The position numbers were made by a program, and so were the translations under genes. From Methanosarcina sp. (lineage in GTDB: Archaea; Halobacteriota; Methanosarcinia; Methanosarcinales; Methanosarcinaceae), in contig NZ_JAQUVZ010000025.1 in the NCBI RefSeq assembly GCF_028693135.1, positions 1 through 46,978 on the forward strand: a DNA stretch of 46,978 bases. The letters run 5' to 3'. Below are positions 1-46,978 of the stretch, piece after piece (within the stretch, counting starts at the first letter, position 1; the number at the start of each line of letters is the position of its first letter). Below the pieces are notes generated by a model. That model saw only the letters and a program-made list of their open reading frames with translations. It made no database searches and was not told the origin of the DNA.

Positions 1-184
1 GGTTTCCCATCATGTCCTTGTCTGTCGGGACAAACTCTCCCTTGAAGTCAAGCCCGTACTTCTGCTTGAGCTCCATTGCCTTCATGGGGATCTTCATAAG
101 GTCCCAGTCGTCCTGGGTGCACTTTTCCCCTACTTTTGCCCTGTCGTAAAATTCGTAGCAATCGAATGATTTTGTGAATGTCAT
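1..184 (-). CDS. mtmB: Monomethylamine methyltransferase MtmB (5' end only)
   Basis: The first 61 codons are present; the gene runs off the left edge. The N-terminus begins MTFTKSFDCYEFYDRAKV and continues with the MKAMELKQKYGLDFKGEF stretch that I recognise from Methanosarcina MtmB. MtmB moves the methyl group of monomethylamine onto the cobalt of the corrinoid protein MtmC in the cytoplasm, at the start of methanogenesis from methylamine. Family members are about 458 aa and contain pyrrolysine at an in-frame amber codon near residue 202; that codon lies outside this window, so it cannot be checked here. The ATG at 184 is 20 bases after the mtmC stop, so the two genes form an mtmCB operon. 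Confidence 0.95.
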   Translation of the reverse strand, partial: MTFTKSFDCYEFYDRAKVGEKCTQDDWDLMKIPMKAMELKQKYGLDFKGEFVPTDKDMMGN

Positions 185-204
185 GTTCTTCGGCCTCCTC
201 AGGA

Positions 205-858
205 TTATTTCATAACATCAAGTGCAACTTTTGCAGCTTCTGCAGCATTTTCTGCAGTTGCGTCTGCTCCGATTTCCTCGATCCACTTTTTGGATACTGG
301 AGCTCCTCCGAACATGCACTTTACGCTGTCCTTGAGGTTTTCTTCCCTGAGCCTGTCCATGAGGTCTTTCTGGCCGAGCATCGAGGTGGTCATGAGGGCT
401 GAGCCTACAAGGAGAACCTTTTGCCCTTTGTGCTTAGCAGCTTCTTCAACAACGGTTTCATTAAGGACATCTACTCCGAGGTCAAGGATCTCAAATCCGT
501 TTGCTCCGAGCATGGTGGTGACAAGGCGATGTCCTATGTCGTGGATGTCTCCTTCTGCAACAAAGGTGATTGCAAGTCCTGTTTCTTCTCCTTCTTTCCT
601 TGTTTTTGCAAGTTCAGGGGTAAGGACTTCCATTGCATTGTTCATTGCTTTTGCAGACATCATAATCTGGGGCAGGAAAATCTCGGCGGCTTCAAACTTG
701 TCCCCGACAATCTTCATCCCGAGGGACAGGCCCTGTGTAATAATGTCAATAGCTGGAATTCCTGCGTCGAGGGCTTCCCTGGCTAATTGTGCAGTGCCTG
801 CGATGTTCTGGTTTACGATCGCATCACGTAACTTATCAAAAATCTCGGTATTTGTCAT
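205..858 (-). CDS. mtmC: Monomethylamine corrinoid protein MtmC
   Basis: A 217-aa cytoplasmic corrinoid protein that carries the methyl group between MtmB and the CoM methylase. The N-terminal half (about residues 1-90) is the helical cap domain. The C-terminal half is the Rossmann-like B12-binding domain with the classic motif EGDIHDIGHRLV (D-x-H-x-x-G; the His is the lower cobalt ligand), followed by VGSALMTTSM and the FGGAPVS loop. Length and motifs match the MtmC/MtbC/MttC family. It was called MtmC, not MtbC or MttC, because mtmB follows directly. The ATG at 858 has a GAAGTGATG-type ribosome site just upstream. Confidence 0.95.
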   Translation of the reverse strand: MTNTEIFDKLRDAIVNQNIAGTAQLAREALDAGIPAIDIITQGLSLGMKIVGDKFEAAEIFLPQIMMSAKAMNNAMEVLTPELAKTRKEGEETGLAITFVAEGDIHDIGHRLVTTMLGANGFEILDLGVDVLNETVVEEAAKHKGQKVLLVGSALMTTSMLGQKDLMDRLREENLKDSVKCMFGGAPVSKKWIEEIGADATAENAAEAAKVALDVMK

Positions 859-1141
859 CCCATCATCACTTCTTTCTGTTTTATTGTTTTTTGTCCGGTA
901 ATGAGATCTTCTTCATTTGCCTGCTGACGGAATCTATTTACCTATTTATTGCATATATAATTTTCTATAAATCGTTTTCTGTATGGGTATATATATTTAT
1001 CCCTTAATGGATGCGAGATTTAAGGTCCAAATATATATAAAATTTGGTTGAGAGTTTTTTGGAACCCGGGCAAAAAATCCGTAAAAAAATAGAAATATTT
1101 TGCAACGAAAAAGATAATAATAAAATTTGATTACCTCTGCC
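859..1141 (-). promoter_or_regulatory. Leader and promoter region of mtmCB
   Basis: This 283-base AT-rich spacer precedes mtmC. Read on the minus strand it has three TATA-like boxes, at about 951-964, 989-1000 and 1030-1044. The outer two would give an untranslated leader of roughly 100-150 bases and the inner one about 65 bases. Long leaders are common for methylotrophic genes in Methanosarcina, but which box is used is not decided by the sequence. Confidence 0.5.
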
Positions 1142-1438
1142 TCACCTGAATAAGGAAATAAACAAAATGAATGCTGCAATGTTTAGCAAAAAACCAAACA
1201 CGCTTACTGTAAGTCCTGCCTTTGCGGTCGCGTCCTGACCCTGTTTCAGGCGGGATCTGGCGAGGATGATGCCTGCAAGAGCAAAGGGTATTGCAAAGGA
1301 TGTAAGAAACAGGTTCCCTATTCCGAACCAGAATGAAATAGAAAAAATTACACTGATCAGCCCGAATGCAAGGCTCAAAGTCCCCTTATTCCCTGAAATG
1401 CTACTAATTTTGTTCCCTCCTGCCCGAAAATCATACAC
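1142..1438 (-). CDS. Small two-span membrane protein (DUF4190-like)
   Basis: A protein of up to 98 aa with two hydrophobic segments (about residues 22-58 and 76-97) joined by a basic loop LARSRLKQGQDATAKAG. That layout resembles small DUF4190-type membrane proteins of unknown function. The only standard start in this frame is GTG at 1438, directly after a stop; a strong AGGAGG lies inside the first codons and could instead serve a rare ATT start about 11 codons later. It is 51 bases downstream of the Rieske gene and may be cotranscribed with it. Confidence 0.6.
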   Translation of the reverse strand: MYDFRAGGNKISSISGNKGTLSLAFGLISVIFSISFWFGIGNLFLTSFAIPFALAGIILARSRLKQGQDATAKAGLTVSVFGFLLNIAAFILFISLFR

Positions 1439-1489
1439 TACTCATTTAGCAAACCATGAATTCAGAGGTGAAAAGATCAGGTTTACGAT

Positions 1490-1843
1490 TTATTCTTCAA
1501 TTTTTACCCCGATTTTATCTCCCTCAAGTTTCCATTCATACCGCTTCAGTTCCAGTGAATCGTTCAGGCATTTCCCTGTCCTTACATCAAATCTTCTGCC
1601 GTGACAGATACACGTGAGGGTGAACTCTTCCAGCCTGCCTGTATCCATAGGGCATCGGGCATGAGGACAGAGGTTTGAGAAAGCATGGATCTGCCCTTCC
1701 GCCTTAAGGAGAAGCACATTTCTTCCCCCGGGTTCAACGTGCAGAAGCTTTCCTTCTTTCAGGCTGCTTTCTTCAGTTGCATAAAACCAGGGAGGCTCAA
1801 AACCAGAAATCGAGCCCTTTTCAGGCACATTTTCAGAAGGCAT
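1490..1843 (-). CDS. Rieske [2Fe-2S] ferredoxin-like protein
   Basis: A 117-aa single-domain Rieske protein with no membrane segment, so probably a soluble electron carrier or oxygenase-type ferredoxin. The cluster ligands are visible as CPHARCPMDTG (C-x-H) and CICHGRRFDVRTGKC (C-x-x-H), about 18 residues apart as the family requires. The ATG at 1843 was chosen because GGTGAT sits 7 bases upstream; a GTG at 1855 is also possible and would add four residues. Its partner is unknown. The FAD oxidoreductase upstream on the same strand is a candidate, but a 270-base spacer separates them. Confidence 0.85.
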   Translation of the reverse strand: MPSENVPEKGSISGFEPPWFYATEESSLKEGKLLHVEPGGRNVLLLKAEGQIHAFSNLCPHARCPMDTGRLEEFTLTCICHGRRFDVRTGKCLNDSLELKRYEWKLEGDKIGVKIEE

Positions 1844-2112
1844 ATTACCAATCACCAGATACCGGAATTATGAGATTAAATTTATTCTTTATTTCGTCTT
1901 GATCCGGAAGTTCTTTTCAGTTCTTTTTTACATAATTAGAGGCTGGCTGCCTGTATAAGTTTTGCTGAAATCAGACAAGATGAATTAAGAAATAAGAGAG
2001 GGTAAAAAGAGTAAATAAGTAAAAAAGGAAATAAAAAAATGAAAAGAGAATAAAAAAGAAAAAGAAACAAAAAGAAAAAGAAAAAGAGAATTTAGATTTT
2101 TGAATTTAATGT
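1844..2112. other. Spacer with long purine tract
   Basis: There is no gene here. About 1979-2091 is a nearly pure A/G tract on the plus strand with repeated AAAAAG units, so transcripts from the minus strand would be T/C-rich. It may end transcription of the upstream oxidoreductase by U-rich slippage, the usual archaeal mode, but no stem is seen. Confidence 0.4.
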
Positions 2113-3567
2113 TTAATGGAGATTTCCATCCTCATTGAGGATTTTTAAAAGCTCAATTATCGAGTAAGATGCCCTGGTAATTCCCATGCTGCGTTTGTCC
2201 GTATCCGTGCCTGCGATGTAGAGATTTTTGACAGGAGTCCGGATATCCGCAAATTTTCCGTTAATTGTGACTGCGGCTTTTTCGGGGACCATAATCTGTT
2301 CATGCTGCATATCGATGTGTTTCTCGATATTTGGAATGGCACGGGAAATAGTGGCATAGGCTTTTTTGAGCTCATGCTCTTCAGTCTTATCCTTGTCTAT
2401 TACAAAGGAAAACCCTACCAATTGCCGGTCTTTTGGAGCAAGGGAAGGATCATAGTTGCTGATGGGCATTGCCCAGTATGCAAAGTCTTTAAACCAGATC
2501 TCAGAGCCTGTATAGTTGAACTCAGGAAGTTCTTCCTTCAAGCCAAGCCAGATGGTCAAGCTTTTAGTATGCACGATTCCTTTAAGTTCTTCTTTATAAG
2601 CCGGTGGTAGTTCCTTTACAAGCCCTGGGAGCTCGGTTGCAAAGCCTGTATAGATAACAAGATCGGCTGGATAGATTTCATCAGCTTCCACACCCGCGAT
2701 TTTTCCATCCTGCACCAGGATGCTTTTTACTTCGCACTCCTTTTTTATTTCTACTGTTTCCGGAAGAGAATACAGGATGGCATTCAGCAGAGCTTTCAAA
2801 CCTTTTCTTGGATATCCCTGGGAATAGTTTACCTTGTTTGTAGCAAGCCTCTCAAGGGATGTGAAAGGCCGGGCAACTCTATCCATGCGGGCCTGCAGAG
2901 AAGCATGTAGATGGTATGGAAGGATCGAAGATAGAATGGACTCGGCGGACTGGCGTTTTTTTGGCTCGATCTTTCCGATCATGGCATCAAACTGCTCCTG
3001 CGTAATGCTGTCCCTGACAAAACTGCTGCCAGAAAGAATACGCTGGGCAGAGGTCTCTCTCATTGACTTGCCAGAAAGAAAACCTGAGATTGTATCCACA
3101 AAGTCATAGGTGTCTTTGCAAAGATTTTTTGGAAGGAACTCATAAACTGACTGGTCCGAAAGATCTACTCCGAAAGTTGAAAGGGTAAGGGCTTTCGTAA
3201 GGGCCTGTGAAAGGATTAGCCTGTCCTTCCTCGGAAGCACATCAAAAGTCACGAAGTCCTTAAGGTTCGAAGGGACTTTGGTAAAAGTATTTTCAGTCCG
3301 GACATAGTAGTGCCCGTATTCCTCAAATACAGGCAGGAAATCAAAGTAATTATCAATCAGCCTCGGGAGGGGACCTTCAATCAGATGAGTTATTGCATGT
3401 GCTCCAGTATCCACCTGATACCCGTCTACCATGTAGCTGTTGCAGTTTCCCCCAAGATACCGTTCTTTCTCAAGAACAAGGACTTTCTTTCCATGCTTGG
3501 AAAGTGTCAGCGCAGCCAGAAGCCCGCTTACGCCAGCTCCGACAACAATTACATCATGTTTCTTCAT
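2113..3567 (-). CDS. CrtI-like FAD-dependent oxidoreductase (phytoene desaturase family)
   Basis: A 484-aa protein with an N-terminal dinucleotide-binding fold (VVGAGVSGLLAALTLSKHGK, then the acidic VLVLEKERYLGGNC) and a C-terminal FAD motif ending in YIAGTDTDKRSMGITRAS. The length and both motifs fit the phytoene desaturase/carotenoid isomerase superfamily (amine-oxidase-like flavoproteins). In methanogens such proteins may reduce isoprenoid chains of lipids; the substrate cannot be read here. Its ATG at 3567 overlaps the iscB stop as ATGA. The IscB element thus sits immediately before the start codon, so the native promoter and ribosome site have been replaced by the element's right end. 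Confidence 0.85.
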   Translation of the reverse strand: MKKHDVIVVGAGVSGLLAALTLSKHGKKVLVLEKERYLGGNCNSYMVDGYQVDTGAHAITHLIEGPLPRLIDNYFDFLPVFEEYGHYYVRTENTFTKVPSNLKDFVTFDVLPRKDRLILSQALTKALTLSTFGVDLSDQSVYEFLPKNLCKDTYDFVDTISGFLSGKSMRETSAQRILSGSSFVRDSITQEQFDAMIGKIEPKKRQSAESILSSILPYHLHASLQARMDRVARPFTSLERLATNKVNYSQGYPRKGLKALLNAILYSLPETVEIKKECEVKSILVQDGKIAGVEADEIYPADLVIYTGFATELPGLVKELPPAYKEELKGIVHTKSLTIWLGLKEELPEFNYTGSEIWFKDFAYWAMPISNYDPSLAPKDRQLVGFSFVIDKDKTEEHELKKAYATISRAIPNIEKHIDMQHEQIMVPEKAAVTINGKFADIRTPVKNLYIAGTDTDKRSMGITRASYSIIELLKILNEDGNLH

Positions 3568-3607
3568 AAACCCTCAGCAGGAAACCCCTGAGTCTTTAGC
3601 TCAGGGG
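3564..3607 (-). repeat. Right-end hairpin of the IscB element
   Basis: On the plus strand, CATAAACCCTCAGCAGGAAA is followed by the palindrome at 3585-3607. The same block recurs with one change in the loop at about 5300-5345, giving a direct repeat of about 44 bases. Confidence 0.8.
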
Positions 3608-4844
3608 AGGAATGCGTAAACTTTCCCATCCTGCTCTGTTGAATTAGTGTTGTTGTCCTGGCCTTCAATCGTTCACAAATTTTCTTCACGTTAACACTAT
3701 CTGATATTTTGTTTCCAAACATATCCGAAATAGCAAAGAATCCGGAAGACCTTTTGCCTTTGACAAACCCCATTCCCTTACTCGTTTTTACAAGATCGAA
3801 TTTTCTCAGGTTGAACAGTTTCCCGGTAGGTATTTTCTTTTCGGATCTTTTTCCTGTCCTTTGCTGGTAATCCCCCTTGCTAACGTTTCTTTTTAGAAAA
3901 ACAGACTTTTCTACCTCTACTTTCTGATCGTCCCTGCAACAAATAGCAACAGCATCAAAGTAATGTGTTTTTATCAACTTCAATATCTGCTCTCTCCTGT
4001 ACTTGGTTTCGTACCCGAAAGTCTCTGCAAAATTCCAGTCAGATTTCCGGATTTGGGATTTGATGATCCCGATTTCAGTTGCATTTTTTGTTTTTGACTT
4101 TTTCCCTGAAAGTTTGAATTCTCCATTGTGCAGGGCTTTGTGACAGGTTTCACAGAGCGTAATCAGGTTTTCCGGTGTATCTGTCCCCTTCTGTGACCTG
4201 AAAACGATGTGATGGCAATGCAGCCGGGAATCCTTTGACTTTCCCATGCAATGCTGGCATGTGTAGCCGTCCCGGTCCAGAACGTAAGCTTTGACATTGT
4301 AGAAGCCTTTAAGGTCCCCTTCCTGATACCCAACCCCGGAAACCTCCGGATTTGTTATTTTGTGAATATCAAAGGAAGCAAGTTCTACCTTCCACTTGAT
4401 TACAGGAAGCAGGGATTCCACAAATATCTTTTCTCGGAAATGAGCTTCAAGTTTGCTTCGAATAGAAGGAGCCAATCTTCCTTCTTTCTTTGAATTTCCC
4501 CGGTTATCAAATCTTGCGGGTCTGTATCTTGTTTTTCGACCTCTTCTGGTTCTCCGGTACATCTTCCGTTGTTCCATCTTTTTTGAAACGTTTTCTCTCA
4601 GGTAGATTTCGGACTGATACAACACTTTTCCGTTAGCAATGGCTGCACAGCCCACTACCTTAGAGCCGGTATCCATCCCTGCAGTTACAGGTTGAGTATA
4701 GCCACTGCTTCCGAAAAGTAACTTGATTGTGAATGGCGTATTTCTAACAACTTTTGCCTTGCCTGCTTGCAGTAGCTTTCTGGCTTTTGAAGGTTTACAG
4801 GGCATCAGTGGTTTTTTGTTTTGATTAATTACGAAAACTAACAT
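3564..4844 (-). CDS. iscB: IscB RNA-guided nuclease
   Basis: A 426-aa protein with the full IscB architecture: an N-terminal PLMP motif (KPLMPCKPSKARKLL, residues 10-25), RuvC-I GMDTGSK (D58), an arginine-rich bridge helix (RRTRRGRKTRYRPARF, 97-112), RuvC-II VELASFD (E154), an inserted HNH domain with zinc Cys pairs (C196/C199 and C231/C234) and LHCHHIVF (H211/H212), and RuvC-III HYFDAVAI (D297). All catalytic residues are present, so it should be active. IscB is the ancestor of Cas9 and cuts DNA with an omega RNA encoded just upstream, here at 4850-5213. The ATG at 4844 follows GGAGGAAAACTAT. The last ~18 residues are encoded by the element's right-end hairpin, and the stop overlaps the next gene. 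Confidence 0.95.
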   Translation of the reverse strand: MLVFVINQNKKPLMPCKPSKARKLLQAGKAKVVRNTPFTIKLLFGSSGYTQPVTAGMDTGSKVVGCAAIANGKVLYQSEIYLRENVSKKMEQRKMYRRTRRGRKTRYRPARFDNRGNSKKEGRLAPSIRSKLEAHFREKIFVESLLPVIKWKVELASFDIHKITNPEVSGVGYQEGDLKGFYNVKAYVLDRDGYTCQHCMGKSKDSRLHCHHIVFRSQKGTDTPENLITLCETCHKALHNGEFKLSGKKSKTKNATEIGIIKSQIRKSDWNFAETFGYETKYRREQILKLIKTHYFDAVAICCRDDQKVEVEKSVFLKRNVSKGDYQQRTGKRSEKKIPTGKLFNLRKFDLVKTSKGMGFVKGKRSSGFFAISDMFGNKISDSVNVKKICERLKARTTTLIQQSRMGKFTHSSPELKTQGFPAEGL

Positions 4845-4849
4845 ATAGT

Positions 4850-5213
4850 TTTCCTCCGAAGAGTTATGCGTATCCGAATTGTGGACTCCAACTTCGTGAA
4901 GTTGGAGTGTTACAGCGTAGATGGAAGGACTTCAACTTCGTGAAGTTGGAGTGTTACAGCGTAGCTGGAACCAGTCAATTCAGGAATCCGTCCTCCTCTC
5001 GATCTGATATGGAAAGGTTTAACGATGCAAGCACTGTCCCTACCTCTCAGGACTGTTTAACCGGCATCCTTAGAGCCTTAAACTGAGGCGACATTCAAGG
5101 GTAACTATGTATTCTTTCCTATCGTTTACCGATTTTCCGTTCTCCTGATCGGTGATCTGGTCAACTAGGGCTTGTTAGACAAGCCCCTGAGTTTTAGCTC
5201 AGGGGTAGTTGAC
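4850..5213 (-). ncRNA. Omega RNA of IscB
   Basis: This non-coding stretch immediately upstream of iscB is where IscB omega RNAs are encoded. From its 5' side (minus strand): an outer stem GTCAACTA/TAGTTGAC enclosing two hairpins (CCCCTGAG/CTCAGGGG, then GGCTTG/CAAGCC), and later the core AGTCCTGAGAGGTAGGG preceded by CCTCAGTTT. The same elements recur in the stand-alone copy at 45317-45655, with different bases that keep the stems. By the known IscB design the guide is the sequence just 5' of the scaffold, i.e. about 5214-5235 read on the minus strand. The 3' part holds two tandem hairpins (4885-4972). Confidence 0.8.
4885..4972. repeat. Two tandem 44-bp hairpin repeats
   Basis: Two near-identical copies begin at 4885 and 4929. 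Each contains the palindrome CAACTTCGTGAAGTTG followed by GAGTGTTACAGCGTAG. They lie in the 3' part of the omega RNA, close to the iscB ribosome site. The stand-alone omega RNA near 45.5 kb does not show them. Confidence 0.85.
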
Positions 5214-5301
5214 TCCCTAAACTACCTCTATTTTTTCCAGCGAATCAAGTTTTCAGTTAACGCAGTTCATGCGCCATATAATCTGAACTCACAACAGGAT
5301 T

Positions 5302-5353
5302 TCATAAACCCTCAGCAGGAAACCCCTGAGTATTTAGCTCAGGGGTAGTTGAC
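5302..5353 (-). repeat. Hairpin-only relic of an IscB element
   Basis: Minus strand: the left-end start GTCAACTACC, one CCCCTGAG/CTCAGGGG hairpin, then the right-end tail TTTCCTGCTGAGGGTTTAT. It looks like a left end fused directly to a right end at the shared hairpin. It lies 88 bases beyond the left end of the complete element. Confidence 0.7.
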
Positions 5354-6024
5354 ATGTGTTGAACATATCCTAACAAAAGTTATTTTTGAAACTTAACGCA
5401 TTACTTTTAACAGGGGATACATTTGGAATTTCATGATCTGTAATTTATGATCTAACGAAGTTATCTTTAATTTATTATTTTTATGTGTAGCTATCCTGTA
5501 GAGTAGTATAGAGAAAAAAATAGTATTTATAATTAATAGTCCACATGATAAAGATTGTTAAAAAATGGCTTGTTTTTTTGCTGGTATCACTTTGTTTTAA
5601 ATATGTTTTTAATATGGTACGTTTTTTAGTGCTTAACTTTCCCCTCAGGTATAGAAAAAAAGGAAAAAGGTAGATATAGGTGTGGATGCCACACAATTTA
5701 TTGTTGAACTTATCCCATAAATCAAAATTTGTTTTTTTAACTCTCGTTTTTGAGTAATTGAGTTTACTCTCGGCAGGTCGGCATTAGATTTTGAGACATT
5801 TTACTGATGGTGTTTCCCATAAATTATATAAATATGCATTTGGTTTGAAACTGGTTAACATATGATCCAAATCTCACAGAATATAACAATAACCGTGTGT
5901 AAGTGCATATCAGCACATATATGATAGAGTCAGCAACACATTTGAGCTGCCATTTCCAGCTCAATTAATAATAAATAAAAAGAGTCGTTTTTTAGACATG
6001 TCTGCGGAAAATAGGCCACCAAAG
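5354..6024. other. AT-rich spacer with a TATA box and one clear hairpin
   Basis: I see no convincing gene. A plus-strand TATA-like box (AATTATATAAATATG, about 5823-5836) is followed about 110 bases later by a perfect 8-bp stem TTGAGCTG/CAGCTCAA (5942-5964) and then an A/T-rich run. This could bound a short untranslated RNA, or the stem could end the small minus-strand ORF at 6025-6138. Confidence 0.35.
5942..5964. terminator. 8-bp stem-loop, possible terminator
   Basis: The arms TTGAGCTG (5942-5949) and CAGCTCAA (5957-5964) have a 7-base loop. The stem is followed by TTAATAATAAATAAAAAG on the plus strand. It could act in either direction. Confidence 0.4.
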
Positions 6025-6138
6025 TTACTTCATGGATACCATTATCCCTAGAAGGCTGACAGCCACTGCAATTATAGTTATAAAAACAATCAAAGCTGAA
6101 CTATCGTTCTTAACCCGTTCATTGCTCTCATAATCCAT
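6025..6138 (-). CDS. Putative 37-aa single-span membrane protein
   Basis: This small ORF starts at the ATG at 6138 and ends with TAA at 6025. It has a charged N-terminus (MDYESNERVKNDSS) followed by one hydrophobic helix ALIVFITIIAVAVSLLGIMV and a short SMK tail. That composition is typical of a real micro-protein with its N-terminus outside the membrane, not of random AT-rich DNA. No good ribosome site is seen; a TATATTT lies about 10 bases upstream. It has no recognised family, and the case rests only on the sharp polar/hydrophobic division. Confidence 0.4.
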   Translation of the reverse strand: MDYESNERVKNDSSALIVFITIIAVAVSLLGIMVSMK

Positions 6139-6373
6139 ATTACTAAATATACAGCCATACTTAAAAAAACTTTCGCCAGTTGAAGGGGGCTGATTATTTA
6201 ATAATAGAATTCATGAGCCTTTTTTATACCTCTGCTAACCACAAAATTCATTTGTTTACTTATTGTATTTATTACAATATTCTTATTGAGTTCTATTTTT
6301 TAGAGAATCCAATACTAAGGTACGGGAGCTATGCGGCTCCATGGTCTGGTTACCTCTTAGTGTAAAGACCAAA

Positions 6374-6478
6374 ATGAAAGAGATCTTGAAGGACAACAAC
6401 TGGAGAATTAAAAAGTTCATTGATTCGGATAGTTCGATGTATTTAGAAGTTACTGAAAAGGAGTCAAAGGAAGTGTGA
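6374..6478 (+). pseudogene. C-terminal scrap, possibly of a SAM methyltransferase
   Basis: 34 codons end in a stop: MKEILKDNNWRIKKF, then DSSMYLEVTEKE. The pattern resembles the last two strands of class I SAM-dependent methyltransferases (W-x-I-K, then G/S-x-Y-x-x-V-x-E-K), but no methyltransferase core precedes it. It is most likely a decayed fragment; the assignment is by eye only. Confidence 0.3.
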
Positions 6479-6710
6479 CTTTCTTTACAGGATTGCATAC
6501 ATGATAAATCAAAATGATTCCCAATAACTCGCTTTTTCCTCTCAAGGAGGCGCTTTTCATTTCTTGAAGAATGAATTTCGAGTACCCTTCCCCTGTCGAG
6601 GCAAATGAATGCACGGCAAAACAGTTGGTCGACCTGATTTGGTCTATCTGATATTTTCTCTTGCAGTAACATGCAGCCTGATAAAGCTCAATTCTGTTGC
6701 TATTTGAGGG

Positions 6711-6839
6711 GAATTCAGTTACAAGGACCGAAGGGACAACGACCTGAAGCTTGTTTTCCAGAATGAAATGCTGTACAGTCTATTCATGGAATACCTTGAA
6801 ACCTGCCGCAAGCTTATGGATCTGGGTATAGAAAAATAA
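6711..6839 (+). pseudogene. Unidentified gene remnant (C-terminal 42 codons)
   Basis: An open stretch without its own start encodes SYKDRRDNDLKLVFQNEMLY and then FMEYLETCRKLMDLGIEK before a TAA. The composition is protein-like (amphipathic helices), but I do not recognise the family and the upstream frame is broken. It lies 190 bases before the SbcD-like gene. Confidence 0.3.
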
Positions 6840-7029
6840 GGCATTCCCTGCCAGATATTATTCCCCTAAGAAAAATTTACTCCAGAAAAAGGAAGAACAA
6901 AAACAAAAACAACCAGAAAGTTCAGTATAAAAAAATTACTGCAAAAAGTGAAATATACTATAAACCTCAATACAAACATACTTATTTATTTTAAAAAGAT
7001 GTATGTTTAATAAGACGGAATGAGGAAAC

Positions 7030-8145
7030 ATGTCACTAAAGATATTCCATACATCGGATCTTCATCTTGGTATGAAGTTTTCTGGATATCCAGATGTACA
7101 GTCTATGTTAACTGAAGCAAGATTCACAGCTTTGCAAAATCTTGTAGATAAAGCGAATGAAGAAAGGTGTGACCTTTTTGCTGTAGCTGGTGATCTCTTT
7201 GATCGTGTCTATGTTGACAATAAAGATATAATTCGGGCTGCTCAAATGCTTGGAGATTTTCATGGAAAGCTTGTTGCTGTGCTTCCTGGAAATCACGACT
7301 TTATAACCACAGGAACTAATGATCTATGGAATATCTTTGAGGAGAACACCGGGGACAATGTAAAAGTTCTCACAGAAAACAGTGCTGAAAATTTAGACCA
7401 TTACAATATCGATGGAATTCTTTATCCTGCGCCCTGTTATGCAAAGCACTCAAAGGAGAATTGTGTTGGGTGGATCAAAGAGAATAAAATCGAGGATGAT
7501 TCGAAGTATCACATCGGGATCGCCCACGGCAGCCTTGATGGCGTATCTCCTGACCCTGATAGCAATTATTTCCCCATGACCCATGAAGAGCTTGAGAATA
7601 TGGGGATGGACATCTGGCTTCTGGGCCATACTCATATCCAGTACCCTGAAAATCCGGGAAGCATGGACAGGATATTCTATTCCGGAACACCTGAACCTGA
7701 CGGTTTTGACTGCAGCCACGAAGGAAAAGCCTGGATCTTGGAACTGGATGATTCGAAAAGAATACATCCCACGGCACTTTCCACCGGAAAATATCGATTT
7801 TTGCATGAGGAAATTGAACTTGGACCTTCCTGTGACCTCGAGCAGTTGATAAAAGCTTCGCTGAAAGGAAATTACGGGAACACACTGCTCAAGCTAAAAC
7901 TCAAGGGAAGCCTGGCGATCGAAGAATATGAAAAGCTCTCTCAGGTAGATGATTTCCTTCCGGAAATATTCCATCCTATCATCGATGACGATGATGTAGC
8001 TGAAATGATCGACCAGGATTTCATTGATAAGAATTTCACAGAAGGGTCATTTCCCCACAGGCTACTTTCAACACTTGCAGAAGATGAGGACAACTGGGAA
8101 GCTCTGCAAACGGCATATGAACTAATCTGTAAGGTGAGAAAATGA
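7030..8145 (+). CDS. SbcD/Mre11-like DNA exonuclease subunit
   Basis: A 371-aa metallophosphoesterase with the Mre11/SbcD motifs in order: TSDLHLG (D10, H12), AGDLFDR, PGNHDF and LLGHTHIQYP. These bind two Mn ions for 3'-5' exonuclease and endonuclease activity on DNA ends. The C-terminal third is shorter and different from the canonical archaeal Mre11, closer to the bacterial YhaO/SbcD group. The ATG at 7030 follows GAGGAAAC. It overlaps the next gene by four bases (ATGA), the usual arrangement for the nuclease/ATPase pair. The pair may be a second, accessory set beside the housekeeping Mre11-Rad50; that is an inference. Confidence 0.85.
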   Translation: MSLKIFHTSDLHLGMKFSGYPDVQSMLTEARFTALQNLVDKANEERCDLFAVAGDLFDRVYVDNKDIIRAAQMLGDFHGKLVAVLPGNHDFITTGTNDLWNIFEENTGDNVKVLTENSAENLDHYNIDGILYPAPCYAKHSKENCVGWIKENKIEDDSKYHIGIAHGSLDGVSPDPDSNYFPMTHEELENMGMDIWLLGHTHIQYPENPGSMDRIFYSGTPEPDGFDCSHEGKAWILELDDSKRIHPTALSTGKYRFLHEEIELGPSCDLEQLIKASLKGNYGNTLLKLKLKGSLAIEEYEKLSQVDDFLPEIFHPIIDDDDVAEMIDQDFIDKNFTEGSFPHRLLSTLAEDEDNWEALQTAYELICKVRK

Positions 8146-8999
8146 AAATTACAAAAATAACATTGAGCCCGTTTGGCTGTCTTGCCAACAAAAAGCTCGA
8201 GTTCAATGATGGGGTTAATGTCATAGAGGGACCAAACGAGACAGGGAAATCTACTATTTTTAATGCGATCCAGAAAGTCCTTTTTACTCCCTCAAAACTT
8301 AAGAAAAAAGATTTTGAAAAAGAAATCGAAAGGTGGCTACCTCTTGGGGGCGGAGATACTGTAAAGGTAGAACTGGAGTTTGAAAATGAGGGGAACAAAT
8401 ATACTCTTAAAAAGATGTGGGGCAACACTAACTCTTCCGAATTAACGTTACCAAATGGTGGTCTGGTCACAAAAGAGGATACTATTGCGGAGATGCTGGA
8501 ACCGATGCTCCGTGCCAGGGAAGGCACATACAGATCGGTCCTTATGACCTACCAGTCCGGCCTTTCAAGAACCCTTGACGAGCTTGCCAAAGATGAAGAT
8601 ACGATTTACTCCCTTGGGGACATTGTTAGAAAGTCAATGCTGGAGACCGATGGAGTCCGTATCGATAAGTTCAACGCTGATATTAATGAGCTGCAAAATA
8701 ACTATTTTGCCAGATGGAATGGTGAATTAAATTGTCCAGAGGATAAAAAAAGAGGCATCAATAACCCCTACAAACGAGGTGTCGGACAGATACTGAATGC
8801 ATTCTACACAAAGGAAGCCGTAAGGGTTGAATTAGAAGAAGCCCGCATCTTTGAGCAGGAACTCGACAGAATCAATAAAGAGATAGCAGATCATGATAAA
8901 GCCATTTCCAGGATGCAGAGCTTTGTGGAAAAGAATGAGCCTATCGTGGATGGTATAAAAGAGCGGCAAACCCAGGAGGCGAAACAAAGCGCTCTTTAA
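8142..8999 (+). CDS. SbcC/Rad50-like ATPase, N-terminal part (cut by in-frame TAA)
   Basis: 285 aa with the N-terminal ABC half: the Walker A motif EGPNETGKSTIFNAIQK (residues 29-45), a region like the Q-loop (LMTYQSGLSRTLDELA), then the start of a coiled coil. The frame ends at a TAA at 8997-8999, and the very next codon is ATG in the same frame, so this and the following ORF are two pieces of one SbcC/YhaN-like protein. The start has an AAGGTGAG ribosome site. Either it is a recent nonsense mutation, a sequencing error, or the two halves are made separately and assemble. Confidence 0.8.
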   Translation: MKITKITLSPFGCLANKKLEFNDGVNVIEGPNETGKSTIFNAIQKVLFTPSKLKKKDFEKEIERWLPLGGGDTVKVELEFENEGNKYTLKKMWGNTNSSELTLPNGGLVTKEDTIAEMLEPMLRAREGTYRSVLMTYQSGLSRTLDELAKDEDTIYSLGDIVRKSMLETDGVRIDKFNADINELQNNYFARWNGELNCPEDKKRGINNPYKRGVGQILNAFYTKEAVRVELEEARIFEQELDRINKEIADHDKAISRMQSFVEKNEPIVDGIKERQTQEAKQSAL

Positions 9000-10556
9000 A
9001 TGGAAATTGACAGGTTAAATGAAGTTGCCAAAGACTGGCCTGCTGTTGAAAATAATATAAAAGTCCTTGAAAGTGAACTGATCGAGATCCAGAAAAAATT
9101 AACCGCAGTTCAGGAAGAAGAGAAGATTGCCAGGTCTCAACAGGAAAACAAAGATCTGATCCAGAAATTTGCCCGGGTGCAAGAGAAGAAAAAAGTCTTC
9201 GACGAAGCAAAGGAAAAGCTTGAATCTGTAAAGAAGCTGACCTCAGAAGAGCTTGAAAAGATCAGGGAAGCCCACAATAAACTGGACCGCCTTAAAGCCA
9301 GAATGGATGCCGGAAAGCTTGCTATCAAATTTGAGGCTAAAAAAGGCATGGAGATATCTGTCCGGAAAGACCTGGAAGCCCCGTCATCCCAAACAATTGC
9401 AGAAAATGAATCTGTCCAGTTCGAAGCCGGAGGAAGGCTCAGACTTGAGCATACAGATTGGAATATTGAAGTTACTTCAGGCGACAGCAATGTCGAAGAA
9501 GTAATAGCAGAATACGATTCAGCTGTGCAGGAAAATGCTGCTCTGCTCCAAAAGTACGATGTACCTTCACTGAAGGAGGCAATAACTGCCAATGGAATCT
9601 ATCAGGAACATTTGAATGCGGTCAATTCTGCAAAATCCAACCTGAAAGGAGAACTGGGCGAAGATACATACGAGGGACTTGAACAAAAGATAAAACAGCT
9701 CGGTCCGGAAGTAGCGACCAGGGATATAGCCACAATTGTGGAAGAAAGATCAAGTTTCCAGAACAGTTCCAGAAACCATACTGAGAAATTAAAAGAACAT
9801 AAGCAAAAGATCGCGGGTTACGTTTCAGCTCATGAAAGTAAAGAAAGTTTAATGGAAAAACTTGTAGAAAAGATGGCTGAAAATAAAGAGGTCGACAAGA
9901 AGATCAAGAAGCTTGCCCCCCTGCCGGAAGGAATCGATGATCCTGATGAGTTTCTTCAGGAATATCAAAAGACGAAAGTCAATCTCAAATCCAAAACAGA
10001 AACCAGGAACCAATTGCGGGAAAGTAGAGCCGGAATGGAAAAACCCGACATATCCTCCGAGGAACTCCAGGTCCTCCTGAAAGAAGCCGAAGATAAATTC
10101 CAGGCGGTCCTCAGAAAAGGCAAAGCTATTGAAAGGGTAATGCAGGTCACTTCACAACTCTCTGAGGATATGGATTCTGATACATTCGGTGATCTGAGAA
10201 AAGACATGGAAGAATATGTATCCCTGATGACCAGCAACCGCTACAACAGGATCGAGATGGACGACTGCCTTCCTGAAGGCTTTGTCCGCGACGACGGAGA
10301 ACTCCTTACCTATGACCTGCTTTCTGCAGGAACCAAGGATGTCCTGTCCCTGGCTCTGAGAGTCTCAATGGCAGAGCATTTCCTGGGAGATGGCGGTTTC
10401 ATGATAATGGACGATCCACTTGTCGATATGGATCCCGAAAGGCAAAAGAACGCAGCTGAATTGCTGAAACAGGTTGCGGAGAAAAAGCAGATACTGGTGT
10501 TTACGTGCCATCCCTCGCATGGGAAGTTACTGGAGGGGAGTCGGCAGGAAGTTTGA
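9000..10556 (+). CDS. SbcC/Rad50-like ATPase, C-terminal part
   Basis: 518 aa in the same frame as the preceding piece (combined about 804 codons). It is mostly coiled coil (about residues 1-420), then the C-terminal ABC half: the signature LLSAGTKDVLSLALRVS, Walker B GFMIMDDPLVDMDPERQ with the D-loop, and a switch His in FTCHPSHGK. The two ATP-site halves must come together as in Rad50/SMC. No ribosome site lies at a normal distance from the ATG at 9000; an AGGAGG is 20 bases away. If the second half is translated at all, reinitiation after the TAA is the likeliest route. Confidence 0.75.
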   Translation: MEIDRLNEVAKDWPAVENNIKVLESELIEIQKKLTAVQEEEKIARSQQENKDLIQKFARVQEKKKVFDEAKEKLESVKKLTSEELEKIREAHNKLDRLKARMDAGKLAIKFEAKKGMEISVRKDLEAPSSQTIAENESVQFEAGGRLRLEHTDWNIEVTSGDSNVEEVIAEYDSAVQENAALLQKYDVPSLKEAITANGIYQEHLNAVNSAKSNLKGELGEDTYEGLEQKIKQLGPEVATRDIATIVEERSSFQNSSRNHTEKLKEHKQKIAGYVSAHESKESLMEKLVEKMAENKEVDKKIKKLAPLPEGIDDPDEFLQEYQKTKVNLKSKTETRNQLRESRAGMEKPDISSEELQVLLKEAEDKFQAVLRKGKAIERVMQVTSQLSEDMDSDTFGDLRKDMEEYVSLMTSNRYNRIEMDDCLPEGFVRDDGELLTYDLLSAGTKDVLSLALRVSMAEHFLGDGGFMIMDDPLVDMDPERQKNAAELLKQVAEKKQILVFTCHPSHGKLLEGSRQEV

Positions 10557-10578
10557 ATTTATTATGTGGTGTATTGTA

Positions 10579-10730
10579 GATAGCGTCGGAAAAGTCCGTA
10601 ATTTCCTAAAATTTGCCCAATTTGATCATTGTACATAAATTTAATAATTTCGCATGATGCCGATTTATTAATTTAAATTTCAATGACTGTGTGCGATAAG
10701 TTATAGATTTCAGACTTTTCCGACGCTATC
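10579..10730. mobile_element. 152-bp MITE with perfect 18-bp inverted repeats
   Basis: The ends are GATAGCGTCGGAAAAGTC (10579-10596) and its exact reverse complement (10713-10730). ATTGTA lies directly outside both ends (10573-10578 and 10731-10736), as expected for a 6-bp target duplication. The AT-rich interior has no ORF. This is a non-autonomous transposon; its transposase source is not in this window. Confidence 0.85.
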
Positions 10731-10814
10731 ATTGTAACTTTATAATATGCATTACTGACTTTTTGGATAGGCTCTTAATAGTGGCAATTTTCGAGAAAAC
10801 CCCCCATGACGAAT

Positions 10815-13800
10815 TTAATTATTTCCACTTGCAGATTCACTTAGTTTATTGTATTTTTCGATCGCTTCATCAGCCTCATCATATCTATTTAGCCTCATAA
10901 GTGATTGGCCTTTGAACAGGTACACTCCAGCGTCATTTTTTCCAAGGTCAATAGAAGTATTAAAGGATTCCAGCGCCTTAGAATAATTCCCTAGCATAAA
11001 AAGCATTAAACCCTTTGCGAAATGTAACACACCATCATTTTTATTCAATTTGATTTTTTCTTCTATATCTGGTAACGATTTTTTTGCATGCTGAACTGCA
11101 TTATTGCAATTATCAAATTCTTTTTTGACATGTTCATTGTCTGGATTTAACTCGAAGACTTTTTTAAAGCATTGAAGTGCCATTGAGTGATCATACATTC
11201 CCATGAATGCACATCCAAGATTTAGCCATGCATATTCATGGTCAGGCTTGATACGAATAGCGTCCTGGAGGTCTTTAATTGCCCCATCATATCTCCCTTG
11301 TTCAAAATAGAGAACTCCTTTCTCATGGAAAGCATCGTAATCATTTTCATCGATAGATAGAGCAGAATCAATGCACTGTTCAGCTTTGTCAAATTCCTTT
11401 TTTCTGATAAGTATCTGAGCTTTTCCAACTAAAGCATCATTATTTTTTGGATCGATCTTTAATGCCTCACTTAATAAATCAAAAGCCTCATCATCTTTCC
11501 CCTTAGTGACATATTCCATTGCCTCCTCAAATAGTGCAATATCTCCATGTTTCTCTTTAAATGTCTTGTTAAATTCCTCCATATTTTCGGAACCGTAGAT
11601 GAGTTCAATCACTGCATTCAGATGACTAACGGCTTCATGTCTAAGTTCAATCACCTCTTTTTTGCCCTTGACTTCTTTATGGAATACCTTATTTCGATAA
11701 GGAGCTAAAAAGGCACATGCCGCCTTTATAACTTTATATTTTTTCCCTACTTTTTCCTTAATGTGCTTATTCACAGAGTCTATGACGGGGTGTCCATTAA
11801 TCCCATAAATATCAAATCTTTCCCATGTGCCGAGAGGAACTGACTTTTGCCTTTTAGAGTTCTTGGTTAGTTGGCCAGTTTTCAAATAATATGGGAGATC
11901 CGAATAGTACGCTTTTGGGATTCCGTAGTATTCATCTGTAGAAAATTCATCAAATACATTGGACCTAACATCAGTCCAGACCTCTTCATTGAGCAATATT
12001 TCCAATCCTTTTGCGTAATAGCCAAGAGGTGGAGAAAAGTCGAACTCTTCCTCTTCGTTAATACTCCTGTAGAGGTCAAGAGCTTCCCTTTCTGCAGTCT
12101 TTAGTGAGAGTCTTGCAGGACGACACTTCACACTTTCGAGGCTGAGATGTTCGTCAAGAAAGATTCCTAGGTCAATTTTTAATTTTTTTACCTCGGTGTT
12201 TTCCGGAGCAATTTTGAAGGCTATTTCTAAACATTTCCTTGCTTCTATAAGGTTCATTTTTTCAATATAAGCATCAGCCATTCTGTGCATAAGCATAGCA
12301 CGTTCAAGTGTAGGTAGAGAATAGTAATATGATTTCTCTGCCTTCTGATAACATGAGATTGCGGCATCAAAGTCACATGCATCAGAATATAAGTCCCCTT
12401 TTCTGGAGGTAAATAGAGCTCGATTGTTTTCATCGAAATTTTTTTCATTTATTAATCTGTCAACAGCCTCAATTGCTTTTTCAAACCAACGTATTGAAAC
12501 ATATGCCGACACTGCATAATATGTAGATTCTTCAATCGGAAGATACTTCTCTATTTCAGGGGTTAAATCATCGAGTATTTTTACAATTTCTTCTTTTTTA
12601 ATCCAAAATAGTTCGGAAACAACATTATTGAGTAATGTGCCGATTGTTCTTCCCAGTTCTTCATCCTTAAAAATTAAAGGAAATGAAGAAATTTCATCTC
12701 TTAGTGATTTTATTCCTTCGTCGTCATTTCCCTCCAAAATCAAACATATCCCAAGATAGCCGGCAGTAGATCGAACAAATTTATCTTTTTGCTGGTACTT
12801 TCTCTGATATGATTCAAAATACATCCTTGCCTTATCAAAGTCTTGAGTTTCAAAATGAGCCCTTGCAAGGAATATAGGTAGGTCTTCAGATGTACCTTCA
12901 TTACAGTTTAAAAAAACAAACTTTTTGATTATCTCTAAGGCCCGCGTGAACTGGAATGAATTGAGTAAAGGTTCAAATTTTGATAATATGAAAGGTATTT
13001 TTTCTAATTGAGCTTCCTTTTTCAATATCTCAATATTATATTCTCCTGCTGTATTGACACATTTTTCTAAGAAAGTCAGTCTTTTATGTATATGATCCCA
13101 AAGTAGAGAATTGATGTCCCTCCTACCTAAAATTTCATTGAGAATCTCGTACTCTTCATTTGGATTAAATGTATTATGATATCCTATGGAGATTTCGAGG
13201 AGAAGTTTAGTTTTTTCATTATTGTTTAGCAATTTAAGGTCCTTTAAAACCTCCTTCATGCGTTTATTTGCTTCAATTTCATGCCCGAGATGGTAATCCA
13301 TTTCTGCAATGTACTTTTTTACAAGGAGGGTAAGATATTGCGTTGAAAACTTAGTTTTCCTTACATGTAAGGAGGGTTGGAAGATAGAGTTGTTATTGTC
13401 AATATATTGAGAAATAATTTCATACGCAGCTTCATACCACCCTTTTGCCTCCTGATAGTTTTCCATATTTTTGCAACAGTATGCCATGTCATCAAGAAAG
13501 AAAAATCGATCGATATCCGATTTTACACGATTAAAGCAGTGATTAAAAAGTATGAATGCATCACTAAAATAACCCCCATCACACAGTACATTTGCAGATG
13601 CATCAATTTCTTCGATGGAAAGGGAAGAAAGATTATTTTCATCAATCTCAAATGTGTATTCTTTGTTTAGAATTGCAAGCTTTTCCTGCTCCTCTTTTGC
13701 CCCAAACCAAAATTCAGCTACAATAAAGAGAGCAGCGTTAGTGAACCTAATGTACTGTATAGATTCATGTTTTTTATTAGAATCTAGTAGTAAAAACTCA

Positions 13801-14561
13801 GATTTCTCCATCCAGGGAAAAGCGGGTGCATCAACCTCAAAATTAGTAGCGATAATATCTCGAGTGTCTTTTTGAAAGGAAACACATCTTAGTAAGGACA
13901 TTTCATATTCTTTTCTCTCAGGATTTACATAGTAATCCGAGTATCTCAGATGGCGATAAATATAGTATTGGGATTCTTGATCACGTTTTCTATTAAACGA
14001 TTTTCGGATGTGGTCAGTAGCCTCTATAAATGGCATTTTCCCAAAAGCATGATATGCCTCTATGAAATGGATTATTGTCCGAATTGCAGTTACTGCAACA
14101 TCGTCCTGAATGCTGACCGCCTGCTTGTAGAGGTACTGGTAAAATTTTATGCTATTGGAATTGTCTATGGCTGTAATAAAAGTAGTAAAATCTTTCTTGT
14201 AGTATTCCACCTGGTTAGCGATAATCTCTTCTAATTCCTGATTCTCAATTATGTCAATTTCTTCAACGCCTGTGTAGAAAGTGGCGTTACTGCATGTAAA
14301 GTCACAAAATAATTTTGTTATGTATTTTTGGATTTTCTTAATTAACTCTTTATCTTGAGAGATGGATTCAAGGACGAACTGCTGGAATCCCGGGTCTCTT
14401 TGCATCCTGAACAGAAACAATTCATTTAAGTTATTTTCAAGGTTAAGAGCCTTTTTTTCTTCATCACTTTTTTCCCGGATAATATCAGCGAATGTAATAC
14501 TTTTTTGTAATAGATGGGTTTCATAGAGAAAGAATTTCATTGCATCTTCAGTGATATGCAT
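10815..14561 (-). CDS. Large TPR protein with an internal HEPN-type domain
   Basis: A 1248-aa, AT-rich gene. The N-terminal ~270 residues are helical and unrecognised. About residues 330-810 are degenerate TPR-like helices. About 830-985 resemble the HEPN family found in defence and stress proteins: it starts PPLGYYAKGLEILLNEEVW, passes VPLGTWERF, and reaches APYRNKVFHKE, where RNKVFH (near residue 956) matches the HEPN RNase motif R-N-x-x-x-H. About 1000-1240 are clear TPRs (ALKIDPKNNDALVGKAQI). The ATG at 14561 lies 37 bases after the viperin stop, so the two are likely cotranscribed. HEPN proteins are often RNases in abortive defence; activity here is inferred. Confidence 0.75.
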   Translation of the reverse strand: MHITEDAMKFFLYETHLLQKSITFADIIREKSDEEKKALNLENNLNELFLFRMQRDPGFQQFVLESISQDKELIKKIQKYITKLFCDFTCSNATFYTGVEEIDIIENQELEEIIANQVEYYKKDFTTFITAIDNSNSIKFYQYLYKQAVSIQDDVAVTAIRTIIHFIEAYHAFGKMPFIEATDHIRKSFNRKRDQESQYYIYRHLRYSDYYVNPERKEYEMSLLRCVSFQKDTRDIIATNFEVDAPAFPWMEKSEFLLLDSNKKHESIQYIRFTNAALFIVAEFWFGAKEEQEKLAILNKEYTFEIDENNLSSLSIEEIDASANVLCDGGYFSDAFILFNHCFNRVKSDIDRFFFLDDMAYCCKNMENYQEAKGWYEAAYEIISQYIDNNNSIFQPSLHVRKTKFSTQYLTLLVKKYIAEMDYHLGHEIEANKRMKEVLKDLKLLNNNEKTKLLLEISIGYHNTFNPNEEYEILNEILGRRDINSLLWDHIHKRLTFLEKCVNTAGEYNIEILKKEAQLEKIPFILSKFEPLLNSFQFTRALEIIKKFVFLNCNEGTSEDLPIFLARAHFETQDFDKARMYFESYQRKYQQKDKFVRSTAGYLGICLILEGNDDEGIKSLRDEISSFPLIFKDEELGRTIGTLLNNVVSELFWIKKEEIVKILDDLTPEIEKYLPIEESTYYAVSAYVSIRWFEKAIEAVDRLINEKNFDENNRALFTSRKGDLYSDACDFDAAISCYQKAEKSYYYSLPTLERAMLMHRMADAYIEKMNLIEARKCLEIAFKIAPENTEVKKLKIDLGIFLDEHLSLESVKCRPARLSLKTAEREALDLYRSINEEEEFDFSPPLGYYAKGLEILLNEEVWTDVRSNVFDEFSTDEYYGIPKAYYSDLPYYLKTGQLTKNSKRQKSVPLGTWERFDIYGINGHPVIDSVNKHIKEKVGKKYKVIKAACAFLAPYRNKVFHKEVKGKKEVIELRHEAVSHLNAVIELIYGSENMEEFNKTFKEKHGDIALFEEAMEYVTKGKDDEAFDLLSEALKIDPKNNDALVGKAQILIRKKEFDKAEQCIDSALSIDENDYDAFHEKGVLYFEQGRYDGAIKDLQDAIRIKPDHEYAWLNLGCAFMGMYDHSMALQCFKKVFELNPDNEHVKKEFDNCNNAVQHAKKSLPDIEEKIKLNKNDGVLHFAKGLMLFMLGNYSKALESFNTSIDLGKNDAGVYLFKGQSLMRLNRYDEADEAIEKYNKLSESASGNN

Positions 14562-14598
14562 AGTAGATTTCCCCTATAATGAAGTCAATCAAATGCGA

Positions 14599-15435
14599 TC
14601 AATTTGCCCAATTATACAGTCCACCACGCCGCTCGTATTTATCAACATTTACAATATTCTGAATTCCTTTATTAAGTACTTCGTCAAGACAGTATTTAGA
14701 AATAACTCTTCCTTCATTAATTATAACATTTCCAGCCGGCGTCACTATGAAATACGAATTCTCCATGTCGTCGGCGGATTCAAAAACCGGGGCATCTCCA
14801 TTTTCAAGCCTGAAAAGTCTATGCCTATCTACAAAATATTCGAACTGTTCATTTGATATTGATAAATCAGCTAGAGCGTCATCATTCTCACCCCGAAGAT
14901 GGAGCATCTGGAAGACTTTCCACCTTTCCGGATTTAAATTGCGGATGATTGGGCGCATGTTCTCAAGGTATGTCAGGCGGGTTACTGTGGTGTTTACTTT
15001 TAAATGAATGCCTGCTTCATGAATTTTATCGGCAATTTCGATGCAATGGGTCACGTGATCACCGTATCCTCTGCATAACTTTTCTTCAATAACGTCACTT
15101 CCAGAATCAACCGACAGACCAATCCAATCAACAAGTCCATCCATTTTATCGATAATTTTCCCACTCAAGAGATAACCGTTAGTTGTTATGGAAACCGTCA
15201 TACCAAGGCTTTTAGCGTATGAGCAATAGTCCAGTAGTCTGGGATGCAGTAGAGGTTCACCTCCTGCAAAATTGATTTTTTCCATTCCCGCATCCTTGAG
15301 TTTCGATATAACTTTTTTTCCTTCCTGGAACGGAAGATGACATTCCCCCAGGTTTTTTGCAAAACAGAAACGACAGGAGTAATTGCAAACCGATATTAGG
15401 TGCCAGTTTACGGATTTGATTTTTGTATTCTTCAT
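14599..15435 (-). CDS. Prokaryotic viperin (pVip), radical SAM ddh-nucleotide synthase
   Basis: 278 aa. The radical SAM cluster motif is CNYSCRFCFAKN (C17, C21, C24), followed by NFAGGEP (58-61 GGEP) for SAM binding. The viperin hallmark LNPERWKVFQMLHLRGEN (168-184) and the C-terminal RGGLYNW (near 270-276) match human viperin's NPxRWKVFQ and RGGKYxW. Viperins convert CTP, GTP or UTP to 3'-deoxy-3',4'-didehydro nucleotides that stop viral RNA synthesis. The ATG at 15435 is preferred over in-frame TTG codons just upstream. A TATA-like AGTTTATAGA about 20 bases upstream suggests a nearly leaderless mRNA. No nucleotide kinase neighbour, common in other pVip loci, is seen. Confidence 0.93.
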   Translation of the reverse strand: MKNTKIKSVNWHLISVCNYSCRFCFAKNLGECHLPFQEGKKVISKLKDAGMEKINFAGGEPLLHPRLLDYCSYAKSLGMTVSITTNGYLLSGKIIDKMDGLVDWIGLSVDSGSDVIEEKLCRGYGDHVTHCIEIADKIHEAGIHLKVNTTVTRLTYLENMRPIIRNLNPERWKVFQMLHLRGENDDALADLSISNEQFEYFVDRHRLFRLENGDAPVFESADDMENSYFIVTPAGNVIINEGRVISKYCLDEVLNKGIQNIVNVDKYERRGGLYNWAN

Positions 15436-15554
15436 CAACAAAAAATTAGTTTCTATAAACTTAATTATTTTTTAGATTTTCCTGTTATTTAATAGATGTA
15501 TTTATGAATTAATAGAGCATTATTTGACAACGAGACTCTTAAAGGAAATCAGCT
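15436..15554. promoter_or_regulatory. Divergent promoter region, viperin / CARF gene
   Basis: 119 AT-rich bases between divergent genes. Minus-strand TATA-like AGTTTATAGA lies at about 15450-15460; a plus-strand candidate TATTTATGAATTAATAG lies near 15498-15515. AAAGGAA precedes the CARF ATG. The CARF-wHTH protein may bind here. Confidence 0.45.
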
Positions 15555-16307
15555 ATGACTGAAGGACACAAAATACACATAATGAGTGCAGGAGAAAATA
15601 TACACAATACATTTCCCATAGCTGTCAATAATATTTCACCTGCTACAGAAGTTTATGTGATCGTTGAAAAAAGGGTTTATGAAGATTCAGATTACCCTAA
15701 AATCCAGGAAACCCGAAGAAAGATCAGAGAATCAATAAAACAATTGAAAACAATAGCTTCCCCCTTTGTAAAAAATGGGGTACACGAGATAGTCATCGAG
15801 GAAGATACCCTTGATTATATAAGGGATGTTGTTTTCAATATTTACAAAAAGAAGAGCGATGCTCAGTACTATTTCAATGTATCCGGGGGTACAAAAGCAC
15901 TTTCAATCGGACTTTTCATGATGGCCTTGTGGATAGAGGCAATCCCATATCACGTAGACATGGAAAGTAAAGCAAAAACAATTGCAATTCCCAAGGTGCA
16001 TATACACGACTTCCAGACTAACCCTAACAGAGTTAGGATACTTGAGATTCTCAGCAAGCAAAAATCGGGTACTATGCCAAGAAAAGAGTTATTCCGAGAG
16101 CTTTCAAAGCAATATATTCCTATAAGAGATACAGGAAAAGCTAAAAGGGAACTGAAAGACGGTGTTTTTAACTCCATGACCAAAGATCTTCTTAGATGGA
16201 AGCTTATTGGAGAGGAGTTCAGGGAGAAAAGCAAAAAGGAAAAGATATATTTCATCACCTCGGATGGTGAATTTACATTGAAGTTTGTTAACCTTTCTGA
16301 GAAATAA
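15555..16307 (+). CDS. CARF-domain winged-helix regulator (Csa3/DUF6293-like)
   Basis: 250 aa. Residues 1-150 form a Rossmann-like CARF domain: strand KIHIMSAG, and the ligand-loop motif YYFNVSGGTKALSIGLFMM (SGGTK at 110-114), diagnostic of CARF proteins. Residues 155-245 look like a winged helix-turn-helix (NRVRILEILSKQKSGTMPRK, later LLRWKLIGEEF and IYFITSDGEFTL). CARF domains bind cyclic oligoadenylates or related nucleotides. No CRISPR locus is in the window, so the signal is unknown. It is divergent from viperin, a normal position for a local regulator. The ATG at 15555 has AAAGGAA upstream. Confidence 0.85.
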   Translation: MTEGHKIHIMSAGENIHNTFPIAVNNISPATEVYVIVEKRVYEDSDYPKIQETRRKIRESIKQLKTIASPFVKNGVHEIVIEEDTLDYIRDVVFNIYKKKSDAQYYFNVSGGTKALSIGLFMMALWIEAIPYHVDMESKAKTIAIPKVHIHDFQTNPNRVRILEILSKQKSGTMPRKELFRELSKQYIPIRDTGKAKRELKDGVFNSMTKDLLRWKLIGEEFREKSKKEKIYFITSDGEFTLKFVNLSEK

Positions 16308-16339
16308 AATGAAACAGCTTCTGCAGCGCTTTTTAAACC

Positions 16340-16556
16340 AGAAAACCTGAAAAACGTAAAGTAGCTAAGAACGACTTGGTTTTTGACCGCAAAACTCCAA
16401 TCCATTCCATCGTGATTTGAGCAAAAATCGAGTATAGAGAGTTTGTTATATATATCGAATGTTTTCACGGAAGGTAAGAGGAACCAATCTATTGAAAATT
16501 ATGACACCTGATGCCGAAAATTCGTTTACTTCAGTGTGGTACAGACTAAGGTTCTC
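16340..16556 (-). pseudogene. Decayed fragment of a second, divergent brxL
   Basis: Minus strand, frame 16556-16446, encodes ENLSLYHTEVNEFSASGV and then FNRLVPLTFREN. Side by side with the intact BrxL (EHPGLYRIEVNEGPGSGV and LNKPVPPAFRES) I count 18 identities in 36 residues. After a +1 frame change near 16450 the match seems to continue weakly (IYNKL / LYSRF, then WSFAV / HEFTV). It has stops and no start. It is too diverged to be a recent copy of the neighbouring gene. It lies downstream of the BREX operon's last gene. Confidence 0.7.
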
Positions 16557-16616
16557 CCTGTTTTAATTCTTAATAATTGCTTGGAAAAATAACTTACAAC
16601 TTTTGTTGACCGTACC

Positions 16617-17069
16617 TTACCTGTACTGCCTCTTTTGAGCCTGCAAAATATCTTGCTTTATCGACTCAGGCACATCTACTACCATGGTCTCAATACCAAA
16701 CCTCTTTAAACATGCTCCATGCCAGCCATTGCCAGTAAATTTACGTGCAGCTTCCTTATCAACAAAAGCCAGTATTTTCTTAAATGACCCCCCTAAATGT
16801 TGTTCAAGAAAAAGCATTTTGAGAGCGTTGTTCATTATTTTATGAGTCTGTGCTGCTTTCGTCTCACCGATCCGTGCTGAGGCTTCACAAATGATATTGG
16901 GATCTCTTGAAAAACCTGTGACGACTACATAAGAGTCACCCACTGAAATTTTCTTCTCAGGGAAATTGTCTGGATCTAATCCGAGTTTGCGTGCGATTTC
17001 TTCCCTTATGTATTCATGAGCATGAGTCTGTTCCGAGGAATCTCCATCTTTTTTGTTGTTGCTTTGCAT
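16617..17069 (-). CDS. Unknown 150-aa protein, last gene of the BREX operon
   Basis: It follows brxL by 14 bases and has a ribosome site GAGGTCTGTGT, so it belongs to the operon. I do not recognise the family. The central part VVVTGFSRDPNIICEASARI, then GETKAAQTHKIMNNALKMLF, has a strand-E-x-x-x-x-x-G-x-x-K-x-x-Q-x-H-K pattern loosely like PD-(D/E)XK folds, with D at DPN as a possible first acid. The C-terminus GWHGACLKRFGIETMVVDVP looks like a final strand-helix pair. A nuclease or DNA-binding accessory role is possible but only a guess. Confidence 0.75.
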   Translation of the reverse strand: MQSNNKKDGDSSEQTHAHEYIREEIARKLGLDPDNFPEKKISVGDSYVVVTGFSRDPNIICEASARIGETKAAQTHKIMNNALKMLFLEQHLGGSFKKILAFVDKEAARKFTGNGWHGACLKRFGIETMVVDVPESIKQDILQAQKRQYR

Positions 17070-17083
17070 ACACAGACCTCAAA

Positions 17084-19132
17084 TCAATCTACCATAGCTT
17101 TCACTAAAGCATCTCGAACATCCGAGTAAAACTGAATATCAATTTTGGTTGCCATGTCATCGGAGAGGTCGAAAAGCTGACGACGACAAGACACGGGCAT
17201 AAGCAGGGCAGTTGCACCTTTTTCTACAGCAATCTCTGCAATAGTCACAGGGTTATGGATAGGCTCAATGGAACCTCCCAAAGCAACCTCACCGGTGATG
17301 ATCAAGCCGCCACGAACGCTCCTTCTTAACAAGGATGTACAGAGAGCAACCAAAGACGCCATTCCAAGCTTTGCCCCAGATTTTGAGACGTCAAAAGCGC
17401 GTAACTGGACTGTAAATTCATGATGGCGTGGATCTTTATCTCCCACCAGTTGCATAAATCGGGAGTAGAGGTTCTGTTCAGCATAGTTCACACTCTCACG
17501 AAAAGCTGGTGGAACCGGTTTGTTGAGGATTTTAACACCTGATCCTGGACCCTCATTTACTTCGATACGGTACAGCCCAGGGTGTTCGTCGATACTGCCA
17601 GGACTGAGAGCCCAAACCTGTCCTGGTTCCAAAGGATCTCCACCAATGCTATTTTCGCTCTGAAGCTCAGGTGTAGAAACGAACTTTTCGATTCCATCTG
17701 CTCCCAGGACATAGCTGAAATGAGTGTTCCGGAACTCTGCTGCACCGATCCTCTTTTGCTGCTCTTTAACACGGCGTCTGGATTCCATTGCAATCCGAAC
17801 AGCCCATTCAAGTTCTTCTTCAGGAATGTCTGTGTCGCCTCCGGGATAGAGAAGTTTCAAAAGCCCGCTAACTGTCTTATTCACTGCATTAGTGTCACGA
17901 CCGCTGAGTGCACCTCCATAGAACACACGGTTCTGGAGCAGAGACACTCGGCTCTGATTGCGAAGTTGGCTCCAACACTCCGAAAGGAAATCGCTGACCA
18001 GACCAAAGTGATCAGTGAGCAATTCCTTGTTGATCTTGGGCACATCCCATCCTGGCAGATAAGCATGAATACGATCCATGAAGGCAGTATCATCTCGGAT
18101 TTCCGGAGGCATGGGACCAAAGAGATGGCTAACGCGTTGTTGGTGCTCAACATCTACCTCAAAATTACCGACCAAGACCATGCTTCCATCGGCACGGATA
18201 CTCTCCTTGCCCCGGCTGAACTCACCGGATTCCATGTATCCTTTCATGATATTGACACCATCCTTCTGATCGAAGGTGATGCCAGAAATTTCATCAAAAC
18301 AGACTACATCATACTGGCAGACAAGTCCACGCTGACCGTTGGAGTTATTCACAAACATCCTTGCTACTGTGGCTTTTCCGCCTGAGATCAGATGAGCATA
18401 AGGTGAAACTTGCTGGAATAGATGACTTTTTCCGGTGCCGCGAGGTCCTAATTCCACAAGGTTATAGTTGCGTTCTACGAAAGGTACCATCCTTAGCAGG
18501 ACTGCGTTCCTGGCTCTTTCAGAAAGAGTAGCTGGTTCAATACCTATACTTCGAAGTAAAAAAACTTTCCAGTCTTCGGTGGAGAATTTTTTCCTGGCCT
18601 CAGCCATAAAGTTCAGGACATCTCTTTTAGATAACTGAATCTCTCGAAGGCTCTCAACTCCGAAAGGCCGTCCCTTGCTTTCCTGGGCAATAGCTGCATC
18701 ATATTTGAGAGAAATCTCGGCGTAGAACCCTCCAGTTAGCATCCTTTCGTGTTCACTTACCAGCTCAGCACTGATCCGGGCATCTGTTAGCTGAAGGCTA
18801 GGGAGTGTTGCTACATAGGAGTCAGTTTTTGCGTCCAGGCGGGCAGTGATGAGATCGATGATCTTCACTTCACCATTTTCCCTTGCTCTGGACTTGAAAA
18901 GCTCTTCTTCTCCGGCCCTTACGGTTCGAGAATTGAGCTGACGCTGGACGATCTCAAGTCCCTCCTCAATCTCATCATTATCGATGCTCGCACAGTAACG
19001 CCCCAGAAGGAACTCCACGACATAGGTAGGTACTGGGAATTGACGGCTAAAAGTCCGTACAAGGTCTTTCCGGACCAGATATCCATCAAGAGATGAGGCT
19101 GCCAGCCTGTCTATCTGATCCAATTCGTTCAT
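17084..19132 (-). CDS. brxL: BREX protein BrxL (AAA+ / Lon-like)
   Basis: 682 aa. The N-terminal ~200 residues carry the BrxL-specific region. An AAA+ module follows with Walker A LGPRGTGKSHLFQ (about 230) and Walker B VVCFDEISG (about 283). The C-terminal ~130 residues resemble the Lon protease fold (LIITGEVALGGSIEPIHNPV). The usual Lon active-site G-P-S-A-G is not apparent (KSGAKLGMASL instead), consistent with a non-proteolytic DNA-binding role proposed for BrxL. The start ATG overlaps the pglZ stop (ATGA) and follows GGAGGTAAAGA. It is the effector-side gene of type I BREX, dispensable for methylation in studied systems. Confidence 0.93.
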   Translation of the reverse strand: MNELDQIDRLAASSLDGYLVRKDLVRTFSRQFPVPTYVVEFLLGRYCASIDNDEIEEGLEIVQRQLNSRTVRAGEEELFKSRARENGEVKIIDLITARLDAKTDSYVATLPSLQLTDARISAELVSEHERMLTGGFYAEISLKYDAAIAQESKGRPFGVESLREIQLSKRDVLNFMAEARKKFSTEDWKVFLLRSIGIEPATLSERARNAVLLRMVPFVERNYNLVELGPRGTGKSHLFQQVSPYAHLISGGKATVARMFVNNSNGQRGLVCQYDVVCFDEISGITFDQKDGVNIMKGYMESGEFSRGKESIRADGSMVLVGNFEVDVEHQQRVSHLFGPMPPEIRDDTAFMDRIHAYLPGWDVPKINKELLTDHFGLVSDFLSECWSQLRNQSRVSLLQNRVFYGGALSGRDTNAVNKTVSGLLKLLYPGGDTDIPEEELEWAVRIAMESRRRVKEQQKRIGAAEFRNTHFSYVLGADGIEKFVSTPELQSENSIGGDPLEPGQVWALSPGSIDEHPGLYRIEVNEGPGSGVKILNKPVPPAFRESVNYAEQNLYSRFMQLVGDKDPRHHEFTVQLRAFDVSKSGAKLGMASLVALCTSLLRRSVRGGLIITGEVALGGSIEPIHNPVTIAEIAVEKGATALLMPVSCRRQLFDLSDDMATKIDIQFYSDVRDALVKAMVD

Positions 19133-21483
19133 TCTTTACCTCCACCGATGACTGTATCAGTTTGGGCCACAAGCTCACCATTAGAATTGAGTAAAACGAT
19201 GGTTGCACTGACTCCTTCCAGTTCTTCTTTTTCAACGACTACAGAAGCTGTTCCGTTATCTTTCAACGGCTTTACGCTCAAAATTACACTGGAAGATGAA
19301 TCTCCTGGCTGCGTGCGAATATCAAGTCGTAAGTCGGAGAATTCACCATCAACTGTGACATAGCAACGTAATCCATTCCAAACGATGTCCGTAAATTCCA
19401 CGGAAACAGCTGAAGCCTTGGATATTCCAGATGAAACGTTTAGCTCCAATGTCAGGCATTCCTGAAGGCTCAGGCCACCGTGGGCATATTCCATATTATT
19501 GCGGAAGCAACTAATGCCATCCGCCAGAGCGAAATATTGATTGGTGTTCCAGTACCAGGGATAGAGCCGCTCGCTTGTTGTGGCACCGGGTTTGATTGAG
19601 GCACAGCGGCCCCATTTGCTATCTGCCAGTACACTGGGTAAATCGGTCTTCGGCAAGCCACCTGGAAGCAGGAGCCATCCGTGATCGGTGACTATACGAA
19701 CATTCTTCCATCCATTTTCAAGAAGGCGGATTATCCTGTCCTGAATCTCACTTAGCATGTTCTCAAGGTGTTTGGAGAGTTTCCAGCCCCTGTCGTGACC
19801 TTCATGATCGATATTGCCGAATTCGCACCAGGCATGGCTATTCCCATTACCATTCGATGACCGCTCAAGAATTTCCCACCCGGCATCGGTTAACAACTTT
19901 TTCAGATGGTAACCACCTTTGAGAGACTGACCCGTTTCAGCAACACAGGGCTCAAAGTCGGTGTTGGTATCTTCACCTTTTATCTTATCCTTCACCGGAG
20001 TCACAGCAGGCTTACCGGTTGCTGTAATGCTGGGGAGAGCTGCCCATGCTGTTTTTTCGTCCACCTTATATCCTTGAGAAGTAAGCATCTCCACAAGCCT
20101 TTTAGCTGTATCAAATCGAAGCCCATCCACAAAAAGGACGCATTCTCCATCTTTGTAATGAGGCGTTTTGCAGCTAGATGCACTACCACCCGGATACCCG
20201 GATTTTTCCACAACCTTTTGAAGGTATCTGGCGGAGTCTTCTGCCCATGGGGTATAGATGGACTGAATCACCTTCTTGACCACCTCGAAATCTTCCTCAC
20301 TTTCCACGCAGGCAAGAGTTTTCATCACGGCATCATCTGCTTTCCAACCGGCATTCATGTAGCCGGCCATAAGGTCCTCAATGGTGCCTGCAGCTAGAGG
20401 GGTGGTTGTGGAGGAAGCAAGAACGGAGAGGTATTCCATAGCAAGTGCAAGCGGGGCTTCACTCAGCTCAGCCCACACCATAATGCGCCTTGATTTATGC
20501 TCATTTTCAAACTCTGAAAGCTTTTTACGGACCTCGTGAGGTGGTAAACCCGATAGAGTGCCCAGAGCTATGCGAAGTTTGTCTTCATTGTTTTCATTCC
20601 ACTGTGGCCAACCATCAAATTTGCTTTCCCTTGCATACCATTGGAGTGTCCCAGTAGGGGGTTTGCATCTGCGGATTTGGACAGGTATATTTGGATAACG
20701 TTTTGGAGCTTCCCTATACCGGTCCCATACCGGATTCCAGGGCCCTTCATGATAAGCCAGTTTAGATGCTCCAATAAGAATTCCATCCTTTTCCGGATTA
20801 AAGGCGAACTGGGACTTGCAAATATCCACGAAAGCTTTCCATTCGTTTTTGCCATGTTCAGCGTGGAAGGTCTCCTCATGATCGAGCCATTGAAGAAGAT
20901 CACGGACGGGGTCACCCCCGGTAAGCAGGGTATTAAAGTGGTCCTTGTCCAACCGTTTACCTTTGAGAAGTTCTACCTCTTCATCCAGCAGGGGATTAAG
21001 CGCCATTTGCATGGCATTCTTGGTGTCGTTGTCCAGAGCGACATCCAAGCCCAGGCCTCCCTGGTCAGATTTGAGGAACGCGAGGATGGTCCAGTCCTTG
21101 GCATTGACCTGCGACCAGATCACTCCAAGATACTGGAGTGCAGCCATGGGCTTTAGCTGGTCAGGACAGCTTTCCACAGCCCGCAGGTCCTGGCGGCTGA
21201 AGCCTGGCATGTAGAAAATAGGAATCTTGTCACTCTGCAGATTAACGTCATCAGCTTTGCCTGCGATCACACAGCGCAGCCAGATAGCGGGTCCTGTTCG
21301 CTTTTCCGGATCGTAATCGCCAAGGACAAAGAGCTCAGGCAGCTCATTCTGCAGGTGGGGTATCACAGCCTCCCACTGCTTGTCGCTGTCCGGCCATAGG
21401 ATGCAGGCAGGAGCTACTTGTACATCTGAATTGTATACAGAAGCCTGACGAATACTTTTGATAAAATGTTCTATGAAACGCAT
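19129..21483 (-). CDS. pglZ: BREX alkaline-phosphatase-like protein PglZ
   Basis: 784 aa with the PglZ domain in its second half: CVLFVDGLRFDTAKRLVEML (metal-site DGxRxD, about residue 453) and VRIVTDHGWLLLPGG (TDHGW, about residue 600). These mark the alkaline-phosphatase superfamily. PglZ is a core protein found in all BREX types; its substrate in vivo is not settled. Its stop overlaps the brxL start, and it follows pglX by 77 bases. The ATG at 21483 has GAAGGAATAA just upstream. Length and motif spacing are normal for the type I form. Confidence 0.93.
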   Translation of the reverse strand: MRFIEHFIKSIRQASVYNSDVQVAPACILWPDSDKQWEAVIPHLQNELPELFVLGDYDPEKRTGPAIWLRCVIAGKADDVNLQSDKIPIFYMPGFSRQDLRAVESCPDQLKPMAALQYLGVIWSQVNAKDWTILAFLKSDQGGLGLDVALDNDTKNAMQMALNPLLDEEVELLKGKRLDKDHFNTLLTGGDPVRDLLQWLDHEETFHAEHGKNEWKAFVDICKSQFAFNPEKDGILIGASKLAYHEGPWNPVWDRYREAPKRYPNIPVQIRRCKPPTGTLQWYARESKFDGWPQWNENNEDKLRIALGTLSGLPPHEVRKKLSEFENEHKSRRIMVWAELSEAPLALAMEYLSVLASSTTTPLAAGTIEDLMAGYMNAGWKADDAVMKTLACVESEEDFEVVKKVIQSIYTPWAEDSARYLQKVVEKSGYPGGSASSCKTPHYKDGECVLFVDGLRFDTAKRLVEMLTSQGYKVDEKTAWAALPSITATGKPAVTPVKDKIKGEDTNTDFEPCVAETGQSLKGGYHLKKLLTDAGWEILERSSNGNGNSHAWCEFGNIDHEGHDRGWKLSKHLENMLSEIQDRIIRLLENGWKNVRIVTDHGWLLLPGGLPKTDLPSVLADSKWGRCASIKPGATTSERLYPWYWNTNQYFALADGISCFRNNMEYAHGGLSLQECLTLELNVSSGISKASAVSVEFTDIVWNGLRCYVTVDGEFSDLRLDIRTQPGDSSSSVILSVKPLKDNGTASVVVEKEELEGVSATIVLLNSNGELVAQTDTVIGGGKE

Positions 21484-21560
21484 TTATTCCTTCTCCTTCA
21501 GAGCAAAAAGGTTTAGCATCTGATCTAGTTGAGAAATAGAATCTTTATTTACGGATTTGA

Positions 21561-24500
21561 TCATTTCGCTGCCTCCCTTGCCTCTCTCTTTTGTTGCAGA
21601 CTCAGATGATAGTCATTGATTCTATCTCCTTCTTTGCCTTTATAGCTAGGATGCTTTTGAGGGTCGGGATTATACCAAGGAGCGGATTCAACATCCTTTC
21701 CTCTATCTTTATTCCAGTTGATGTTAGGCTTTTCTTTGAGAACGCCTGCACCTTTCTTTCCTACATCAGTCACGCTCATAAAAGGCCGAATGTTCATGCG
21801 TACTCCATCATTGAGGTCAGGGTCCCAGCCTATGGGCTGCTTTTCAATAGGTTTCCAGCGGACAAAAATATCATAGGGAGCTTCACCTTCAAGGATAAGT
21901 TCAAGTTTTTTCTTTAGGTTTTCAGCTGCATCAAGCTTCTCTTGTGAACCATCAACACCATTTGCTATATCCTGTTTCTGGCGGCTGATCCAGTCTCCTA
22001 AGTAGGTGTAAATCAGTGTTTCAAGCAATTTTTTGTCCAATTTGTGGTAGTTAACTAATGCTGCAAAACCATCTCTTAATCCGTCCCATATATGCCAGAT
22101 AAATGGACGATGCTGGAAAATCTTACAATGCTGGGTAAAGAACTTCTCCCGTAGCCAGGTTTCCAATGGTTTATCCGCATGATCTGCTTGTTTTAGCAAT
22201 TTCGAGAGCTTGTCATTGCTCCATGAATCACCATATGCGGCGGCTAGCAAGTTTAAGAGCTGATCAGCAGCTGAAGTCTCTCCCCGAACCGGCGGGATGC
22301 AGACAATTCCATCTTCATCAGCGTAGGAAAAAAGATCGTCGCATTTTTTAACCCAAGCTCTAGCTTCATCGGAGAGTTCCATATCCGCATCCAGCTCGGC
22401 GGGCCAGCGGTAGCCAAGAAGACGGGCTACAGCTACCTGTAAAGGTTCACCACTCTTGGCCGGATGGCCGTGGAAGATCCATTGGGTTGGGTCTTCGGAG
22501 TAGGGTTTAGGCAGGCCGTGTGGGTATTTTTCGGCGGCTACTTTTGTCCAGTGGTCGAGGTCGAAGGGAACTTTGACAAGTGTAGCATTGGTTACTTTTA
22601 GGCTTTGATCAATCTGCCGCACTGCTTCATTATATTCATAGCTTTGGCAATAAGCCCAGATGGGCAAAACTAAGCTTTGGTCTGCTGGGTATATTACTGC
22701 AATATTGGAATCAAATGTCGCACCAGTATAAAGGGAAACAGGTAATATTCTCATTTGGCTTATAGCAATACCCCATTTACCCCAAGCTCTATTTCCCCGC
22801 TGATCACTATCATGCAATTTTTCTCGACGGATCCAAGCATCTTCTCTTATATGACCTTCTTTCAGATCATAAAATAACACAAGCTCTTGACCACCAAATT
22901 GTTTGTTTTCCCCAACAGTAGTCTGTTGAAAAACCCAGAGTTCACCATACTCAATTATTTCCCAAAACTTTTTTTGAAATCGGGGAGAGTCTCCATTAAG
23001 TACACCTGCAAAACAATCTGAATATCGAGAGAGAAGTGTTTCAGAATCTAACTTATCTAACACCACTCTTGAATCTGGATTCTCCAACTGTTTTGCCTGT
23101 TCAACTCGCCTAATGTCCCAATTTCGAAGCGTTTCTGCCTTTTCGGCAGGCTGGCGAGGTTCGGCTGCATCGAGGCTAGAAATCATGGAGGGAGTAATAT
23201 TGCCCCGACTGATGCTGATGAGAATAGCTTTTACCACTTCACCTGAAATAGTTTCAAAGGCCCCTGACCCCAATCGGGCAATCAGATTCCAAGTATCTTC
23301 TTTCAGCAGTTCTATGCGGAACTTCTTGTAGCTGTTTAAGAAAAACCAGTTCTGAGGCAGGACTATGGAAGTGCTGCCGCCTCTGGTACAGTATTCTAGG
23401 CAGCGGGCGAGGAAAACGGTGGCCAGGTCGTTCCTTGCTGCTGGATATTTTTCTTCGCAGTAATCCTTGAGAAGGTCGCTCTGCTTGCCACGGAATAAGT
23501 AAGGTACATTGGTGACTACCCAGTGGTATTTTCCGGCTAGAAGGATTGCCGCTTTCACAACTCCCTGAGCTACCACTCCCATTTCCGTTTTTTCGTCGTC
23601 TTTCTCTCCAGAGAGTACTCTGCTAAGAAGGGGTGCAAGCTCTTCCCATTTCATTTCTATGAGTGTACCCCTGAAAAGGCTAGCCTCTGGGTTAATCAAA
23701 CTTCCCAGGACGGGGGCGTTTTTAAACTGTTTGTACAATTCTTCAAGGCCCATCCGCAGGTTATTGTTGTCGCCTGCGAGTTCCAGCCATTCTTCCTTTT
23801 TGGTGCTTATGGAAAGTCCCGAACATGCCATATGAAGTTCCGGAATAGTGCGATATCCTCCAGCTCCGGGGTAACGCCAGGCGGTAAGGGCAAGGGCAAA
23901 GGCTGCCAGTTCCACGCAGCGTTGGTCAATCTCCAATCCATGAAGGTTATCACGCAAGACTGCATCCACAGCTTCCTGGGCTGACAATCCCTCCATTTCC
24001 ATCCTTATGGGCACAAGCATAAGGAAAGCAGCCACAAGGAAGTGGCCTGATCCACAGCAGGGATCGAGGGTCTTAAGTTCACTGAGATTTTCAGGCCATC
24101 CATCAAAAGTCCCTGCAGCAGGTGCCCATAAACCGTCCTCTATTTTGACGAAACGCAGATACTCCAATGGCACACCAGATAAAGACGCTTTTTGCCGAAG
24201 TCCCTCTTCACTGGTTGCAGTTTTAAAGTCTTCCTCGGTCAATTGACGTGCTGCCCACCAGGCTCCGAGCGAATTATCCAAAAGAAAGCTAACCATATAT
24301 GGTTCTGTGAAGAGCTGTGTGACAGCAGGCAGTTCCCGAGCGCCTATTTTTACCTCAGATTTATTGACTTCATCTTTCTTCTTAGCCTGCCAGAACTGGT
24401 AAACCCAGCCCATGGAATCGGAAGCAGTGAATACCTCGGAAGGAAGGTTTGCCAGTAACCTTTCCAACTTCTGCTGATGTTCTGGTGGCAATATGAGCTG

Positions 24501-24962
24501 AAATACAGGTGAATCTGGTCGGAAGATCTGTGGAAGCATCCGGGCAGCGTAACGGGAAGCCAGTTCCCAACCGTTCTTTGCACCTTCATCAGCTGCTAGG
24601 TCTTCACATTCTTCGAGGGTTACAGCCACCGGATCAACTGGATCGGGATACATGAGCAGATTATTCTCTGCCAAGAATCGGGCAAAGAGCATACGGTGCC
24701 AATGTTCGTAAGCTACTTCTTCAACGAGACGTTCGATTTCCTGTGTTTCTGCCTTAGGGTCCCGCTGATCACCCAACTGGCGGCCGTGGGCACGCAGTTT
24801 ACGGCGAAGTTCCTTCTGATCTTCAGTAAGATAAGGAAAAGGAGAAGCTTCACCAACACCAAGCTGCTCCAGTGATGCCCGAGCAGCGGCTTCGGCAATA
24901 TCCCTGGCTTCCTTTACTGTTCTTTCGAGTTTGTTTCTCAATGTTTTTTCAAGAGGCTGCAT
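21561..24962 (-). CDS. pglX: BREX adenine-specific DNA methyltransferase PglX
   Basis: 1133 aa, a typical size for PglX. The SAM-binding motif is LDPCCGSGHFLVAAF (about residue 305). The catalytic motif IV reads TNVPYLFRGKQ (about 483), with Val in place of the first Pro of the common NPPY. The C-terminal half would hold target recognition. In BREX, PglX methylates the host motif so that invaders can be told apart. The ATG at 24962 was chosen since AGGGGG lies 8 bases upstream; a TTG two codons earlier is less well placed. The gap to brxC is 20 bases. Confidence 0.92.
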   Translation of the reverse strand: MQPLEKTLRNKLERTVKEARDIAEAAARASLEQLGVGEASPFPYLTEDQKELRRKLRAHGRQLGDQRDPKAETQEIERLVEEVAYEHWHRMLFARFLAENNLLMYPDPVDPVAVTLEECEDLAADEGAKNGWELASRYAARMLPQIFRPDSPVFQLILPPEHQQKLERLLANLPSEVFTASDSMGWVYQFWQAKKKDEVNKSEVKIGARELPAVTQLFTEPYMVSFLLDNSLGAWWAARQLTEEDFKTATSEEGLRQKASLSGVPLEYLRFVKIEDGLWAPAAGTFDGWPENLSELKTLDPCCGSGHFLVAAFLMLVPIRMEMEGLSAQEAVDAVLRDNLHGLEIDQRCVELAAFALALTAWRYPGAGGYRTIPELHMACSGLSISTKKEEWLELAGDNNNLRMGLEELYKQFKNAPVLGSLINPEASLFRGTLIEMKWEELAPLLSRVLSGEKDDEKTEMGVVAQGVVKAAILLAGKYHWVVTNVPYLFRGKQSDLLKDYCEEKYPAARNDLATVFLARCLEYCTRGGSTSIVLPQNWFFLNSYKKFRIELLKEDTWNLIARLGSGAFETISGEVVKAILISISRGNITPSMISSLDAAEPRQPAEKAETLRNWDIRRVEQAKQLENPDSRVVLDKLDSETLLSRYSDCFAGVLNGDSPRFQKKFWEIIEYGELWVFQQTTVGENKQFGGQELVLFYDLKEGHIREDAWIRREKLHDSDQRGNRAWGKWGIAISQMRILPVSLYTGATFDSNIAVIYPADQSLVLPIWAYCQSYEYNEAVRQIDQSLKVTNATLVKVPFDLDHWTKVAAEKYPHGLPKPYSEDPTQWIFHGHPAKSGEPLQVAVARLLGYRWPAELDADMELSDEARAWVKKCDDLFSYADEDGIVCIPPVRGETSAADQLLNLLAAAYGDSWSNDKLSKLLKQADHADKPLETWLREKFFTQHCKIFQHRPFIWHIWDGLRDGFAALVNYHKLDKKLLETLIYTYLGDWISRQKQDIANGVDGSQEKLDAAENLKKKLELILEGEAPYDIFVRWKPIEKQPIGWDPDLNDGVRMNIRPFMSVTDVGKKGAGVLKEKPNINWNKDRGKDVESAPWYNPDPQKHPSYKGKEGDRINDYHLSLQQKREAREAAK

Positions 24963-24982
24963 TCTCAAATCCCCCTAATCAA

Positions 24983-27900
24983 TTACCGAATCACAACTGG
25001 TCCCTTGCCCAGGGCTGTCTTGATCTGTTCTTTTACTTCCTGAATCCATGCCTCAATATCATGTTCGGTTTTGAAGGTGCGGCGTGGGAGATCGATAGTC
25101 TGCGTTTTCGGCTCAAGTGATTTGGCTGCCAGTTCTCTTGCTCTGGAAAACCGGTTGCTTAGGGCATCAATCCGATCGCTCCAAGAATTAATCGGGTACT
25201 TTTTCAGTGCCTTCAAAAGTTCATCGTGTGTGCCAACAGTAATTTCCGGGGCATCTGTAATATCACACTTAACCAGCAGTTGCTCGCATTCATCCTTAGG
25301 AAGTTCCTTCCAAGAGGAATCTGCTTCAAGCTGTTGTTTCTGTTTGTCCAGTTCATCTGCATAGCGCTTTTGTTGAGCCATCAACTCCTTGCGTAAAGCA
25401 TCTTCAAGAGACTTAACAAGAGTTTGAATCAGGTCTGGGTCAGCCAGTAACAGGCGTTGATGTTCTATGGTTTCAGCCTGTTGACGTGCTTCCTTGGCAG
25501 CTTTCATTTCTCCAGCGTGCCGAAGTAGTTCCTGGAGACTTATCCAGGAAGGCCAGCGTCCCTCGATACGCTCAGCCAGGTTATTCCAAGAGTCGATAGC
25601 TTGTGTGAGTTCATCTTTACGATTATATAAAGAAAGAATCTGTTCGTTTCCGACGGTCAGGCGAATCTCGTCCAGTGATGATATGTTCGGTCGTTCAGGC
25701 CTGGGAGCTTCACCCCCGGCACTGTTGGCTAAATCCTTCATATTCTGAAGAAATTCAGGAATAACTGCTGGTTCTTCGCCCTGTTTGACCTGGCAGCCCA
25801 GCTTTTGAAGGAGTTTGCGGACCTGAATCCTCTGAAGAGTTGTCACCGTGGACGATTCTACTTTGAACATGACTTTGCCTATGGCTTTTCGTTCCAATTC
25901 CCTGTGATCAATACTCTGCCCGCGTTCGTCCTGTGCCCTTATGAGGCCTGCTACTAGAAGCACTTGGATTCCACCATCTACGGCGTCCCTCGACCACCCG
26001 AAGGTTTTGTTTTCAAAATTGCTGCGGATATCTACACCTTTCTTGCCTCCTGCAATAAATCCCATAATAGCCTTACATACCGAATTCGTAGCCGGTTCAC
26101 CTTCGTAACCCACTGCTTTGAGAGCATCCGGTGAACCCTGTTTGGCTCGGTCATATACCTTTTGCCATCCAGTGTGGTCAGCAATTTGAAACTGAGGGTA
26201 GAGGCGCTGGAGGGAATTTGTAGCGGCTTCAAGTATCATACTCTGCAGGTCGCTTCCAAGGATCTCGTTCCCTCCAGCTTGAAATACACGGGTTCCAGAG
26301 AAAGCTTCATTCAGTAGTTCGTTTATCTTGCCTTCAGCGTTCTGCTTTGTGGTTTCCATAGCAGCACGAGCTTCGGTTCCTTCGGGTGTATTGGGTACAC
26401 CTTTCTTATCTAAAGTGGAGCTGGCAGCCTTGTAATCCATGAGATGGTGACGCAAATCGTCAGCTGAGAGTTTAGGGATAAAAACGAAAACAGTAGGAGA
26501 CTCGTTGCCCGCCTGCAGTGCATCTACACGGACGGATCTTTCGTCTTCTGGTCCCCAACCATCATGGATCCAGACACATATTTTCTCGTTGCTGTCTGGA
26601 GGCAACTGCGTATCAAATATTGGAGAAATATTACGTGGGACCTTAGAGACACCTTGTATAAGAGAAATCTTTTTGAAAATATCACCGAACTTACTGCGAA
26701 TACGACCATCACGCTCCATATCGATACGAGTAGCCTCATTTGCTAGCTGGCTCCTCTGACTTAAGAATTCATCATTCCAAGCAGCACTCTCTTCGGTCTG
26801 AATGCGGTATTCATCCCCTACTCTTATCAATAATTCACATTTGTTCAGAAGACCTGGCAGCTTACTCCTCAAGTAACTGCTGCCCTGAGAGAGATCCTCC
26901 ACCATCAAATCCGCAAGAGTATCAATAGTTGCCTTGATTCCAATTTCTTTATTACTTCCAGCAAGCCTATTGATAAAGAAAACTAAACCACAGGCTCTGG
27001 CCATAAGCCGTTCATCCTCAGAGCCCTCAATCCAGCTCATTGTTTTCGCATGCACCTTCGGGGGGATGCCCCGAGATGTCAGCAACTTGTCAGCAGAATC
27101 AAAGTAGAGATAATCAGCCGTGACAACATGTCCCAGTGCATCATCAAGCTGGGTCTGGATGACTTTGTGGGCTATGCTAAGCTGGTTACGAAGCTGACTG
27201 TCTGTACCTGTCTGGTCGAGCACTCTCAAGGTGTTTTCCCAGAAGCGGCGCCGAACCGGAAGGATTGGATAGTCCTGGGAAAAATACTGAATATCCTCCT
27301 CTCGGTGCCCAATAGTTGTCCCCGCAAGATGCCTGGAGATTTCCCCCAGATTGGTTTGCATCACTTGCTCAATCGTAGAAATGGCTTGGGGCTTCTTGGC
27401 CAAAATAACCTTGCGGATGACAGCATCTACATCGGAATCTGAAAGTTCAACACGAACCGTAAACCTGCCTTCCAGCTTTTTCAGGTTTGAAGTTCCGGTT
27501 ACGGCTGTTTGCCCAGTCCCGATGAAAAGAAGCTTGCCACCAATGTTCTTACAGCAGGCTTCTACAGCTTCCTGAACATCCATAGAACGCTGACTGCTTT
27601 CGCTTATATACTGCTGAACCTCATCAAGTATAATAAGAGTAAGCGGGAACTTTCCCTCATTTGTCAGAGCTTGACGGATAGCTTTGATCATGTCATCGCT
27701 ACTGATGTCCTTGACATAAGGAAAAAGATTCTTGAGAATTTCTGCGCAGGTCTCAGTTGATGCGAATAAATTGGGCTTGGATTCTATGAGCGCCGCATGA
27801 AGACCTTCAGCCACATATAAATTGTCCAGTTCCTCATCCCAATCGTACCCATTTTGCTCCACATACCCACGTACCGTCTCATAGATCTCTTCATTCTTCA

Positions 27901-28417
27901 GCCACATAACAAAGCGGGCCATAGGGTACTGCTCGGGGAGATCAACTGACTTAAAGACGATTCGGAGAAGTGCCAACCGGACGCTTTCACTTGAACCTGC
28001 TCCTAAGGTTCCGGAAGCTGCATGAAGTCCACCATACCTCTTTGCTTGGGTACTGAGTTCTTTTAGCAGGTCATTTATGTTCTTAGGGAGATCGGCAATA
28101 CCGCGTGCAGTAGCCCTATCCTCAAAAGTCACATCTATCCACAGAGAGCGAAGCATTTTTACCAGGTGAGACTTCCCTGATCCATAGAAACCACTGACCC
28201 AAACTCCTGGTTGCTGTGCTTCATTGATATTTTTCAGGTAAGTCTCCAGAATATGCTCTAAACCCTTTTGATACTGTCCATCACAAACAAAGGTATCCAG
28301 CTCGTAACGGAGCACCTCCATAGCCTGGCGGGTCTTGTCATCATTTACGGACGCTACACCCTCGTTTACGAGCTTTATACTGGCCGGATCTTTCTGGTAT
28401 ATTTCCCTATTTTTCAT
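24983..28417 (-). CDS. brxC: BREX P-loop ATPase BrxC
   Basis: 1144 aa. Walker A is VWVSGFYGSGKSHLVKML (about residues 73-90) and Walker B is LTLIILDEVQQYI (about 258-270), the BrxC/PglY pattern. A long helical C-terminal region (QAETIEHQRLLLADPDL, KQQLEADSSWKEL) suggests coiled coils. BrxC is an essential core protein of type I BREX and probably binds BrxB and DNA. A good site, AGGGGGATT, precedes the ATG at 28417. It is separated from brxB by a 259-base spacer, the widest gap in the operon. Confidence 0.93.
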   Translation of the reverse strand: MKNREIYQKDPASIKLVNEGVASVNDDKTRQAMEVLRYELDTFVCDGQYQKGLEHILETYLKNINEAQQPGVWVSGFYGSGKSHLVKMLRSLWIDVTFEDRATARGIADLPKNINDLLKELSTQAKRYGGLHAASGTLGAGSSESVRLALLRIVFKSVDLPEQYPMARFVMWLKNEEIYETVRGYVEQNGYDWDEELDNLYVAEGLHAALIESKPNLFASTETCAEILKNLFPYVKDISSDDMIKAIRQALTNEGKFPLTLIILDEVQQYISESSQRSMDVQEAVEACCKNIGGKLLFIGTGQTAVTGTSNLKKLEGRFTVRVELSDSDVDAVIRKVILAKKPQAISTIEQVMQTNLGEISRHLAGTTIGHREEDIQYFSQDYPILPVRRRFWENTLRVLDQTGTDSQLRNQLSIAHKVIQTQLDDALGHVVTADYLYFDSADKLLTSRGIPPKVHAKTMSWIEGSEDERLMARACGLVFFINRLAGSNKEIGIKATIDTLADLMVEDLSQGSSYLRSKLPGLLNKCELLIRVGDEYRIQTEESAAWNDEFLSQRSQLANEATRIDMERDGRIRSKFGDIFKKISLIQGVSKVPRNISPIFDTQLPPDSNEKICVWIHDGWGPEDERSVRVDALQAGNESPTVFVFIPKLSADDLRHHLMDYKAASSTLDKKGVPNTPEGTEARAAMETTKQNAEGKINELLNEAFSGTRVFQAGGNEILGSDLQSMILEAATNSLQRLYPQFQIADHTGWQKVYDRAKQGSPDALKAVGYEGEPATNSVCKAIMGFIAGGKKGVDIRSNFENKTFGWSRDAVDGGIQVLLVAGLIRAQDERGQSIDHRELERKAIGKVMFKVESSTVTTLQRIQVRKLLQKLGCQVKQGEEPAVIPEFLQNMKDLANSAGGEAPRPERPNISSLDEIRLTVGNEQILSLYNRKDELTQAIDSWNNLAERIEGRWPSWISLQELLRHAGEMKAAKEARQQAETIEHQRLLLADPDLIQTLVKSLEDALRKELMAQQKRYADELDKQKQQLEADSSWKELPKDECEQLLVKCDITDAPEITVGTHDELLKALKKYPINSWSDRIDALSNRFSRARELAAKSLEPKTQTIDLPRRTFKTEHDIEAWIQEVKEQIKTALGKGPVVIR

Positions 28418-28676
28418 CTATAATCCCCCTGAGGACTTCCATGAACTCTCTCTATTTCTCAATATCAAATTGAGTATTTGATAATTTGATTGATTTGTCT
28501 TTACCTTTGAGTATTTTGTAAGCTGTATCAATAATAAGTTTGAACTAAAGTAACTTAAATTCTACACTATGGTTTTCATTTTTCAGATAAACAATCATTT
28601 AATAGTAAACAAAGAAAGACAAAAATAAAATTTGTAATACATTAAGCTATTTCAAAGATTTTGTTGAAATATTTTA
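28418..28676. other. Spacer between brxB and brxC
   Basis: 259 AT-rich bases with no gene. A TTACTATTAAATG stretch on the minus strand near 28590-28600 could be a weak promoter box. The gap suggests brxC-pglX-pglZ-brxL may have a promoter of their own. Confidence 0.35.
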
Positions 28677-29228
28677 TCAAAATTCCTTGTCTGCAGTAAT
28701 TGATACTGCAAGGTAGTTCCATCCGTCATATCCATCGAGTAGACGGTAATTGTTGTTTTCGTAGCTCCCTGGGAAGAAAACCAACAGCCTGCCTTCAACA
28801 AGTGGAGCGAGCTCTTCCACAACAGCTTTTACCTTTAAAAAATCGAAAAGTGAGCCAACACCCATTAAAGCTACTACTGATCCTTCAGTTACCGCATTAG
28901 TCTCAAGGAACTTCTCAAACTCCTGCTTAATATAGACAAGATACCGATGCATCAGTCCATTAAGAAGATGGGGCTGCTGAAAGTATTTTTTTGCATAACG
29001 CTGTTTAGAAAGCCAATCAGCAAAGGTATCTGTTAGATCAAATAAGGCCCATCCATGATCTAACTTACTGGTCTCAATTTGAAACTCGTCAATAGATGCC
29101 CTCAAGCGAAGTTCGTCACTTTCATTATATACACAAAAAATGACACGCTGAGCCGCAGCTGCATCACTCCTCCATGGGATTGCAATACGACTGCTGTATG
29201 ATTGTACAAGTCGCTTAATTTTGCTCAC
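28677..29228 (-). CDS. brxB: BREX protein BrxB (DUF1788)
   Basis: 183 aa when started at the GTG at 29228, which overlaps the end of brxA by 14 bases. This start fits the family N-terminus: (V)SKIKRLVQSYSSRIAIPWRS, followed by DAAAAQRVIFCVY. A TTG or ATG further upstream would extend it by 19 residues into brxA and seems unlikely. The core has the family's LMGVGSLFDFLKV and LLVFFPGSYENNNYRLLDG stretches. BrxB is a core type I BREX protein that works with BrxC; no enzymatic motif is seen. Confidence 0.9.
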   Translation of the reverse strand: MSKIKRLVQSYSSRIAIPWRSDAAAAQRVIFCVYNESDELRLRASIDEFQIETSKLDHGWALFDLTDTFADWLSKQRYAKKYFQQPHLLNGLMHRYLVYIKQEFEKFLETNAVTEGSVVALMGVGSLFDFLKVKAVVEELAPLVEGRLLVFFPGSYENNNYRLLDGYDGWNYLAVSITADKEF

Positions 29229-30009
29229 GAATCCACTCCCTTTCCTGCTCTGTAAGAAGATTTGGGAATAAAACTTCCATAACATCTCCTATCCGCTTGA
29301 ATACTATCCATCCGCGACGAGATGCCTCTTCAGCCAGCTCAATAGAACGGTTTATAGAGCAATCAAGAAGACAGGCATACTCTGTCCTGAACAGCTCTTC
29401 TCCTCGAACTCCGGTTAGATATCCAAGAAATAGAGCGTAAGAAACAGATCCTGGAGTTGCACTGGCTCTGGAGCGTACCTTCTTTGCTTTTCCTATAAGA
29501 TGACCGGACTTTGTCCATGTGGAATTAAGGTTCTGAGCCAGCGATTTCAGGGTTGCTTTGCTGAAACGGTCAGGAAATTTTTTTTCAATATATACTTCCA
29601 AGGTTTCACGATTGACTGTTTCTCCTTCCTTATGCTGCATAATGAAAGGTGCACTCATCCTAAGAAGCGCATCTCGTGAGTATGCACATATTAAAGCCAG
29701 AAGGGGTTGACCATCGGTATCTCGCTCCCAGAAATACCTGAGGGCTCGAAAAATAGTAATTGAAGAGTCGAGTGAATATAGTTCTACAAGGTGTTGACCT
29801 GTAAGCTTTCTTGTTTTTCCGGAGCGTTTACTGAGGCAATTGTCTTCCTCAATAGCTTTGATATAATCAATTTTGGAAGCAGACGGACTGCTAACATAGG
29901 ATAGTAAAAGCTTTAGATCTTCCAACATCATTGTGCGGGAAGTATGTACGCCGCCTTTCTCAAACCGAAATCCAAAGCGGGATAAAGTGCTAATTTTAGA
30001 TCGATCCAT
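29215..30009 (-). CDS. brxA: BREX protein BrxA (DUF1819)
   Basis: 264 aa, first gene of the operon. It is the small, mostly helical DUF1819/BrxA protein (e.g. SITIFRALRYFWERDTDGQP, CAYSRDALLRMSAPFI), thought to bind DNA. The order brxA-brxB-brxC-pglX-pglZ-brxL is exactly that of type I BREX. The ATG at 30009 has no clear ribosome site. A TATA-like CTTATTAAAATA at about 30053-30064 would give a short leader. Confidence 0.88.
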   Translation of the reverse strand: MDRSKISTLSRFGFRFEKGGVHTSRTMMLEDLKLLLSYVSSPSASKIDYIKAIEEDNCLSKRSGKTRKLTGQHLVELYSLDSSITIFRALRYFWERDTDGQPLLALICAYSRDALLRMSAPFIMQHKEGETVNRETLEVYIEKKFPDRFSKATLKSLAQNLNSTWTKSGHLIGKAKKVRSRASATPGSVSYALFLGYLTGVRGEELFRTEYACLLDCSINRSIELAEEASRRGWIVFKRIGDVMEVLFPNLLTEQEREWIREQN

Positions 30010-30297
30010 ATTTACACATACTTTGTTGTTTTTTGCTTAGGGAAACCATTGGTTATTTTAATAAGTACATTTCCATTGCCAGAAGATCTTATACACAGGA
30101 ATTATTTTTTGTTAATCAGCTTGGTACCTTATTTTGTTATACTAAGATACGAAAATATGCATGTTTACTTTACAGACACTTATTTTTCTATAAATTGAAT
30201 TTGGATATTACGATTCGAAATACCTTTTGAATTAATATTTACAGTATGACTTTGTTGTTATATTTAGAACTTATGATTTTGTATTGAGAATATTTAC

Positions 30298-30444
30298 TTA
30301 GTGGAGAGTGAGGAATTGATCAAATCTGACAAGATTAACACCTTTCTTGCGTTCGTGTAGAATTGAGTTCATCTTCATGAATACGATTTTCAGTAACTCT
30401 TCCTCACTACCAATATTTATATCAACACTAAATTCATAAAACTG
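30298..30444 (-). pseudogene. Unidentified gene remnant upstream of BREX
   Basis: 48 open codons with no start encode YEFSVDINIGSEEELLKIVF, then MNSILHERKKGVNLVRFDQF, before a TAA at 30300. The composition is protein-like, unlike the AT-rich spacer around it. I cannot place the family. It may be a scrap of a gene displaced when the BREX or Mrr-like gene arrived. The rest of 30010-30482 holds only AT-rich sequence and the promoters of the flanking divergent genes. Confidence 0.3.
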
Positions 30445-30482
30445 TCAACAGTGATTTAACTTTTCAATAAGAGGCATACAAA

Positions 30483-31484
30483 ATGAGTCTTTGGCTGGTA
30501 AGAGCAGGCGGACATGGTGAACAGGAACAGGTAGCCATAGAAGAAAACGTGATCACCATCGGCTGGAATGAGTTTTCAGGTTTTTCAAACTTAAAAAGAA
30601 AAGAGGACCTGACCGAAATCTACAGAAAAGAGTATCCAGGTGCCAGTAAGAATAAGGCTGGTAATGAAATAGGGCAGATCTGGAGATTTATCCACGACAT
30701 TAAGAAAGGCGATCTGGTTGCTCTTCCGCTTAAAACAGAATCGTCTATAGCTCTGGGTGAGGTTGTTGGGGATTACGAATACAAAGAACTGTCTAATAAT
30801 GTCAAACACATCAGACGTGTTAAATGGTTGAAAACGCTTCCAAGATCTGCTTTTGACCAGGACCTGCTCTACTCTTTTGGAGCCTTCATGACCGTGTGCA
30901 AGATCCAAAGAAATGGTGCCAAAGAACGTGTCTTGAAATTGTTACATGGAAACACAAAGCAAATTGAGAGAGAAGAAGCAGGTGAAGAGCTCCAGGAAGA
31001 GACCATCGATATAGAAGAATATTCCCAGGATCAAATTGTAAAATATATCGAAGCTAAGTTCAAAGGTCATGGTCTTGCAAGGCTGATTGATGCGATACTT
31101 AAAGCCCAGGGTTACGTTACAAGAGTCTCCCCTCCAGGTAAAGATGGAGGTATTGACATCCTTGCTGCTCCAGGTCCTTTGGGTTTCGACAGACCAAGAA
31201 TCTGCATCCAGGTAAAATCGTCAAATGTGCCTGCAAGTGTTCAGGTATTGAGAGAACTTCAAGGTGTGATGTCAAAAGTAAGAGCTGACCAGGGATTGTT
31301 TGTTTCTTGGGGAGGCTTTAATTCTGAAGCAAAACAGGAAGCAAAGGATGCATTCTTCACGATAAGATTATGGGATCAGGGGAACATACTTCAAGAGATT
31401 TTTAAGTATTACGAACGGTTTGATGATGAGTTGAAGGCAGAGTTGCCATTAAAAAGAATATGGAGTCTGGTTATTGAGGAATAA
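30483..31484 (+). CDS. Mrr-like restriction endonuclease
   Basis: 333 aa. The N-terminal ~160 residues (SLWLVRAGGHGEQEQVAIEE, later IWRFIHDIKKGDLVALPL) look like the recognition-type domain found before Mrr nucleases in the 'restriction system protein' group. Residues 185-320 are the Mrr catalytic domain with GKDGGIDILAAPG (D225) and ICIQVKSS (Q243-x-K245), the PD-(D/E)XK variant of Mrr. Such enzymes typically cut modified or foreign DNA. It points away from BREX and towards the HARE-peptidase gene. The ATG at 30483 has AGAGG upstream. Type IV activity is inferred. Confidence 0.85.
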   Translation: MSLWLVRAGGHGEQEQVAIEENVITIGWNEFSGFSNLKRKEDLTEIYRKEYPGASKNKAGNEIGQIWRFIHDIKKGDLVALPLKTESSIALGEVVGDYEYKELSNNVKHIRRVKWLKTLPRSAFDQDLLYSFGAFMTVCKIQRNGAKERVLKLLHGNTKQIEREEAGEELQEETIDIEEYSQDQIVKYIEAKFKGHGLARLIDAILKAQGYVTRVSPPGKDGGIDILAAPGPLGFDRPRICIQVKSSNVPASVQVLRELQGVMSKVRADQGLFVSWGGFNSEAKQEAKDAFFTIRLWDQGNILQEIFKYYERFDDELKAELPLKRIWSLVIEE

Positions 31485-31742
31485 TTTTGGGCTGTTTCTT
31501 GAGAAAGGGAGATCAATAAGTTATGAAGTATTCTTTAAAAAGAAGATCAATCGCCGTATAACAAAATATTGTTACGCCGGCAATTCTTAAACAATAAAGC
31601 CCAAATTTGACAAATTCAACCAGTTTATAAAGAGACTGTCTTCTATTTTAACCCAATGTTTTCATTTTTTAGTCGGAAAGCCGATTTGACAGTTAACATA
31701 ACCAAGAACACTGATATTAATTTTGACTGTCAAACTTGGGTT
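31485..31742. other. Convergent spacer with weak inverted repeat
   Basis: No gene is seen. TTTGACAGT (31685-31693) and ACTGTCAAA (31726-31734) could form a long-loop hairpin between the two convergent genes. Whether it ends transcription is unclear. Confidence 0.35.
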
Positions 31743-33422
31743 TCAGTAATATTTTTCAAATTGCCTTAGCGTTTGTTCAAAGATCTCGTCCCCTTTCGGA
31801 GTCTGCTCTTTACAATCTAATATTATATCTCTTTCATTCATATATTTTGGATTAGATTCCCTAAACACTTCTTGGTCACTATTAATTAGCCTCGATATAA
31901 ATTCACAGAATGTTTCATATGATCTTGTTTGATCTTCATTAAGTTGTAAGATATTAACCATTTTATCTTTGACAAAATCATAATATGGCTTATAGGAGCC
32001 TTCATACTGGAATCGCATGTATTCTTCAAAGAATTCATCAATTTCGTGGTCATTAACCTTTGTAGAAATAAAATCGTGCAGAAACTTCTTGTAACATATT
32101 TCAGAATAAAGTTCAGGAAAACCTTCATTTATCTTTTCACTGGCTCTGTATCTATCATAAACTATAAAATGATAAAGTTCGTGGTAAAGAGCTTGATAGA
32201 ACTTTGGGCTAAATACTAAATCCGATGAATCTTCAAGATCATACGGCATCATTATAAAATCTGATTCAAAAGAATAAGTTTCATTGTGTATATGGCATCC
32301 GTAGCCGCCCATTTCTTGATTGTTTATAACGTCATATTCTTTATCAAGTAAAAAAACTGGATATGTATCAATCGCTACTTTACACTTAATAGGTCTGTAA
32401 AAAGCATATCTTCCGCTAATTTGATCTCTTGTGCATTTCCTTCTGAGTTTATTAAACAACATCTGAATTTCGTTTATATTATTATACATTTCTTCAGAAG
32501 AGATTTGATTTATAAGCTCCAACTTTAACTTATTTATTTCTGAAAGTAAAGCATCAGAATTTGTATTTTTAAATTTTTTCCGGTGCTCGATAACCTCCTC
32601 TTTGGTACCGAAAATTACTTTCAAATCTCTTCTATAATCAAAACGATGTAAGTAATCCAAAGCAAAAGGTTCATGATGCCAATCATTTAAAAGGTTATTA
32701 ACTATTGAAATTCCGCGACAAAAAGTGTGACAATCTCCTTCCTCTAATATTTTGTCACGTAAATTTCCAGTGATGGATATTTTAACTCTAGATTCTTTCC
32801 AATACCCCATCTGGTTATCAATTACGTTCCTTTCAATAACTGAACTTATTTTTGAGAAGGAAGAATTAGCCTCTAATTCATTTGAGGATATAAAATCCCC
32901 ATTAAAGATTGATTTTGGAAAAATTCTAGAAGCAACAGTTGTAAAACCGTTCTCATCAATTGGAGCATCTGCATATGTACCTGGTAGACAGTTAAAGTTG
33001 TTTGCGTTTGGATCTATTTTGAATATGTCTATGCCCTCTTTACTTAAATAACGAATAAAATCATCTTTACTTATGTTACTAAATTCCGGTTTTTTAGATC
33101 CCCAGATTTGAAAGGATTGGTATAATTTGTCTATTTGAGTATTTACATCAAAAGCAAAAGTACAAGCCTCATGAAGAAAATTTTTAACTAGATTATCTTG
33201 TACTATGTGATTTTTGAGTTTGTATTTACCTTCTCCAACTAACTCAAAATCGGAATCGCGACTAAGTGTCGTTTTTATTGAAGTAATTTTTTCTATATTC
33301 TTTTTATAAAGACCTCTTTGGTTTATTATTTCCCTAATATCCTCATAATGAAGTGGCACTCCGCCAGCTTCCACTAATACGCATTTAATGACATCTTTAA
33401 TTGTTTTTATCTCAGTTGACAT
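31743..33422 (-). CDS. HARE-HTH / zinc metallopeptidase (gluzincin) fusion
   Basis: 559 aa, AT-rich. Residues 5-70 match the HARE-HTH winged helix: KDVIKCVLVEAGGVPLHYED, GLYKKN, then TTLSRDSDFELVGEGKYKL. Residues 410-445 hold YHELYHFIVYDR (H414-E415-x-x-H418) and NEGFPELYSE (E433), the HExxH ... E-G zinc site of gluzincin peptidases. The middle 340 residues are unrecognised. HARE-HTH domains are usually fused to enzymes of DNA modification and restriction and may read modified DNA; a peptidase partner is unusual. The ATG at 33422 (AGAGGG upstream) is preferred to a TTG one codon earlier. It follows the helicase-nuclease by 87 bases on the same strand. Confidence 0.75.
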   Translation of the reverse strand: MSTEIKTIKDVIKCVLVEAGGVPLHYEDIREIINQRGLYKKNIEKITSIKTTLSRDSDFELVGEGKYKLKNHIVQDNLVKNFLHEACTFAFDVNTQIDKLYQSFQIWGSKKPEFSNISKDDFIRYLSKEGIDIFKIDPNANNFNCLPGTYADAPIDENGFTTVASRIFPKSIFNGDFISSNELEANSSFSKISSVIERNVIDNQMGYWKESRVKISITGNLRDKILEEGDCHTFCRGISIVNNLLNDWHHEPFALDYLHRFDYRRDLKVIFGTKEEVIEHRKKFKNTNSDALLSEINKLKLELINQISSEEMYNNINEIQMLFNKLRRKCTRDQISGRYAFYRPIKCKVAIDTYPVFLLDKEYDVINNQEMGGYGCHIHNETYSFESDFIMMPYDLEDSSDLVFSPKFYQALYHELYHFIVYDRYRASEKINEGFPELYSEICYKKFLHDFISTKVNDHEIDEFFEEYMRFQYEGSYKPYYDFVKDKMVNILQLNEDQTRSYETFCEFISRLINSDQEVFRESNPKYMNERDIILDCKEQTPKGDEIFEQTLRQFEKYY

Positions 33423-33509
33423 CAATATACCCTCTAACGATTCAATGAATTTGAAGACATTAAAACAAAAATTATTTAGGAAGTAATCTCCAACTTCTCA
33501 TATTTAGAA

Positions 33510-36500
33510 TTATTTATTGCACCACCCACATATCCCCTTATAATCGCAGAAATAACAATTAGGCTCTTCCTTGATCTCAAAGTCCTCCTTCATTATATCC
33601 GCAACCGCCTTCTTGATCCTCACAACCACGGCTTCCACATCTTTCTCAGAAATATCCACGAGGCGGAGTTCTTTAACTTCGGGGTTTACGTAGAGGTGAC
33701 CTGCCTGGGTTGGGAGTTTGCCGTGTTTTTCTTTTACGGCGAGGCAGTAGAGGGCGATCTGGACATCTTCTTTGAGCTTTTTTTTGCTGGTGGGGGTTTT
33801 TCCGGTCTTGTAGTCGATAACGATGTATTCGTCGTCAGGGGTTTTGTCGAGGCGGTCGATGAATCCTCCGAATTGGGCGCCGTCGAGGGTGAGGTCGAAA
33901 CGTTCTTCGACTTCTATGGTTTCGTTTTTGCAGGTTTTTTCAAGGTTGAGCCAGAACTCCAGCATCTGTTTCATTTTGCCGAGTTCCTGCTGTTCCTGGG
34001 TGTCCGAGGCGAAGGTTGTGCCGTCCCAGGAGTCGTCAAGCATTTTGTGGGCGAGGTTGAGGTCTATGGGGTTGCCCTGCATCTTGAGTTTGGAGAGCTG
34101 TTCGTATACCGAGTGGACACCGGTTCCTACCTGGAAGTAGGTCTTCTGGGGAGTCGGGATGTTGAGAACGGAATTGTATTTGAACTTCAAAGGACAGTCC
34201 AGGTATTCCTTGATTTTGGAGGCGGAAAAGGACATATCAGGGTCAACGAGGGGAGGGACGCGGTTGACGATCAGGTTTTCTATTTCCTGGGGTTCCCTGG
34301 GGTTTACTCTTAGCAGGTCAGCCAGGTCGAAGGTGGCAAGATTTCCATTGAGTTCGACCTCCTTAAGCTGTGCGAGCACTACAAGGGATTCCAGAGCTTC
34401 TTTGATCTGACCCTGCCTGGTGTACATGTTGACCAGCCGCTGGTACTCATCCCTCTTGACCTTCAGGGGAGATTCCATTGCAAGCTCTTCTTTTGCGCCG
34501 GAGGCTTCGGTCTCTATATACTCAACAAGGGGGTTGGACAGGTAGTTGATCTGGTTCAGGAATTCGCTGGGCTTCGAACTTGTCTTGTTTCCGGCGTATA
34601 TCTCCGGGAAGACAAGGTACAGATGTTCCTTTGCGCGGGTCATTGCGACATAGGTGAGCCTCCTTTCCTCTTCAAGGTGCAGCACTTTCTCCTCTTCGTC
34701 ACTCTGAACGCCTTTTGCAAGCCCTGAAGGTACCGTAAAAGGCTTTTTCATGTAATTCAGGGGGAGGTGCCTTGCAGCCACATCGCAGACAAAAACGGCT
34801 TTTGCTTCTTTGCCCTTGGACTGGTGTATGGTCATGACCTTGACCGTATTCTCTTCACTGGACTCTCCGTCCTCTATGTCAAGCCCGAAAACAAGCCCTA
34901 CGTGTTCCATAGCGGTCTCAAACTCAGAGCCCCCATCGACGAGTTCAAGGTCTTCCACCATCTCTACAAGCGAGTTAAGGATTTTGATGTTCTTTCTGGA
35001 CTTTGCCGTGTCCTCATGCAGCTGGGAACGGTAGAGGTCCGTTTTTTCCAGCAGTAAATACTTCACGGTATCGGACGGAAGATGTTTCTTCTTAAAGGCC
35101 AGCATCTCCTCTATTCTCGCCAGTATTGATTGGACAAGGCTTTTCTGCGTGATGTCGATCTCATCAAGATGATCGGTAAGAACAGAGTATATCCCGTCGC
35201 CTTCCAGCTCATGCTTCCTGCTGAGCTTGCGGGCAAGGATATTTATCTTCTGGAGGTTATGTTCGGTCAAACCTTCCCTTGAAAAGAGCTTCGCAAAGGC
35301 AATCCCGTTGTTGAATGGGTCCGCAACTACACTTATGTAAGCCAGAGCTTCCTGGATTATAGGAAAACTCGGCAGTTTCAGGCTGCCAACATACTCAACA
35401 GGGATCATTTTGCTCTTCAGAGCATCGTTGAATTTCTTCCCGTCCGCCCTTTTTCGGGTAAGTATGTAAATGTCGTTTGGCTCAAGCCCCTCTTCATTCA
35501 CAAGCCTGTTTACCTCATCCGCCACCCATTCGGCTTCACTGATATCATCAGGGGTCTTTACAACCTTTACCCTGTCCCCGTCCCCGTTATGGGAGACAAG
35601 GTTCTTTTCCTGTCTCTCCGGATTGTGCTTTATGAGCTGCTGGGATATTTCAACGATCTGTGAAGTGGACCTGTAATTAACTTCAAGAGGGACCTTTTCC
35701 AGGGACTCATAGTATTCCTGAAGTTGCCTGATATTGGAAATATATGCCCCCCTGAACCTGTATATGCACTGGTCGTCATCCGCAACACAGGTCAGGTTAT
35801 TTCCATCAGCAATCAGGTTTATAAGGTAAAGCTGGGCATAATTCGTATCCTGGAATTCATCGACCAGAACGTAATCGTAACGCTTGCTTACCTGTTTTCT
35901 TATCACTTCATTCTCTGCCAGGAGATCGCAGGCGATATTTATCATGTCATCATAATCGATGAAGTTATTATCTGCCTTGTACTGCTGGTAATGTTCGAAG
36001 AATTTGGCAAGGTCGCTGAGAATTAACAATTCACTTTTTTGCTCCTCATCAATATCAGGTTCCGATGCCAATTTATTATCAATATAATCCTGCAGGTCAG
36101 AAGGAGATACAAGGTGGTCCCGCATCTGGGATACGCCTTCAAGCAAACTGGTTATAAGATCATAATGGTTTGAAGGAATTGCGATGTTTTCAAAGCCAAA
36201 AGAGTCTATATTGATGATTCCCCAGACGTGGGAATGCTCTTTAGAAATCAGCCTTACATTATGGTTTATTCCAGCATAAAGGAAAAATTCCCTGATGAGT
36301 TCATTGCAGTATGAGTGGAATGTAGAAACAGTAATATTGCTTTCTGCCCCAATTTCTTTTTCGATTCTTTCCTGCATCTCTCCTGCGGCTTTTTCCGAGA
36401 AAGTTAATGCCAGGATCCTGGCAGGGGATATCCCATTTTTAGTAAGATTGACAACTTTTTCAGTAATAGTCAGTGTTTTGCCAGACCCCGGTCCTGCAAG

Positions 36501-36569
36501 TATTAGCAGCGGACCATCGGTATAACCAACGGCTTTGGATTGACCTTCATTAAGTCCCCTGGATTCCAT
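33510..36569 (-). CDS. UvrD-type helicase with C-terminal Fe-S RecB-like nuclease
   Basis: 1019 aa. Superfamily 1 helicase motifs: Walker A LAGPGSGKTLTITEKV (residues 24-39), DEFQDTNYAQ (about 237) and RRLTYVAMTRAKEHLYLVF (about 635-653). The C-terminal domain is a PD-(D/E)XK nuclease: FGGFIDRLDKTPDDEYIVID and the adjoining YKTGKT (about 905-925). It ends in CYFCDYKGICGWC, and with an earlier YLDCPLKF gives the Cys set for a 4Fe-4S cluster as in AddB and Cas4-like nucleases. It probably processes DNA ends. The ATG at 36569 follows GGAGTATTTATT. The gene lies between a small unknown protein and the HARE-peptidase on one strand. Confidence 0.9.
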   Translation of the reverse strand: MESRGLNEGQSKAVGYTDGPLLILAGPGSGKTLTITEKVVNLTKNGISPARILALTFSEKAAGEMQERIEKEIGAESNITVSTFHSYCNELIREFFLYAGINHNVRLISKEHSHVWGIINIDSFGFENIAIPSNHYDLITSLLEGVSQMRDHLVSPSDLQDYIDNKLASEPDIDEEQKSELLILSDLAKFFEHYQQYKADNNFIDYDDMINIACDLLAENEVIRKQVSKRYDYVLVDEFQDTNYAQLYLINLIADGNNLTCVADDDQCIYRFRGAYISNIRQLQEYYESLEKVPLEVNYRSTSQIVEISQQLIKHNPERQEKNLVSHNGDGDRVKVVKTPDDISEAEWVADEVNRLVNEEGLEPNDIYILTRKRADGKKFNDALKSKMIPVEYVGSLKLPSFPIIQEALAYISVVADPFNNGIAFAKLFSREGLTEHNLQKINILARKLSRKHELEGDGIYSVLTDHLDEIDITQKSLVQSILARIEEMLAFKKKHLPSDTVKYLLLEKTDLYRSQLHEDTAKSRKNIKILNSLVEMVEDLELVDGGSEFETAMEHVGLVFGLDIEDGESSEENTVKVMTIHQSKGKEAKAVFVCDVAARHLPLNYMKKPFTVPSGLAKGVQSDEEEKVLHLEEERRLTYVAMTRAKEHLYLVFPEIYAGNKTSSKPSEFLNQINYLSNPLVEYIETEASGAKEELAMESPLKVKRDEYQRLVNMYTRQGQIKEALESLVVLAQLKEVELNGNLATFDLADLLRVNPREPQEIENLIVNRVPPLVDPDMSFSASKIKEYLDCPLKFKYNSVLNIPTPQKTYFQVGTGVHSVYEQLSKLKMQGNPIDLNLAHKMLDDSWDGTTFASDTQEQQELGKMKQMLEFWLNLEKTCKNETIEVEERFDLTLDGAQFGGFIDRLDKTPDDEYIVIDYKTGKTPTSKKKLKEDVQIALYCLAVKEKHGKLPTQAGHLYVNPEVKELRLVDISEKDVEAVVVRIKKAVADIMKEDFEIKEEPNCYFCDYKGICGWCNK

Positions 36570-36666
36570 AATAAATACTCCTATAGCCCACCACTTTACC
36601 AGTCAGTGTTTTTGAAATTGTGATCGCCAATATAAATATGAAATAAGTTATATTAGTTGGAATGGA

Positions 36667-37011
36667 TTAACTGTTTAAATAACTATCTAACACATACGCA
36701 ATTCTGCCAAGGTCATTTCTTGATAGTTCAGCGTAGAACTGTTTATCTCCATAGATCATGTTCATAACCCAGTTATCATTGGCAGACATCACAAAATCCA
36801 TCATCAGGTTTTTTCCATCTATATCTTCTACCAATGTCTCTTTCTGTATGAAAGGTGGTACCAGGATGGCTCTGAATTGATTGATCATTTGACCAGCAAC
36901 AAACCATTCCAATTTGAACTGTATCAATGTATCAGGAGTTTCCAGTTTAAACTGCTCATTTTTGATACTCAGATCAATCCTTTTCCTTTCAATTCCTAAT
37001 TCCCATTCCAT
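36667..37011 (-). CDS. Unknown 114-aa protein
   Basis: I do not recognise this protein. It is soluble, with alternating strand-like stretches (IQFKLEWFVAGQMINQFRAI, later NWVMNMIYGDKQFYAELSRN) and ends in a helix DLGRIAYVLDSYLN. A perfect AGGAGGT stands 7 bases before the ATG, so it is well translated. It lies 56 bases after the HEAT-repeat gene and 97 bases before the helicase-nuclease, so it may belong with either. Confidence 0.75.
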   Translation of the reverse strand: MEWELGIERKRIDLSIKNEQFKLETPDTLIQFKLEWFVAGQMINQFRAILVPPFIQKETLVEDIDGKNLMMDFVMSANDNWVMNMIYGDKQFYAELSRNDLGRIAYVLDSYLNS

Positions 37012-37067
37012 ACTTTTACCTCCTTTTTCCGGATCTCATTTTGTAGCTCGATAGTTTTCAATATTGC

Positions 37068-38120
37068 TCAGTCGCTTTGCGTTATGCTGGCAAGGGCGCT
37101 TTTTGCAACTCTCCTAACATCCGGGTCTTCATTTTCATCCTTTGCTAACCTTTTGAGCGGTACGATTGCCTTTTTGTCTCCCATCTGAGCCAGGCTTTGA
37201 GCAGCGTAATATCTGGTCTCAACATCGTCATCGTACAGTGCATTGATAAGAGGTGCGAATGCTAAATTACCCATCTTGGAAAGGATTTGAGAAGCAGGCT
37301 CCTTGATGGCAAGATTTTCCGCTTTAAATGCTTCAATAAGCAGTTCAACGGTCCTTTTAGTTCTGAATTTCAAAATAGCTGACATTATGACTTCATGTGC
37401 AGAAAAATAGAAACCTCCTCCACGTGAATCCAGCACCTCTATCATAGGTGCAACTGCCCTTCTATCCCCGATTTTACCAAGTGCCTCTGCAGCCGATGCC
37501 CTGACCTTATAATCCTTGTCTTTCAAAAGGTCCATAAGGGGAAAAACCGCTTTTTTATTTCCAATCTTTCCAAGTGCAACTGCCGCGCATTTTCGAACAT
37601 ATATATCGTCATCATTCAGAGATTCAATTAATACATCGATAGATTCAGGATCCCCTATTTTTCCAAGGGCCTCTGCTGCACATGCCCTTACATGATAATT
37701 TGTACTGTCCCTTAAAATTGCTATAAGAGGCTTTACTGCTTGATAATTTACCATCAGGCCAAGCGTCCTTGCAGCATTAGATGCTTTCACATCATCCTCA
37801 AGTTTTAACATTTCAGTGAGTGGTTCAATAGCAGGCTCGCCTATAGCACTGAGTGCTTTGATTAAACCCCACTGGATGTTAGCATCACTTTCATTAAAAG
37901 ATTCCAGGATAGGCTGGATTGCAGGTTTTCCAATGGACCCCAGAGCCTCAGTTATCTCAGAATGTACCATAATGTAATGATCATCCTCCAATGCATTGAT
38001 TAAAAGATATATGCCGTTTTCTCCCATGGAAATGAGCGAACCTAATGCACCTTTTCGGATTGATGCTATTTCGCTGTTCAAATTTTGAATCAATTTTCCA
38101 ATATCCTGTGAATCATTCAT
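37068..38120 (-). CDS. HEAT-repeat (PBS lyase-like) protein
   Basis: 350 aa built almost wholly of about eleven ~31-residue HEAT repeats, e.g. ACAAEALGKIGDPESIDVLI, CAAVALGKIGNKKAVFPLMD and ASAAEALGKIGDRRAVAPMI. Such solenoids bind proteins and are very common in Methanosarcina; no enzyme motif is seen. There is no signal peptide, so it is cytoplasmic. It heads a same-strand series with the 114-aa protein and the helicase-nuclease. Its role is not predictable from sequence. Confidence 0.9.
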   Translation of the reverse strand: MNDSQDIGKLIQNLNSEIASIRKGALGSLISMGENGIYLLINALEDDHYIMVHSEITEALGSIGKPAIQPILESFNESDANIQWGLIKALSAIGEPAIEPLTEMLKLEDDVKASNAARTLGLMVNYQAVKPLIAILRDSTNYHVRACAAEALGKIGDPESIDVLIESLNDDDIYVRKCAAVALGKIGNKKAVFPLMDLLKDKDYKVRASAAEALGKIGDRRAVAPMIEVLDSRGGGFYFSAHEVIMSAILKFRTKRTVELLIEAFKAENLAIKEPASQILSKMGNLAFAPLINALYDDDVETRYYAAQSLAQMGDKKAIVPLKRLAKDENEDPDVRRVAKSALASITQSD

Positions 38121-38498
38121 ATAATCACTTTCATATTATTCATCTATTCAACGCACGCTTCTCATATCAAAGTATGATTAAGCCACAATTCCACCTAATT
38201 TATTCCAAATGACTTCTTAATTTTTTTCATTCAACTCCCATTTTCAACCCCCTCCCATAAAAAGAACTTAATTTTTTTATTAATATGGTCAAGTTTCCAT
38301 TTGGCCCGTCTTATGAATAAAATTTTGTATGTTATTTAAAGTATTGATAAAAGACATATCAACTTTGTGGTCTTTTTTATAGACTGGGCAGGGATTTTCG
38401 CAGAATTATAAGATTCATGCACAACTTATTGATATTATGGATTCTGTTTTCTCAGCTGATACCATAAAATTATTCAATCCCAGGGTTTACAGTTACCA
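38121..38498. other. AT-rich spacer
   Basis: No gene is seen. It presumably holds the promoter of the HEAT-repeat gene near its 38121 end, but no box stands out. Confidence 0.4.
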
Positions 38499-38681
38499 CT
38501 AATTAGTACAGTGTTTTCTTACAAAAAACGCATTGTATAGGCGCGGCACCTTTAGAAAATATAAAAACTGTCTAAACTCAAAACAAGCTTTTTCAGGAAG
38601 ATCTTTTCCGATGGTTTTTAATGTGTTTTCAGCGTGGGTACCATAAACTGATCTAATTTTCAGGGAGATAAAATACGCTTC
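38499..38681 (-). pseudogene. Unidentified 60-codon gene remnant
   Basis: An open frame between stops, without ATG/GTG/TTG at its head, encodes YFISLKIRSVYGTHAENTLK, then KDLPEKACFEFRQFLYFLKV. The composition is clearly protein-like. I cannot assign a family; a transposase or nuclease scrap is possible. Confidence 0.35.
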
Positions 38682-38734
38682 CTACGATACCCTGGTTTAT
38701 ATTCTTCATCTCTGTAGATTCTTTTTTGGAAAAG

Positions 38735-38793
38735 GCCCGTGCTGCGCACGGTGACAGAAAGACCGGAGATAGCCATTCAATCTGCTCCGGTCT
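38735..38793 (-). terminator. Two hairpins downstream of the aminotransferase gene
   Basis: Minus strand, about 70 bases after the stop at 38862: the stem AGACCGGAG/CTCCGGTCT (38760-38793, 16-base loop), then CCGTGC/GCACGG (38735-38752) followed by a short pyrimidine run. This is a plausible transcription end. Confidence 0.5.
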
Positions 38794-38861
38794 ATTCTTA
38801 TCAGAATTTTTTCCGCCGATGGGATTAGATAAAAGTCATATATTGCACTTTTATTCTACCT

Positions 38862-40199
38862 TTACCTCACCGTTCTCCTCAGCGCTTTTTCTAATTTATC
38901 GAGCCCGAGATCAGCCTCTTCATCGGTCATGACGAGGGGTGGAGAGAAGCGGATTACGGAGTCTCCGCAGGGGAGGAGCAGGACTCCTTCTTTAAATGCT
39001 TCCCTGACGATCCTGTCTCTTCGGTTAGGGTCTATGGATTTGTCGGATTTTACGATTTCTGCCCCTATCATAAGGCCGAGGCCACGAACGTCTCCTATGC
39101 AGGGGAAATTCTCCTGCAGCTCCCTGAGGCGCTGCCGGATATGCGCTCCCATTTCTCTGACATGGTTTTCTATGTTTTCCTTTTCCAGAAATTCAAGGGA
39201 AGCGAGAGCTGCAGCTGAAGATAGGAGATTTCCGCCGAAGGTGTTTGAATGGACGCCGGGAGGCCAGTCCATAAGGTCTCTGTCTGCAAGCATTGCGCCT
39301 ATAGGGAGGCCTGAGCCAAGGGCTTTTGCAAGACAGGTAATGTCAGGCCTCACCTCAAAGTTTTCCATGGCAAGGAAGGGGCCTGTCCTGAAACAGCCCG
39401 TCTGGACTTCATCGGCTACAAGGAGAACGTCATTATCCGTGCAGATTTTTCTTACTTCCTTGTGAAACTCCGGGGGCGGGACTATATAGCCTCCTTCTCC
39501 CTGGATTGGCTCAATAAAAACGGCAGCAGTGTCCTCGGGGCTCAGTTCTTTCCGGAAAATGAGGTTTTCAATCTGCTTTGCACACTCGACTCCGCAGGAA
39601 GGATATTCGAGATTAATGGGACAGCGGTAACAGTAAGCATAGGGGGTGTGCACTGTACGAATGGTAGGGAAATGTTCCTTTTGCCTGAGTTTTGAGCAGG
39701 TCAGGGAAAGAGCACCCAGGGTTCGGCCGTGGAAAGCGTTATAAAAAGAAATAAAGTTCTGGCGCTTCGTCTTCCAGAGAGCAAGTTTCATTGCAGCTTC
39801 TACAGCTTCGGTGCCGCTGTTGCAATAAAAGACCTTTGAGTAGCCTGAAAGTTCCCGTAGTTTTTTTGCAAGCTTTAATGGAGGCTCGGCAAAAAAGTCC
39901 CCGTATCCGCAGTGGACCATTTTCTCCAGCTGGGCTGAGATGGCGGCTTTAACCTCAGTATTTGAGTAGCCTGCATTCATGACAGCAATCCCTGCAATGA
40001 AATCTATGTATTCCTTTCCGTCTATGTCTTTGATTATGGAACCATTTGCTCTGTCAACAACCAGGGGATAGGGGCGGGCTACACATGCAGATATTACATT
40101 GCAGTCCTGCCCTATGATCTCTCTGGCTTTTGGGCCAACCACATCACTCAATCCATTTTCCTGTTCGAAAAAGTCAATTTCTGTTTCCAGCTTCCTCAT
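38862..40199 (-). CDS. Class III PLP aminotransferase (acetylornithine/GABA family)
   Basis: 445 aa. Motifs: VFYCNSGTEAVEAAMKLA (phosphate loop), FYNAFHGRTLGALSLT, LVADEVQTGC (D263 to pyridine N) and CLAKALGSGLPIGAM (Lys292, Schiff base). A CYRCP...CGVEC Cys cluster (190-206) is typical of the archaeal acetylornithine/ornithine/GABA branch, which also contains amino-acid racemases. The ATG at 40199 was chosen because AGAGG precedes it; an upstream TTG (40229) lacks a ribosome site. It follows the aldehyde dehydrogenase by 97 bases. The pair would convert an omega-amino acid to its semialdehyde and then to the acid, for example GABA to succinate; the substrate is inferred. Confidence 0.88.
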   Translation of the reverse strand: MRKLETEIDFFEQENGLSDVVGPKAREIIGQDCNVISACVARPYPLVVDRANGSIIKDIDGKEYIDFIAGIAVMNAGYSNTEVKAAISAQLEKMVHCGYGDFFAEPPLKLAKKLRELSGYSKVFYCNSGTEAVEAAMKLALWKTKRQNFISFYNAFHGRTLGALSLTCSKLRQKEHFPTIRTVHTPYAYCYRCPINLEYPSCGVECAKQIENLIFRKELSPEDTAAVFIEPIQGEGGYIVPPPEFHKEVRKICTDNDVLLVADEVQTGCFRTGPFLAMENFEVRPDITCLAKALGSGLPIGAMLADRDLMDWPPGVHSNTFGGNLLSSAAALASLEFLEKENIENHVREMGAHIRQRLRELQENFPCIGDVRGLGLMIGAEIVKSDKSIDPNRRDRIVREAFKEGVLLLPCGDSVIRFSPPLVMTDEEADLGLDKLEKALRRTVR

Positions 40200-40296
40200 C
40201 GCGTCCTCTGATCGTTCTGTTTTTTCCAAATTTTTCCATTTTTCAAGCCTTTCCGGTTTATCGTTATCCAGAATGCTTCCCCCCTCTTCCCATATT

Positions 40297-41775
40297 TTAT
40301 TCCGTATCTATCTGAGCTTTCTGCAGCCTACCGCTGTAGTCTACGTACACGGCTTTTACTTCTGTGAATTCTTTGATAGCTTCTGTCCCGGCTTCTCTGA
40401 ATCCGTTTCCGGTCCCTTTTACGCCCCCGAAAGGAAGATGGACTTCGGCACCTATTGTAGGGGCATTGACATATGTGATCCCTGCTTCGATCTTTTTAAT
40501 CGCCCTGAAGGCGTTTCCAATGCTTTCGGTGTAAATTGCCGAAGAAAGCCCATATCTGGTGTTATTGGCAACTTCAATTGCTTCCTCAAGCCCTGAAACC
40601 ATAATGATGCTGAGCACAGGCCCGAAGATCTCTTCCTGTGCAATTCTCATATCCGGCGTGACATCCGTAAAGATAGTCGGTTCAAAAAAATAGCCCGGAA
40701 GCCCGGGATCTATAGCATTTCCTCCACAGAGGAGAGTTGCACCTTCTTCTTTTCCTATCCTGACGTACCTCTCAATTTTCTCAAGCTGGGCTTTATTAAT
40801 TACAGGCCCGATATCCGTTTCAGGCAGAAGCCCGTTTCCTACTCTGAGAGATTTGGTTTTTGCAAGCAGCCTTGAGATAAACTCGTCCTTTATTTTTTCG
40901 TGCAGGATAAGCCTGCTTGTAGCTGTGCAGCGCTGGCCTGTTGTCCCGAACGCCCCCCAGAGCACACCTTCAAGAGCAAGTTCAAGGTCGGCATCATCCA
41001 TGACAATTACCGGGTTTTTGCCTCCCAGTTCCAGAGAAACCCTCTTTATCGTTTTTGCACATTCCCCCATGATCCATTTTCCGGTTTCAAGGCTTCCTGT
41101 AAATGAAATTGCCTTTATTCGGGGGTGCTGGACGATGGCTTTTCCAACGCTTCCTCCGGGTCCTGGCACAATGTTTACCACTCCCGGAGGCAGGCCTGCT
41201 TCCATCAGGATTTCTACAAGTTTAATTGCAAGCAGGGGCGTGTCGCTTGAAGGCTTGAACACGATAGCATTTCCTGCAATAAGGGCTGGCATGATCTTCC
41301 AGCTGGGAATTGCAATAGGAAAGTTCCAGGGTGTTATCATGCCCACAACTCCTATCGGCCTGAGCATGGTCATGCAGAACTTGTCCTTGAGTTCGGAAGT
41401 TGTTGTCTCCCCAAACATCCGCCTGCCTTCCCCTGCGGCATAATTGGTAATGTCTATTGCTTCCTGTACATCCCCCCTTGTTTCGGGCAGCACCTTTCCC
41501 ATCTCTTCGGTCATGAGTACGGCAAGATCTTCCTTTCTCTCCTGCAAGATGCGAGCCGCCCTGAAGAGCACTTCAGCCCTTCTGGGAGCCGGAACTTCGC
41601 TCCATACTCTTAACCCCTCCTCAGCAGACTCAACTGCCCTGTCCACATCCTCTTTTCCGGCTACCTGTACCGTAGCAAGGTTTTCAAGAGTAGCAGGATT
41701 GATATCATCAAAAGTTTCTCCGGTTGACGAGTCTTTCGACTCCCCATCTATAAGCAATTTGTACTCCAGAACCAC
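40297..41775 (-). CDS. NAD(P)-dependent aldehyde dehydrogenase
   Basis: 492 aa, full length for the family. Landmarks: TPWNFPIAIPSWKI (N151), FTGSLETGKWIM (cofactor loop), SLELGGKNPVIV (E249), FGTTGQRCTATSR (catalytic C283) and EIFGPVLSIIM. This fits succinate-semialdehyde, lactaldehyde or non-phosphorylating glyceraldehyde-3-phosphate type enzymes. The GTG at 41775 has a strong AAGAGGGGATTTT upstream. It lies just before the class III aminotransferase on the same strand, which favours a semialdehyde substrate. Confidence 0.92.
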   Translation of the reverse strand: MVLEYKLLIDGESKDSSTGETFDDINPATLENLATVQVAGKEDVDRAVESAEEGLRVWSEVPAPRRAEVLFRAARILQERKEDLAVLMTEEMGKVLPETRGDVQEAIDITNYAAGEGRRMFGETTTSELKDKFCMTMLRPIGVVGMITPWNFPIAIPSWKIMPALIAGNAIVFKPSSDTPLLAIKLVEILMEAGLPPGVVNIVPGPGGSVGKAIVQHPRIKAISFTGSLETGKWIMGECAKTIKRVSLELGGKNPVIVMDDADLELALEGVLWGAFGTTGQRCTATSRLILHEKIKDEFISRLLAKTKSLRVGNGLLPETDIGPVINKAQLEKIERYVRIGKEEGATLLCGGNAIDPGLPGYFFEPTIFTDVTPDMRIAQEEIFGPVLSIIMVSGLEEAIEVANNTRYGLSSAIYTESIGNAFRAIKKIEAGITYVNAPTIGAEVHLPFGGVKGTGNGFREAGTEAIKEFTEVKAVYVDYSGRLQKAQIDTE

Positions 41776-41980
41776 AAAATCCCCTCTTAAAACAATGAGT
41801 ATAATACCACATAAATATATCCAGAAAACGTTTTCGGCTGAACATAAATAATTTCAGAGTATTCTACTGTTATTTCTAAAAACTTGCCCACAGTAATAGC
41901 AGAGATGAATAAACTTTATTATCAAATATTATTGGAAAATAAGGAATTTTGTGGAAAATAACAAAACCTCATTTAAAAAT

Positions 41981-42056
41981 GGTTAACTAAAAAATGGTTA
42001 ACTAAAAAAAAGGTTAACTAAAAAAAGGTTAACTAAAAAAAGGTTAACTAAAATTG
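41981..42056. repeat. Five tandem copies of GGTTAACTAAAAAAA
   Basis: GGTTAAC begins at 41981, 41996, 42012, 42027 and 42042, a period of 15-16 bases. The units are separated only by A runs. Just after, a 16-base TTAGAYGTGGTTATT unit appears twice (about 42062-42093). They lie between the response regulator and the aldehyde dehydrogenase; this 360-base spacer holds no gene. Confidence 0.9.
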
Positions 42057-42137
42057 CGTGATTAGACGTGGTTATTATTAGATGTGGTTATTTATACATA
42101 TTACATGACATAAGCTAAAGCTGCTTCTTTCAGAGAT

Positions 42138-42542
42138 TCAAATTCTTTCTTTATACTCTTCATCAACCTGATTTAATCTAACAATCTGCCAGATCCGCTG
42201 TGAAAGTTCGGAGCACTGAGCTTTAGGATCTCCTCTTTTCTGAATAAAGGAATCTGCGCCATTTTCGATAGCTTGGCTCATTAATTCTTCTTTGCCCGCT
42301 CCTGTAAACAGGATAAAAGGGATATTAATTCTCTTATCACGGATAGTTCTCAGAAATGAAATACCATCCATATAAGGCATATCATAATCCGAAACTACTA
42401 CATCATAGGAGAGCTCATTTAACTTCTCAAGAGCCTGTCCTGCAGATTCCACTGTATCGGAGTTTATGTCGTGGAACACTTCTAAGAAAGTCTTTGACAG
42501 CTCCAAGAATACTGGATCGTCGTCTACAAGCAGTACTTTCAT
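42138..42542 (-). CDS. Single-domain response regulator
   Basis: 134 aa, a receiver domain alone. Acidic pair D7/D8 (VLLVDDDPVF), phospho-acceptor D52 in VVVSDYDMPYMDG, T80 in FILFTGAG and K102 in FIQKRGDP are all present. There is no output domain, so it acts through partners, as many Methanosarcina receivers do. The ATG at 42542 has GGAG ten bases upstream; a start 14 codons earlier is also open but less likely. No kinase gene is nearby. Confidence 0.9.
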   Translation of the reverse strand: MKVLLVDDDPVFLELSKTFLEVFHDINSDTVESAGQALEKLNELSYDVVVSDYDMPYMDGISFLRTIRDKRINIPFILFTGAGKEELMSQAIENGADSFIQKRGDPKAQCSELSQRIWQIVRLNQVDEEYKERI

Positions 42543-43078
42543 GGGGGTTTTCTCCGTAAAGTTATGATTTTGCAGTATTAACAAAGGAACTTTCGCATTC
42601 CTCGTGTACTGGTAAAAGATTTTATTGTTCAGTTATATTTTTGGTAGTTTCGATATAAATCTGAGATATGCAGAGATAAGGTATAATTTCATACTTATAT
42701 CCCCTTTTTCAAGCTCAACCCCGGCAGACAGGAATTAAGTGTTATGATATGTATGATTTTGAAATACCATTAGAGCATACTTATCAATATAATTTTTATG
42801 CTGTAAGTAAGAAGGTATTTTAATTAATATAAAAAGTTAACTTACGCAAATAACTTTATACATAAACTGTCACAGGATTTTCTGATTATTTGATCTATTT
42901 TCTACAAAGAATTTTTTTTCTTTTGAATAAATAATGGAAGATGCGAAAGAAATAAGATCGAAAAGGTATGGGCAAAAAAACAAGAACAAAAATTAAAAAG
43001 TAGAGGTAAAAGAATAACTGGACATAAATAAAAGGAACAGAAACAACTGAAAATGGAATAACGGAAAAACAGATGCAG
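42543..43078. other. AT-rich spacer between gatE and response regulator
   Basis: About 500 bases with no gene that I can support. It contains A/T-rich runs and the upstream region of the response regulator; the part near gatE (about 42930-43080) is strongly A-rich on the plus strand. Confidence 0.4.
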
Positions 43079-43104
43079 AAAAAAGGCCAGGGATTTTATC
43101 CCTG
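43079..43104 (-). terminator. Stem-loop terminator of gatE
   Basis: Minus strand: CAGGGAT/ATCCCTG stem (43088-43104) with a 3-base loop, overlapping the gatE stop, then GCC and six T. It has the form of an intrinsic terminator. Confidence 0.7.
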
Positions 43105-44997
43105 ATTGATAAAGTTATCTATCTCTTTTTTCAGCATATGGTTCAGGACCTTTCCGTCAACCGTTCCTCTGTACTCCTTCATGACAATGCCCATGAGAGG
43201 ACCAAGGGCAGCAGGGCCTTTGTCTTTGATGAAATCTCCTCTTTCCCTTACCATATTTTTTATGAAGTTTTCGACTTCCTCAGGGTCAAAGGCGCTCAGG
43301 CCAAGCTTTGAAATCGCCTGCTGAACTGTCAGTTCTGGCTCTTTTGCAAGGGCGGCCAGGAGGTCCTGACTAGCCTCTTTTGCAATTTCCTGATTTGAAA
43401 TAGCTGCAAAAAGCCCTTTGAAGTGTTCATCTATGAGGTTTTCGGTCTCAACCCCGTTTCTTCTGATCTCAGGGACGATTCCTACAAGGGTTCGGGCAAT
43501 CAGGGTTGAATTAACATTTGCGTCCTTCCTGTAAGTTTCCAGGAGGGTCTCGAAGAGGGGCAGATACCTTGAGTAAGCCATTTTATCGGCAAGCTCTTTA
43601 TTCAGGCCGCTTTCGGAAGCAAACCGCTTTGCCCTTTCTGTCAGGAGTTCCGGAGACTCTATGGAATCAAAATATTCCTGTGAGATCTCGATCTGGGGAA
43701 CATCGGTTTCAGGGTACATCCTTGCCGCGCCGGGAAGAGGGCGCATATAAGCAGAATTTCCTTCCGGAAGGGCTTTTCGGGTCTCTTCAGGGATTCCCTC
43801 AAAGGCTTCTTTTGCCCTTATAATTACTGCCTCAATTGCAAGCCTGGATTTTTCAGATTCGTCTGCAACCATGACGAAAGCATCCTCAGGACCTGCACCA
43901 ATAGCATTTCTGACAGCCTGTATTTCCATATCAGTTATTCCGTAGTTGGGAAGTTCGTCTGTGTGGAAAATTCCTCCCACACCTGCGGTCTTTGCCCTGT
44001 CCGAAAACTCAGTCCCGAGCCTTCGACCTGGCTGGACTTCCCTGCCTACAAGCCCGTTGAATTTCTTCAGGAGGGCAGCAAGTATTGCCCCTTTCTTTAC
44101 ACCTTTTTGCAGAACTTTGGACTTTGTGTCCATGAAAAGCCCTGTAATATCATAGATCTCCTCGCAAACAAAGGCATTTCTTTCAAGAAGTTCCTGCCTG
44201 ATAAAAAGCAGGTTCAATTGCCTTTCAACTTCCCTGCGGACGATGTCTTCTATGAGGTCAAGGGCTTGTACTCCTTTGATTTCGACTCTTGCGCCTCTGG
44301 CAATTGAGATGTTAACGTCCTGCCTGATCGTGCCAAGCCCTCTCTTCACCTTCCCTGTAGACCTTAGAACCATCCCTATATACTCTGCAACCTCACGGGC
44401 TTGCCTCGGGGATTTGATATCAGGCGCAGTTGCAATTTCGACAAGTGGAATCCCAAGCCTGTCCAGGGAGTAGACTATTGAGTCCCCTATTTCCTCTATT
44501 TTCTGGGCAGCTTCCTCTTCCACACAGAGGCTGTCAATCCCACAGTACCCTTCCGAAGTTTCAATGTATCCATCGCTTGCAAGAATTGCAGTCCTCTGAA
44601 AGCCGCTGGTATTTGACCCGTCCACAACGATCTTTCTCATTACATGCATCTGGTCGACAGGCTTCATGCGGAAAAGCTTTGCAACTCCCAGGGAAATGTC
44701 CAGGGCTTCCTTATTGAGTTCTCTTGGAGGCTCTTCATCATTTTCGATAAGGCAGGTCGTATCATAAGCCTTATAAATATACTTTCTCCTGATCTTTGTC
44801 TGCTCCACCGCAGCCCTGTCCTTTTCTCCCATCTCGCTTTCCGTAGCTCTGAGATACCTGAAAAACTCAAAGTCCGAATCCCCAATGTCCCTTATCAGGG
44901 TAGGACACCTGCAGAACAGTTTCTCCTTCGAATCCAGCTGCTGGTGAATTTCAAGTCCGGCTTTCAGCCCAAGTTCACTATAATCGTATTTTTCCAT
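43096..44997 (-). CDS. gatE: Glu-tRNA(Gln) amidotransferase subunit E
   Basis: 633 aa, the archaeal GatE size. The N-terminus [20 protein letters not shown] begins the GatB/E kinase-like core; further core motifs are [28 protein letters not shown] and [17 protein letters not shown] insertion (about residues 300-410, with [20 protein letters not shown]) distinguishes GatE from GatB. The C-terminal helical/YqeY part ends [19 protein letters not shown], which binds tRNA. With GatD it turns Glu-tRNA(Gln) into Gln-tRNA(Gln). gatD is not in the window. The ATG at 44997 follows GGTGAAAAT. Confidence 0.96.
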
Positions 44998-45044
44998 ATT
45001 TTCACCCGAATCTAAGCAGGAAGCGCCTTAATCCTTTTTAATTC

Positions 45045-45112
45045 TCTCTAATTTTTCCTTTATTTTTTCTTTAGTTTTCCTTTAATTTTCCTTTAGTTTT
45101 CCTTTAATTTTT
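45045..45112. repeat. Short pyrimidine/purine repeats upstream of gatE
   Basis: TTTTCCTTTAAT/TTTTCCTTTAGT-like 11-base units recur four to five times. On the gatE strand they read AAAGGAAAA, i.e. a run of ribosome-site-like purines in the 5' leader. The remainder of 44998-45316 has no gene. Confidence 0.6.
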
Positions 45113-45316
45113 TCTTCAAATCTAGCTCTTTTTGCTCTCCCTTCACTTTTAAGTCCATCGGCTCGCTTATTCCTCCTCATCATCCAACCCTGTCTCTGCG
45201 CTTGATTCCTCCCTTAGCTCTTTTAGGTGCTGCGCTGGCATTTATCGGTTATTGTCAATAAGAAACTTAATGTAAAAGGTGCGGTAGAATGTATAAAGGT
45301 ATCTCTGTATATAAGA

Positions 45317-45655
45317 GTCAACTACCTCACGCTCAAGAAGTGGGGCTTGCAAAAGCCCTGGTTGACCAGCCTGAGTCTTAAATGACTACGTTGGAAATGT
45401 CATGATACATACTAATGCTTCCTCAGTTTGTAGCTCTATCGTGTAGCATTAAAAGTCCTGAGAGGTAGGGGCGGTGTGTTACACCTGACAAGCATATCCA
45501 ACATTGGCGAAGGGAGACGGTTTTCCAAAACCGTGTTACCTGCTACGGAAATTCGATTCCAAAGCAGAGTGGAGAAATCCAAACGTGGAACGGAATGCCA
45601 GAAAGTTGACGGCATTCCTCCCTGCGCTAAAGCAACAGGGCTTCCTGCCTGTCAC
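45317..45655 (+). ncRNA. Stand-alone omega-RNA element without iscB
   Basis: It starts GTCAACTACC (45317) and has the same two nested hairpins closed by GTCAACTA...GTTGACCAG, the core CCTCAGTTTGTAGCTCTA and AGTCCTGAGAGGTAGGG (about 45449-45467), and a right end CGGCATTCCTCCCTGCGCTA, then CAGGGCTTCCTGCC. These match, in order, the omega RNA and right end of the IscB element at 3568-5213, but about 1.3 kb of iscB is missing. It is probably a non-autonomous (deleted) IscB element whose RNA could still serve an IscB made elsewhere. The guide would be about 45297-45316. Confidence 0.75.
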
Positions 45656-45745
45656 ATGTGAAGTAATTATTAACTCTTTTTAGGGCATAAAATGGGTTAG
45701 TAGAGCTTGATTGCTCTTAGAAAATGATAATTCTTGTAAAAAGAG

Positions 45746-46330
45746 TTACCTTAGAATTCCATTTTCCCAGAGAAGAGCTTCTGTTGGATTGTGACGGTAT
45801 TTCTGAAGTGTACCTACGGGAATTTTTGGCTTTTTGGCTTTTTCGAGGGGCACGCAAAACACTTCTGATGGAGAATCCGGACTTCCACCAAAACCCAATA
45901 CTACATGAAAGGGAATTGTTCTTTCATGAGCATAAGAAAAATATCTGTTCATCTGTTCAGGGTACGACCAATCAAAATATCCATTTACCAGATGAGACCG
46001 ATATTTGCACTCAACACAAAAAATTTCATTTGTCTTTCGGTCTCTAATCACCAGATCCGGGTTGCAGTCGGACTCAACAAAACGGTTGTGCTTTCTGCTC
46101 ATATCTGTAGTCCATTCTACGATTGAAAAAAATCTATCGTCAAATCTATCAACAACATATTTTTCGAATTGATCTCCTTTTTCAACATTTTCAGATTGTA
46201 GATTTGACTCAAAATAACTTTTCTGATATTCATTAGAATTTAACTTATAATTTTTGAGGTTTTCTAGCCGCCTGAAGGATTCGACTTCATAAGCTCCTGG
46301 TGGGAAACGTTCTTTCGAAGGAAAACGCAT
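45746..46330 (-). CDS. PD-(D/E)XK nuclease-like protein, 5' end lost to IS256
   Basis: 194 aa from the first ATG. The central SDCNPDLVIRDRKTNEIF, then CVECKYR, fits the P-D ... E-x-K core of restriction-type nucleases. The frame stays open upstream to a TAG at 46496-46498 without any start codon and encodes a hydrophobic stretch TALALIGFVVYFAYYNN. The original protein therefore probably had an N-terminal membrane anchor that is now cut off at the IS256 end (about 46470). The remaining ATG could still give a soluble product. Natural role unknown. Confidence 0.65.
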   Translation of the reverse strand: MRFPSKERFPPGAYEVESFRRLENLKNYKLNSNEYQKSYFESNLQSENVEKGDQFEKYVVDRFDDRFFSIVEWTTDMSRKHNRFVESDCNPDLVIRDRKTNEIFCVECKYRSHLVNGYFDWSYPEQMNRYFSYAHERTIPFHVVLGFGGSPDSPSEVFCVPLEKAKKPKIPVGTLQKYRHNPTEALLWENGILR

Positions 46331-46469
46331 TTTAGGGGATGATATTTTTGGATCATTATATTCCCTGTTTGTAGTGCCCTCATTTCCAGGTGAAGAATTA
46401 AATTGAGAAGATTCTGATTTTTTGTTATTATAATATGCAAAATAGACGACAAAACCTATTAAAGCAAGG

Positions 46470-46978
46470 GCAGTGTGCTTAATTTTCTGTAAAATCTACT
46501 CTCTACCCCTTACTCTTCTTTTTTGATTACTGTTCCATTACTATATACTTGTTTCCTGTAATCCAGTCTTCATTTATATCAATGAGTATTGAGACTACCA
46601 GTCTCAATACTGAATCTTGGTTCGGAAATGCTCCAACTACCTTGATTCTTCTTTTGAGTTCCTTGTTGGTCCTCTCCATCATATTTGTTGTCCTTATTTT
46701 TTTCCAGTGTTTTTCTGGAAACTGCATATAGTTCATTACATCATACTGAAAACTTTCAAGGGTATCAGCTGCGCTTTTATACCCCAAACTATCCAGTTCC
46801 ATAATCAGGTCATTCAACTTCTGACGGTCTACTAATGCTTCTGTTATCTTATCAGCCACTTCTTTCTGCTTCTTTTTTGGCACTTTCTTGAGAACTTGTC
46901 TTGTCAGATGTACATGGCACATCTGCCAACTTGATCCAATAAAGGATTCTCTTACTGCTTTCTGTATTCCTTTATGGC
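46470..46978 (-). mobile_element. IS256-family insertion sequence (partial)
   Basis: One end is inferred near 46470, where CAGTGTGCTTAATTTTCTGT, then AAAATCTAC, resembles an IS256-type terminal inverted repeat. The element holds the transposase C-terminus on the minus strand and continues beyond the window, so the second end and target duplication cannot be checked. Confidence 0.7.
46527..46978 (-). CDS. IS256/Mutator-type transposase (C-terminal part)
   Basis: The frame is open from the window edge (HKGIQKAVRESFIGSSWQMC) to a stop at 46527. Motifs typical of the family: WQMCHVHLTRQVLKKVPKK, then FPEKHWKKIRTTNMMERTNK and ELKRRIKVVGAFPN, containing the last catalytic Glu (ME-R-x-N-K-E-L-K-R-R). 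About 150 residues are visible of an expected ~400. No break is seen in this part, so the element may be intact. Confidence 0.92.
   Translation of the reverse strand, partial: HKGIQKAVRESFIGSSWQMCHVHLTRQVLKKVPKKKQKEVADKITEALVDRQKLNDLIMELDSLGYKSAADTLESFQYDVMNYMQFPEKHWKKIRTTNMMERTNKELKRRIKVVGAFPNQDSVLRLVVSILIDINEDWITGNKYIVMEQ

Follow-up and report, generated by a model that had tools for sequence, protein, structure and literature searches.

A viperin, TPR-HEPN and CARF-winged-helix gene set as a predicted antiviral unit in a Methanosarcina defence island

Organization of the locus

The window analysed here, a stretch of 46,978 nucleotides from Methanosarcina sp. (contig NZ_JAQUVZ010000025.1), contains a defence island in which three genes adjoin a BREX system comprising BrxL, PglZ, PglX, BrxB and BrxA, all recognised by PADLOC, plus BrxC. 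Genes for a viperin and a TPR-HEPN protein lie on the minus strand with a gap of 37 bp between them, and a CARF-winged-helix (CARF-wHTH) gene is divergent on the plus strand, across 113 bp of intergenic DNA (15442-15554). The three open reading frames (1248, 280 and 250 aa) were checked in the sequence, and their positions, sizes, spacing and orientation agreed with an initial annotation made from the DNA letters. The features of the locus are as follows.

10815..14561, minus strand: TPR-HEPN protein, 1248 aa (ORF; PADLOC PDLC02907; TPR matches in Pfam; homologue alignment)
11571..12155, minus strand: HEPN domain, residues 803-997 (alignment; HEPN Pfam matches in family members; all-helical model)
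11679..11696, minus strand: RNKVFH, the HEPN RN-x3-H catalytic-type motif, residues 956-961 (conservation in the alignment)
14599..15441, minus strand: prokaryotic viperin, 280 aa as listed (pVip; PDB viperins; motifs)
15364..15387, minus strand: CNYSCRFC, the radical-SAM [4Fe-4S] motif of the viperin (sequence; alignment)
15483..15514, no strand assigned: putative operator-like element in the divergent promoter (alignment to loci L082 and L075)
15555..16307, plus strand: predicted CARF-wHTH regulator, 250 aa, of Csa3-like architecture (PDLC02909 'Csa3'; fold match)

Several other features were observed in the window. A 150-aa ORF without Pfam or PADLOC match (16617-17069, minus strand) shares its strand with BrxL and lies just downstream of it. 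Beyond BREX, positions 30483-36569 include a candidate defence gene (PDC-S02), a HARE-HTH protein of 560 aa and a UvrD helicase-PDDEXK nuclease. An RRXRR-HNH (IscB-like) ORF (3564-4844, minus strand) is preceded just upstream on the same strand by a HEARO/omega RNA (4990-5213, minus strand; Rfam RF02033, 123 bits), and for a second HEARO RNA (45317-45522, plus strand; 140 bits) no adjacent RRXRR or HNH ORF was recognised in the window.

The viperin and its TPR-HEPN neighbour

The viperin matched the PADLOC pVip model with an E-value of 8.5e-75, and its best sequence matches in the PDB were solved viperins (E 3e-40 to 6e-34). The motifs CxxxCxxC, GGEP and RWKVFQ proved intact when 42 viperins and viperin-like proteins of the loci were aligned, so that both the radical-SAM motif and the viperin-specific core and C-terminus of pVips are present, which bears out the initial call of a clear prokaryotic viperin. 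The listed start codon is TTG, and an in-frame ATG two codons on is equally likely.

The neighbouring protein matched the viperin-associated 'TPR' family of PADLOC (PDLC02907) over residues 1-985 (E 1.3e-48) and had multiple TPR matches in Pfam. Its HEPN domain is internal, flanked by the TPR superhelix on one side and by a C-terminal extension of further TPRs on the other, and the protein has 1248 aa in the window and 1249 aa in Methanoculleus (locus L175), compared with about 1000 in most relatives. The motif RNKVFH, noted in the initial annotation as being of the HEPN RNase type, is by itself weak evidence, because 0.19 occurrences of RN-x3-H are expected by chance in a protein of such length; its conservation is strong evidence. 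We aligned 24 HEPN domains (alignment A2), 21 of them viperin-linked, with 20 viperin-linked homologues aligned. R154, H159 and N180 were invariant in all 24 and N155 was near-invariant, while RN-x3-H was kept in 21/21 viperin-linked proteins, although the viperin-linked domains are only about 20-30% identical to that of the window (L175 stands apart at 59%). Loss of the motif among homologues, which the initial annotation had named as grounds for giving up the idea of a unit, was therefore not seen among the viperin-linked proteins compared.

Members of the HEPN family matched the Pfam models HEPN_MAE_28990 (6.7e-6), HEPN_RiboL-PSP (2.3e-4) and HEPN_Apea (1e-3); the window's own domain had no significant Pfam match. 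The model of the domain was all-helical (pLDDT 88.6), and a Foldseek comparison with solved structures returned no significant match, with HEPN proteins among the names listed, so the HEPN assignment is based on sequence and motif rather than on the structure search. RNA cleavage is a predicted activity of such a protein, and abortive infection a possible outcome. No viral relatives of the TPR-HEPN protein were confirmed in the viral_contigs search, and plasmid matches extended over no more than roughly a quarter of its length, mostly in the C-terminal TPRs. The same HEPN subfamily was also seen without viperin at three loci (L166, L167 and L168); the L168 protein additionally matches YaaA/DUF6884 models, and in that of L167 RN-x3-H is replaced by RGKATH.

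Linkage of the three genes across genomes

The neighbourhood comparison suggested in the initial annotation was made at two levels. Among 112 genomes of the family, viperin was present in 15, with a CARF match adjoining it in 12. Among 393 genomes of the phylum, viperin was found in 29, the CARF gene in 28 and the TPR gene in 20; viperin and CARF occurred together in 20 (2.1 expected, p 1.3e-20), viperin and TPR in 16 (1.5 expected, p 2.5e-17), and all three genes in 16. These p-values take genomes as independent and are hence overstated; the module exchange described below is independent of them. We inspected 28 loci in which the viperin and CARF genes are neighbours, the window included. The pair was divergent in 26 (the CARF gene of G234 being taken from the phylum co-occurrence search), and TPR-HEPN was also present in 22, counting L074, where it is present as fragments; in L075 it is encoded convergently, outside the operon. 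The arrangement recurs in Methanosarcinaceae and in other families of the phylum. Together with the conserved HEPN motif, this co-occurrence strongly supports the earlier suggestion that the three genes form one unit.

In many loci of Methanosarcinaceae, a P-loop kinase (VakA in PADLOC) is inserted between the first viperin and TPR-HEPN, and in several a second, more divergent viperin stands there. VakA is absent from this position in the window and in the loci inspected outside the family. Elsewhere in the window's genome, the VakA search gave weak generic kinase matches only (best E 2.6e-12), and the model also matches 10/14 control genomes.

The second tandem viperins (L078:9832-10590, L080:9774-10526, L081:6335-7084, L084:9268-10092 and L072:8908-9729) keep CxxxCxxC, have RWKVFQ and other core motifs altered and are without the C-terminal RGGxYxW; their substrate or role may have changed.

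Furthermore, viperin was found with neither CARF nor TPR-HEPN in seven loci (L076, L079, L085, L086, L151, L157 and L163); viperin itself therefore does not need these partners. At four of these loci (L076:9645-11318, L151:9603-11270, L157:6568-8343 and L163:9422-11089), viperin adjoins an unnamed family of 555-591 aa whose members are homologous across the four (24-30% identity between lineages, E 1e-32 to 1e-77). The three members scanned had no Pfam or PADLOC match, and the family is a possible candidate for an unnamed viperin partner.

A Csa3-like regulator and its possible ligand

Csa3 is a CARF-wHTH regulator associated with type I-A CRISPR. The CARF-wHTH protein of the window matched PADLOC 'Csa3' PDLC02909 (E 1.5e-103), with a further match to HFX_2341_N below that model's cut-off. 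Its AlphaFold model (pLDDT 91.6) had the Csa3 structures 2wte, 6wxq and 6w11 as best full-length PDB matches (TM 0.57-0.62), and both the CARF plus winged-helix architecture and the fold of Csa3 are present, in line with the initial identification. Csa3 motif 1 is T-h-G-F-(N/D)-E-x4-R and motif 2 is L-x2-G-h-R (PMC8699464). The window counterparts, SAGENIHNTFP and VSGGTK, keep the Gly, the Asn and one basic residue and otherwise differ; the protein is thus Csa3-like rather than Csa3 proper. No viral relatives were confirmed in viral_contigs, and none were found in phages.

The fold raises the question of whether the locus is coupled to type III CRISPR, the CARF domain binding Cas10-made cyclic oligoadenylate and so adding viperin and a HEPN RNase to the CRISPR alarm. 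Csa3 CARF-wHTH proteins do bind cA4 (PMC8699464), the CARF model matches cA4-bound Csa3 structures, Gly112 and the near-invariant Lys114 are reminiscent of the Gly-x-Arg with which Csa3 contacts phosphate, and a Cas10 match is present in the genome of the window itself. On the other hand, motif 1 is unmatched, and a Cas10 palm domain was found in only 5/24 genomes with viperin and CARF (G000, G110, G219, G329 and G417) by a search that does match 5/14 control genomes; the 19 genomes in which it was not detected include G014, which is only 57% complete. Because of these 19 genomes, Cas10-made cyclic oligoadenylate is disfavoured as the general ligand, and we regard the CRISPR coupling as unlikely. 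The idea in the initial annotation that a nucleotide signal is sensed by CARF may still hold, with a general Cas10 source for that signal disfavoured.

A product of viperin might instead be the signal, a 3'-deoxy-3',4'-didehydro (ddh) nucleotide or a derivative acting as CARF ligand or TPR-HEPN trigger, with viperin both a chain-terminator factory and an alarm. The CARF pocket is retained in genomes in which Cas10 was not found, the unit is compact, and the space between viperin and TPR-HEPN often holds VakA and a second, divergent viperin, all of which would suit this reading; against it, we know of no CARF domain that binds a mononucleotide analogue. We give it a small chance, and hold it similarly doubtful that a ddh-nucleotide, possibly matured by the viperin-associated kinase, serves as a second messenger sensed by the CARF-wHTH protein or TPR-HEPN. 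If that were true, chain termination and RNA cleavage would be one self-amplifying, CRISPR-independent circuit.

Module exchange and the divergent promoter

The window viperin and TPR-HEPN protein are 73% and 50% identical, respectively, to those of Methanoculleus sp. UBA303 (L175), with tree support of 98 and 100. The CARF protein has 39% identity to that of L175 and 66-70% to five Methanolobus-type CARFs (tree support 94). The intergenic DNA follows the CARF gene, with similarity z-scores of 11-16 against the Methanolobus-type loci versus 0.2 against L175. Judged from these sequence comparisons, the locus is a mosaic in which viperin and TPR-HEPN are Methanoculleus-like and CARF and the promoter DNA are Methanolobus-like. 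In L082, TPR-HEPN pairs with that of L077 in the trees, and viperin and CARF pair elsewhere. The trio has thus been re-assembled after exchange, a pattern for which co-inheritance of the neighbourhood cannot account.

This bears on two further readings. One is that the trio is an accident of defence-island assembly, for which the setting, an island that also carries BREX, would be suitable. Given the co-occurrence (p~1e-17 to 1e-20) and the re-assembly after module exchange, we reject this explanation. The other is that viperin and TPR-HEPN are independent effectors under one shared promoter, with the TPRs sensing a viral trigger of their own. TPR-HEPN does swap independently of viperin, and the HEPN domain occurs without viperin in the three proteins above, one matching YaaA/DUF6884. 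Yet every full-length TPR-HEPN in the neighbourhoods examined adjoins viperin and CARF, and the viperins without CARF in the examined loci are also without TPR-HEPN; we find separate effectors with one switch improbable.

Over all pairs of loci, intergenic similarity had a partial correlation of 0.37 with CARF identity (Mantel p 5e-4) and of 0.21 with viperin identity, and promoter DNA thus tracks CARF type. Since the same pattern could arise if a recombination event had its breakpoint where viperin starts, the tracking supports, and does not prove, binding of CARF there. Palindromes (p<0.015) were found in 7/24 intergenic regions, of which some are close relatives of one another. The window's own region had no significant palindrome (p 0.83), and its operator-like element is a degenerate homologue of a perfect palindrome with 15-bp arms in the Methanolobus-type locus L082. 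Binding to a palindrome in a promoter has been described for Csa3a (PMC8699464). From the divergent promoter and the winged helix, the CARF protein looks like the transcriptional switch of the operon.

Relation to known systems

The initial annotation knew of no description of the trio, and this has to be revised, as the gene set is already catalogued: PADLOC has models for all three genes, and viperin with a TPR protein is the only archaea-exclusive type of viperin system in the set of a 2026 paper that cites Bernheim 2021 (PMC12988326). The PADLOC models that can be named between PDLC02903 and PDLC02911 are pVip (twice), pVip-kinase, TPR, Ankyrin, Csa3 and VakA (PDLC02911), and we infer from the numbering and the linkage that the later ones among them derive from viperin neighbourhoods. 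The window locus belongs to this catalogued system, and two of its parts can now be read more clearly. It agrees with the archaeal viperin-TPR system in that all three proteins match its models, the host is archaeal and pVip adjoins a PDLC02907-type TPR protein; it differs in having no VakA between viperin and TPR-HEPN and in the C-terminal TPR extension. In a non-exhaustive search, we found no literature that presents viperin, HEPN and CARF as one unit, names the TPR protein a HEPN RNase, or states or tests the action of the CARF gene. To our knowledge, no experiment has addressed a viperin/TPR-HEPN/CARF unit.

Comparison with other systems is instructive as well. Some bacterial viperin operons include HicA or RelE RNases (PMC10865869), and the window likewise has viperin beside a predicted RNase, although this one belongs to the unrelated HEPN-TPR family, is archaeal and is accompanied by a divergent CARF-wHTH gene. 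With Csa3, the regulator shares CARF and winged helix, overall fold, promoter-side position and possibly a palindromic site, but it is divergent to a viperin operon and pocket motif 1 is unmatched; no cas genes were recognised among the window proteins scanned. Like the CARF-HEPN RNases Csm6 and Csx1, the locus uses CARF and HEPN in one defence, but here the two are on separate proteins and the CARF protein carries a DNA-binding domain.

A proposed inducible antiviral unit

The reading that we favour, and think somewhat probable, is that the CARF-wHTH protein controls the operon of viperin and the predicted HEPN RNase, making the locus an inducible antiviral unit. The CARF-wHTH protein would be a ligand-controlled transcription factor seated on the divergent promoter, where it would turn on the viperin/TPR-HEPN operon. 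Viperin would then convert an NTP to a ddh nucleotide that terminates viral transcripts, and TPR-HEPN would act as a second effector, an RNase restrained or targeted by its TPR superhelix that would cut RNA once infection is sensed, with a possible abortive outcome. This proposal raises the question of which ligand the CARF domain binds in genomes without Cas10. The unit is a compact case in which to ask how prokaryotic viperins are switched on and whether they act alone, combining a regulator of its own, a delimited promoter and a partner protein in which an RNase motif is conserved.
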